From Orbilia blumenaviensis (Eukaryota > Ascomycota > Orbiliomycetes > Orbiliales > Orbiliaceae), in NCBI GenBank assembly GCA_036872755.1, contig JAVHNS010000011.1, positions 496,001 through 560,000 of the forward strand: 64,000 nt of DNA, given 5' to 3'. Made by a program: the position numbers and the translations under genes. The notes below the pieces were generated by a model. It did no database searches. It was given only the letters and a program-made list of their open reading frames with translations, and was not told the DNA's origin. Shown here piece by piece: positions 1 through 64,000 of the stretch (the first letter of the stretch is position 1; the number at the start of each line of letters is the position of its first letter).

Positions 1-774
1 TTCGCTAACGTTATGAGGGTCCCTGTCGACACCTAACCAACTTTTCTCCAAACGGGACCCAAAATGCAGTTTTTTTCGACTAGGATGCAATGACAAATTT
101 AAATTTAAACCTATAGCCTGTTTTATGAAAGCGAAAGGCTCCCGTGGGTTTAACTTCGTTACTTTAGAGTTACCTTCGCCCGCAGGTGAACAAAGCGGTG
201 TAGGTACCCATACCAGGCAGAGATATGAAACAGTAAGGCACCTTAGTCACCCGCGATCACTACTGCTTGCAGATCCGAACGAACGCATTTGCTACGGATG
301 GCGCCCTGGAGTTAGGTACCAAGATGCGCTTGGGGAGGCTTAGAACGATACCTTCTCTTGGCCCGTGACGCACGAAATCGCGCGAGAAGCTGTTACTAAG
401 AGGTCTCCACTTTGGAGCTAATCTTTCAGAATCCTGGTCCCTTTATTACCAAAGCGGGATAAATGCATAGTTGGATTGCATGGTCCTGCAATTCGCAGGA
501 AAGAAGCTTTATATCTTGAGGGGTCACCTCACCTTACAAAAAAGACCAACGTACACAGTGGGCCCCAAAGCACCTAAAAAAAAAAATCGGTAGTACTTAA
601 TAAACCGGAGCATATCCTCTGTTCTAAACTTTGTCTTTCGGTTGTATTCAGATCGATACCCTTGTGCAAAACTTCGACCTAATTACCTAAATTCGGCGAA
701 CGATATTGAAACTTTCGAATCGCGGCTCATTAACCAGTTGAGGTCACCATAGGAGAACATCCAACAAAATCAAT
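1..774. other. 5' flank of the 7-TM gene, no gene seen
   Basis: I see no recognisable gene here. A 72-codon open frame beginning at the ATG at 125 has no family resemblance and no flanking splice signals that extend it. The last 100 bases before 775 are presumably promoter and leader of the membrane-protein gene. The left window edge may hold the end of another gene, but nothing supports this. Confidence 0.5.
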
Positions 775-2166
775 ATGGCTCCCAGAGGAGGGAGAGGTGG
801 GGGCGGGAGCGGCGGCGGCTCTATCGATAACCAGTGCGGTCGCTATAATGCTTTCGAAAGCGATTATGCCAAAGCCCAGATTGGTCTAATGGGTGGATTT
901 TTATTCTTGTTTCTCGTATTGGCATACTGCACAGCTAGCCGAAGCGGAAAGAGAAAAAAGGCTGGTCAGGAAAAGTCCATACTGAGATGGTTCCAGTATG
1001 GAATCGCATTATTCTTGATTATTGCGTAAGTTCTCTGAGTTGTCGACATGTCTCGTACCCGAATCCCGTCGCATTCTATACCTAGAGGATTCGATTTTTT
1101 ACTAACTTACGTAGTTTGTTCATTATGCTTATTGTCCGCTACGCACTGATCGAATGTGGCGTTCTTTATGTTTACGGTTACGACGACACTGCTATCGGAA
1201 CTGCGACTATTGTTGTTAACAACGTCGCCGAACTGTTCATGTTAGGCATCGTCCTGTTCGTCGTCACAAAGCGTATGTTTCAGCTTGCTGGCTCATCGAG
1301 CCTCAAAAGGACAATGCTTATTCTCAGCGGAATTTTTTTCGGCATTGTCTGCGTCGTTTTTGTGGTTTATATCGTCCTCTACGGCCTAATACGGTGGGAT
1401 GTTGGAGACATCGCCACAAGGACGACCATCAATTCATACAATAGATTGGTACAGGCTTATGTCGTCTTGTATCTGTTGCTAGCTATCTTCGCAGTTATTG
1501 GGTTGATTATGGCTGTAATTCGGCTGGCGCGGAAGCCAGAAAGAAAGCAGGTACGTATCATATCATCAGTTTTCGGATACATTCAGCTTAAAGAGCTAGA
1601 GCTAACTTGAACAGGGTGTCACGGGCTGGGTTCCGGTTCTGATAATCTGCCTCCTCGGTTACTCTTTTTACAACGCTGTCCTTGTGTTCCTCCAGTACTA
1701 TGACGATGACGCCCTCACCCCAATCGGTATCATAGTCAGCTACGCCCTTTCACTACTATGGTTTTTCGGCAGCTTTTTCTCAATTTTTATGATTGCGCGC
1801 GGTAAGGGCTGGGATTTCCTCCGCCTGCCGCAAGATATCCAGCCCGAGTACAATTTCGCCGGACCGCCACCGACTATGGCATATAACCAGACCCCGTACG
1901 ATACCATGCAGAGCCCTGACGCCGCTAAGCGGATGAGCTATGCGTCGCACGGAAACGCGCCCACTCCGGCGCCACCTTATATGGGAGGCACTGGGATGGC
2001 GTACAGTGGTAACGGTGTGTATGAGCCACAGGGCCAAACGTACGGAGCAGGTGGATGGGGCACTAGCGGGTATGCGCCAGTTGGCCAGATGCCCACATCC
2101 TACAATGCGCCTATGGGGGCGGCGAGTCGAGATGCTGAACATAATGAGTTGACGGGGAGGAGATAG
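775..2166 (+). CDS. Seven-transmembrane fungal membrane protein, function unknown
   Basis: Three exons: 775-1025, 1115-1550 and 1615-2166 (412 aa). Donors are GTAAGT and GTACGT, and both introns carry CTAAC-type branch sites (ACTAACTTAC, GCTAACTTGA). The protein starts with a Gly/Arg-rich stretch (residues 1-16). About seven hydrophobic helices follow between residues 38 and 292, with short charged loops such as SRSGKRKK after the first helix and RLARKPERK after the fifth. The cytosolic-looking tail of about 110 residues is rich in Pro, Gly, Tyr, Met and Asn and ends ELTGRR. The topology resembles the many fungal 7-TM proteins of unknown function. No G-protein-coupled-receptor signature or catalytic motif is evident, so I assign no function. 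Exon joins keep an uninterrupted frame through predicted helices, which supports the model. The start is the first ATG after in-frame stops. Confidence 0.8.
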
Positions 2167-2693
2167 TTATAAGGACAAAGCCTTAATATATAATGAGCTG
2201 CGGTTGGCTGCTTTGGTCGATTTCAAAACAGCAAACCTCAGACATAGTAATGATTAAAGAATTTCCTTGTGTATATTGTATATGATATCCTGGTTCTGTT
2301 TTTAAATTTAATTTTTGTTTCCGTACATTCTTTACCTTGAGATTAGGTCGACCAGCACCACTTGCTTTGTATGCGCCTAGAACAGTATTAGATAATCGTA
2401 TTCATTAATTTGGGACTAGAGACAATCGATTTTGGTAAACCAATAGTCGTAGCTACCAGGCTCATGCACGTTGTATACGCATATCCATATGATGTATCTC
2501 GAGTAACAAGCAATATCAACTCAGAGCTAGAACATCTTTCAGGTCCTACGATCCATTTTGAACCAAGAAACATGCAACCAAAGCCCTCCCAGCCTTTTCA
2601 TCATACTATGCTATCCTTTTGAAGGAATCCCGAGTGTGTAGGGCTGCGATGAGCCTAGTAATGTCCATTTCCATCGCGAACTTCAACAAAACA
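2167..2693. other. Intergenic, 3' flank of the 7-TM gene
   Basis: AT-rich spacer, presumably containing the 3' UTR and poly-A signals of the membrane-protein gene. A 70-codon frame on + (2410-2622) and its shadow on - show no family resemblance, and I do not call them. Confidence 0.5.
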
Positions 2694-2791
2694 GCCCGGT
2701 TAGCTCAATCGGTAGAGCGTAAGACTCTTAAACTTCAACAGAAGTCAATAGATCCATCTTAAGGCTGCGGGTTCGACCCCCGCATCGGGCT
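2694..2791 (+). tRNA. trnK-CTT: tRNA-Lys (anticodon CTT) with a 25-nt intron
   Basis: The 5' exon (2694-2730) and 3' exon (2756-2791) fold into a standard cloverleaf. The acceptor stem pairs GCCCGGT with ATCGGGC. The D arm is TAGCTCAATCGGTAGAGC. The anticodon stem TAAGA/TCTTA encloses the loop CTCTTAA with anticodon CTT. The T arm is GCGGGTTCGACCCCCGC. The intron (2731-2755) sits one base 3' of the anticodon, the usual position for nuclear tRNA introns removed by the tRNA splicing endonuclease. The A box and B box both match consensus. The discriminator base is T. Confidence 0.95.
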
Positions 2792-3097
2792 TCTTCAGCT
2801 TCCTTTAACTCAGGAAGCTCAGTTATTTTGCATCTTGAATGGTTGCTCTAGCTACCATAAGTGTTTTTGTGGTATTGCGAAGCGGGAAGTTGTAAAGGTT
2901 TTTTACTCTATTTCCTTTTTGTGCGTTGGGGGTTTCTGCGTTAAATTAGGTGGTCATTAACCTCATTTAGAGCCCTTGTTAGTATAGAGCTCTTGGGGAG
3001 GGAGCTCTCTGCCAGGAAAAACCTTCCTTGCTGTAGCATTAGCGAAGTGCAAAAATTTACCACATTTTCGATTCTGCGTTGCTCCATATATGTGTCA
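2792..3097. other. Intergenic spacer, tRNA to MITE
   Basis: No gene seen. The sequence downstream of the tRNA gene is T-rich (for example GGTTTTTTACTC), compatible with RNA polymerase III termination, but no single terminator run of five or more T lies immediately after the gene. Confidence 0.4.
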
Positions 3098-3511
3098 GGC
3101 CAAAATGTGTCAGAGATATATAATACCGAAATATATATTATTGCAGTTTAAGTGAGGCATAAGTGTGTTAATTTTTAGGATTATGCTTAACCACCAGCCC
3201 GCAATTAGCCACCCAAACAGCTAAAAGGCAAAAGGCTACTTCTTTTCTACGAATAAATATAACTGTACTTAATGGTATGCGCGTGTTAAAAAGCCAATTA
3301 TATAAAATAATTATCAGTTAGTACACTGGCCGTCTAACCGTCTGGCTTTTCTCCAGCCTCTGATAAGCAAATGAGCAGGCTGGTGGCAGGCCAATGGCAA
3401 GCTAGTGGCAGGCTCATAGTCGAGCATAATTGTGAAAAATTAACACACTTATGCCTCGCTTAAGTTATAATTTATGTTTTCCATTATATATCGTTTTGAC
3501 ACATTTTGGCC
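3098..3511. mobile_element. Fold-back MITE-like element with long imperfect terminal inverted repeats
   Basis: The ends are exact inverted repeats: GGCCAAAATGTGTCA at 3098-3112 and TGACACATTTTGGCC at 3497-3511. Inverted similarity continues inwards for about 90 bases per side, including an inner 20-base block GAGGCATAAGTGTGTTAATT (around 3155-3175) whose reverse complement lies around 3437-3457 with one mismatch. The whole unit is about 414 bp, is AT-rich and has no open frame. The centre carries short direct repeats of the GGCAGGC/GGCAAGC type. These are the features of a non-autonomous DNA transposon (MITE). I could not identify a target-site duplication, so the exact boundaries and superfamily are open. 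Confidence 0.75.
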
Positions 3512-4041
3512 GCCATACTGTAACATTAGTATGCGCACTAGCTATCCTATCTAGCTGTTCATGAGATGAAGCATCATCTATTGATATAAATACATTGAAG
3601 ACTGATGTGATTCTTGGAACTCGAATTTACGGCGCTACTGAGCTCGCGGGCCATTAATTTGCATATCGAGGCTGGTGCTACAACGTTGCAATGTCTTCGG
3701 TAGCCACACGCATTACACAGGCGCAGGTACAGGCTGCTGAGACGACCGACGTCGACGGTCACACAGACCTACAACGCAAAATATACAACATAAAGACCTA
3801 AGGACTGCGTCTGGTTTTCTGGCCTAATAAATAAACACTTAATTACATGAGTGCAACCTCCGAAATAAAGACGTAAATACACCGCCGTAGGATAAGATAG
3901 GATAATAAATCATCTAACACGCCGGCCACCCCATTTCCTTGTTCGTTCTCCTATGATATATTGCACTGGAAAATAAACCGTCCCATAGCACCAGCGATTC
4001 GAGTTCAAGCTTCACAACGAATATCGTATTGTATCGATGCA
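3512..4041. other. Intergenic, upstream of the AT-hook gene
   Basis: No gene seen. A minus-strand frame at 3574-3762 lacks protein character. The part nearest 4042 is presumably the promoter and leader of the AT-hook gene. Confidence 0.4.
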
Positions 4042-5208
4042 ATGGCGCCGAATCCGAAACGAGTAAAGGGGCGGCCGGCGAGCGACGTCACCGGTTCGCC
4101 TCCTGCTCGCCGTGGTAGAGGCAGACCCCTGGGCTCAAGATCACGATCGCGCACAGGAGATCCATCATTGCCGGCCCGTAGGCACGGACGGGTTACACGA
4201 TCACAAACTCGGCTAAATGGTACAAACTCTGTATCCCCTTCACCCACTCGGCGACGTGGTAGGCCGCCAGGCTCTCGCAATCAAGCGAGTACAGAAAACG
4301 TCCGGCCTGAACGAGTGGCATCTGGTTCCAGGAATGAAGGGGGTAGGCATCTTACCGGTACTTCTGGTACGAGACCACAATCACAGCCTCACAACTTCAG
4401 CTGGCCGAATCCCGCCAATCATGGAATTCGAGTTCCAGCAGGTCCACCGCTCGACCCTCAGGCTGCTCGACGGGGGAATGCGCCGGATATACCACAGATG
4501 GTTAACAACATGTTTGCAGAACTACACCATAACGGTAGGAGGACTATGCATGTCGTTGGCCAAACGAAAGTATGGGTGTTAACTTTGGGATCACTAGACC
4601 TTAACTGGGTTTCGGAGAATCTGTGGCAGATGAATCTGAGCCGCGACCCTAATGTTCTGCGTATTCCGCAACCTCACACTCTTGGGCAACCACGGGTTTC
4701 TCCTCAGGGGTTTCATTCTCCAAGTCCTCCAAATGGCACTTCACTTGCGTATTCGCAACTATCGGTCCCTCCACAAGCCGAACAAGCGCCTCCCAGGTCC
4801 CCGGAAATCCAAAGTGTGCATTCGTCCGGTGAACTAGAAGTAATTTCTCCCGTAGAGATAGAGATGCCGTCGGGTTCGTCTCCCGATGTGACCCCTGCTC
4901 CGGATGCCCAGGACTGGCAATTGGTCCCTGATTATAACAACCCCGCCAACATACAGCGCAATAACAACACGGATAACCCCCCCATGTCAGTATCCGGATC
5001 TACAGACGTATCTAGCAGCACGCCAACCATCAACTGCAATGAATGCACTGACACGAACAGGTATATTTGCGATGCGTGCTTGATGCCTTATAATAATTCC
5101 GTTGGAACTGAAGGGCAAGCTCATAGAATGGGCTACCTAAACGAGCTTCGGTGCTCACAGTGCAACACGATTTGGTGTTGTTGGTGTCACCCCGTGGACG
5201 GCCGGTAG
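4042..5208 (+). CDS. AT-hook protein with a C-terminal cysteine cluster
   Basis: A single open frame of 388 aa. The frame is open a further 27 codons upstream, but 4042 is its first ATG. The N-terminus holds three AT-hook cores: VKGRPAS (residues 8-14), RGRGRPLGS (24-32) and RRRGRPPGSR (70-79), in a basic Ser/Arg-rich region. AT-hooks bind the minor groove of AT-rich DNA, so a nuclear, chromatin-associated role is inferred. The middle is low complexity (Pro, Ser, Asn, Gln). The C-terminus has a Cys cluster, CxxC-x7-CxxC followed about 30 residues later by CSQC and WCCWCHP, which could bind zinc but matches no family I can name. A hidden small intron in the stretch near 4560-4640 cannot be excluded. 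Ends 336 bases from a convergent gene. Confidence 0.7.
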   Translation: MAPNPKRVKGRPASDVTGSPPARRGRGRPLGSRSRSRTGDPSLPARRHGRVTRSQTRLNGTNSVSPSPTRRRGRPPGSRNQASTENVRPERVASGSRNEGGRHLTGTSGTRPQSQPHNFSWPNPANHGIRVPAGPPLDPQAARRGNAPDIPQMVNNMFAELHHNGRRTMHVVGQTKVWVLTLGSLDLNWVSENLWQMNLSRDPNVLRIPQPHTLGQPRVSPQGFHSPSPPNGTSLAYSQLSVPPQAEQAPPRSPEIQSVHSSGELEVISPVEIEMPSGSSPDVTPAPDAQDWQLVPDYNNPANIQRNNNTDNPPMSVSGSTDVSSSTPTINCNECTDTNRYICDACLMPYNNSVGTEGQAHRMGYLNELRCSQCNTIWCCWCHPVDGR

Positions 5209-5543
5209 CTTATCACAAGACCTCATATATTTTATTGTAGAGCTTCGGCTCCATTTTAGTTCCCTGTACGGTGTTACAGATGTTTTGGGTAAATTGGGAA
5301 TATAGTAGGGCGAAGGTTTTGTGCACTTGCTTTGTACAATGTGCTTTGCTAATGGTTAACATTCCAGGCTGGGTATTTGTATCGTACAGTTTTACGCTAA
5401 GAGTAGCAAATGAAAGTCCAAATTAAGGGTCGATTAATCGTGTCATCGACGGCGGCTGGATCAATTAACATCCCATTCTTACGCGGCTGAAGCCCATCGG
5501 TCGTATATTCTTTTCAAGGATAATTTCGCCTCAGTTTATGAAC
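5209..5543. other. Convergent intergenic spacer
   Basis: Lies between the AT-hook gene (+) and the small acidic-protein gene (-), so it must hold both 3' UTRs. No further gene seen. Confidence 0.5.
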
Positions 5544-5969
5544 TTAATGTATTCTAATAATTCCCCCTCTATCAAGAATTTTGGATAACCATCCTGGTTC
5601 CAATGTTTCCTTCACCCCGTAAGTCTCCCGCTCCCAGCATGGCACAAAGGACACTTCTGACCCCTCTTCATCTCCATCTTCATCTTCCTCTCTTGCGGAA
5701 TCTCCTCTTTGGTGAGCCTTAAGCCATCTTTGCTTTTCCTCTTCCTTCCGTCTTTCTATCCGTTCTTTCCTAAGAGCCATCACCATAGCGCCACCAGTCG
5801 CCGTCTCCCAATTCTCAGAAAGTCTTTTAGATATTGCTAGTCTTTCCGTTTGAAACTTTGAGAGCTTGAGATGTGGAAGAATTGGAATTAAATGATCAAT
5901 ATCAGACACCGTGCTGGAGGCGGTAGACTTGGAAGAACTGGTAGAAACTGACGTTCTTCTTGAAAGCAT
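5544..5969 (-). CDS. Small charged hypothetical protein
   Basis: A single-exon frame of 141 aa starting at an ATG at 5969. The N-terminus is Ser/Thr-rich (about residues 1-22). A predicted helical stretch with many Glu, Arg and Lys follows (about 65-90, core RKERIERRKEEEKQRW). An acidic run (REEDEDGDEEGSE) comes next, then a more hydrophobic C-terminus around PGWLSKILDRGGI. The composition and absence of repeats look protein-coding, but I recognise no family and infer no function. It converges on the AT-hook gene. Confidence 0.6.
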   Translation of the reverse strand: MLSRRTSVSTSSSKSTASSTVSDIDHLIPILPHLKLSKFQTERLAISKRLSENWETATGGAMVMALRKERIERRKEEEKQRWLKAHQRGDSAREEDEDGDEEGSEVSFVPCWERETYGVKETLEPGWLSKILDRGGIIRIH

Positions 5970-7040
5970 TTCGAGAGGTGGGTAAGGGACTAATGATTTA
6001 AAGCGCTAGCCAGGGCTAATCAGCGCCAAAAGAGAGCTGATATTATTATTTTGGAGGTTCGATATCGGATTTCGGTATCGGATGAAATGTCACTTAGCTA
6101 TTAATTCCATCCGCTCGAGTATCAATAAGGCTGTAGCCCGTCTGTTGGGAGAGTCCAGAAGTTTGTTCAATTGGGGGTTCTCAAGGAGACTGGAGAGTAT
6201 TGATGGTTAGGATCAACCCCAAGGATATCGCACTTATGTAATTTCCGTTATAAGCACCAGAATATCCGACTGGCCCTTTTTTTAAAAAAGAAACTTGCAA
6301 TTGATAGACGCCAGGAATTTATTCGTGATCTTCAAAATCGATACTGTATCAGTGCGATCGGTTCATAAGATACGGTAGTGGCTGGTTTCTAATTCTGTAT
6401 CCTCCCACGTGGTGGAGTGCCCGTATACCCCCCGATGTAATGATATACTGGGATCAGCTAGGCTTGGACCCTTCGGCCTTCTATGTACTAATTCTTGATA
6501 CCCTCGGAGTATACTTTAATTAAAGCTACAGGAACTTGGAACTGACACACCCCTAAAGGCCTAGTATCGAGACAAATTATCGAGCATGGTTCTCAAGGAC
6601 GTCGAACACCCTGCGTATGTACATTACATTTGCCCCAATATGTGAATGCAGATATTAGTGGCTAACACCACATTGACTCCACGCTTCGGGATCCCCTCCT
6701 TTGATTATAATATTAATTTGTGCATATTTGATACATGGTAGATATAGTACCCTTGCGTGTCAGCCTTCCTCTCTTTCACCTATTTATGGTTGATTTTGGT
6801 ACAACTACAAAGTTAACGATACTCTTCAAAGACCCGTTATCCTGCTACAGGGCTGTAATCTAAGAACTTGGGCGCATATCTGCATCTCTGGTCTCACAAC
6901 GCGTTAACGTCTGACTCAATTATATCTCTGGATTCTTTGGATTTATCAACGACCCCCCATTTGAGTAAAACAAAAGCTTTTCCGTATCCCTCACCCCGAA
7001 AGCCATATAACCTACAAGCTCCGCCCAGTAATAGTATATG

Positions 7041-7072
<32 letters not shown>

Positions 7073-7199
7073 AAAAAACACCATTCGGAGAAAATCTCAT
7101 AATCTATATATGTACAATTCAGGCGCATTATTTTCCCCACGTTGTCCCGTTCTGTGGGTATCAGTTACGAAATCAATTGACACTGGAATAACTTTTCAT
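5970..7199. other. Intergenic, no gene seen, with A30 tract
   Basis: AT-rich spacer between the small protein gene and the 3' end of IMP dehydrogenase. A pure run of 30 A occupies 7041-7070. The short frames around that run are artefacts of the homopolymer. Confidence 0.5.
7041..7070. repeat. Homopolymer A30
   Basis: Thirty consecutive A preceded by ATATG. It is one of nine pure A or T runs of 17 bases or more in the window. Confidence 0.95.
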
Positions 7200-9254
7200 C
7201 TAAGAGTACAATCTCTTCTCAAAACTGTGCAGGCCATGAACGTTTCCTTCCATCTGAGCGCTGGCAGTTCGGATCTCGAATCTGACGGTTCCAGCTTTGA
7301 CACCTTCTTTCAATTCACCAACAGATTTGACACCAATATCCTGAAGCGAGTGTTGGAGACCAGCTTGGAGGTATGGTACAAACTTTGTCACGGACCTAGC
7401 GAATGAAACATTAGCATTTTGTTTTCCTTTTCCTTGTTTTTTTTTTTTTTTTTTTTTGTCGAGGAACAAAACGACATAGCAACTCACCCTCTATCGGCAA
7501 CACTGCCGCTGACGCCCTGTGCAACAAAAATCTTATCCGCCTCGCTGAAGTACCTTCCAGTAGCCGCATTGTCACCCGTCTTCTGGCTTTCCATGGCGTC
7601 GATGCTCCCCATTCCTCTGTAGGCCTTGACCAGCTGCCCCTTTTCGCTAAGGAAGTACTTTCCAGGGCTTTCCGTTGTACCAGCCAACAAACCGCCCATC
7701 ATGACGGTACTAGCACCCAAAGCCAAGCCCTTGACGATATGTCCGACGTTCTGGACACCACCGTCAGCGATGCAGGGTACCCCAAATCTAGCTGCGAATT
7801 CGCAGACGCTGTAAACAGCTTGGGCCTGTGGCCTTCCGACCGCCATGACCTCCTGTGTAATACATGCACTGCCAGATCCCATACCGATGCGTAGACCATC
7901 CGCACCAGCAGCGATTAGCGCAGCAGCCTGCTCCCGTGTTACGACGTTTCCGCCGATAACATCAATCTGTGGGAAAGTCTTCTTAATCCACTGGATCATT
8001 TCGATTTGGTACCGCGAGTTTCCCTGTGACGAATCAAGAACGACGATGTCCAAGCCGGCGTCAACCAACTTCTGCAACCTAACCCGGTCATCAGGTCTTG
8101 TCCCAACGGCAGCACCGCAAAGTAACTGCTTTGAGGCAGTAACTTTGGAGGCTAGGGGGAAATTGTGGTTTTTCATAAGGTCGGAACGGGAGAGAAGGGC
8201 AGTCAGATTGTCGTTGCTGTCAACGATTGGAAGTTTGCCCTTTTTGCATTTTTGGAGGATAACATTGGCTTCGGTGAGGGTAACGCCCTGATTTGCCGTC
8301 ACAAGCTCGGAGCGAGTGGTCATGACGTCCTTCAGGGGTGTATTTGGGTCCCGAACGAACTGAATATCTCGCATAGTGACCATGCCGACGAGCTTGGAAG
8401 AAAGGGTACCGTTTTCTAGTCATATTCGAGGGCAATTAGCGAGCTAGCCTTCAGGACATGAATCTCAAGGAATCAAATATTCAAGTTCGCGGTAACGCCG
8501 GTCAGGAGGTCTCCAAGCTTTTTTCCACAGGGACGTGAGTCCGTTGCGGTTGAACGAAAGTTATTTAAAAGCAAATTGGTCATCATATGGGCGCCCCAGG
8601 ATTATGGCCAAGCAGGTTATTGGTCTTCCCCAACCTACTTGGCCGCCCCAGAGGACTGCGATTTAAACGTGTTGCAACGATATTAAGGGTACCTACCAGT
8701 AATTGGAATACCAGCGAACCCTTGCTTCTCCTTCACTTCTCGCACATCCTTAACACAGTGCGAGGGACTGAGGACGACCGGGTCTAGAATAAACCCGTTC
8801 TCGTATCGCTTGACCTTCCTAACCATCTCGGCCTGCTCCTCGGCAGGGCAGTTATGATGAATGATACCAACACCACCGAGCAGTGCCATATGAATCGCCA
8901 TGTCGGTTTCCGTAACGGTATCCATAGGCGAGGAGACCAGTGGGATTTTAAGGGAGATGTTACGAGTTATCTTAGAATCGAGTGTAACCTCGCTGGCTGG
9001 GAAGCCGATGTAGCCTGGAAGGACAAGAAAGTCATTGTAGCTGTTGATTTCTAAATGTTAACATTTTCCTGTGTAACGAGTTTGTTCACCAAGTATAGTC
9101 GATATAAAACTTACGTTAAACCACCACGCTTCTTAGAATCAAGCAATTCCGTAACGGAGATGCCATCGAGGCCTTCGTACTCCTTGAGGACATCGAGAGC
9201 CTTGTTTGCATCGAGGACCTCACAACCGCCATTTGTGACACCGTTGGAAGCCAT
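7200..9254 (-). CDS. IMPDH: Inosine-5'-monophosphate dehydrogenase (IMPDH)
   Basis: Four exons on the minus strand: 9115-9254, 8697-9040, 7488-8415 and 7200-7395 (535 aa, normal for fungal IMPDH). The enzyme oxidises IMP to XMP with NAD+, the committed step of GMP synthesis, in the cytosol. The N-terminus [10 protein letters not shown] leads to the barrel start [16 protein letters not shown]. Next come the SSPMDTVTE motif and a CBS-pair insert (roughly residues 115-235). The barrel resumes with the substrate loop around [12 protein letters not shown], whose Cys near residue 343 is the catalytic thiol, and then the IADGG phosphate-binding motif. The C-terminus carries SSAQMEG-like (here TASAQMEG) and ends SFEKRLYS. 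Introns are 74, 281 and 92 nt. The last contains a T21 run near its acceptor. All joins restore the conserved family sequence exactly. The stretch upstream of 9254 is CT/GA-rich. Confidence 0.97.
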
Positions 9255-10163
9255 CGCAGAGAAAAGTGCGAAGATTTAAGGGGGAAAAAAAAGAGAAAAA
9301 AGCGAAAAGAAAAAAAGGTAAAATTAGTGAAGAAGAGTTTTGAAACAAATATCCTTTGCTGTCGACTCTGGGAAGGTTGAGGAATAACCAGCGAGGATAA
9401 TCGTGGAAATCGATGGAGATATCGAAGACAGAGAGGAAAGAAAGGGAGAGAAATTTGTGCGATGGAAAATTTTTCGAGCACAATTTATACCGCCGTTGGC
9501 GTTGGGCTTTCTCGACACTGGTTCGAAAGCTTGTCCACCAAACTCTCTTGCTCTCTCTTTTTTTTTTTTTTTTTTCTCTTGCGAGCTCGCCCAATCGACT
9601 GGAACAGACAGGGGCCTGGCAGCTTATCGATAGCGCTGCCCAACTGTGGGGAACAGAAAAACAATTGTTAAAAAGCAGCTACAACTAACTGCACCTGCAA
9701 CCCCCGATTTTATCAGCAAATTAGTGCACGAGCAAGTGCCTAGAGATCACGAGCCAGCCTCAGCCCAGACCACTCGAGAATGGACGACGGCCGCCGTGAT
9801 GCATCGACAACCTGGAACGGGGCAACACATATATTGGGGCACGTGGCACAGGGCCTCGAATACACGGAAAACAACCGTATCTATAAACATCGGGAATCGC
9901 AGTGCAGTTACAGGAGAAAGGAACGCGAAGGCTCCGGCTTGCAGGGAGGTTTCTTCCTTCCTTCCTTCCTTCCTTTCTTTCTTCTCCTTCTTTTTCCTTG
10001 TTATTCTTCTTTTATGTAGCAGCCGCTCTTGAGCATTCCTCAGTGGTCTCCGATAATACATTCAACCACCATATGACTTCCAACGGCCAGCCTGACTAAG
10101 TTGCCACCCACGCCATATTCACACTGCTATCACGGTTGGTGTGGCCTGTTTGCGATAGAACGT
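9255..10163. other. IMPDH promoter/leader and spacer
   Basis: No gene seen. Purine/pyrimidine-asymmetric sequence just upstream of the IMPDH start probably holds its leader and promoter. It includes a T17 run (9559-9575) and a TTCC tandem tract near 9952-9975. Towards 10163 lies the 3' UTR of the SH3BGR-like gene. Confidence 0.5.
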
Positions 10164-10801
10164 TTATTTCTGGTCGTTCTTTTTCGCCGCCGCCGCCGCT
10201 GCCGCTTCAGCTGCAATTGCCGCGCTACCGGATGGTACTGCTTGTTTATCCTCTGGCTTCTTATCAACAGTCGTAGTGGTCGCGGTTTGGGGTAAAGACG
10301 AGGCCGGGGGAGTCTCCAGTCCCAATTTCTGTTTCAGTTCTCCGTATTCGTTCCATTCCTCGACCTCTGTAAAATCCTATCCAGGCAACCAAGGGACCTC
10401 CGCCAACCAGTACGTTTTGGCGGAGGGCCAGTTCCCGGTCAGTCTCTAAGTCAAACAAGAAACGTATATTTGATCTAAAATAAAATAGAAGAGGGGGATG
10501 AAAGTGATGGAAGCCAGCAGCGGCCTCCAAGGGCGGACAGCGTCCGGGTACGGGAATAAGTACGAACACCAATAACCGAGCCGTCCTTCACCAATGCCGG
10601 AAGCTTCTGCTTCGGCGTCTTCCTCCGAGTCCATATGCTTCGTGCCTTATCATCTGTGCTGATATCAATAACCGAGAATTGAATTTTATTCGCCTTCAAT
10701 ATTCTTTCGAGGACACGAAGCCCTGTATCAATTGTAGACGATCCAGAGGAGAGAGAGAGGTAGATGTAGAGAACCTTAGGGTCTTGGACTTCGGAAGGCA
10801 T
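10164..10801 (-). CDS. SH3BGR-like (thioredoxin-fold) protein
   Basis: Two exons, 10568-10801 and 10164-10376 (148 aa). The first encodes a thioredoxin-like beta-alpha-beta start with Ser-rich loop YLSLSSGSSTIDTGL, then LKANKIQFSVIDIS and LPALVKDGSVIG. The second continues DFTEVEEWNEYGELKQKLGLE and an Ala-rich tail ending KKNDQK. This order (no catalytic CxxC, ANKI-F-D motif, LPxLxxDGxxIGDF, short helical end) is that of the SH3-domain-binding glutamic-acid-rich family, small glutaredoxin-like proteins of unclear biochemical role. The frame-preserving intron (10377-10567) would use an unusual donor, GTTCGT. An overlapping GTGTTC would break the frame, so this junction is the weak point. An in-frame extension upstream of the chosen ATG exists (to 10927), but family length favours 10801. 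Confidence 0.75.
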
Positions 10802-11585
10802 TTTGATAGGTTGATAATATTTCTTCGGACGTTCGTGGGCGGTGAAGTGAGGAAGAGTATGCGGGGTAGATGTGATAACAAAGTTGGTCGTGCGAGAGAC
10901 TGTCGCTGGAATATAAACGCTAACCAACCCAGATACTTAGCTCAGCTCAGGGGCTTGGATGCTGTCGACGACAATGCAATACAACCAGCTGAGGGATTAT
11001 GGCCCGTACCGTATCCACCACGAGAATCTCCGGTCCTTAGGCTTTAAGCCTTAACGCTGGTTTTAAGAAAGGGTGGCGTGAGAAGGGAAGCTCGAGCCGT
11101 CAGTGCGCCTGCATGGAAGTTGAAGGAAACAGGCGAACGCGAGTAAGGGAGAAATATCCGGTTTTTTTTTTTTTTTTTTTTTTTTTTTTCTGGCCCAACG
11201 CAACACATATCCTTTGTTGCAGTATTTGGATCACCAAATTGACTTGATCCGCGAGACCAGGCATTGCATGGCATTTTAAGATATATATTCTGGCTCATAG
11301 CCTGTGTTCGGGACAGTCACACTGGGCCCCAGACTACGATTGCAAATATGGAAAGAAAAACTAAAAAACACATACTTGAGCATAATGCAACATTATACAG
11401 TATGCATGTCTAAACGTGGGTTGCACCTCTATACTATGAGTAGAATCATACAATCTCAGAGGAAAACGAGAAAACCAAACTAAGAGAAGAGGACAGGAGA
11501 GGATAAGAGAGGAGAGAAGGGAAAATAGGGGAATTAGAAAGAAGCAGAGGAAAGTATCAAGGGAGGAGAGAAGAAGAGTCATGAA
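10802..11585. other. Spacer with T28 tract
   Basis: Promoter side of the SH3BGR-like gene and 3' flank of the secreted-protein gene. A pure T28 run lies at 11162-11189 and a GA-rich tract at about 11457-11580. No gene seen. Confidence 0.5.
11162..11189. repeat. Homopolymer T28
   Basis: Twenty-eight consecutive T, in the spacer between two minus-strand genes. Confidence 0.95.
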
Positions 11586-12701
11586 TTATTCTCCCTCATA
11601 CTCTTCCTTGGAGCTTTGTTCGGGGCCCTTCCCCTCCTCAGACCGTTTCCAATTAGGTCTAGACCCAGGCCTGATACTTTGCGAGCGCTCCGAAAAATCC
11701 AAAGGCGATGGCCCAAGCCATCCAAAGTCGGGTTTTTGGGGGTCAGTCATATCCGGACCCTCCAAATAATAAGGCTCCTTGGTTCCCGGTAATAATTCTT
11801 TGTCGAACCCAGCCGGGTCACCCGACCCATCCTGACTAGATGACCCCAAGGGCTTCCAAGACATAGAAAACTCCCCCATTTCAGTTGGCGACCATCTATA
11901 TGCTGGATTTTGGATTTTAACCAACCAAGGTATATTATCCAGCGCGTCTTGGTAGGCTTTTACACTACTTCCCGGTTGGGGCTTGGGCTGGTACATTGTA
12001 ACCTGGCATGTGCATTCTGAAAAAAGAGTTAGACTGGATTCCTAAACATCGAGTAAAGAGCACTCACTGAACCAAAGTTTGCATTTTTCGACGGCTACCT
12101 GGGTTGAACAAAAGCCCACAGACGTTCTGACCATTTTATTCCTTTCCCTAACAGGATTTAGAACAATCACGCCGTCTTCATTACAGAGACAGTTCAGGCA
12201 ATTAGACCTGTATGGGGTCCACCGCCGTGAAAGCGCAAACGAGTTACCAAAAAGAGGTCTAGGGTCAGGGCGTCGCATCCCTGCAATCCGGGGCCAATGC
12301 GCAGGATCTGGGTTTATGCGTACATAGGTACTATAGTGCGGGCAATCGACCGCCCATTTATAAAAAATTTGGCTCGAGACCTGGACACCGACTTCTTCCC
12401 TGGCCTCTTTTTCATGCCCTAGCTCCCCGAATAGGGATCCAACTTCGGGATCCAACTTCGATACATCGGCCGCCTGAAGGTCTGAGGGTACCGTTTCCAT
12501 ATAGGTCTGTTCTGACGGCGGAGATAATGCCCTCGCCCTTTGCGATAGTTGCGGTTGTGTCCGATTTTGATGCAAAATGGCTCCGTTCCCCGACGGTATT
12601 GTTCCATCTCTACGAAATTTTCTATTCAAAGGCACTACCGCAGACGCCTCTGATGTAATAATGAGAACAAAAAGAGTCAAGAATATTTTCAGCGAACCCA
12701 T
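11586..12701 (-). CDS. Secreted cysteine-containing protein, unknown family
   Basis: Two exons, 12068-12701 and 11586-12016 (354 aa). The intron has donor GTGAGT, a TCTAAC branch site and acceptor TTTCAG. The first 20 or so residues (MGSLKIFLTLFVLIITSEAS) are a clear signal peptide with a likely cut after an Ala-Ser-Ala stretch. No other membrane segment is visible, so secretion is inferred. Most Cys residues cluster in the middle: one in VDCPHY, then NCLNCLCNEDG, GFCSTQ and EKCKLWF, and after the splice KCTCQVT. This suggests a disulfide-bonded core. The C-terminal third is Pro/Ser/Gly-rich without Cys. It could be a host- or environment-facing secreted protein, but I recognise no family and no enzymatic motif. 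The ATG at 12701 is the only start that gives the signal peptide. Confidence 0.75.
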
Positions 12702-12806
12702 TGAGAATCAGTTAAATATACACGAATAAAATGATTGAAGGAGTAGTTTATATTTCAATATCCCCGCCAGTCAGTTTGTAGGTGACCTTGCCAGCACAGT
12801 CCCAGC

Positions 12807-12815
12807 TATATATAA
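12807..12815 (-). promoter_or_regulatory. TATA-like element of the secreted-protein gene
   Basis: A TATATATAA block about 105 bases upstream of the start codon of the divergent minus-strand gene. This is a plausible distance for a fungal TATA box. Inferred from position only. Confidence 0.4.
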
Positions 12816-12913
12816 TCTCGTAAACCAGTCTCTCCGATGGCTATATACTCAATTTTTATGTCTAAACTCACCACGTTATCTAATGTATACGTATCCAAAC
12901 TTAGGTATGCACT

Positions 12914-12949
12914 CACAGTTGTGGTCAACGGCGTCTGGGACTGAGACTA
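12914..12949. mobile_element. 36-bp mini-insertion, copy 1, with 9-bp target duplication
   Basis: A 36-bp sequence beginning CACAGTTGTGGTCAAC and ending GAGACTA is flanked by direct repeats GTATGCACT at 12905-12913 and 12950-12958. The match extends two more bases on the right. A second copy with two mismatches lies at 52511-52546 with a different flanking direct repeat. Copy-specific flanking repeats of unequal length indicate insertion. The sequence has no internal terminal inverted repeat and no open frame. Confidence 0.7.
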
Positions 12950-12959
12950 GTATGCACTC

Positions 12960-15900
12960 AAACACTCATGGAAGCGCGTATATATGATAATTCAAGTTCA
13001 TCAATATCCCCAATGGTACAGCTCCAAAATCCACTGCCATTCTCAGACCTCGGCCCGTTATTGCAACCTTCAAACTCAAGCTCATTCAGCAAATTCAGTA
13101 CCAAAATTAATCCCACACAATGTTTCGATTTTGTGTTGTCTAGTTCCAACAAGACCAGCCAAATCCAGCCGTTACATCATAGTCAGGGTAGCAACCCAAC
13201 CCACACGTAAATCAGGGTTCCAGGCGCAGCGTCTATAGAAACCGACATTTACAATTAGGGTACAGTCCGCCCATCTCAAAACATCTCCAACAGTAATTGC
13301 AAACTCATCCCACTTTACCCCCTCCACACAGCTTGCAAGTTTTCGCGAAATTGATTACACGTTTGCCAAACAAGTTGATACTAGGGCAAGCTTTCTTCGA
13401 TGCAGGCAAACTATTTCTTAGGTTTACGAAGTAGCTATGCGTGTACAATCAGGCTGTTGTATTCTTATTTATACCCATATACGTATACCCAATGCTGTGA
13501 GACAATTGAAAGGAGCAATTAGGGTGCGTTCTCACCATATATACAATATAATATAGTATATTATATAGGTAGCTACTGGTACGGAGTACTACTTAATTGC
13601 CTAGATAGGTGCTGATAATTATTTATACTGCTGGGATTTTTGGTTTTATGATCGATCTTCCTAACAGAAAATGTGATGACCGTCAACGTTTTCCGGCCTC
13701 ACAAAAATATACGCTATGTCGTCTCAAGTCAGATCCTTAAAGCCTCCGTGTGTTTGTAATATTGTGTTGTGCTATATATATAGATACCTACTGTGCCAGA
13801 AGAATGGGGGGTTTTTGAATCCAGTTTAGAATCCAGTTATATGGGGGTATTGTGGCCATAATACCGCTGTAATCCTGATTCAAGCTAGTACAACACTGCC
13901 CTAATACCGTGGCAATCACCAGAACTGGCACAATAGGTATCACCGCAATGCAATCACGTTAAGAATAGGTCTATTAATGTCAGTATTAACATTAACGTTA
14001 GCATCGTGATATAATTGGTACTATGAAATGTAGTGTCGCGACGTCGAGTTAGCAAACTGAGGCACGAGGCTGCCAGAGTGAGGTCGCCAGATCAATGTTT
14101 CCGGATACATATACATCCTTAAGTAATAAAAGCAACATTGCATTGTTATTATGGATTCAGACTCAACTCAAATAGAGCATTCGGAACATTGATGGTCTCA
14201 ACTCGGCTATTATAAGCTCGCCCAGATGCATGCATATCTGGCCAGATCCAGATCTGAGTGACGTTTTGAGTTCAGCTATTCGCTTAACATTCAAGCGATG
14301 AAAATACCCTCCAAATGCAACGCATAATATAAGGGTTTTTCTTGGCTCACCTTGTGCTGTACTACTTCATGGTAACTTTTTAACACAAGCAACAAACGTT
14401 AACTCTAACCTTTTTAACCGTTTGCCTCCATACGATCAAGCCGAAATCTAAAGCAAAGAAATCATCACAAGTGCCGCCAAACTCTATTCTGTCAGATGAC
14501 TGATGCTGAAACGAGCACACTTAGAAATAAGCAAAATGAAACAAGGCATCAAAGCACCTATGGTGAAGACCCGCTACACGTTGAGAAGTTGGACGTGGAG
14601 GTAGCGGATGCATTACCGAGGCCTATGCACTCAGAGGCACCGGGACCGAAGGGAAACTTTCAAACATAATGCGCCCTGAAATATAATGGAATAAATACTT
14701 AATTAAGCACAGGAGAACATATATTACTTATATAATAATACGGGCAGAATTTCCACCATATTAAACGTTAAACATAACTGACCAGCAGATTTAGAATACT
14801 TCGCTTTTTAGATCCCGGGCATCATTGGCATCAGCATCATCATTAATATTTGCTTTGTCTCCAATGAAAAAAGAAGAAAACAATAAGAACAGAATCCCCG
14901 AGAGGCGCGCTAAGAAGACGCTTGCTCTCACTTTTCAACTACAATAATGGCAGGACCCCAGAGGAGGCACAGCATAAAGGTTTGCACTCCTCCAGACCAG
15001 TCTATATATACCTATATATATCGTGAAACATCTAAAAAACGAAAAAAAAAAATGGGGGACATAAAAAGGTAGTCCGTTTGCTAGGTGGGTTTTCTGTAAA
15101 AGAAAAACATTTTGTTTAGTGGAGACAGACGTGAGTTTGTGCTATAGATATCTTTTTTCAAGGCTCGTATAGTGTGACTTTGTGAGACTGGTTTATGAAA
15201 ACAAGATGCAACAGACAATCGTGATTATTTCCAGTTAGCCGAGTCCGATATCCGTCTTAGTAGTATAGAATCCCGTCAACGGCTTTCCAGAATTTGTTGA
15301 TGGGGCGGCTTTAGATTTTCTTGTGAACGCAGACCTCGGCCCAAGTGCTTTTGGGAGGTGCGTAGATGTAAATGTTTGAGTAGGCCTTAGTACCGCCCGA
15401 GATATATGAACCGGATTCTTCAATATACAACCTTCGGTTCAGCGTGTCGAGGCCGGCTCATACGGGCGATATCGAGCAATATCGGGCAAGTTCGTAGAAG
15501 TCAGTTTGCCAGAATAAATGATATCAAAACATGAATCAGATTGACAGCCCACAGCACTAGCTGGAGCTAACCATCCCTGCAGTTCTAGCATTTGAATTTA
15601 TTTGCCAGGCTGCCGGCAGTAAGTACGCGCAAACATAGCCGCAAAGATTTGACTCAGCTTGTCGCATAGTATTGCCAGAGATTGCCTGCAAAATCCAGTC
15701 CCATATATCATACTAAGAAATTAATTGATACTTAAACTACAGCATTTTGACCTAATAGCTTCATTGCTATCTACGCACTAGTAATATACCTAGGTACATA
15801 TATATTCTAACTATTCCAGGCCAAAGCTCACGGTTATACCCACCCTCCCGAGACCAATTACTCTCCTACTACGCGTGCATCAAGCACCACCTCCTTAAAA

Positions 15901-16158
15901 ATACTGGCCCACTATACGACCTATAGAGCCTAGACCCATCTACTTAGAGACTTCGGCTTTTCCGTACTGCATAAACACCCAATATCACATATAGTACAAT
16001 CAATTACAGTCTTCCTAACGCCACGAATTGTAAGTGAGGAACAACAGAACCATATCTTCCCGCCTCCCGAAAAGGTATAAAAATGCGCTATCCACTCCAC
16101 TTGCATACGCATATATCAATCAGCCAAGAGTTCCAGAAAACTAAAAGAGACGTCTTAG
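12960..16158. other. Gene-poor AT-rich region
   Basis: No supported gene. Short frames at 12968-13238 on both strands and 15235-15423 on minus have no family resemblance. AT palindromes occur near 13540-13575. A TACCTAGGTA palindrome lies at 15787-15796. Confidence 0.5.
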
Positions 16159-16659
16159 ATGAAATTCCCGTCCCCAAACCAATCTCAAACCTTCATCCCA
16201 AACCAAGATCCGAATGGTGGTTGGAGTCTTCTTCAGGGCGTTATCGCGGGTGCTATAGCCGGCTTCATTACCAAAGCAGTATCTGTGGGAGTGAAGAAAG
16301 CCTATGGAGTTTATACGACTGGTAATTGGCCCCTCCATCCTGCAAAGCATCTCAAGACCTAACGTTCCGGGCCACTGGCCATCGTGCACGCGTACTGATG
16401 CTAGTTATAGTCAACATACCCAAAGCTTCACAAGAGATGACATATGACCAACCTACGGCCAGTCGACGCCCGGTATACCCTGCGCGTATACCCAACCATA
16501 CAGTGCCTATAGACATGCAGAATATCCCCGTATTTGGGGCACCTGGATTTAGGGATGTTAGTATATCAGCTTCTATGTATGCCTTGTTAGTTGCTTTACT
16601 TAAATGTCAATTAACTAAGTATTTAAACCCATGCAGAACCACAGCGGCAAAATCACTAG
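16159..16659 (+). CDS. Possible small multi-exon gene, Gly/Ala-rich helix
   Basis: Tentative. An ATG at 16159 opens a frame whose residues 25-48 form a Gly/Ala-rich amphipathic or membrane helix (GVIAGAIAGFITKAVSVG). Left unspliced it ends at 16362 (67 aa). A spliced model uses exons 16159-16321 (donor GTAATT), 16426-16560 (donor GTATAT) and 16637-16659 (acceptor GCAG), giving 106 aa. The second exon is then Pro/Tyr/Arg-rich. The second intron has a plausible branch site (TTAACTAAG). I recognise no family, and neither model is strongly favoured. Confidence 0.35.
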
Positions 16660-17410
16660 CACTCAACAAGGACCTTCCATTCCCGAAGATATATATATAC
16701 CATCAGGACATTGCTGAATCAGGCCGCTTCCCGGAGCCAGCTAACCTAGGAGGACACACACTGCCAATAGATTGCCACGTGCATATGCATTTAAAAACAG
16801 CCAACGGGCGCTCTTGATTCTACTATCACATCATACATCGGACCCCGAGATATATATATCCCCATATTTTTTGATTTAGCAAGATGGTTTTTTTGTGTTT
16901 CCTGTTATTCTTGAACTCACATTTGTTGGACCGACCTATAGATTATTATTTTTATGTTATGTTATTTTCGACACTTTCTCTTTTCGTTTGTACTGAGTCT
17001 CGACGTCGAGGTACAAGTTGACCCCCGGTTACTTTTTCCTTCTGCTTCGCGCTGTTCCCATACATTTTCCTTCTCCTGTATCCCTAGGTACTACGTTTGC
17101 TTGAATAAAACCCCGACTACATCTTACCTTAAGTTTCCATCATAACCCACTCTTAAGCTCTTTCAATATCATATGTACGTACCCAGCGCAGGGGTATCTC
17201 AATTGCACAAGCGTTCAAGTTACCAACGAGGTTATAACGTTTAATCGTTTAAGCGTGGCAGTCGGAATACTATCTATCCGGATATACATATATATATAGT
17301 GTCTCGCACCACAGGTATACACATATTCACTAACTACTAACTAGTGCGCTATAGAAATCAAGCTTCATCAATTATCTAAAGAGCCAGTGCTGCACCCGCA
17401 GCTAGTTTAG

Positions 17411-17850
17411 GTCAAGAGCTTTGCTCCGCCTGGGCCGAACCTGGTCTAAACTGCTGAAAGCAGGCTTGCCACTGGTCTCAAAGACCCTAAGTAATCTATG
17501 TAACAACTCTTGCTATCACTGCCACTACTGTGTCAGATCTACTATGTCTACTAGCTACAGCTACCAGCTGTGTCTGTCAACTCTGATGTGGCTGCTGTGG
17601 CTGCTACGGCTCTTACGCCAAGGTTATATAACCCATTCTAGGAAGCCATCTCCTTTCGTTCGCTGAAAGGGATAGCCACAACAGCAGCCACAGCACAGTA
17701 GACAGACACAGCAGACCTGGTAAACCTAGTTGGCACAATACATACAATACACATAATGCACATAATGCACATGGCAATAGTAGCTAGTATTGGGTCTGCT
17801 TTCAGCAATCCAGGTCGAGCTAGGCCTAGGAGCAGAACGAAACTCTTGTC
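17411..17850. mobile_element. Degenerate fold-back element (MITE-like)
   Basis: Two nested pairs of inverted arms share a centre near 17635. The outer arms are 17411-17465 (starting GTCAAGAGCTTTGCTCC, containing CTGCTGAAAGCAGG) and about 17795-17850 (containing TCTGCTTTCAGCA and ending AACTCTTGTC). The inner arms, near 17567-17607 and 17675-17715, contain GCTGTGTCTGTC and GACAGACACAGC. The arms differ by several substitutions and small gaps, so the copy looks old. There is no open frame of note and no clear target duplication. It is unrelated in sequence to the element at 3098-3511. Confidence 0.55.
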
Positions 17851-17965
17851 GGGCGACCTTGTAGGCTTGATTGCATGCTAATATGTGTGGCGCAAGACAC
17901 CATATATACCTTGTAAAGCTTTTGCTAGGCAATTGATCCTTAGCTTCCTCACTCAGATGCAGCAT

Positions 17966-18272
17966 GCCGATAGATATTGCCGAAGCTCAATTGTATATAT
18001 TCAGCTAGTTAGTAGATAGCAGGTAAGCACCTAACCCAGGTACCTGGGTACTTGATTGCAATATATTACCGATTAAAGACTGTGTTGATATGTACGAAGT
18101 ACCTACTTCATAGCACATTTAGAGCGCACTAACTAGTCTTAAGTTCAAGTAGCGAACCTATTTCACCCGCTTCTAAACTTGTAGGGGCCCTCAAAATTCA
18201 ATTAAAGCCCGCATTCGATATTCGGCACAGTTACGCAATCCTCTGTCGGCGTTCCAAATTCTAGACCCGTTC
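17966..18272. other. Intergenic, no gene seen
   Basis: AT-rich spacer between the fold-back element and the CACGTG-containing region. No open frame or repeat of note. Confidence 0.4.
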
Positions 18273-18561
18273 CACGTGTTACACGTGACTTCGTCGCCGA
18301 TAATCCGATCCTAACTCTTCGGCCGAGTCAACATCGACAACAAGCAACACCTCGAGCTCAATCCCGTGCACGTGTGGCCATGTGGTTTAGAGAAGTCTAG
18401 TTCCAACCGGCCGAGTACTGCAATACAAAAGCATTTTAACTTAAGCCGGACTACGGAACAGATTGTAAACCCGGAATCCGTGCGGGTACGCGGTCAATGA
18501 TTCGTCCAAATTCGCCGGGCCCATCAATTAGATAGATATCCAAGTGGTTGGGGTGCACGTG
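18273..18561. promoter_or_regulatory. Cluster of four CACGTG sites
   Basis: CACGTG palindromes at 18273-18278, 18282-18287, 18369-18374 and 18556-18561, in an unusually GC-richer stretch 650-940 bases upstream of the GST gene. CACGTG is the core E-box bound by fungal bHLH factors (Cbf1/Pho4/SREBP type). Regulation of the GST gene is an inference from proximity. Confidence 0.4.
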
Positions 18562-19015
18562 TATGGGTGGAAATCACAAAGTCATATTGATACTATTCTG
18601 ACGCTGCGCCGAGACCCGGGCTCGAGACGAAAACCGACAATGCAAATGCATAACCGTATTGGTCGGTTTTCTCAACCCGCCGGCCGGCGCATGGTCGTGT
18701 AATACTTCAAACGTTACAAACCGGAACCCAAACGCTGCGGACGTTGCAAACACCTGCTATGATATAGCACGACAGCGTGAATTTCACTTAAACTATAGCT
18801 GCTAGTATATACCCACTTGAGTAGGTACTTACGTCTACTAACGTATCAAGTCCAGCTTATTATCATTTTTGATTATATCACGTCAAGTTGGACAGGCATG
18901 TAGTCGGCCGACTTAATTTGATTACAAAGACCAAATTTAACCCGATTGCCAATCAAGATTTATCAGCTAATACACGGGAGTGGCCCTCTTTTCCTCAAGA
19001 TCTGCTTTGCAGGGC

Positions 19016-19025
19016 TATATATAAA
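19016..19025 (+). promoter_or_regulatory. TATA box of the GST gene
   Basis: TATATATAAA, 187 bases upstream of the GST start codon at 19212. A good match to the TATA consensus at a normal fungal distance. Confidence 0.55.
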
Positions 19026-19211
19026 GACGAAGTCTCATTCCGAATCCACTGACCTCTTTCTTAAAGTTCCTTATTATCCTCGCCACCAACGCTTCTACAA
19101 GATTACAAAACTACGCGGAACCCGAATTTTCTCAGCCTCTACTTTCCTAAATCTATAAATTTTTGATAACCCAGAAGCCTAGCAAAGTTCTAAATTAAAG
19201 TTTCTCTAAAA

Positions 19212-19922
19212 ATGTCCTCCATCAAACCAATCACCGTCTACGGCCATTTGGGGGCTACCCCAAACCCACCCAAAGTTCTCATCCTTCTTAAACTCCTCGG
19301 TCTCCCGTACACACATATCGAGAAGGCCCTGACGGATGATCCGACTGTTGAAGATGGCATCAAACATACAAATTTCACTGCCATCAACCCCAACGGCCGC
19401 ATCCCAGCTATTACCGACCCAAACCAAAACGATATCAATGTTTGGGAGTCTGCTGCAATTCTCCAGTACCTCGCCGAGGTATACGACAAAGACTACAAAT
19501 TCTCCGGGAAAGATCTAGAAGAGAGAACTCTCATCAATGAATGGATCGCCTTCCAAATCTCTGGCCAGGCACCCATGTCAGGACAGTTCCTTTGGTTTTC
19601 TGTCGATAGGCTCCACAAAGCCAAATATGGCGAACAAGCCCCAGAGCATGTTATCATCAGGTTTAAGAACGAAGTTAGAAGGATTTATGGCGTATTAAAC
19701 GCTCATTTGGAGAAACAGAAAGCAAAGGGTTCAGACTGGATTGTGGCGGACAGGTTGACCATTGCAGATGTGGCGTGGATCCCCTGGGCAAGGATCATCC
19801 CCGCTTTCGATCCAACTCTTTTAGAAGAGCTTCCTGCATTCAAAGCATGGTTGGAGAGGATGGACGCATTACCAGCCGTGAAGGAGACATACGCGGAGTT
19901 GAATCCCCCACCTATGGCTTGA
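19212..19922 (+). CDS. Glutathione S-transferase, Ure2/Gst2-like
   Basis: An intronless frame of 236 aa, normal GST length. The N-terminal thioredoxin-like domain (about residues 6-90) has the beta-alpha-beta start ITVYGHLGATPNPPKVLILL, the cis-Pro region NPNGRIPAITDP and the glutathione-gamma-glutamyl contact motif WESAAILQYLAE. The C-terminal all-helical domain (about 98-230) includes WIVADRLTIADVAWIPW, the conserved N-capping-box region of GSTs. These features match the fungal Ure2p-like/Gtt-type class, cytosolic enzymes that conjugate glutathione to electrophiles or act as peroxidases. It stands alone in gene-poor DNA with a TATA box and a CACGTG cluster upstream, which suggests an inducible gene. 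I see no linked resistance or biosynthetic genes. Confidence 0.93.
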   Translation: MSSIKPITVYGHLGATPNPPKVLILLKLLGLPYTHIEKALTDDPTVEDGIKHTNFTAINPNGRIPAITDPNQNDINVWESAAILQYLAEVYDKDYKFSGKDLEERTLINEWIAFQISGQAPMSGQFLWFSVDRLHKAKYGEQAPEHVIIRFKNEVRRIYGVLNAHLEKQKAKGSDWIVADRLTIADVAWIPWARIIPAFDPTLLEELPAFKAWLERMDALPAVKETYAELNPPPMA

Positions 19923-22900
19923 TAGGAAACCGAAAGGACCTATATACCAAATAATCGAGGCAGCTGTCGGATCGGATTCATATGGCAATAGGCCAAGGCG
20001 TCATTTAGAAACTTACCATTGTTGATATATGTGAGTTTAGTATAGCATACGGGCTTTGATTTCCGGGGTGTCACTTGGATGAAATAGATTTTTGTTTTTG
20101 AACTGCCTAAATTTCCAATATTTAAGTTTTTGCGAGCTCAAACCGTGAGATCTTAACCGGCTATGAGATTAAAGAGACGACCCCCCGCAGATCGATCGCG
20201 ATGACCATATGTGCACGCGCACGTCCCTCACTACCCAAACTAAATTAAGGATTGTTCTTATTGATATGTTAACGTTGTGCCCCGCTATTCAACCTAACTA
20301 AATGGTATCTAGATGATTATGGTATCCATCCGTCAACCCTATGCCCCGAAACGCAATCAAGCAACATCTTATAGATATATAGAAGCCTTCAAGGCAATTC
20401 CCCCCCTCTTTTACTAATTGCGAACGACCTGGACGTTATTAAATATATAGAAATATATTGGCACCCTACAGAGCGAACCATTAAGCTGGCTCAAAGGCTT
20501 TAGGATGTACAGGATTTTAGTTTGTTAATTAAGAGGACATCAATCTCCATACAAAGAGTTATGAGTCTGCCTCATTGATTCTAACTTAGCTGCTCGTTGG
20601 CAAGAGTCAAAATACGAGCAAATCCACCCAGTGCCCAGACCTATTCTTTCCAGACCTACAGCTCAGGTAGGCGTTACAGAATGGCCCGCAGATCTAACAT
20701 TACTTTAAAATGAACTCATCCCCATGAATAAATAACAGAAAGGGAATATATACAATCCCTGCTGTACTAGTTGTTCTTATTCGAAGCCAAATTTAAAGAA
20801 ATCAATCTAGATATCTCAGGATCTCCTCCTTAACATCGCCCGCCCAATCTCTCACATATATAGGCTCGATACCTGACCGCCATCTGGCTTCAAAAATGGC
20901 CCAGCGACCGGCCCAATTAGACTTAGAGCCCTATCCAAAGTGAAATTACCACAATTTAATTTCTTTTATGGCCGCCGATAGGGTCGGCTCTATACAACAT
21001 GCTCATATATGCCACCAACATACAACGCAGTGCACGTAGATCTAAAGTTTAGTGTAGTGGCACTTGTACACTCCAAGTGAAAGCGAGATCGAGATCGCGG
21101 GTGGCATTTGCAATTGGCTGCCATGAAAGAACACAAATTCGAATGCGATTTGATCATGTCTATGGGATAGGTCGACGCTACAAACACAACTGCAATGCTG
21201 CAAAATGGCATTTCAATATGTATACCATAGGGGCAAATGGCAGACTTAGGAGAAAGTTTCTATGATCTAGATCTATTTCGTGGCCAACATAAAGAAATTA
21301 TAGTTCCTCAAGTCAGCCCGGGAACTCTAAAGTCAACTCCTAATTTTACCGGAAACTCCTACCATATATGCCAAAAGATTTAGCATTGATGTGTCACGAG
21401 TCTCGAAAATTAAGCCTACCCAAGCGCGAAACGACGCTCTGCCGAAATATTCGAAATGAAAGCGACCTAGACTGATGGCCACGCGGGGCTACGCAGCACC
21501 GAAAACGCTGATCCGCTATCCGTGAACACGATTACCGGGTTTGAGGCTAGCGGGACCGAACTAGTACTAGTGGTTATACAAACATAATATACCACTACTC
21601 GTGAGTTCATTGGCAAGTGATATCGATGTGTGAAAGCCGAACATGAGTATGTATACTTAGGCGACCCCACGTCTTCCCTCGTGCGGGCAGACACCCGAAG
21701 CAAAATCGTGCGCATATCTTTCCCAGTGAGTTCGGTTCGAACACGCAACCAGGAGAACGATGGCTGTGTCTCTCTATAGCTACCGCAAGGTGGATTAGGT
21801 ATTTTGAACACCGAATGTTACAGAGGGATATTACAGAGGTCGCACTCGGGGGTTGCAATAGTGTATGTAGCAACATCTATATGCATCAGATAACTAGGTG
21901 CTAATTTAATGCTCCAACTTGTAACTTCCTAGTCTCAGAACATATAACACATAGGTAGGAATTTAATGAAAGGACAACCCTAGGCCCGAGCCTGGGGTCA
22001 GCTCAGGATAGCTCCACCCTTCGGCGCCGATTAATCAAAATATTTCTGGTAGGGGATATCAGTTTAGTTCCGAGACCAGAGGATATCCCTACAAGTATCC
22101 TGGGGAACGTGGGTTTCCAAAAACTCAACCCCAATGAAACCAGGCACAGTTGCGCATCTAGCGTGTAAGCTACGTCAACCCTCTATGATTCGGATTATCA
22201 ATTGAACTTCTAGTACTAGCCTTCGCGAATTCGGCACAACACCCTGTCGCTCCAAAATACCACATGATTACTACATGCCACTCCACAAATTGCAAATGGG
22301 GATACCGGACCAAATCCTAGAATTATCTGTTACCCTGGTTGAGATCATCAATATGCGGAAGGGATTATCAACTATTATCAATTATATGCCACACTTAGTA
22401 TTCCTATTCGCCTTACCTAAATAGGTCTATCCTCGGAGCTAGTTGGAGACCAGTTCTATAGGAAGAAGTAAGTTCTAAGCGAAGCCGAACCGCCCTATCT
22501 ACGAGGTCTGGTAACTTCCGAGTTATTATTCCTTTTTCCCATGGGCTATCACTGAAACATTTCAGCACCGTCAAGAGGATACGGTGTAAGTTAGATGGTT
22601 TGCCCCATTCCCGTCCAATCCAATGCTGCTGAACTCGTTTTAACCAACTACCAAATATTTAAATCCCTGTAAACAAAAAAGTGAGAAACAGTTCCACAGC
22701 AACAGCTAACTATTAGGATCAAGCGTTGCAAGTGTATGCGAGCTTGATGAACCAGTAGTGCAGTGTACCCACAGATCTGCTAGAACCCGCAACAAAAAAT
22801 GCCAACTAAAGACTTTTATGTGAGCTCATCCAACCCAGTGGATTTAAAACCCGTATCACAAAAGTCTGGAACAACGATAAACACTTCGCCAAACATGTAT

Positions 22901-25900
22901 GTGCGGCCTCGATCGAACTCCACGTATAGACCTAGCCGATTAAGTGGCCTTCAGTAGCTATAGCACCAAAAACACGCATATTCTCAATATAGTACCGAAC
23001 GTTGGCCTAGAAGCGGCCATTAGTGTTAACGCACTACGTATAAGAGGCCTTCGGAACACCAGGGTGTCCAAACCCGGGGACGAGTCCCGGATTGGTAACC
23101 ACAATAAATATTTCCTAGTTCTTATATATAGTCATATAATATTAAGATATATATAGTGATCTGCTGGTGTACGCCATATCACGATCTGTAAGTATGCGTG
23201 GTATGCTAGTGTACAATAGGAAAAAAATTCCAGAAACAAATATTTTTTCCACGGAAATGCAAATGTCTATAAAATAAGTAATTAATGATCTAAAGTAGCG
23301 AAAGTTGCACAACATATGCAGGCCGGCGCGTGCGGAATCGCCCGAGCAATGATTGATTTTTCTACGCACAATAGAACCAAGGCAAGTCCTTCCAAAGGGA
23401 AAGAGGAATAAATAAGCTTAAGACGCCTATTTAGGGTTTAAAAAGCTATCATTCGACCTGCATTGGCAGTCCGCTTTAATACTGTCGGCTCTCCTAGAAT
23501 GCATTTTTCAAGATGGAGATCTGTTATTTTAACATCGAATTCTTATCCAACTTCTTTAAAACCCATCATCGGGAATACGGCATGAAGCTGTAAAAGCATG
23601 CAGAGCTGGCTCGATCGTCGGTTATTAGTCCTGTTTTCAGCCGTACGCTACCTAAAAACTACAATTGCTTCCACTAGTAACAATGCATCCAAAACTCCGA
23701 GAGCTCAACGAGAACATTTCTTTTTGGAACACCGCTGTTCCTCAAGCCACATAACCCTGTTTGCCTACGATTTCCCTGCATTAGTGTTCTGAAACCCGCA
23801 TTTCATATTTCGGACAACCGCCTTGTAGCAACACTATCATGAGGCCCCAATGCGTGTAAAAACCGGCACATTAGTGGACGGCCTCACTGAGCAGAGACTC
23901 AATGGGATGCTGGCTTCAAAATCTTCTGGCAAGCATGAACATCACTCCGACAAATATCGGATTTTGCCAAGAATGTGTTTACAGGTGTTCCAATTTCCCG
24001 AGTGATGTTGACACTTGCGCTCGGAGATCTTTCAAAAGGATAGAGCTCCTTTCTAGAGCTATCCTGTACTGGAACGGAAAGATGAATCAAGACCCGAAAT
24101 ACAAATTTACGATCAGTTCCCTTTTGCGGGGTCATTTGCAAGCGTAAATAGCGCAAAAAGTTCCCTATAAAGAAAATACGTGGGCCACGCGCATATGCCG
24201 CTACCATTCTGAGGTGTGTAACCTTAGCTTAGCTTAGCCTTGTAGATACCAAACCGCCGATAAGCTAAAAGCTGCCTGGACAACTGGGATACTACAATTA
24301 ATGGGATACTAGTACTTACCTCCCCCCCAAATTTCGACACGAACTTACCTTCCCCCCCAAATTTCGACACGAACTCCCTTTTTCACCCCACCGCTAATGT
24401 TTTGGAGGGGCTGTCAATACCGCGATCAACGCCAAGATTGCATTGCATTGACGTAGCTTGGTATACGCTACAAACCCAGCTCCGCCAATCCTCGGACGGG
24501 CTCCATACGCACACATCCTGTACCTTCTTATTATGAAAAATCTTGATACAATACTAGTATCCAGGGCTTCTACTTTCCATGTGTCAAAACTAAGTACTCA
24601 GTAAACTCTATCATGATGAAATTCTGGGGGCGGCATGTTTAAGGAAGCTCTATACACATGCAAATGGAGCAGCTCCATTGTTGACCCGTTTGAGAACGGA
24701 ATGCGCCCAATCGAAGTCGAGGCTAGCTAGTTAGCGTGTATTCTGTGTCGCAGGTGCATATGCCCCAATGCTGGAACCTTAAGAAGTAGAAAAGCCACGG
24801 TCCTGAGGCTACAGGCTGCTCTGGACCATCAAATGTCAAGTGGTACCGATTGTGCAACCATATACTGCCTTGAGATATTAGATTGTAAAGAAACGTCCTG
24901 ATGCTTGAAAGGCTGAACTTAAGTACTTGTGGCTTGACAATGCAAGGCTTTCCAAGGCGAGGCTGGATGGACACCTGCAAGTCATCCCGATATAGTTAAG
25001 CCACTTCAACTAGACTTCCGACAGTTAGCTTTGGTGGGGACTCTATAACTCGCAAAGTATGTACATACTTAAAGTTCGTCGCAGTTAATCCGACACGTCG
25101 TGAAGAATAAAATTAATAGAGGGACTAAGCTAAGTACATATATTGTGGGTAGCCATTAATATTACATGGGCACAGGGGTGCTCCGGGAACCGGGCGGCCC
25201 AAGCAACCGAGACTGGCCTCCCCCCGGCTCCCTGGGATGGTGCCACGAACTAAACGCAACATGGCCAACGCGTCGGTTGGGTTGGTGCCTGAGCGCTGGA
25301 TATTATACCCGTTACGATATTTTATACCCCCCTGGCACCGATTGCAAGATATCACCACCAATCTATTGAGATTAGGTGGCATGGATTCTTGCCCTTCGTC
25401 CCGAAAGCCTATTTTTCTTCCCCAAATTAACGTGAACAGGCATGGTATTTTACCAAGAATAACAAATGGCCATGCAATCTCTGAACAAATAATTGGAGAT
25501 TACTCTGACGATGTCATGACCTCTATCCCTGCAACTCGCTGTATGTACGGATGTAGCCTGGAAACCTGTGATATCTTCTGCATGCATGTGTACCCCAGGT
25601 GTTTGGCTGGGAAAAGAAATAAAAATTAGTGATGCTTTATGCGTTAAATTTCATCATTAAATTTTACTTGTCAAGAGAAGGCTTGCTTATCCTCACGGCC
25701 AAGGATTGCTAATTCTTGACACAGCAAAAAACAGGATAAGAAAGAATATCAAGGCTTACGGAAAACCTTTAGTCTTTGGTCTTCCCACCATTTTACCCTC
25801 TTTGGGACTAATACTGAACCGTCTGGTCGTGTTTGGATTCCTCCAGATTTTTCTGCAGGTTAATGGGGGTTTCCGACCACTGTCCGTAGAACGACGCATC

Positions 25901-28380
25901 AAAACCCTTGGTTTCCCCGCCTGGAAAATGGTAAGAGGTCTCCAGTTTTATCGCGATGACTGCACGGAAGCTTTGTTCAAAGACGGCTATTTCTCCGTGT
26001 TTGTTGCAACCCCAAAGCTTCAAGGGAAACCAGGGGTCGGAAGCTGAGGGCTGGCTCTCATGCAGCGAAATAGTAATGATTCTCGAAAGATCCGCGAATT
26101 TCCTGCAAAGCGGGCTTCAATGTTCCGACATTAAGCTGAGTGGGTGCTTCGAAATTTCTGGAGGGAAAAGGCCTGTTCAACATGTTGTCTGCAGCCAAGA
26201 ACCGTTATATGGCATGCGATCCACACACAGCGGCAGAAAGCTGTTCTGGCGAGCCACTTAACTAAAATGGGCGGGCTGGTTTTGGGGGTTATGCTTTCTT
26301 CTTCCTCTAAATGTTTCCTCAACTGTTTCGAAGGTCGGAAATAATTGCATGGACTGGCGGGGGACCGGGAAACATGCATCTGTCACCGCAGAAAGAGGAG
26401 GTAAAGAACCAGCAGGATCCTTGAATATGTCGACAAAGGGTGGAGATCACAGCACATTTCAGACGTATACGCAAATGAGATATTCCGCCGGAACCAGGAA
26501 ATTCCTGTATAATAAATGTATTCCAACGAAGACGTGGGATGTGCGATACTCACTTCAAACCCACAACAACCGACGCTAGTGTGTCATTAATTATAAGACA
26601 GATTCCTAAATGTGCAGGCCATGTCGACGTCAAAAGACAAATAGATGCGTAACCGAAGTAGGCAAAAGCTCAGCTGTGTGGGTGAGAATGTACTGTATTT
26701 CTGCGTATGTACACGGATGAGGGTTGCAATCGGCGATACTATTGCGTTCAGGTTCGTTGCGATAGGTTTTGAGTCAGGGCAGACGCCTTATTTGAGGGGA
26801 ATCCACAAGAGGGCAAAACCAACCGTCGCCGCCAGATGTAGATGGCTTCTGGTCCCATCTACGTCAACATGCTATCCCTTGACGCTGCAGGGATAGTGCG
26901 GCCTGTCCCTAGGATCAAATAAATGGTACGTTTCCTTATTTTTTCGACCATCAGGCCATGATACGAAAAACCAGTGGTCCAGAAGGGTTCTACCGCTCTT
27001 ATACCTTACACCCTGAATAGTTCGAAACGAGGGGCTGAACCCAAAGACCTTGTTGTAACTGTGAAAGTTTCTGTAAGCTCGGCCTGCAGGGCGGCTAGGT
27101 CGAAGAGAACGGCTAATAAAAAAATTTTTTATTTTTTTCCTCCCTCCCACTTGATCTTGTACCGCGGATATCTCGCTCCTGCAAAAACAAGCAAGGGAAT
27201 TGACTATACAATTGAATAGCTGAGCTCAGCATAGTGGAGAGAATGGGGAGAGGAAGAAGCAAACCAGAGAAGGTATGGATCGACAAGACAGTCGACATCG
27301 AGGACGTCTGACAGGGTGTAAAATATTTAAGCACTATAAGCGATGGTGTTAATATTAATATAATATTGTTCTAACATGTATTAGTCTTACCACGGAATCC
27401 AAACCATGATTTAATGATTTAGGTTTCCGTTTTTTGTGATCGCTTATGCAATCGAAGACTCTTTTAGCAGAAAAAAAAAAGGTGCGACACATCCACACAG
27501 GGACTGTATTGTTTACCGGAAGCAACCTGTCTATCAACCTCGGCCAAATTTACTTATGCTGGCACAGGAACCCACCATGACATGATTCATGCTGAGATGT
27601 TCTACGGATTCAGCCCTTCAGCCTTAACTGTATCAGGTACTTGTCTGAAAAATCTTTTTCAACCGGCTGGATTTAAATACGTATAGAGATTATGGCTCAC
27701 CCAACCTGGCCCATGTTTGTACCCACCGCCTCTACCACCTACGTTCTACGTTATGCACATGGATAGACTCTTGTAGGGAAATTTGAACTCTAAGAATTCC
27801 GTAAAGATGTTGCTCTGTTTACTATGCATGTAGCCTCCCATTGATCCACTTAAAAAGTAAAAAAAAAAGAAAACCGAACCCCTTTACAGATCGGGGTACA
27901 CATGCGAACCATGCACTATGGTTGGTTCCTTTAGCAGGTTGAGATGAGATATGACTGCCCCTAAAAACTTCGGAGGCGACTTTCGAAGAGATTTACCCAA
28001 ACGACAAGGCAACAAGTAAACGTATGAAAAGCATGGGGAATATGGGTTGAAGAAAACTTGAAAACAACAGCAAAATATCAAAGCAAGGCCTAAAAGCAAG
28101 GAATAAAGGGGAAAAGGCAAAGAATAAAAGAGAAAAGAAAAAAAAGTCATAAACGCCCCTGGCCGTGTAAAAAGTCCCAAGAAAGAAATATACAAGATTT
28201 GTGAAATCAAATCATCACTAAAAAAAAACAAATCCCGAAGGAAACAAAGCTCAACCCGCCATTATGCATGATCTCCTGTCGAAATAAGATATTTAAAAAG
28301 AATAAATCAATGTAATAAATCAGCAAGGAACGTAGGATTATCAGCCGATGTTATCGCTCTAGTGGTCGAAACGTATGATA
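19923..28380. other. 8.4-kb gene-poor region
   Basis: No gene I can support. Short frames (for example 24723-24980 minus, 25237-25629 plus, 25706-26047 plus, 26872-27150 minus) have no recognisable domain and are not linked by convincing splice sites. Most could be remnants or chance. A short tandem duplication lies at 24314-24372. The right end (27.9-28.4 kb) probably includes the Myb gene's 3' UTR. Confidence 0.5.
24314..24372. repeat. Tandem duplication, about 29-30 bp x 2
   Basis: Unit 24314-24342 is repeated at 24343-24372 with one extra T before the C run. Each unit ends AAATTTCGACACGA. A recent local duplication with no coding context. Confidence 0.85.
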
Positions 28381-28791
28381 CTAGGGATGTGGGTGTTTCG
28401 GAGGTAAAGTTTGGTATGGGCTTTGAAGATTCTGGTATCTTTCTGGGTTCGATTCGAATGGTAAAGGTAGGTGGTGCTGCGCTGGTCTGTGTAGCGGCGG
28501 AATCAAAGGCTGCTGCTGCTGCTGTTGCTGTTGCTGCTGTTGCTGCTGCTGATGTGGCATAGGTTGTGACATCGGCTGAGACATCGGCTGCGGTATGGAT
28601 TGAGGCAGAGTCTGTGACATTGAGTGTGGCATAGATTGCGGCATGGGTTGGCCCATAGGCTGTTGCTCGCGGTTGTCTGTCTGGTTGTCTCTTTGATCGA
28701 AGGAAATGGAGCCTTCGTTATCCCCGACAGGAAATCCTTCGTGAGAAGGGGAGTAACTCCCCTCCTCGGACTTCCCGTCAGGGTCGGCTAG
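28381..28791 (-). other. Candidate stop-codon-readthrough extension of the Myb protein
   Basis: Immediately after the TGA at 28792-28794 the same frame stays open for 136 codons and stops with TAG at 28381. The sequence is protein-like: an acidic/Ser-rich part (KSEEGSYSPSHEGFPVGDNE), then repeated MPQS/MSQP units, a run of 14 Gln encoded by mixed CAG and CAA, and a Pro/His/Leu-rich end. The stop context is TGA-CTA-G, the established efficient readthrough context in fungi and animals. Readthrough would give a 430-aa protein from the ATG at 29735. An alternative is an 81-nt in-frame intron (28788-28868) with the weak donor GTTTGA, but it would delete conserved SANT-2 residues. Confidence 0.6.
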
Positions 28792-29735
28792 TCAAATGCT
28801 TATCTCTTTTGATTTCTCCCTGCAAGCAGCTGGGGAGAAACCGTTCCCGACCTTGGCAGAGATCAAACGCCATCTGTCGTTTTCGTACTCCTGCATGGCA
28901 TTCCTTAGTCGTTGAATCTACATGGGAAAGTTAGTTTAACTCCGGACGTAAGACAAAATTTTATTAATACGATTCATACCGTATCCTCTGTCCATTGCGT
29001 CGTTTTCGCCTTTAGCTTCGTGCAATATCGCACCTGTAGTGTCCCAGATGACCGACCAGGGAAAAATTCAGCAATTTGCTTCCATGTCAAGGCCCGATTC
29101 TCTTTAAGTTCTAACAACAGCGCATCGTCTTCTGGTGTGAACTTGAGTTTTGGACCCCTTGGGCGAGGCATAGGCATAGGCATTCCGGGGGCCCCAACTG
29201 CTGTTGTCATAGATGGTGCGCCATGTGACATGTGAGGTGATCCAGGAATAGGTCCTAGCATTGGAGGGCCGCCTTGACTCTGTCTCAAAGGCTCTATCGG
29301 TGATAAATGGCCTTGGTTTCCGAGCCCCGTTGGCGCAAACATTTGGGCTGACGGTTGTCCAGGAGTTTGCAGTGTTGGGGGGCCTCCCAAGAGACTACCA
29401 GGTCCACCCATTGGCATAGACGTTCTGCCAAGTAGGTCTTCAAAATCTGGTCTTTGCATTTTGAGCGGTGGCGGCTGGTCGGGATGATGATATCCATTAT
29501 GATTTGGCAGTTGGTGATGGTGGTGATGGTGACCGTGCTGTGCTTGTAGCTGATGATTCGCATGGTCTACATCATCTTCATCCATATCATGAAACGTTCG
29601 GCTACGGGGCTTCGTAGCCGACGAATGTGGTGTGTGATTTGGTGTCAAAGTGTAATGATCAGCGTGAGGCAGATGGCCGCCCATATTGCCATTGTTGGAA
29701 TGGGGTCCTCCCTGGTGAATAGGTTGATACTGCAT
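28792..29735 (-). CDS. Two-SANT Myb-like transcriptional regulator
   Basis: Exons 28980-29735 and 28792-28917 (293 aa). The intron has donor GTATGA and acceptor TGTAG. The N-terminal 190 residues are low complexity: Gln, His, Pro, Met and Gly, with a His run (HHHHHH). SANT/Myb repeat 1 spans about residues 194-248 (KFTPEDDALLLELKE, LTWKQIAEFFPGRSSGTLQVRY). Repeat 2 spans about 253-290 (NDRWRLISAKVGNGFSPAAC). This pairing is typical of fungal Myb regulators, nuclear DNA-binding proteins. The start is unsure: the frame is open and protein-like for 45 codons further upstream (to 29870) without an ATG, so an upstream exon may exist. The stop is TGA in a readthrough context and is followed by a long open frame. 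The promoter side faces about 10 kb without genes. Confidence 0.85.
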
Positions 29736-32700
29736 TGAAGGATTGCTAAATTCCGTCAGTGGAAGTTGACTAGGCGGACTGGCTACGTTTGACTTTGGAA
29801 ACGAAGGACTGAAGTGTTCGTTGATAGGCGATCGCCAAAATTCAGGCTGGCGAATACTGAAGAGAGGCACCGTCTCGCCTCTGGATATTTGGACAGCCAG
29901 GTTTTAAAATAATTGGGGAAGTCTGCCAAAGTCGAAACTTTGGAAGACTTGATCCGTCTGGGAAAAAAACTAGATGAAGAAGTCGAAGCGCGGGTGCGAG
30001 CCGGGAAAAGAAAGCTGGCCAAAAGTTATCCTTTTTTTCTTCTTTCTTTCTCAATGATCCTTGAGTAGAACTTCCAAGAAGCTTAACTCCTGTGAACCTT
30101 TCAAGCTAGGTATTTGTTATGAGGAGGTCAGATGAATAAAGAGGGGGCTCGAGCCTGTCGTTTCCGTCAGTTTCTTTGATTCTCGTCGAATACACGCCGC
30201 AGCTGCAATCAAATACACACACACAGTCTCTTCCCAATAACAAGGCTGTGCGGAGAATAGTCGATTCGAAGATAAACAAAGCAAAGGGATTGGCCGAAGT
30301 ATATATCGGACGACGAGGGCGCCAGACTTTGGACTTGGGTGTATTAAATGGTAAGGATGGCAATATCCCAGCGAACAAGCCAGAACCAAATAATAAGGGA
30401 AGGTCTGGAGAGGTCAGATCAGGAAGTACAAAAAAAAAAAGATGGTTTCGGGGACAAGAGATGTACTATTATAGGTTTTCCCTTTTATTGTGTATAAAAC
30501 GGAAAATAAGCAACCAGAGCGATGCTTAAGTGCGACTGATAAAAAACGGCCGCGGGAGGCTTTGTGCGGTTTTTGTGTGTCCCAGCTGGGTATTTTTTTC
30601 TTGTTTCTTCCCCGATGGGATTATATTGCTTTGACAGCAGCTTAATTCGAACGGCAGGCAAGAGAGCAGGGAGGGCAAGGCAGAGCAAGGGAGGGGAAAC
30701 TTTAGCACCAGTTCCGTTTGATGCCAAAGGGGCCAAAAAGGGAGGGCGACTGATACTGTTTCTTTCCTTTTGATGATTCTTGCTGTCAGGAAAAAGGAGC
30801 AGAGGTATAAGATATAAGTCATATAGTCGCTCGGCCCGTTGATTTCTCCACCTGAAGCTTGCCACACCAAAAAGCATTTTTGTACATGTATCCGTCAGTC
30901 GACGAAAGGAAAGGTGCCCTCTCTGCAAATATGGTACCAGGTTGGTTCGATTTGCCGGCAAGTGCAGGATCCGGAGTGCATGGTGACGGTGGAATAAAGC
31001 TTGCCAGGGAGGCTGTCTTGGGCTAGCTGGATCCCGGGGTCGTTCGCACCAGGGGACTCTGTTCTTCTCCGGTCATTCAAGGAAATCACAAGGTTTAGTT
31101 GTTCGTTTAGAACCCGATTAATTATTTGGATCCGAATTAAGACGCTTAACAAGCAAGCGAATAACTTAGGTCGGTTTAGCTCAACCACTATTGGATCGAA
31201 GATATCAGATTGGGAAGTTCGGAATCGCGAAAGAACAGAATTCCCTGTCTTCTTCGTCCAATCTTCGATATCTCGAAAGTGGAATTCTTCGAAATCCGAA
31301 TTCGATCCCGCAAGTATGGCTTCTGAAAAAAAGGTAAAAAAAATTAAAAATTGAGAAAATTGTCAACTAAAAGGAAAAGAAAAAAGTAGAGTGAAAAAAT
31401 AAGAAGAAAAGAAAAAACTCTGCAGCCCGACCGGGTGTATTCAAACACGCCAGTCAGTCAGTTTGGCGAAGTGTTGTTGTGAAATCTGAGGTTAACGGGA
31501 TTTGAAAATAAGAGACTCTTTATTTTTTTTTTTTTTTAGACATCCCTGATATAAAACATACGGAGTAGACATACATACATCAGTGCGGCATGCAACAGGG
31601 GAACTTTCTGTGAAGCAAGAAACAAACCTTGCGGCCAAAGCTTCGTTTGCTCCCCAACGGCATGGAAAATTGGAATTACGGAATACATACGAAAGCTAGT
31701 GGGATGTGACTGCCAGCAGCAAAAGCAAAAGGAAGGAAACATGTGCATACACTTGGGGGGTCGTGGTCGCGGTGGGTCAGAGGGGACCGGCTGCCTCAGG
31801 GAGGCTTCCAGGGACAAGGGTAGAAAACAGATATGCAAGAGAAACGACCTGTCAAGGCTGGGGCCGCTCACTGTGTGAAGCCAAGTTGCTAACGTTGAAA
31901 GATACCAGGAACATCCTGTTTCGGCCCACAATCAAATATCCAGTGATTGGAGGGAGAGGACAAACAAACCATCAGCTTGGACATTTGATATCGCCAATTC
32001 CTAACCATCAATAATTAATTGAAAAGACGGCAGAAGAGGCAGAGGTGTCAGAACGGCTAGCTATCCTTTAGTTCACGACATCCCTCAGGGAGGAAAAAAA
32101 GAGGCGATCGCAATTGCAAAATGGCCCCCCAAATCGCCGAATCGAAGCCTTTGCTTTCAAACGGGTTAACCACTATTTCCGTCCTTTCTTGATTCCCAGC
32201 TAGACCTTATGCGGCCTAAGAATCGCTTAGATGATGGCAAGGAGCGAACATGGCGCCTCGAAAACATTCTGTGTTGGAGTTGCAGTCGAAAGCCCACTTT
32301 CTCCATCATCCTGTGACTGGCTGCGGATTCATCTGGTTTGAACTTGCTCGCGAGAGAAAACCTCTGGGCCCGTGGCAAGCCGATCCTTTGGTACATTACA
32401 TGCACATGGCGTGTGGATACTGCAAATACTGATGTTCCGGTTCATCGTTCAACAACAAGCGCTGGGCCTGGACGGCTGAAACCATGCAGAATATGACATT
32501 CGGTCGCCAATTGAGTTAGATAACTCCACATGAAGCTGGAGAACATGTGAATTGAAATTAGTTGAGCATCGCTGTCTGGATATGGTCAGTCTTTCGACCA
32601 GATCAGACCAAGGATAAGGGAAGTAGGAGTCGGTGAGAGATTGCAAAAATGAACGAGCCCTTCAGAATTTCAAATTTATGAGGGCTCCGTTGCATGCGAT

Positions 32701-32836
32701 CCTGGCCTGGGAGAAGAGGATGTCATTTACAGATTCGTCAATACGTATACCCGAAATTATGTAATATTCACGATCGGTGGGCTTTCTTCTTTCTTTCTCG
32801 AAGTTGTCATTTCATGCAGGGCCGGGTGGGCAATGG

Positions 32837-32865
<29 letters not shown>
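32837..32865. repeat. Homopolymer A29
   Basis: Twenty-nine consecutive A in the long gene-free region. Confidence 0.95.
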
Positions 32866-32867
<2 letters not shown>

Positions 32868-35800
32868 AAGCTAGTGCCACCCCCCAGGTTCTCACCCCCC
32901 CATGGGTAATCCCATGAGCTCTTTCGTATGAGTTGAGTATTTCCGGTAAAAGCACGGGCGTCCGTTTGTGCGGGTGGATTACCACATGGAGTTTGGCTGC
33001 CAAAGCGGAAAACTGGTGGGTGCGAGTGGTGACGGGTCCATTTTGTTTTTCTGGATAGCCTTCCCAGCACCCTTGTCCCTGGAACTCCCACACCAAGCAC
33101 GGTTCACAATTTGTGTGGGTATCAGGCTTCGAAATAGCCCGAAGACGGTTGGAAAATATGTGTACATTAACATATGCACAAGGGCCATTCGCAGAGCTTA
33201 CATGCGAGTGCGTAGGTGTGAGTGTGTGAGTGAAAGCGTGTGCGTGTGCGAATGAGAAGAGCACTTTTGTTGATAGGGAAGTAGGTAACTTATTTGACCA
33301 ACAGAAAGTGGTGCATGTTATTTCGTGTTCGTTCCATAGAACCATTCAGCTGGGTGAAGGCGAAATTGGCAACCTGTTTGGCCACGGATAATAGACGATC
33401 ATCCTGGGACCCAGGAGCATGTCTACGGATTAATCAGACCTTAGCAAGCACCCTTCTCGCAGCGCTGCAGGCATTTACCCCGATGCGACCACAATGGCTC
33501 AATCTGAGAGGTCCTTGAACTCGGCCTCCTGCACCTGCTTTCGCACCAGAGCTAGGAGATCAGCAATCATCAGTCAAGTTTAACATCAAGCTCCAGTATC
33601 ATGACCAGAAAAAATAAATAAAAGGAATAAAAACCTACTCTAACCACCTTCGGTGTTTCCTCCGTACCTTCTCCATCCTTCTTTTTTTAAACCGCGTTAT
33701 AAAAAATGATTTCGACCGTTAATTGTTGCGTGATGAAGGCCGAATTCGAAATTTTGGGGCCTTCAATAAAGAAAAGAAAAATACCACGTTGTTTCTTACG
33801 ACTCTCTTCAACGCCAAGACTCGGTGAATGCCAACCTGCATGGCTCCGTATTGGGTTATTCACTTACGAGGCTTGATTGGGCTATTGTTCTTTGCCCTGA
33901 CGCTCACCAATAACGGTTTGTTTCATCGTTTACCGCTTGACCAAGAGTTTGGTAGTCGGGAGCACAGACGCCGGATACCTTTTCTTACTCTTTCCCACCC
34001 CGCCTTCCTCCCCCAAAACGCGAACGTGCACCAGGGACGAGAAGCGGGAGATGCCATGAAACTTTGAATGTGCTAAGAGAAAGGACCAAAAAAAACCATG
34101 AGAGTTGAACAAACCCCATCCCGCCTGAGGGGGTTGATGTGATAAACCATACTTGTGAGAGTTTCAAGTCCACCATTAGCTTAGTTCTTTTTTTGAACCC
34201 CGGGCACCAGCCCTCACTTTTGTCCATGGCATGGCATCATCTGACTCGATTTTATGGTTAACCTCCTGATTTATAGCAAACCTCAACTAATAACCACCGA
34301 TTTCTGCAATAGATTATGCAGGAACAAAAAAACAGACACCAAAGGTTAAACAGCCGTCGACGCATAATAGGCCGAATTATACCGAAGATCTGGGGTTCAT
34401 ATTGGCTATAAACGTGTTAATAAGAGCCGACGATAAAGTACCGCAGAAATGATCGAACCATTGGTATCGAATATGTAGCATGTTCGAAGTTAAGCTATAA
34501 TATATATACCGACAAGGTCTGGGTATTCAAGGGTAAAGTCCTGGCACTGCATGTCATGGTTGCTCATAGCCAATATACAGCTAGCCGATTTTGCGACAGC
34601 ACCATCGTTTCGTCAAAGATAGAATAGAAATATAGCACATTACTCAAGTTTCTGTCGAGATTCTTCCATATCATCACTCTGTGAGACATCAGGGTCCATC
34701 ATTCTAGATGTTTTCGAAACGTTCTGCGGCTCACAACCAAGTACCATTCCCACATAATATCTTTCCCACCCACCACTCATTTTCCTAAGTATACGCATTA
34801 TTCATGATTTCAAAATTAAGTTTTTTCTCCCTTTCCTTATCGCTTCTGATATTTACCGAGGGTTTTTGCCGAGAGGCCAAAAAAACAAAACCTGCATAAG
34901 CCCAGCGTTTAGAAGAAAAACTATCTGATCGCCTTGACCGTGCGCAACTCTACTATCGCGATGAACCGAATCGCCTCCATCTCATGCACAATACAATCTC
35001 GGTGCCTGGGGAGGGCACACACAAACGCGGTACCAAGGTTGAGGGGAGCACAAAAAAAAACGGCAAATTCCATCAGGTTAGCTGCGTTGCTCGATAGCTA
35101 AACCATTGGCCATGGTTCAAACGGCACTGACGTATGTGATGATCGCCTCCGCAGCTTGCGAAAAGGCTGTTGGTGAAGGGGGTCGCTCGGACGATTAGCT
35201 AATATAATAGTTTCGCGGCGGGAGCTCTAAGCGGGTCACCGGGAACGGCTGGTCACCCGAATTTCGCGAAAACTTTGGTCCTCAACACTTGATATTGGAG
35301 CGTTCGTCCGCGTCCGGTCCGCGGTTTGTAGAAACCAGATATCTTTTGGATGTGGGAAAAGCTGAAAAGAAAAAGTTGTCGGCTCGTGTCCCGAAACCAG
35401 AGTGCTTAAAAAAGAATGCGGGACCCAAGCTCCAAACACAATTGAGAAACGCTCGGGTGTCTTTTCCGTGTGTCTTGCCTCGATTAAAATCGCTTATGCA
35501 GCCCTTAAGCTGCCCCCTCTTTCGTGAGACAGCTAGTCCAAGGGCTTGTTTGTGATAGTAAACTCCAACGTTTGAAGTTGTGTTGCAGGTTTTAGAATCG
35601 AACGATATCAGGTTGTGAATGTTTTATACTCCGTGGAGAAACAATTACTAGTGGTTTCTAAGTCTGCAAGTCGGCGTTTTCAGAGGCTCTTTGAGTTATA
35701 ATGAGTGTTTCTAATTTTATACGAGGAGGCTGCGTACTATATCTACATTCATCTAATCAATCACACTTTGAAAGTTTGGAATCCATGGGCCGCATCCAAT

Positions 35801-38800
35801 ATAATTCGCTTCCGATATTTGAACATTTTGCCTCATATGATCCTACCCAAACCTCGCCTCTACTTAAAAAAATCTGCGTATTTTCGTTCAATATGATAAG
35901 TCGGTTTTGTCTTGAGTTTGTAAGAAATAGCCCAATACTAGGCCGTGAGGATTCGGACTGATGAGCATAAGCTTTACTTTGATTGAACAATATATGCATC
36001 CCGCGGCCATATGCTCTGAAGATCTGCTGGCCAATTTCATTAGCCACCAGCGTCCTGACTAATCATCATTCACACTCCGGGATATTTAGTGGTCCTATAA
36101 ATGTTTGCACACCTAATAAACCCATGTTTTGGAAACGGCGTCTATACATATATCTTATATCAAAATCTTGATAACAAGGGATATTTTCAGTCGAGTCATG
36201 ATTACGGTGGCTCGGTCAGGAATAAATTGCCCCATGTTTGGCCTCCTATACACATATAATGGCCTGGCTCGCCTGAACTGGACCAAACCTGGGGCCCCGG
36301 GTGCCTATGTTTTAGATGGTTCCGTGAACATATGGATTCAGTTAACCGCATTTCGACCTCGACCCCTCGGACAAAAAAGTATGCAAAAAAAAAAAAGGGA
36401 AAGGAAAACGTCTTCGAACAGCCCCACTCCGTGAAAACCGGTTGGAAATTTTGCCTTCTCGGCCCTCTTCTCCCCCTATCGAGCTGAAAAGAAGGGGCTA
36501 ACCAGTTAACAACCTGACTTTACATCTACCAGGATGCCCACGTCGGAATCGCCGTGTGTCTGAGAAACAGCACCCAAACTCCCCGACCACGGCCAGATGG
36601 AAGCCCCTCGCACCTACACACATATTCCATAATACAATCGCCCCAAGGTTTTCTCTCCCTTTCCAAGCAGCTTTCTTAGGCTGCAGGAATCAAAGAATAT
36701 CCAATAGGAAGAGTCTCCCCCGACCCCTGCCTCACTTGATTTTTCAACTAACTGACCATGCATGCATGCATATCTGTCTTACAACGAAGTTAGAACCTGT
36801 GTGGGCCAATAATCCCCCACCGATAATATGCATCCTGCTGAATTGGCGGAGCAAAGAAAAAGACCTTTTAGGAAGAATATTGTGTCTGAAGGCTCATATG
36901 GCCGAGGAGGTTAGCCGGATACCGCGCCATGCTGCAGGTGCATACTTAAACAGCCAGCTGGGGATTTGGGGGAATCCTTGTTCGATATCTTTCAGGTATG
37001 TATATCTACGCCGAGAGATTGCGCACATTCATATGTTTTATATGGTTCTGCAACATGCACTAAGCGGGGGGAGGGGATTGAAAGGCGGGAAACCGCTGGT
37101 GGTGGGTTGCTCGTATGCGTATTAATTACTTGACGTTGCGGCTTCCCTTTGTAACCCACTCTTTTGATTGATGATTCTTTTCTCTTTCTTTTTTGTTTGT
37201 TTCTTTCTGGGGAACAACCGTCTGCATATGTCCTTCCACCGTTACTATCACAATCCGATGACACATCACGTTATAAAGCAAGATAATCGCAGTAGAAAAA
37301 AGGGCGGAGAATCCGGACATATGCACCTGCTGGCAACCTTGCTTCGGGCGCTGGTTCCATATAGGACATGCATGCACGTGTGCTTGAAAGGCTTGCCGAC
37401 GACTTCAAGGCCCTTGTCCCGCTTTGCTTGCTTGCTTTGCTTGCCTGCCAGCGAGCTGCACTGCAGTATTTTATTGCATACCTGCGGGAGCATAGGAAGC
37501 GGTAGTATGAACATTAATCTTCTCGCACTCGGGATATTAAATTTCGCAAAAGGAAAAAGGCCAGCCCTTTTTTTTTTTACCTTTCGCTAGTATGTTTTCG
37601 CATCTCGCCATTTTTTATCCTTGTCAAGGCATGCTGCTTGTTGTTGTGTATGGATGGATGTATATCATATTAATATCTCCCATTTGCTTTGCCAGCCGCT
37701 GAACGCACCGGGTATCACATTAATATTTCCCCACCTGACTTGACTCTCTTTGACGTCGGACGTGCCATCTGTTTTTGCTCCCCAATTTCCGGGTCGGGCT
37801 TTTTCCAAATAAAGAGAGGAGAAGAAGGGAAAAGGGAAAAAAAAGAAAAGAAAAATGGTGTTGCTGCCTTGAAATATATTGCATTGAAATAGCTCCCCAA
37901 TCTCTTTATTTTCTTAACGAGATGTATCCGAAAACGCTGGTGGTGATGATGATATAAGATTTCACAATTTCGTATTTTATCTAGCTTAGCTCGACCAACT
38001 TGGTGTTTTTAATCCTGTCGTCCCTTTTCTCGTGACCAGTTCCTTTCTTTTTTTTTGTTTGGTCAATTAAATTTCCTGTCGAAAAAAAAAAAAAAAAAAA
38101 AAGAAGGAGATTTTATCCAACTGTCTTCATAACTGGCCTGTTCCTGGACCGTATTCCGGATATATTCCTCGCACGAAAAGCAGGTCGGTACTGGTGTAGT
38201 AAGATTTGTATGAGCGTGTACAAACTGATCCCCTCCCACGAACAAGGATATAAATTTGTTTATCAAAGCCTCGCGCGCGCCAGCTACGTACGAATGTACA
38301 GGATAGGACAGTTATCGACCTGTCACCAGCTGCAGCTGTCTAGCTTGCACCTTGCAGAATTTCCAGAAAAAAAAAAAAAAAAAAAACAGAGTTTGGAAAT
38401 GCAAAAAGAACAATAAGAATAGTTCTACCTAGGGCACAGACAGACACACTCACGGATTCTCTACTACCCCGAAGCGAATATTACTAATTAATATGGCTGG
38501 TTGCATTCCCTCTTCGATGGGATGATGGGGTTCTGAGTCGACCCGGGCTGTTTAACCGGCCGATGCGAATGAACGAAGCGATTAAGCAAATAATATTGCC
38601 CCCTGGTTGTTACTACTCACACACACATAGCTGCCCTTGCGTGAAAAAGCACGGACCTCAGAGAGAGTATGTTTGCAAGTATATGTCTATGCGGATTATA
38701 TCGGCTTGTATCTACCGTCCGTCTACCCAGTTAGTCTTCCAGCCTCACCGTCGCCACCCACCGGGGCCACATGCACGCACGCCATGGCTGAGGAAAAAAC

Positions 38801-39710
38801 TCAATCCAAAAAGATATCTTGACACCACACGGATCTAGAATGTTTCATGATGTTCCCTAAGGAAAAAAAGTACACCCCCCTTCTTTTGACTCGGGCAGCT
38901 CTTTCTCTTGCTTGCCCTCCGTTTATCGAATTCACACGTACCCATACGACGAACCGTGCGTCGGAGCTGCAGGATTTATGCGAACTACGTTTCAGCTGTC
39001 ATGTTGCAACTGTCTTAACTTAACTTGTTTTTCCGGATCTGCAAAAGCCTTGTAAAAGCCAAAAGCCAAAAGCCAAAAGAGCTTTGATGTTTTTTTTTGT
39101 TTTTGTTTTTTTTGTTGTTTTGGTGTCTGGGGTAAGCTGTGTGCATGTGCCCTGACGGCGAAACTTGTACTTGTATCATATAATTGTGGCACTTTGGTAT
39201 CATAAACCGGGATAGCTGTTCACACTGCAGCTGTCAAAATGTAGAACCAGAATCTACCCATCACCCTCCGAAAAGGGAGAGCTGAAAGAATAGTAATTAA
39301 GAAATAAATAGAGAATCACCAGTGAATGATATCAGTAGGTTATCGTATCACATCTCTACCCTTTTAACACTCGCCAATACTGCGTTATCAAATCTTCAAT
39401 CCCAGTCTAGAAGTCTTCCATACTTCTCAGGGCATGGCGCTAAGAACTGCATACTGCAAGTTCTACATAGATACATGTACCCCGACCTATTCCATTTCAT
39501 TTCCCCACATACTACATACACACTTACTCAGTCACTCGGCCTCGGCGGTTGCATTTTGCGGGGGGACCCCGAAAAGAAAAGAAAAACGAAGTGGATGCCT
39601 TTCAAATTCCCCAATCAAATTCTTTCATGTGACCATCCTCGTATTTTATTCCTTTCAATCTTTCGCGCGCGGCCGGCAAGCCAGTTGTCATCAATCTAAG
39701 GGAAGGGGAG

Positions 39711-39738
39711 AAAAAAAAAAAAAAAAAAAAAAAAAAAA
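39711..39738. repeat. Homopolymer A28
   Basis: Twenty-eight consecutive A downstream of a GGGGAG run, about 600 bases beyond the 3' end of the PIP-box gene. Confidence 0.95.
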
Positions 39739-40347
39739 GGAAGAGCGTGGAGAAGCCCTGTCGGTTTATCTCGGTCAAAGCGGAAGTATAATTCATCCAT
39801 CCAAAACTGAGTAACTTTCTCGCCTGTGCCGGTTGTTTTTCTCTTCGTTTCTCTTGTCGATAGGTCATAATACCGATCGAATCCCTGTCTCGCCAACCGG
39901 CTCTTATTTTTAAGGAACAAAAAATGTATTTGGGAGAGTGAGAATCTCGGTTCTTGGGATAGAAACGTTTCATGATATCGGCAAAAGCCTAAACAAGTTG
40001 GGATGGGATTGAGATTGGGGGTATAATAATAATGGTCTTGTTAAGAAGATATACTATCGATGTATAATCTCAAAACGGTCGGCGAAACTACCTGTAAACC
40101 CGGTTTTTCCATAAAAAAAAAAGGCGTGATACAACATAGATCATGATCATACGGAGTACAAAAAGACGGGGAACAAAAAAGAGAAAAAGGAACGGAAAGA
40201 ATGAACGCCAGGGACCAAGACTCGGTAAAACAAAAATAAGAAACGCCTGGTAAAAATGCAATATCAAAAAAATCATGCGCCTCCTTTCCCAAATGTGCAT
40301 CCGTGGCGAAGGCACGAGATCAAAAGCTGCCTAATAGCTATTCCTTT

Positions 40348-41619
40348 TTAAAAGTCTTCCTCCAGCTCCCTCAAGTCGTCTTCAAAAGCTTGACATAGGA
40401 AAGAGCTATCAAACCCTTGCTCGGACTCCTCAGCATGGACCTCCTCGTGTTCACAGAAGGCATCATGCAGTTCGTCAAATGCCGGATCTGATAGACCCAT
40501 CCCGTAGGCTTCATCACTTGATGTTATATCCAGCTCCCCATCCCCGTATGTTGTTTCATCTTCCGCCTCACAGACGGCGGGGCTCGTTGGCCCTTCTGCA
40601 TAATCGTAATCAAACCCCGGGTCATCTTCTAAATCGTAATCGTCGTCAAAGTCGTTGTAGTCGGTTTCTTCCCGGAGGATCTCGAGTATCCGTTCATTTT
40701 CTTCCCGCTCTGCCTCGGCTTGCTCCTCCGCCGGTTCTGACGGCGGATCCTGTGCATATATAGGCTGTGGAGGGGATGATTTGGGGATTTCACGTAGCAG
40801 GGCGTCAGGCAAGCCGTCAGCGGAGGAAGATAGAAGATTGGCGTCGTCAAATGATGCACACTCCGTTAACCGTCCCGCGGTCGGACGTTTAGGGCCACTC
40901 GACGGTGGTAGTAAAGCTAATTGAGAGTACAGTTTCATTGTGGCCTTCTGACCCATGGCAAAGCTCTCAACTTCGTTCTCTTCTACCAGAGTTGGAGAGA
41001 CGGCAGGGACATTGCCATCATCAATTGGCTTCTCTGCCAGAGCATTTGACTTCACCTATAAACCAATATCAGTAAACAAGAACTAAATTGGGCCGCTTGC
41101 TGGAATACACACCTCAGATTTCTCTACTTCTTCTTCTTCTTCTACAGCTTCCACTTCCTCCTCCTCACCCTCTGATACCTCCACATTAGCAACTCCCTCA
41201 GGCTCCTCCCTCCCAACCTCAACCTCAACGACGGAGTAATCCAGCCCTCTCTTAACCGGCCCAGAAGAAACCCCTCCCTTCTTCGCCACAAAAAATTTAC
41301 TCAACTCCGGCTGACTACTCGTAATCCTCGCAATCCTTTTCCCCACCGGACCCCCAGCCTTCTCCTCCTTTGCCTTCCTCTTCAACGCATTCTCCTTCTT
41401 CCTCACTTCCTTCTGTCTAATCTTCTCAGCCCGTTCGTCTAATACCTTTATACGCTCTATCCTCTTCCTTTCAGCTTCGGAGATGACATTGCCTTTTCGT
41501 TTTGAATAAGCTTTTTTCACCTGTTTGGAGGTTTCGTAGATTATGGGACCTGGAGGAGGAGGTTGAGGAGCGGCATTGAGACGGAGGCTTTCGCGGGAGA
41601 GTTTCTGGAGCGTTTCCAT
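40348..41619 (-). CDS. Acidic/basic nuclear-type protein with a PCNA-interacting (PIP) box
   Basis: Exons 41113-41619 and 40348-41055 (404 aa). The intron has donor GTGTGT and acceptor TTATAG, with conserved frame KSE-VKSNAL. Residues 31-90 are strongly basic and helical (KQVKKAYSKRKGN, ERKRIERIKVLDERAEKIRQKE, ALKRKAKEEK) and could contain nuclear-localisation signals. Residues 103-110 read QPELSKFF, an exact canonical PIP box (Q-x-x-L-x-x-F-F), followed by basic residues (VAKK). The rest is acidic (EGEEEEVEAVEEEEE, then NDFDDDYDLEDDPGFDYDY). A PIP box implies binding to the PCNA sliding clamp, hence a possible role in replication or repair. This is inference from one short motif. I do not recognise the full-length family. 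Confidence 0.8.
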
Positions 41620-42703
41620 CTTTCTCTCTGTCTCTGTCTTTCTCTTTTTAAATATAGGGATTGGAAGCTCCTTTCATGTGGAATGATTTACGGTTACCCC
41701 CCGAGTTCGAGTATGAGCTATGGAAGTCCTTATCCAGATATCTACCTCCAATTGATATGATACCCGTCCATGTAAGTACAAAGGGAAAAATAAACGAGAA
41801 GGATACCGGCAGAAGCCAGCAGCACTGGTCCGTTGGAAGCTGGGATGGGAGTATTATTAAGTCGAAGTCGGAAGCTTACTTAACCTTATGTAAGTAAGCA
41901 AGTAAAGGGGGGGTGTGAAGAAAACGGTCGGTTATCGGCTCAGACTTGGAGATGGGCATGTATGGACGTTATGTCGCAAGGATGGCGCAAAAAAGAGCAG
42001 GCAGCCTTTTCCCGCCCGTTGTGTGTTTTGGTGTTTTTGGTCCACCACCACGCCGTTGCCAGGAGAAGAGCGCGTCTCTAAACAACGCATTGGAAAAACG
42101 CCACCAACAGCTGGGACGCCACAGTCAGTATAACGACTGTGGCTGGAAAGCTCTTCGAATCCAGCTTCCCACAAGATGTATAATTATAAATATCCGCCGT
42201 TGTGGTTTAAAAATGGGCCCTATCTACAACAAGTACTAAGTGTACCTAAGTAGCTTAAGAATTCGATATATCAATCATTTAAAGAAGCGTTCGTAACAAT
42301 TAATCCAGTTTAACCCCGCCCAGTTACAAAATTGATCTTGATTAGATCGCATCGTAATATCGGGCGTTGCTCCGTATTCAACATGTAATATATATTATCT
42401 TCGGGGTAGCCATAGATATACTCGAATACTCTCCAAGGCGCAAAAGATTCTATTTGAATAGTTAACTAGTTGGCCTTCAATTCATGCATATGCACGCTTA
42501 TATATTATTATGCCAGGAATGCACTGAAGATTAGTTTAGTACTTCTATTTGCACTGTATATAGTTTGAATAGTGTCATCGTCGAGGTTATATTGATATAA
42601 TATGATAATGAGATGCAAGTTAACTTTGAAGTTTTGTGAAGGCTGGTTTACGCAATCAAAATTCCAATACTGATATGGTTATAATAATACCACTCAGTTT
42701 ATG

Positions 42704-42735
<32 letters not shown>

Positions 42736-43312
42736 AGACCCATCTAGCGAATTGAATCCAAATAATATTCAAACTTCCATCAACTGTCTCATGATAGTAA
42801 TCAAATACACACTGGTGGCTGACTGGCATCTAGGACCGAGGGTTAATACCAGTTGCAGAAACAACTATATATATAGGAAATAATCTTGGATCTTGTCTTT
42901 TATAGATATAAAGTTTTGTAACCTCCAAAAAATACCCATCTATGTACAAGAATAGAAAAAATAAAATTAGAAAAATAATATCCTCGCATAGCTAGAGAGC
43001 CAATATCAACCCCAATCCCAAGACTCGGCCAGTCTTTTCAATGCTCTAACCCTTAGTAGCAGCTGGCAGCCTGGAGGGTTTCAAACTATAATACAATTAA
43101 TCGTAATTACAATATATACACAAGTACATACCTAGGTGCGCACACCCTCTTTCATAAAAACCTAATCCCATCAATCAAGGGTGTATGGATTCAAAGGCCA
43201 CAATCCCTTCCCATCTCATCCTCACCAACCGTGAATGAGGAAAAAATAACATAGCAATCCCCCAGAATGCTATAACCGAAAAAAAAAAGATAAAGATATG
43301 AACCTTCTCCTA
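41620..43312. other. Intergenic, AT-rich, with A31 tract
   Basis: Promoter of the PIP-box gene at the left, then AT-rich DNA with no gene seen. A pure A31 run lies at 42704-42734, preceded by TTATG. The right end is the 3' flank of the Tim17-like gene. Confidence 0.5.
42704..42734. repeat. Homopolymer A31
   Basis: The longest pure A run of the window. Like the 7041 run it directly follows ATG. Confidence 0.95.
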
Positions 43313-44134
43313 TCACCGCCCCTCACCACCACCAGGGGCACCAGCAGCGCTAGTGGCAACTCCCCTCGCCTCCCTACCCCTCATCACAACCTCTCTGCCC
43401 CTCCTCAAAAACGGTTCAATCCAAAAAACCCTCTCCCCCTTCATAGCCAGCATAACATCCTGCCCGATTCCATATATAAACCCATACCAGACGCCCTTCT
43501 TCACCATCAGTACTTTCGTCGGCAATGGTAGTTTTCCTATTTCAATTCAATTCAAAACCAAAAAAATGTCAACCTCATCCAACCCCCCAAAAAATCAAAT
43601 ATATATATATATATAAAAAAAAGGATGAGAAGGAGAAAAGAAAAAGAGAAACATACGAACAACTCCAAACCACCCCCCGGCAACCCCACCCCCAACCACA
43701 CTCCCCACAAAATCAACCCCACCTTTCCAAGCATCAACAACCCCTTCCACCCCCAAAAACAAACTGACATAACCGCATACCCCTCCCGCCCTTCTAAACC
43801 CCTCCGATAACCCCCTTGAAGCAGCGTAATGATTCTTAGCTCTGTGGTATTGATACCAATCCGCCGTCTTTTGGGGGAGACGGTGCGCGTTTTCGGCTCG
43901 GTAGATTAGTGAGGAGATGTGTGCTGTTCGGACGGTGGTGGGGATGAAGACGGCGGCGAAGGCGAAGATGTTTGCGATTGTGAGGCGGGAGATCGGGTGT
44001 AGGTTTAGACGGTATGGAAGGGCTGTTGTTGGTGACGGTGGAGGGTTTGAGAGGGCGTCCGGGTTGGAGAGGTAGGGGAGGGGATATTCGGGTGGTGGAG
44101 GGTCTGAAGGGGATGATGATGGTGGTCGTGGCAT
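43313..44134 (-). CDS. Tim17/Tim22/Tim23-like mitochondrial membrane protein
   Basis: Exons 43657-44134 and 43313-43536 (233 aa). The intron uses donor GTATGT, acceptor AATAG, and includes an AT repeat. A Pro/Ser-rich N-terminus (about residues 1-45) precedes a hydrophobic helix (NIFAFAAVFIPTTVR). Then comes the segment AASRGLSEGFRRAGGVCGYVSLFLGVEGVVDAWKGG (residues about 108-143), with Gly-spaced helices and a basic loop, as in the Tim17/22/23 superfamily. More Gly-rich hydrophobic sequence (VDFVGSVVGGGVAGGWFG) follows, and the C-terminal tail is basic. Length and arrangement resemble TIMMDC1/NDUFA11-type members, which act in complex I assembly or structure in the inner membrane, but the exact orthology is uncertain. 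The coding strand switches composition sharply within the gene. Confidence 0.7.
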
Positions 44135-45064
44135 CTTTTTTTCCGTTTCTTTCTTACGTCCCCGGCCGGCGGCGTCGTTGGCAATTGCGAAGCTAAAGAA
44201 AGTAGCTGTGGAGAGAGAGGTTGGATATTGTTAAAAATGGTGGGATGGGGCATGTCATTGGCTGTCGCTTTGAAGAATCGACGTTTTGAGGTGTGGCGGT
44301 GCAAGCTGCAGTGTAAACAAGCCACCAACAAAAAGACATCGCCAACCTCACTCCAACAAATGCTTCTCCTGTCTACTCTACTCGACTCTGATAACAGAGA
44401 ATTGGAACGAAAAGATTAAAAAGGAGAATACAAGTAAATAGCCACTGGATATACCACTCCTATTCTACTCTACTACCACTATACTACACCTAACAGCAAA
44501 TTTAAGCAAAAAAGTAGTAATACAAACTAAAAAAAAAAAGTAAGAATCGAAGCCCCTCCACGCCGCAATCCACACGAAATATGTATCATCATCGTCTTGT
44601 CGGCGCTCTAGAAGGGTAGTTAAAAAAAAAAAAAAGAAACGGACGAAAAAGAGGAATATAAAAAAAGTTAATAATACTCATATGCAATCGAATGCATATA
44701 CGCGTAACAAAATCCAAAACGTAAAAAGCACAGAGGTTAGTATGTGCGATGTAATACTATACTATTCGTATCATGGATCGATCGATGGGGGAGCAATTTC
44801 AGAAAAAACGCCGCCAGTCTCTAATCCCCCCTTCCCTCGCATATACGTGTACCCTCCATAGGTAGTTAGGAGGACATGCGATAAAAAAGAACTCCATATC
44901 AAAGCACAGTAACAAAAACAAAGAAAGCAAGACCAATTCGCATCGCAAAAAAGCAAGAGCAAGACGTAGTAATCATAACGAGCAAAAAAAGTAAAAATCA
45001 AGATATCCTCCTCATGTTTCCCATTCCCATCGTCAAAAATTATACTAGGGGGGGCTAGCTATAG
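44135..45064. other. Intergenic spacer
   Basis: Promoter of the Tim17-like gene and 3' flank of kinesin. Rich in short A runs. No further gene seen. Confidence 0.5.
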
Positions 45065-48000
45065 TTACTTCATCCTCACCGGCGGCGCGTTAAGCCCAAC
45101 AACAGTGATATTACTACTACTGCCAACCCCACCACTACTGCTCTCAATATTCTCCTTCTCCTTCTGCAAAGCCGATAGCAACTGATCTCCCATCGCCCCC
45201 GAAACCGTCAACCGTCTATTCCCCCCACTGACAGACCTATGAATACCAACCCCAGAGGTTCGCGGACTCAACGCCCGACTATGAACATCCTTATCTTTCA
45301 TATTCCTCCTAATCCCGCTCCCACTCTTCGGATTAAGAATAATCATCGAGCCCCCATCCGGTGAAAGCTGTCGAACAGGACTCTTCCGTCTCGCCCTTAC
45401 GCTTGCTGTCGGAGCGGCAAAAGAAGCCGTGACCGAGGGCCTGCCCCGACCACGGTTGTAGTCGGAGTGGCCATATCCTGGCGCAATTGAGTTCCGTTTA
45501 AACGAAGATTTGACGTGAACGGCTCCCGAGAGCTTCCCAGGCTGGAATCTAGGAGGCCGGTACGCATTGGATTGCTCGTCTGACGAGGAGTAGGAATCCG
45601 TGTGGGACTCGGCGAGACTCGCCGCGGCTGCTGAGCTCTTGGCAATCGGCGAGGCGGCACCGCCAACCGGTCCTCCTGCTGCTGCTGCTGCTGTTGAGCT
45701 AGAGGAGGAGGAGGAGGGATACCCACCGTTATAGCCGCCTGTCCTGCTGATACCTGCTGTCCGGTTAACGATGTTACCGATATTGGTTTCTCGAAGTGGA
45801 GAGTGGTGACCGGTTCTGCGGGTTGACTCGGTTGTTGTTGTCTCACTAATACCTGCACGCCGGATGCCTGGCGACGACGTAGACGAGTTAGCGCCTCCTT
45901 CTGCAGCATCCTTGGATAGAAAGCCAATTGTCATTCTGCTGCTGCGGACCGGTGGCGCGCTTGTTGCCGCTGACGACAATAACGACGACAACGCTCGGAC
46001 GGGAGGAGGAGGAGGAGGCATCAACTCGCTATCGCTGTCCACATGAACATCCACGGGCACGTGCGAAGATGAAGCAGCGGAGGACGAGGCAGAAGAAGCG
46101 GTAGCAGCGACAGCAGCGTGAACGCCACTACCTGCCCGTTTGGCCTTACTCGCGGTGCTTGAATCCATGGAGAGACGAGAAGACGGAGGCGGTGGAGACC
46201 CGCCGCCTCGCCGCACCGCTTGCTGGTGCATCGTCATCTCGGATTCCTGCTTCTTGAACTTCCTCACCAGCGAGTTCTCGCTCTGCTCGACATCAACCAC
46301 GTCATCGCGCCACCTGACACGCTTCTTGAATGTTACAGCCTTCTTACTAGGAGTGTGTACCTTTCTTCTTGGTGTGCCCTTAACCGGTGACTTGGGTAAG
46401 ATTAGTTCTTCTGAAATCGGTCCTGTGATCGTAGTCGTAGTATTCGTAGCGCTGGCAAGCGCATAGTTAGGTCGTTTCGCCGGTGATCCAAACCCGAACT
46501 GATTGCTGCTGATACGCTTCCTTCCGGGAGTCGCAGCCACGTATTCCGGGACTGAAATCTGCCCGTTGGGGGTAATCACCTGTCCTGTCGCGACCGTGCA
46601 CGACTGAATAAGATTAAACAGCGCCATCGGTGCCTCGGACAATGCAACCTCAGGTTCCAGTTCTCTCATCCTCTCAAGCTCCACGATCGTTTCGAAATGA
46701 GCCTTAGTCAACCCTTCAATCGTGCTCGTATCCAATTCATCCTGAAGCAGCATCTCCATGATATCCTTCTCCCCCATCGTCTTCTGCAGATTCGCCTCTC
46801 TATTAAGCGTCTCCAGATCCTCCTCCTTCGCGCCACCTTCCAGCCTCGCCAACGAATCAATAGCACTCTTTAACGCTGTATCAATACTCCTATCCCACGG
46901 CTCACTCTGCAACCTCTGCATCAACCACACCTTCTTCCCCTCCAAATCCTTCACCCCATCCTCCGCCTGAGCCCTTATATTTCCCAAACTCTCCGACGGC
47001 AAAGCCCCACTCGCGAAGAACATATCAAACGCATACAACCAAGCCTTGATCGTTGCAATCCGCCTATCGATCAACCTAATCCCTCCCATATCGTTAAGCT
47101 TCCTCTTCCTCAGCTCTAGCGAAGCATCATACGCAGCTCTGATCCGCCTAACCCCTTCCCTCATCGCCGTATCTCGAGTCTGCTGTTGCTTTTGAATCTT
47201 CCCCATGGCCTCCTTAACCGAATCCCCAAGCCTCTGCTTGAGGTCGGCGACTTCCTGCTGCAGATCATAAATCGCCTTGACGTATTGACTAACATGTCGA
47301 TTCACATTCATCATATTCCTCGACACCTTGGTCTTAATCTTCTTCGCTCGATCCGCGTATTTCAGCGTATTATGCGTTTCATCATAATGCTGACTCGACG
47401 GGGATACGCAAACAATCATAACCGTCTTACAATTCCCGCCCAGCGAAAACTTTAGTAATCGCGTAAGCTTCGAATCACGATATGGGATATGATTCTTCTT
47501 CGATGGGTCGCAGAGGGCGTTGATGCAGTTTCCTAGCGCTAACAAAGACCTGTTGATATTGGCACCTTCCAGTAACCTATCCCCCCTGTTCTTTGTAACA
47601 CTAGCTCTTTCGCTACCCGCAAGATCAATGATGGATAGCGTTGCGGAGAATAAATCTTCAGATAAACCCGCGGTTTTATTCTTCTGCACCACATTAATCT
47701 GCAGCACGGCATGAGATCTCGATGATGTGGCGTTAGCCTCGGTGGGCGACATAGTCCTGTTCTCGTTGCCCATAACGATCATATCCATGACCTCCTGGAC
47801 ATTCATAGGTCGGTGGGTCGAAAGTCCTGCAACCGATATCGACGAATTCGAATCCTCGCGTAAGCTGAGCCCCAACTTGCTGCCACCGGGTACTAACAAA
47901 TCCCTGATCGTTTCGTTGTAGATTTCGAGATAAGACAGAGATAGCTCAATAGACTTCTCTGACTTTAGGTCGTCAATCCGTTGGAATAGTTCTTCCATAG

Positions 48001-48870
48001 TCAGGAAGATGATACCGGGCTGTTGTTTCGTTCCACTGGTTATTTCCCCCACCCCCATATTAGCACCCCAATTCCAAATCTCCAAATGGGGAGAATCCAA
48101 AACTCACGAAATAGTATGCGTCTTGCCACAACCGGTGGCACCATAAGCAAACACCGTAGCATTGAATCCATCAAGGACACTATCCAAGAGACCCTTGGTA
48201 GTCTGCTCATAGACCTCCCCTTGCAGCGCATTCTCATCGAAGATCCTATCAAAACCAAATCTCATATCCTTCTGTTGTTTCCCTCGTGGCCCAATGATCT
48301 TTTGTCCGAACCGCGCGATGGGATTCTCTTCCGGTGGATCGAATATTCTATATATCCCGCCCCCCAATCAATCATATATATAAAGCCATTAGCTAAATTT
48401 ATTCCGAATTTGGCCATATTTTTTTTGTGTGTGTGTGTGAGAAAAGGTGGACGTACAAGAACTGGTCATCGACGACTTTGATAACCCTTCTGATTCCCTT
48501 ATTCGTAAGCGATGGCTTCGGCGTTCCAGCGAGGTTTCCATCGCCGAAAAAAGTAGGTCCATCATCGATTTTGGTACTATAAATCGCCCGAAGTCAGTAA
48601 CGCGAGTCCCAAATTCCAGTATGTGAGAGGGAAAAAATAATTGGAATTAAAAAAAAAAAAAATGATAATGGAAAAAAACACTTACATCTGAGCGGCCTCT
48701 CTAATCGTAAACGGTCGTACACGGACTATATTACGCCATTCAAACCAATTTTAGTAAAAGATACCCACAATTCCCACTTCGTCTCGACTCCACTGTAAGA
48801 TATGAGAGGGGGACTGGAGTGTCTTACCCGTCACCTGGATAGACGAAGCACTTGACTGCATATTATCCAT
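45065..48870 (-). CDS. KIP3: Kinesin-8 motor protein (Kip3/KIF18-like)
   Basis: Five exons: 48828-48870, 48686-48725, 48457-48576, 48108-48347 and 45065-48035 (1137 aa). The motor domain is N-terminal: it opens SSIQVTVRVRPFTIREAAQ, has the P-loop GATGCGKTHT (about residues 136-145), switch I NATSSRSH (249-256) and switch II DLAGSE (285-290), and ends with the neck after LKYADRAKKIKTKV. The insertion before the P-loop (YRIFDPPEEN, FGFDRIFDENA) and the NIN..LALGNCINAL segment match kinesin-8. These are plus-end-directed, microtubule-depolymerising motors that control spindle length and nuclear position. A coiled-coil/helical region follows (about 340-560), then a long low-complexity basic, Ser-rich tail with runs of Ser, Ala and Pro and several SP/TP sites, typical of tail microtubule binding and Cdk control. 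All splice joins restore conserved motor sequence. Confidence 0.97.
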
Positions 48871-50396
48871 CAGAACAGAATCCCGGGAGGGAACCGTCTA
48901 ACAACAGCGAATAAACAAGTCCAAAGGGAACAAAAATAATAATAATAATAATGTAAAAGAGAATAGAAAGTTAAAAGTTGAACTCTCAGCGACCCCCAAG
49001 ATATCTAGGATCCAGATCCGAGAGAGAGAGAGAGAGAGAGAGAGGGGTGGGGGTTAATGGGTAGGAGATATCGATGTTGATATTGAATTAGAGGGTGATG
49101 ATGATGATTATGACAGGGAAGAAGAAGGTAGGCTTGCTGAATGAAGATGGTCGAAGCTTGAACATAAAGGGGTGGCTGTTGTTCCCCAAGCAAAAGTCCG
49201 GTTGTTTTTCCCCTAAAAAAACAAAAAAAAAAAAGTAGAGGATCCCGTGGACTAACGGTACTACCTTCAGACGTGTTGTGGTAGTAGTAGTAGGCTAACA
49301 GGTATCAAAGAATATAATTAATCCGGTCGTCGGCCGTCGATTTTCCTGATGCCGTTGGATTGTCGATATCGCTGTTGTCGTTGTGGATTCCGATGAGTAA
49401 GAAAAAAATGAGAGAAGTCAGCCGGGGTGGGTTTCTTGCTGGCTGTCTAAAAAGGGTTCCCTGTGCTACTAGTTACTGAGACTAGCTCTCTTGTTGTTTT
49501 GATGTTTTGATCGCCCTTGAGCTTGTTGGCCTGGCTTCTGGTCTCAGCCTTGGCTCCACCCGTTTGCCAAGGTCGACAGGGTCAACCCGCTAAACCTAAA
49601 ATATTAAAATAGTGGTTTCCCCAACAACCGAAATGGGCCTGCAGGCTGGCTTATTCTCGCCTCGGGCTGCCGGATCTGTATACCTTGAAATTCGAGAAAG
49701 AGTTTCTGTTTCGTGGAATTATCTGATTGATCCGTTTGGTAAAAAAGATTTAGACGTGGAGCATCCATTGGTTGGTAGGGGACGGGAATATCGGCACCAA
49801 TTTCGATGGGAGTATGAGGTCTCTGCATTGCTGTAAGGGGTCGAGCTTGGGGTTTTGTTGCATTTTTTTTTTGGCGTTGCCTCTTATGAATCTACCACCA
49901 GACGGAGCATAAAGTGTAAAAGATATATCATATCATCCGGATCTCAAAGCTTTCATAAATCTATATCTTTTAGCTTAATGTAAGCACCTGATACCGTGCT
50001 GGGGTCGGGGCCGCCTGCTCTGCAAAAAATTGTGTGAGGTTTACACAGAATTAGTCCAGTACTTGGTGACACGGTAAGGCGGATTAGACTGATACTAATA
50101 CGACGTCTGTTACACCGAGACCTTTCATATATCCCGGCTTAGAGATTTCCGGTATAGTGTCTTCTGGTTGCTTAATTAGATGGTAAATATATTTCAGTAT
50201 GTTTAAGTAGCCACTATATACCTGGAAGTATATCAAACCGCGTACAGAATTCTCCAGATATAACTCTTGCCTTGTCTCGGACCCAGACCTTCTGTACAAA
50301 GTTTACACGTGTTATTATGCATTAAATATGCATATATATACATATATTCCATACATAGATTAGTTAAGTACATCCATACAGCCCAGCCACACAGAC
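48871..50396. other. Kinesin promoter/leader and spacer
   Basis: No gene seen. Contains a GA dinucleotide repeat at about 49020-49043 and GATGAT repeats near 49096. A frame at 49612-49836 on both strands is not convincing. Confidence 0.5.
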
Positions 50397-52998
50397 TCAA
50401 GGCCGCCATCCTGGCGGCGGCGGCGGCGGCGGCGGCGGGAATTTCTCCTCCCTCTTAACCCTCCTCAAACCCACAACCTCCCCTTTCTTCAGAAACCCCA
50501 ACCTCCCAACCGGCACTGGCGGCGGCACTGGCGCAGGTGGTCCAGTAAAACACTTCTTAATCTTAGCAATCTCTTCATCCTTAACTACCACCTCCGGCCT
50601 TGACAGTGGGGCCGCATGAGCTTGGAAGTGCCTATCTAGATACGAATTACCCATTCCGGGTGAGTCGAAAACATTATAACTGGAGCCCGGCATGATCGTA
50701 GCATAGAGTTCAAGGTCTCGAGGGTCCGCATCGAGGCCAGTAAACGGTTGGCCTATTCCAAGTTCGGGGATATAATTCTCTGGTGGGTATCCTATGTGTT
50801 GGCCGACAACTTGGGGGCGGTGTCGGCGTGATGAGATGGTAGTGTCTGTCGGTTTCTTTGGAATTCGTGAGATTTTCGAAACATCAATGTTTGGTGGTTC
50901 TTTAGTTGGGAGAGGTAGGTACTCGAGGATTAATGAGAAGATGTCTTCGGGGAGTGTGCCCAGTGAGCTGCTTCGGAGGATTTTCTCGTATAAGCCTGGT
51001 TGTTGGGGAATTATATCTTGCGTAGATAGTAGCTGTATATATAATCCTGTTAGTCTTCTTTCTTCTTTCCTTTTTCCAAGTATACATGCCCCAAGCGAGT
51101 ATCGAACTCGGAGGTCTGGGTTTTTGTTATGTATATATACCTCGCCAAAATCCGGATCACAAAGATGAAACATCACCATCTTCAAATGTCCAGGCTTCTT
51201 GTCATCAACCAGCTTCAAGTGCGGCATCTTGTATTCATAATTCCCCGAGAACACAAACGCCCGGTTTTCCTGGTTTGTATATCAAGATATTAGTACATTC
51301 AAATATATAAGTATGCATATAAATATAGATATAGATAGAAATAGAAGTATATAAAAAGGTCGAATACTAACCAGTATAGGAACGCCCTCCACCTCCTGCG
51401 GTTGAGGTTTCCAATGTAACGTCGAAAAGTTATTCCGGCGCAGCCGCAGACGAGGATCTGTTACATTCTCTCGAGAGTAGCAGTACACGCCCGTCGCCAC
51501 GACCCGCTCATTCTACGTATATCCCTAAATATTAGCAGTTATCCCTCTCCAAATTACATACCTAAAACCAATATATATATAAAAAATTGTTAAATATATG
51601 AGTGAGTAGGAAAACATACCAAAGTCCCAGTCAAAGTCCAATCCCCACCCTCCACCCCCTCCTCTCCAGGTGGCACAACCATACTAAAAACCCTGACAAA
51701 AACCTTCACCGTCCTCCCTTTTATCCCCTCCCCGACCTCCTCCGGCGGCCTCCACCAACCCCGCTTTACAAACTCCCATTTATCACCCACCAAAACATTC
51801 TCTTCCTTACCTATAGCACAATCATAATCATACACCGCCCCCTCCCCGAAAAAACCCACCTTAACATCCTCTTCACCACTTTTTATCTGTCCCAACATCT
51901 CCTCCAACTTCCTTTCATACACGTGTTTTAAAATGCGCATGTCAGGTCTATGCCATCCATCCTCCGGTGAAGATCTTACACTAGCATTAGGATACCCATC
52001 ATACCCCCTCTCCAACTCCCTTTTCCTACATTTCGACCTCCACCAACTCCCCTCCGCGCTCTCAGCAAGCGAATACCCAAACAGCCCCACAAACTTCTCA
52101 AATAACCCTTCAAAAACCGGATGAAAAACCTCGGCATGTCCAACATCCACAAGATTGTTGATATACCCCAATATCTTAGTTTTTCCGGATGATGAGATTT
52201 GAAAATCGGTGGGGATGTGGTAGGTTTCTTGATTGTATGGCTTGGTGTGTCGGCGCAGGAGGAAGGGGGTGTAGGAGTTGGATTCTGAGGAGTAGATTAG
52301 GGTTTTGCCGTAGATTGCTGGGTTTAGGGAGGGGTCTAGGATGCTGTGTGGGGAGCTGGGCCATCCGTCGTAAAGATATGATTCTGTGGGTATTATTGTA
52401 TCCGGCGAGGGTTCGAGAGTCGCTGTGGCTGTATATAAAAAAACAATACAATACCCCCCCGGGCCCCTCCATTAGTCAAAATCAATTCAATCTAAAATAC
52501 TATGCAAGAACACAGTTGTGGTCAACAGCGTCTGGGACCGAGACTAGCAAGAATATATAAAACAAGGGAGAAAGAGTAGAACAAACCATCAATCACCCTC
52601 TTCCTCTCCTCCTCACTCAAAACCCCCTCCATCTTCCAAACCCCATAATCCCCACCTTCAACCCCTCCACCCCCCTCCTTAAACCTCCTAAACTCCTCAA
52701 CCTCTCCCTTCCAAAACCTAAAATCCTCACACACCCACACCGGCACTTTAACCCCATACTTCTCACCACCACCATCACCCGTCTTGACTTCATCCAAAAA
52801 CTTCTTCAACCAGTCAGCTATAAACACGGGATCATCGAGTTTCGAATCCCATCCTTGGATCTCACGGAAGGCGACTGATACACGGCGGAGGAATAGTTCG
52901 CGGGTGGTTAGTTGGTCGAACTTGAAGCATGTTTCTAGGATGTGTGGGTGTTTGGTCAGTGGGCGGGGCGGGACCCTGCTGGCGCGCAACCGGACCAT
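50397..52998 (-). CDS. DUF4246-family protein
   Basis: Five exons: 52587-52998, 51620-52428, 51372-51512, 51141-51269 and 50397-51032 (708 aa). The family signature appears across the joins: GDWTLTGTL then NERVVATGVYCYSRENVTDPRLRLR, PILENRAFVFSGNYEYKMPHLKL, DKKPGHLKMVMFHLCDPDFGE and LLSTQDIIPQQ. This order matches DUF4246, a fungal family with similarity to 2-oxoglutarate/Fe(II) oxygenases and no settled function. The N-terminus has the helix-rich start MVRLRASRVPPRPLTKHP. The C-terminus ends in a nine-proline run encoded by a GGC/CGG-type repeat. Intron 1 (52429-52586, donor GTTTGT) contains the second copy of the 36-bp mini-insertion. The leader just upstream of the ATG is a GAAA tetranucleotide repeat. 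The coding strand shows repeated flips between C-rich and G-rich composition. Confidence 0.88.
52511..52546. mobile_element. 36-bp mini-insertion, copy 2, with 7-bp target duplication
   Basis: Same 36-bp sequence as at 12914-12949 (34 of 36 identical), flanked by GCAAGAA at 52504-52510 and 52547-52553. It lies within intron 1 of the DUF4246 gene, in the opposite orientation to transcription. It does not form the splice sites; the intron extends 75 bases beyond the insert-plus-repeat unit on its 3' side and 33 on its 5' side. Confidence 0.7.
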
Positions 52999-53691
52999 TT
53001 CTGTTCTTTCTTTCTTTCTTTCTTTCTTTCCCCTCTTACAATACCTGTATCTGCTTACTCCCAAAAGGAGGTAGGGATAAGAGAATGTAGAGTCTTAAAT
53101 TAAAATAAGAATAGGAATAGGCTTAAAGACACGAGGGTGGGAGGTATACAGACTCAGATGTACTCCGTACATGCCGATAATATATACAGCTAGCTAGCTA
53201 CCTAGGCTACCCCACCGCCAGCTCCGCGGCCACCCTGCAGCTTATGATAGGAGAAAATAACAAAACAAACAAAACTACTTAAGTACATACATAAGCGTAC
53301 TGACTCACCTAAAAAAAAAATAAAAAACACCACCCGTCTTCCGAGAACCAATCGAATCCGATTGAACCCCCCCCGGGCAGCTGCATGAGATAACTTATGT
53401 CCGGAGCTTATGCACATGCACGCCAAAAAGTACAGCCTTGTTGCATTTCCTGTGTTGCTGACTAATCACCACCTTCCAGCGCCGCCTCCTCTTTCAGTCT
53501 AACTACCTAAGGTACCTAAAACTCGATATCACAGGAACTGGCGATTCTTATGGTTATAGCTAAAGATTACGCGTGCTCCCCGCCCCTTCAACCTCACCTC
53601 CCCCGCCCATAATCGATCACTACCCACCTAAATAACAAAAAACCAACCATCCATCCACGATCATCACCAAAACCTCGAAAGCCCTCCAAAA
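52999..53691. promoter_or_regulatory. Divergent promoter region
   Basis: A 693-bp region between the divergent DUF4246 (-) and ubiquitin-like-fold (+) genes. A TTTC tandem repeat (53004-53031) sits next to the DUF4246 start and would lie in its leader. No individual factor site is assigned. Confidence 0.5.
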
Positions 53692-54229
53692 ATGGTCCGT
53701 TCCCCCCTCTCTCCCAAACCATAACAAAAAAGAATCTAACTAAGACTAATACATATACACATATACATGTCAAAAACAGGCACCCCCACCGCTAACCATA
53801 ATCCTAAAATCCCACACCACAACCCTCTACCTCCTCCTCCCGCCCACAACCCCCATCAGCACCCTGCTAACCACCCTCTTCCAAACTCTAACCTCAACTC
53901 CAACCCACCACCTCCAACTACCCATCCCAACATCATCCGCATCCCTAAAACTCGGCATTCCCAGGGATCATCATCATGACTCCACCACCACAAATAATAG
54001 TGCTTCTTCGCAGCAGCAGCAGACGATGGTGTTCACACCGATGGATGAGAAGACGCTAAGGTCGAATCAGACGCTTACGGGGTTAGGGATCAGAGATGGA
54101 CAAATCCTGGCTTTTGAGGTTGTGAATGAGGAGGAGGAGGAGGATAAGTGGGATGGTGGGTTTGTGGTGCAGTGGCCGGCGGAAGCGGGGGATGGTGGGG
54201 AGGAGGGGGAGGATGATGGTGAGAATTGA
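53692..54229 (+). CDS. Small acidic protein with a possible ubiquitin-like fold
   Basis: Model: exon 1 is only the ATG (53692-53694) and exon 2 is 53780-54229 (150 aa). The intron has a CTAACTAAG branch site and CAG acceptor, but the required donor GTCCGT is weak, so the first exon is uncertain. The body begins with a beta-strand-like segment (PLTIILKSHTTTLYLLLPP). A Thr/Ser/Pro-rich part follows, then FTPMDEKTLRSNQTLTGLGI and RDGQILAFEV. That last pattern, a short helix then a strand after 'L..GI.DG..I', resembles the end of ubiquitin-like beta-grasp domains. The C-terminus is acidic (EEEEEDKWDGG, GEEGEDDGEN). No family recognised. The base composition of the coding strand reverses midway (C-rich to G-rich). 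Confidence 0.6.
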
Positions 54230-55842
54230 AGGTGATGGATTTTTTGGTTATGCTCTGGATAAGGTACATACCTAGGTAGCTATAGCGGTGGAGAGAGGGG
54301 GGAAATGTGTGTATGATAGTAATCCTGATGAAAGGGTTTTTAACTGGTGGTGTCTGGTATAATGGCTGATTTGATATAAAAAGCAAGTTAACTACCAGCT
54401 AAGCTATCACCAATATCTATCTACCTATCTACCCACGAGACTACTATCTACCTATCTATCTAGGTATCCTGTATTACAGGTACTTAGGTATATAGGAGGT
54501 AATATTATATATAAACCAACCAAAACAACGTAGTACAATGCAGTAGGTACCCAGTAGATACCCAGTGGATACCTAGGTAGGTAGGTACACAAACAATCCA
54601 ATCCAATCCAATCCAACCCTGCTCATACAAATACAAACACAAACACACCCCGCTACCTACATTAAGTACTGTACCTACCTCATCCAACGCTGTATCATAT
54701 CTGGGTAATCTACCATACCAAAACCATCCAGCCTCGTCACAACATCCCCACCAGCAAGCAGTCTAACATAATATAACATACCTAACAAGCAATTATGCTT
54801 TTCTCAAACCAGTAACTAAACACCCAAACACACTACTTAAACAAGTTATTTTTAAGTAAGTAAAAAAAACTATTCCATCGGCACAGTATACAACGTAAAC
54901 ACCCGACCGACCCCCCCTCCCCCCCGGAACAAACTCTCTCCCGCCCTCCGACACCCGTCCATCTTTAAACCTTCCGTTCTCCTCCGTCTTCCGAAAAGGA
55001 AGCTGGGAACGGAAGAATAAATAACCAGCTAAGCTAAGCTAAGCTAAGCTATCCCTGTCAAAACCCACACCTACCATAACAAAACCGCAAAACAGCCAAA
55101 AAAAAAAGGACATGCAGCCTTGCGTGTATATAGGATCCTAGATTCGGCCCTCCGAACCCATCCGATCCTAAACTCTTGTTAAAACCACAAACTGACTGCC
55201 GCTAGTTACTTATTCATATAGGTAGTTATTGCATAAAAACAAGAGTTAGGTAGGTAAGAAAGACCCCTCCATGCACAGATCGTACACACTGCCGCGCGCA
55301 GAATAAGAAGAACTATAATAGTAATGTCACAAAGGGAAAAAAGGATCGAGAAGCTTCACGGTGATAACCCTTAACCCCACCGCCTCTATTCCCACCGCCA
55401 TATCTCCATCACCCCCATAAAAAACAGAAAAAGGAAAAAGAAAATGTAAAAAAAAGACATTAATATCATGTTGAAATTATATATGCTTCCACAACCAAAT
55501 GAACAAACAAAAAAAACGAAATCCGCTAGACCAAAAAAAAGTAAAAAAAGTAAGAAAAGTTCCGTATTATACTCCGTACACTTGCTTGTTGAAAACCCGC
55601 CCCAGGCATAACCATCTTTTAGACGAAGAAAGAATAATAATAGAAAAAAAAAGAACCCCAGGGAAAAATGAGAAGTGAATGATATCCAAAAAAATGAAAT
55701 GAATGTTATGCATGTCTGTATCCAATCATCTCTCCAAGCGATGCAGCCCCCGGGGAACCCTGCCTGCCCACTGTTTAAACAATATCCTACACCCTCCTCC
55801 TCCTCCTTTTCCTTCTCCCCCTGCTAGACGAAACCATCACTA
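54230..55842. other. Convergent spacer with CTAC/CTAGGTA repeats
   Basis: No gene seen. Contains CTATCTAC-type repeats (54413-54465), TACCTAGGTA palindromes at 54269 and 54570, an ATCCA repeat near 54600, a tandem AGCTA array (about 55027-55052) and many short A runs. Presumably holds the 3' UTRs of the two convergent genes. Confidence 0.5.
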
Positions 55843-57813
55843 TCATGTCTGCGCCCCTCTATTTACCCCTGTATCCGGCCCTTCCTCCGTAATATTTGTC
55901 GGATGGTTCTGATGCGGTGGAATCGTAAACTTCATCGTCGGATGACTGCCCGGCAGTATCGGCGTGATCGCAAGCACCTGCTTCTCCAGCGTCTCCGGAT
56001 CCTTCCCATCACTAGAAACCCACATATTCCGTTAGCAAACCCGAACCTACCCCTAAAATCTCCATCATGAGAAGAAAAAAAAAACGTACATATTCGCATG
56101 AATAACATAATCCAGCCCGTATTCATCTGTCGGCTTAAACAGCTGCGGCACCCACTCAATGCCATCCGCCTCCCGTTTTCGCGTGTCCGATCGCTGCTTC
56201 TCCTCAACCTTGATCTTTTCATCCGTAGCGGCATCCTGATCCTTCTTGAGTAGCGCGCGGATCGTTGGTGCCCACAGATTCTGCGATTCTTTCTCATTCT
56301 GTTCAGCGAGCGGCCGTACAAGTGGCAGCGTCGGCTTCGCATTCGTGGCGTCGAATAGTAGTTCTGACCGGCCCGTCTACACCATATATCCCATATTAGC
56401 CAACATAACCCCCAGACCTATTAATAGGGTAATACAACTAGATCTCTTACCAGCTCATTCTTGATATTCATATCCTCATTCCACTTCCCGGAGATTTCAT
56501 ACAGCTTCTCCCCGGTCTTCTCGTTCTTAATAGTCCCATGGATAGCATTGTACGTCCCCGTAAAGAACCCCTTCACCCGGAACTCAATCTCCGCAACCAG
56601 ATTATTCTCCGGACACCTGACGTACACATAATCCCCCAGCTCATACTTCATCGTGCCAAACAATATCCCCCTGACGTAGATATTAGGCTGGTTGAGGATG
56701 TACTTCTCTCCAACGCCTGGTTTGCCCTTATTAGTGAGTGTGAGCAGAGAGATGCCTTCCATCATGCTGGCTGCGGAGTTTCCAAGGAACCGGGAGCGGG
56801 GTTTGAGGGTGCCATCGATACGGATATGGTGGTGCGGGGCGAGGTAGAAGTAGGAGGATTTAGGTGGGTGGTGGGAGGTCTGTTCGGCGATATAGTAGGC
56901 GCGGGTCTTGTCGGGGAGGTCCCAGTAGCAAGCGAACTGCTCGCCGAGGATGGGGTTCAGCGGTTTCTTAACGCCTCTGCATAGTTCGTAATCCCGTAGT
57001 CAGTTAGTAGGTTAACCAAAAAAAAAAAAATGATATGTCTTATCAGAGAGTGGGAGGAGAGGGACGCACGGCGGTTTGAGATGCCATCCGCTGAGATAGA
57101 ACTTGACGACAGAAACGAACCGCTCGGTAGGGTCGTCGATGGTGGTCATCGGCAGCAGGGTCTCCGGATGCTGCATGAAACTACACAAACCCCCCACAAA
57201 TTCCCCGCATCAGCATTATCTCTCATATATATATATATATAAAACCCAAGCCATAACATATATATATATATATCCATATATCTGCACAGCCGGATCGACG
57301 AATCAAGCAAACTGACTTTGTAATCCGCTCAAGCATAGATCTAGGCTCAAGAATAAAGGTCGGTAGTGTTATCCGGCTAAGGTCGGCACCTGGCTTCAAC
57401 TGGGATATTATCGACAGCAGCACTGCATTTTTTTTTAAAAAAAAAAGTATCACACAATCAGCCATGATCTTTCCACATCTTAACATCCACTGGTACCAAA
57501 TACGAATAGTATCGATAGTAGTAGTAAATATTGACGAGAGTAACGGTATGGGAAAGAAAGTGGTGCTTACTGCTCTTCTCGCCCTCGTCGACAACGGTAG
57601 TATCGTCTTCGGCAGCATCGGGACGCTCGCCGTCTTCGCTCTTTCGACCTAGGACACACAATCCATATCATTTAGCACCCACAGACCCTGCATACACACA
57701 ATATATATATGACCGTATAAGAAAGAGGAGAAGAGATATATAAACGTACTAGAAGTAGTAGACCCGCGACGCCGTCCGGAGACGTGAGGGATATGACCGT
57801 GGCCGCCAAACAT
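55843..57813 (-). CDS. OSH: Oxysterol-binding protein-related protein (Kes1/Osh-like)
   Basis: Seven exons: 57750-57813, 57571-57648, 57317-57422, 57070-57180, 56451-56976, 56090-56376 and 55843-56011 (446 aa). Family landmarks in order: LSRITLPTFILEPRSMLERITNFM, FVSVVKFYLSGWHLKPPGVKKPLNPILGE, the OSBP signature EQTSHHPP (residues 151-158), and GTYNAIHGTIKN further on. It has no PH domain, ankyrin repeats or FFAT motif that I can see, like yeast Kes1/Osh4. Such proteins exchange sterols and PI4P between membranes at ER, Golgi or plasma-membrane contacts. The start at 57813 gives MFGGHGHIP, Ser/Gly-rich, then an acidic stretch. An additional upstream in-frame codon stretch exists, so the first exon is the least certain. 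Every internal splice phase is consistent. Confidence 0.94.
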
Positions 57814-59390
57814 GCTGGAGGTCCACGAGGTATACGAGCCGAGCACTGCCAAACCACCCAACAAAAACCACACACGAATGGAGAAAAAGTAATTAATAAC
57901 CGATCTTTTAAATGATAAAGCAAAATATATAAAAAAAGATATTCCTTCTTTTTTTGGAAATATATCGGAGATGGAAGAGAGGAAGAGAGTAGGTACTTTG
58001 AAGAGGTTTTGTTAAAAACAGACGGCCGTAGTTATTATAGTGGGAGGTTGGAGGTTGGAGGTTGGAGTGGTTATGGTGGAAGTACGTAACGGCAGTATAT
58101 CGAGGAAGGGAAGAATCGGAGAGAGACTGGACGGTTATAGTTTAGTTGTTTTAGTATTTATTATTGCTTGGTAGCATAGCAGTAGTTATTACCTAGGCAG
58201 TTATAAAAAGGGAAAAAGAGAGTAGAAGGAAAGAGCAGGAAAGAGCAAGTCAAAAGTAGGGCGGGAATGACGGAATGAAATGGATGAGCAGTTCAAGTTA
58301 CCTGATTCGGAGCCTAAGGAGAGAGGATCGATGAGTTGAGTTGTTGAATGAGTTGCTCGCTGATGAGTTGAACACACACACACACCCACACAAAACGCGG
58401 AGATAAAAAAAAAAAAAGGTACTAATATATACCTAAAGTAATAAAAAAGATAAAAATATAAAAATATAAAAAAATATATAAAAGTAGTGGTGGTGATAGC
58501 GGTAGTTATTGTGTAACTAATTGTAACGGAGCTATGACGCAGGTTGGAATGCCATCAGCGGGTAATCAAGTACCTAGGTAACTACACAGTAGGTACTGTA
58601 GGTCAGTAAGTAGGTAAGCTTATAAGTGCAAGTGTAGCTATAAAAAAAAATATAAAGCTCCCCCCCAGCCAGGTAGCTCAGTAGGTACCCCAGGTAGCTT
58701 CTCTATCTTCTGAAGTAGGTAGGTCGGAGCAGGTAGCCACCCACTTCCCCCAAGCAACAGGTTACGGGTATGCGTGAGGTAGGCAGGTACCTACGATAAA
58801 AGAAAAGAAAAAAAACGGGTAGTGGAGTAGGAGGTAGGTACAGTACGTATACCAGGTAACTAACCCACTAGTTAAGAAGAAGAATAAGAAGAGGAAGAGC
58901 TGTAAGCTGGAAGCTGTAAGCTGGAAGCTGTAGCTGTAACTGGGCAACTGGGCGAACTGGGAAATGTCTATCCGACTTGTCTGTCTGTCTGAGATGGATG
59001 GCAAAGCGAAAAAGAAATACGTCAGCGGGGGAAAATACGATTTAATAGCTTCAACAAGAAAGAGGCCACACAAATTTTCTGGGTCCTGTCCTTGTTAATT
59101 CCGGTTCCGGTGTCCGTTCTCTCTCTTCCTAAATAATGCCAAGACCCGGCTGTTTAAGTTAGGTTAGTTTAGCTAGTTTAGGTCCCCACAACGACACCAC
59201 CCCACACTCCAACCCACCCACCGCCCAACAACCATTATCAAGCTTAACATAACGTACTTCGATTACATACACCACCATAGCTACACCAATCACTGTCGAC
59301 ACTTTTATCATCATCATCATCACCATCACGACAATACATATAAAACCATTATTATATTGGTAGTAGTAGTATTGGCAGTATTTATTGAAC
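57814..59390. promoter_or_regulatory. Divergent promoter region of OSBP and kelch genes
   Basis: A 1577-bp region between start codons. It probably contains a leader intron of the OSBP gene, has CA repeats near 58374-58392, a TACCTAGGTA palindrome at 58571-58580 and many GGTAGGTA-like repeats. No open frame of note. Confidence 0.4.
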
Positions 59391-61950
59391 ATGGCAAAGG
59401 ACAAAAAGGCCAAAGCGGCCGACAAGAAAGCCCGCACCGCCGCCAAATCCTCCAAAAAGGCCGCCAAGAAGGAGAAGAAGATCTCCAGCAAGCGTCGTCC
59501 CGGCCAGAATGCAGACTCCGACTCCGATGACCAGGACATCGATGCCATCCTCAATGAGTACCGTCTTAAAGTTTGTACTTACCTACCTATTCATAATACC
59601 CCTTAGCACAGGCAATTGGGTGTATACATACGTGGAAATGAATGGCTAATCGGTTCATTTATATAATTATTTGATAATATGTATATATATATAGCAAGCC
59701 CAACATATGGCCATCGCAGAAACTATCTGTCCGCCGCCACCCGTCCGCGCGAATTCCTTGCTGATGCCGCATCCGACGAACTCCAAAGAGCTGTTTCTGT
59801 TTGGAGGCGAGATCTATACCGGCACGCCGCCTGTTGCGAAGTTCTATAACGATCTTTATGTTTACCATACCGAGGTACTGCCCCCATCTTCTACCTTTAT
59901 ATACCGTTGTTGGCGGTACTTGTATGATGTGATGCTTGAGTTTATATCTTGCTATAAAGCTCATATGGGGGTAGTAGCCGCTCTTGTAAACATCCATCTA
60001 TATCATCAAATACACTACTACTACTGCTGCTATAGTATCACCAGCTAACAAGAACGAATACAAAATCAGTAGCGCAACGAATGGCGTTCCTACACCTCTC
60101 CAAACTCACCGATGCCCCGCTCCGGCGCCGCAATGACCTCCAACGGCCAAGGGAAACCCGAACTATGGCTATTTGGCGGCGAATTCAGCTCCCCGAAACA
60201 GGGTATATTTTACCACTACGCTGATTTTTGGAAATTGGATTGCTCGACGAGGGAGTGGTCGAAGATTGAGGCTAAGGGGGCGCCGTCTGGTATCTATTCT
60301 TTCTTTTCTTTACATTTTATATTCTTTTTTTTTTTTCAGGAGACTGGTGTTGATTATTTTTTCTTTTATATAAATCAAGGACGCTCCGGCCACCGCATGA
60401 CGCATTATAAACACTATATCCTCCTCTTCGGCGGCTTCCAGGCCACATCACCCATAACCACAAAATACCTAAACGACCTGCACATCTTCGACACAACAAG
60501 CCATACCTGGTGCACAATCCCCATCCCAGCCTCCTACCTCGCCTACCCACCTCCAAGATCCTCATTCTCATTCCTACCGCACGAACACGGCGCCGTCCTA
60601 TTCGGAGGCTACAGCCGCGTCAAAGCCGCCAATACCACCAACCAAGCCGGAACAGCAGCGATATCCCACAAGAAAAAGGGATTAGGACAAAAAATCAAGG
60701 ATTTACCGCACTACCACACCGACTCTTATCTTTTGAGGTTTAATATTACGGATCCGAAGCAGTCGAAGTGGGAGAAGAGGAAGAGACCGGGGAATATGCC
60801 GACCACGCGGGTGGGGGTTACGATGGCGCATCATAGGGGGAGAGGGGTTATGTTTGGAGGGGTTTATGATGTTGAGGATTCGGATGAGGCTTTGGAGAGT
60901 AGGTTTTTTGAGGATATGTGGGTTTATGCGGTTGTTCAGAATAGGTTTTGGGAGGTTAGGATGAGGAAGAGTGGGAAGAGGGTTGTTAAGAAGGAAGGTG
61001 CTGGTGGTGGTGGGGGTGGTGGTGGTGGGGGTTCGAAGAGGGATAGGGGGAGGCAGGATGAGATTGAGCTTTTGAAGAATTTGGCGTTGTTGGAGTCGAA
61101 GGCGGGGATTGTGTCGACTGTTGAAGAAGATGAGTTGATGCGGGAACCGGAAAAGGAGGAGGAAGAGGAGGAGACGAAGAATCCGTTGGCGAAGGTGGAG
61201 CCGTCGCTTACTTTGCCTGCCGCGAGGTTTAACGTTGCGTTAGCGGTTCAGGGGGATTGGTTGTACATGTACGGCGGGACTTTTGAGAAGGGAGATGTGG
61301 AGATTACGTTTGATGAGATGTATAAGGTTAATCTTGAGAAGTTGGATGGGGTTATTACGATTTTTAAGAGGGAGAGTGCGGTTGGCGGGGAGGAGGATAT
61401 GGATGTTGATGATGAGGACGATGAGGATGATGAGGATGATGATGAAGAGGATGAAGAGGATGATGAGGAAAGTGAGGATGAAGCGGAGAAGGCTAAGGCT
61501 GAGGAAATTAAACGGAAACAGGAAGAAGGGAGGAAAGCAAAGGCAGCACGAAAGGAAGCTGAAGTTGAAACACCACTGTCACCGACATCACCGACGTCAC
61601 CCACATTCACAGATACCACAGGCACAGAAATCACAGAACCAGAATCAGCGCTTCCATTACCACTACCCTTCGAGACCCTACGAGAGTTCTTCGTCCGCAC
61701 GTCAGAGGCGTTCCAGGCGGAGGTTGTGGAAGAACTTAGGTTTAAACCAGTCAGTGTGGCTGAGGCGACGACGGTGAAGGAGATTAGAACGGCGGCGTTT
61801 GAGATGGCGGAGAGGAGATGGTGGGATGTGAGAGAGGAGGTCAGAGAGGAAGAGAGGAAGCTGGAGGAGTTGGGGGTTACGGAGAGTGTCGTTATGACTG
61901 ATAAGGATGGGGGTGGTGGTGCCAGTGGCGGTGGGCCACGAAGACGATAG
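59391..61950 (+). CDS. KEL3: Kelch-repeat protein, Kel3/KLHDC4-like
   Basis: Four exons: 59391-59570, 59695-59874, 60073-60289 and 60380-61950 (715 aa). The N-terminus is very basic (MAKDKKAKAADKKARTAAKS, residues 1-40) with an acidic patch (DSDSDDQD). Kelch blades follow, recognisable by ELFLFGGE, ELWLFGGEF, YILLFGGFQ, GAVLFGGYS, GVMFGGVYD and WLYMYGGTF. The segment PGNMPTTRVGVTMAHHRGRGVMFGG is characteristic of Kel3/KLHDC4. The propeller is interrupted by a poly-Gly run and an acidic loop (about residues 390-470). A long Asp/Glu stretch and a C-terminal helical region (LPFETLREFFVRTSEAFQ, then RRWWDVREEVREEE) resemble DUF4110, found at the end of fungal Kel3. Function is poorly defined. Donors GTTTGT, GTACTG and GTATCT are weak but phases fit. 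Confidence 0.93.
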
Positions 61951-62219
61951 TGTCATTGTATCATCGTCATGATCTATACCGGTCTCGTAAGCCAGTCTCC
62001 AGAAAATAGCCCGATCTATACTATCGATCTGATGGAGTATATATAATACTGTATATAAGTAAGTAGATACGATGATACTTCTAGGATAGAAGTAAGAAAT
62101 AGCATACGGTGGACCCCAGAAACAAAGATGTAGAAGTATATTCCCAACGACACGATATATAATAAATACAGTAACGCTGTCTCGTAAACCAGAATCGGTA
62201 TATATAAATATACTGCTCT

Positions 62220-63668
62220 TTAACCCGGCATATCCACCATCTCACTATCAACGTTAACCCCCGCAGCATACCTCCCCTCCAACCCGCCCACTGTAGCCCT
62301 CAACAGCATCCTCTCCCTGACCACATCCTCCACAGCCCTAATGCTCTCCGCCTCCCCATCCCACCCCTTTAGTAACTCCACAATAGCAGTCCTATACCCA
62401 TCATCAAACACCCCTCCTCCGACAACAGCCCTAACAAACCCCCATAACGCCTCGTGACCCGGTGCTGTATTGTGACTGTATTTCAAAACGCTGAAGAGTT
62501 GGTTATACCTCACATCCGACACACTTCTCGTCGTCCCTCCCAATCCTATCCCCGCAGTATTCCCATCCCTTAGCTGTTGTTGATAGCTACTACCACCACC
62601 ACCACCACCACTATTATTATTATTCCCCCCACTGTTATTGTAATTATTATGCCTAGCCTCTTCAATCCACAACCACGCCAAAAAGCTCCACCCGCTCACA
62701 TCCCCCGGATGCTTCATACACCAACTCACCACATCTTCATGATTAAACCCCACCCCCTGAACGCCAACAAGCCATCTAGCGTACGTCCACGCGTAATAAT
62801 TCTTCGGATGTGCCTCCGCAGCTCTCAAAACCGTTGATACCTCCTTCCTACACCACCTTCTAAAACTCTTGGCTAGAACGCTATTATCCGCGGTTCCAGG
62901 TCTGGATGAAGGTGCTCCTGGTGATGGCGGTGGGATCGGATGTTTTAATGATGGATAGGTTGAGATCAACCAGCGTCTGTGAGACCATAGATGGGGGGAT
63001 TTGGTGTGTTTGTGGAGAGGGGAGGTTAGGAGGGAGGTTATGAAGAAATATTCGGATTGTGGGGAGAACGGGAGTTCTTGGCCTCTGTTACCTATTGGAA
63101 ACGGGGCGTTTGGGGGGAAGTGGGTTATTAGTACTCTTTTGCGGGCGTTGATGGCGGTGAGGTGTTCGCTGTCGTGGAGGAGGAGGATGGTGGATGTGGA
63201 TAGGAGGGTGAGGTATGTTGATGTTGAGGTTGGTTGGGCGGTTTGGGAGGTTGGGGAGTTTAGGGAGGAGAGGGTGGTGAAGAAGAGGGGGCGGGCGTGG
63301 CGGAAGGCTTTCCAGAGGCTGGATTTGGGGATGCCGAGGGAGGTGGATTCGGTGAAGATGTGGGTTGGGGGGACGGGGTAGAAGGGGAGTAGTTCGATTT
63401 GTCTATTTTTTTTTTACCGTTTCCCGTAACCGCGGTTAGTGTGTACTTCTTAGTTACTTGCTTACTTAAAACTTTGATAATATACATAGATATATGTTAT
63501 ATTTTATATATGCACTTTACGAAGCTATTGAAGCTGGATTGAGAATAAAAAGGGGGCGGGAGATGTGGATACGTACACAGTCTGCTGGCGGAAGGACTGG
63601 AAGAAGCCGGCGATGCGGGCGTAGACCTCGCGGCAGACCTCTTCGTCGCCTTCGCTCCTTGTCGTCAT
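62220..63668 (-). CDS. Prenyltransferase-alpha-repeat protein, PTAR1-like
   Basis: Two exons, 63577-63668 and 62220-63402 (424 aa). The intron has donor GTACGT and acceptor AATAG. The start MTTRSEGDEEV leads to IELLPFYPVPPTHIFTEST. PPTA-type repeats follow: HLTAINARKRVL, LWSHRRWL (residues 169-176), YAWTYARWLV and WSFLAWLWIE. The W-x-x-R-R-W and N-x-R/K-R patterns are those of the alpha subunit of protein farnesyl/geranylgeranyl transferases. The spacing, long Ser/Thr-rich insert and Gly/Asn/Ser-rich loop (about 280-305) look more like PTAR1, the alpha-repeat paralogue linked in animals to Rab geranylgeranylation, than the catalytic FNTA/RABGGTA. The gene converges on KEL3 with 269 bp between stops. 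The second exon shows a strong composition switch. Confidence 0.82.
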
Positions 63669-63690
63669 TGATGCATCCACCTGCTACTGC

Positions 63691-63722
<32 letters not shown>

Positions 63723-64000
63723 GATATATAGAGATATATATAGAATGTGATAGTTTAGTTATCTATATTAAGACTATAGATAGGTATTCGCCCGTCCGCT
63801 GTAGGTGCACTGTAGTACTAATAGACGATAGTACAGGGAATAGACGAGAGAGAGGATGTGTATAAGATAATTAGGTAGGTATAAGATAGAAAGGAAGAAA
63901 GAAAAGACCGCGTTGGAACGTTGTATTTTTTTCTTTCTTCCGAGCGTGTTGTCAAAAGGTTCGTTCTCGTTCGGTTCGTCCCAAATCCGTTCGGTATCAA
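63669..64000. other. Upstream region of the PTAR1-like gene
   Basis: Contains a TA dinucleotide repeat (about 63695-63745) and A/G-rich sequence. No gene seen before the window ends. Confidence 0.4.

Follow-up and report, generated by a model that had tools for sequence, protein, structure and literature searches.

Leaky UGA-CUA stops on fungal enzymes are already known, as is readthrough stimulated by stem-loops in animals and viruses. UGA CUA (G) is a published context of weak termination in fungi and mammals, and in the available parts of both reports it is leaky alone in the fungal readthrough enzymes, which are metabolic enzymes that carry peroxisomal signals (PMC4207609, PMC4973966). 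Sindbis virus has the weak stop UGA CUA as well (available text of PMC4973966), and MuLV gag-pol has an RNA structure, a pseudoknot, several nucleotides downstream of its stop (available text of PMC3835772). Among animal genes, hdc and dfr/vvl of Drosophila have a stable stem-loop shortly after the stop. Transferred to other genes, the stem-loop of hdc triggers readthrough (PMC3609751), and in dfr, which encodes a POU protein, the efficiency of readthrough is set by how stable the stem is and how far it lies from the stop (PMC13170385), as far as the accessible portions of these reports go. Moreover, predicted RNA structures lie behind the stop in 9-10% of readthrough candidates versus <1% of other transcripts in Drosophila and mosquito (accessible portion of PMC5100048). 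In the part available of their report, Chan et al. 2013 were not aware of a comparable stem-loop in any native gene of yeast, where they also found no coding conservation behind stops (PMC3609751). For filamentous ascomycetes, the -1 frameshift of PaYIP3 in Pezizomycotina combines programmed recoding with a downstream RNA structure, and according to the available text two species lack the PaYIP3 extension, Arthrobotrys oligospora being one of them (PMC3777964).

The locus considered here lies on the minus strand of a 64,000-nucleotide stretch of Orbilia blumenaviensis DNA, hereafter the window, and comprises a Myb gene, its in-frame TGA stop and an open extension behind it. The stop context is the one of the fungal readthrough enzymes and of Sindbis virus. 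Unlike in those enzymes, however, the stop belongs to the gene of a Myb-domain protein, the 136-residue tail ends in HPHP, and a strong predicted hairpin is added to the context. Spanning +12 to +73 (the stop counted as +1 to +3), this hairpin lies close behind the stop like the stem-loops of hdc and dfr, the latter at +9 to +59 (available text of PMC13170385), although both are animal genes and the dfr stop is UAG whereas that of the Myb gene is UGA. It also resembles MuLV in its position several nucleotides downstream, but it is predicted as a long simple hairpin rather than a pseudoknot, and readthrough in Sindbis and MuLV serves viral polymerase expression, unlike in the Myb gene. PaYIP3 differs in that its recoding is a frameshift. 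Programmed, hairpin-stimulated stop-codon readthrough is probably the best explanation of this Myb gene and its tail.

The Myb gene and its product

Exon 1 (28980..29735, minus strand) opens with an ATG (MQYQPIH...) and covers the first Myb repeat and the start of the second; the orthologues P0001 (Orbilia brochopaga), P0002 (O. oligospora) and P0003 (Dactylella cylindrospora) share the MQYQP start. It is followed by a 62-nt phase 0 intron (28918..28979, minus strand), which reads GTATGA...CTAAC...TGTAG in the sequence and whose removal yields a protein that aligns gaplessly with P0001 and P0003 over the exon junction. The short-form coding part of exon 2 (28795..28917, minus strand) supplies the remainder of the second repeat and the C-terminal end ...AACREKSKEISI. 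The protein matches Myb_DNA-bind_6 in Pfam (E 1.3e-16) with two Myb stretches, as well as the c-Myb DNA-binding domain in PDB (E 9.4e-11), and its two repeats mark it as a predicted tandem Myb/SANT DNA-binding protein. Identity amounts to 88% with O. brochopaga, 93% with O. oligospora (over 89% of the length) and 85% with D. cylindrospora. When relatives were sought with a 64-aa piece, the viral collection gave 0 matches and the prokaryote collection 1 weak bacterial match. A Myb-like stretch of the bacterium Lichenicoccus roseus (L031:3001-3111) has 38% identity over query residues 11-49.

The stop codon, its context and its age

Exon 2 runs in frame into the TGA at 28792..28794 (minus strand), with the context TGA-CTA-G. 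The initial annotation had described a TGA followed by CTAG and then 136 open codons, and this description is confirmed, since positions 28791-28384 are sense codons throughout and a TAG follows at 28383-28381. Its statement that UGA-CUA is a documented leaky context likewise agrees with the available parts of the literature (PMC4207609, PMC4973966), and the stop has the context UGA CUA (G) of UGA-CUA readthrough genes. Within a 264-kb genome sample, TGACTA is found at 1/464 and TGACTAG at 0/464 of the stops that end ORFs of >= 100 codons, these ORFs not being verified genes.

The relatives' proteins indicate the age of this stop, on the basis of protein records, where the codon identity and the context of a stop are invisible. 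P0001 (296 aa) ends ...AACREKSKEISI and P0003 (297 aa) ends ...AACREKSKELNI, and in both of them the last residue is homologous to the last one before the window's TGA. In the Pezizomycetes proteins P0005 and P0008, the C-terminal end comes one residue later than in these two. More widely, 52/120 homologues among the matches listed have 10-19 residues between the beginning of the matched AACR/PAACR motif and the C-terminal end, 28/120 are longer there and the remaining 40/120 were not parsed by this pattern. Because the O. brochopaga and D. cylindrospora proteins end at the same place, the stop looks ancestral rather than like a fresh nonsense mutation. The suggestion of a recent nonsense mutation that shortened a longer constitutive protein draws on the coding-like character of the tail; it is contradicted by the ends of these orthologues, which make the stop probably old, and the 136 codons of the tail hold no further stop or frameshift, so that this origin is highly improbable. 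As homologues end there, the family normally seems to make the short form, to which the tail would be an addition behind the ancestral stop.

A predicted hairpin behind the stop

RNA folding places an 8-nt spacer, CUAGCCGA (28784..28791, minus strand), between the stop and a predicted hairpin of 62 nt (28722..28783, minus strand) with 27 bp, a 5-nt bulge and a 3-nt loop. The predicted stem consists of 16 G-C, 7 A-U and 4 G-U pairs with 0 mismatches. Over the 112 nt that follow the stop, the fold energy is -53.7 kcal/mol versus -34.6 +/- 3.6 in dinucleotide shuffles (z -5.37), and 0/200 shuffles are as stable. The coding content of the region was considered as well: hairpin stability is reached by 0/2000 sequences when the same 36 codons are recoded by genome codon usage (z -5.7) and by 0/2000 when their own synonymous codons are permuted (z -4.55). 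Furthermore, when both strands of the 264-kb sample are divided into 80-nt windows (26,232 in all), the hairpin gives the most stable one, and the lowest fold energy in the 464 post-stop regions of that sample is -44.4. The structure is kept in longer fold contexts, with a mean pair probability of 0.98 and a lowest of 0.64 in 418 nt. Stable, near the stop and beyond what composition and coding needs would give, the modelled structure resembles the hdc/dfr stem-loops. The initial annotation does not mention this hairpin, which is the strongest single clue at the locus.

The next most stable 80-nt windows of the genome sample, at -42.0 and -41.4 kcal/mol, lie at L012:4581-4680. They start ~80 nt past the TGA that ends an ORF of 361 codons, a stop followed by an in-frame run of only 18 codons.

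As to the origin of the hairpin, all four non-Watson-Crick pairs are G-U and none is A-C, which fits RNA-level selection on the stem, four events being few. An inverted duplication retained by chance may be another origin. A repeat element was considered and rejected, as a whole-genome search with the hairpin matched its own locus alone. An Rfam search at E <= 1 gave a single match, far under the gathering score and on the strand antisense to the poly-Q sequence. This match is to isrG (21.4 bits, gathering 100; window 28509-28591, plus strand) and is attributed to chance by composition.

A hairpin at this place also brings to mind other ways of recoding a UGA. Selenocysteine redefinition elements are hairpins directly behind UGA, and stop codons are edited in sexual tissue of some ascomycetes; selenocysteine insertion, or hairpin-aided A-to-I editing of UGA to UGG, is therefore conceivable, but barely so. 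A search for tRNA-Sec gave no match in this genome (0/1), which is weak evidence, as the search was loose and its control matched 14/14 genomes, over the cut-off in 5. With regard to editing, the hairpin does not include the stop, and in fungi the edited A is preferentially preceded by U.

Composition and coding signature of the tail

The in-frame extension, which is the predicted readthrough tail, comprises 136 codons (28384..28791, minus strand) with 21% Q and 18% P. It contains nine degenerate 12-nt repeats of QPMx-type units (28555..28662, minus strand; also found as a period-12 array), in the order QPMG, QPMP, QSMP, HSMS, QTLP, QSIP, QPMS, QPMS and QPMP. A 14-Gln run follows (28510..28551, minus strand; also found as a period-3 array), and the mixture of CAG and CAA reported for it earlier holds, with 11 CAG and 3 CAA. 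Measured against the column consensus, the nine repeats deviate 9/1/16 times at codon positions 1/2/3 and the Gln run adds 0/0/3, so that repeats and poly-Q together give 9/1/19 (chi-square p 0.0002). Column permutation of the repeats alone gives p 0.016 for position 3 being high and 0.026 for position 2 being low. As repeat units are not independent, these repeat-based p-values are approximate. Translation in the predicted frame nevertheless looks likely, because third positions vary and second positions are nearly frozen in the repeats.

The O. oligospora protein points the same way. Its residues indirectly imply 10 third-position versus 2 first-position differences in the predicted tail frame (one-sided binomial 0.019), second positions being invisible in this comparison and three poorly aligned residues beside the repeats holding 4/12 of the differences, both first-position ones included. 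In addition, the codon score of the tail exceeds that of all 68 post-stop regions. Its GC is 0.54 and falls to 0.35 at 28000-28380, and 2/68 post-stop regions reach the GC of the tail or more.

Openness is another matter. An in-frame open run of >= 136 codons is found behind 3/68 stops of long ORFs and behind 10/464 stops of ORFs of >= 100 codons in the genome sample, neither set consisting of verified genes, and by itself it is weak evidence, being mildly unusual. Other frames of the tail are likewise open over long stretches. On the minus strand at 28307-28717, for instance, a second, shifted frame is open for 136 codons over the repeats, a by-product of low stop content. By dicodon score, the repeats have two frames close to each other (0.38 vs 0.25), and over the last 43 tail codons no frame is preferred (0.01 vs -0.39 and -0.06), with one antisense frame higher there at 0.54. 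The synonymous codon bias of the genome is too weak to discriminate coding in the tail. Taken at the level of sequence, the extension appears to be under coding constraint save for its last 43 codons. Stop context, hairpin, tail codon score and codon-position signature are well beyond chance.

These observations bear on the possibility that the tail is simply 3'UTR, its frame held open through the CAG/CAA and 12-nt repeats, with the hairpin acting in mRNA stability or localisation and unrelated to termination. The open runs behind other stops, the further frames kept open by the repeats and the lack of frame preference over the last 43 codons all suit a 3'UTR, but neither the 9/1/19 signature nor the 10:2 ratio in the O. 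oligospora comparison would be accounted for by one. The drop in GC behind the tail and the position of the hairpin, 8 nt behind a published leaky context, also speak against a 3'UTR, which is accordingly quite unlikely.

Searches for relatives of the tail were largely negative. It has no family in Pfam, and a tail-only protein search gave 1 candidate with shared words and 0 at E <= 0.01. In a search with the long-form protein, the named Orbilia relatives, P0001-P0003, are without the tail in the predicted frame among the 120 matches listed of 671, and no other protein among the matches listed in these searches carries it. Gene-finding programs, however, would not annotate a reading frame that lies past a stop codon. 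A homology between the tail and the C-terminal ends of orthologues, those of Dothideomycetes among them, was rejected as an effect of composition, though adding the tail raised some bit scores; with 200 shuffles of the first 44 tail residues, p < 0.05 was obtained for 2/51 testable C-termini (152 proteins). The tail ends ...PPKHPHP and has no peroxisomal PTS1 tripeptide, and judging from this end it would not belong to the readthrough enzymes with a cryptic PTS1. The Q/P-rich tail of the long form is probably disordered.

The O. oligospora gene model and splicing around the stop

The main rival to readthrough is splicing around the stop. Through an alternative intron that starts in exon 2 or earlier, the TGA would be lost together with some of the second Myb repeat, and the resulting isoform would combine the tail with a damaged DNA-binding domain. 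A model of this kind exists for P0002, which is TWF970_005959 of O. oligospora and represents a cluster of 17 sequences: it breaks off at the same residue, skips the TGA and resumes in the tail region, where its frame is shifted by one relative to the predicted tail. This public gene model is without most of the second Myb repeat. Possibly it is a misannotation forced by the stop. In the window, a fair donor GGA|GTACGA at 28888 could pair with the in-frame acceptor 28757 for an intron of 132 nt, with CTGAC lying 20 nt before the acceptor, and one and the same extension is reached by splicing or readthrough in different fungi, according to the available text of PMC4973966.

However, this acceptor has GGGGAG as its end. 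Exon 2 contains four GT dinucleotides ahead of the TGA, the most downstream of them at 28841, so that any GT-AG intron beginning in this exon takes away at least GFSPAACREKSKEISI, residues of the second Myb repeat that the two relatives retain. For the in-frame intron at 28868-28788 that had been proposed as an alternative, the donor (GTTTGA) is poor, and nothing resembling a branch-point motif stands 6-50 nt ahead of the acceptor. Moreover, in the frame reached by the splice implied by P0002, third positions are the least variable ones (1/29 deviations), and the repeats show a codon-position pattern opposite to that expected from coding in P0002's shifted frame. Splicing also provides no role for the hairpin. 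On the whole, splicing is an unlikely source of the tail.

Proposed mechanism of readthrough

Programmed readthrough, the reading put forward in the initial annotation, is supported, though not proven, by the orthologues' ends at the stop, the 27-bp hairpin 8 nt behind it and the coding signature in the tail. The weak UGA context CUAG and the very stable predicted hairpin 8 nt downstream would together cause a minority of ribosomes to decode the UGA as an amino acid. With the UGA in the A site, the base of the hairpin (+12) would lie near the ribosomal mRNA entry, where it may slow the ribosome or hinder release. Near-cognate tRNAs could then compete with eRF1 and win in a fraction of the passages. 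The outcome would be a short DNA-binding form and a long form bearing the 136-residue Q/P-rich tail. As a guess, the disordered tail of the long form would add activation, partner-binding or condensate-forming ability.

More tentatively, and with somewhat less than even confidence, a hairpin-driven leaky stop may be at work in a native fungal gene and yield a second Myb form with a prion-like Q-rich tail, so that one mRNA would act as a dosage switch of the regulator that responds to the termination efficiency of the cell. In Aspergillus, GAPDH has a readthrough peroxisomal extension, unlike GAPDH of this fungus (L036, G000:C3:2708094-2711567), which ends in TAA and whose next in-frame stretch is without a PTS1 end, so that it gives no second example of readthrough in this genome.

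Implications for fungal translation

In the openly licensed literature, no readthrough of a fungal Myb gene was found, in line with the earlier claim that no readthrough extension had been described in a fungal Myb regulator, and the hairpin-aided route was found there for animals and viruses, not for fungi. If readthrough of this gene is true, fungi would use full structured recoding signals on regulators, beyond short leaky contexts on enzymes. Additionally, a fungal system would become available for dissecting the part of the hairpin in readthrough, with laboratory yeasts and Neurospora at hand, and it could be tested whether translation control, rather than splicing, adds Q-rich tails. Finally, it would mean that in fungi an old stop can come to be followed by a newly evolved region of 136 residues.
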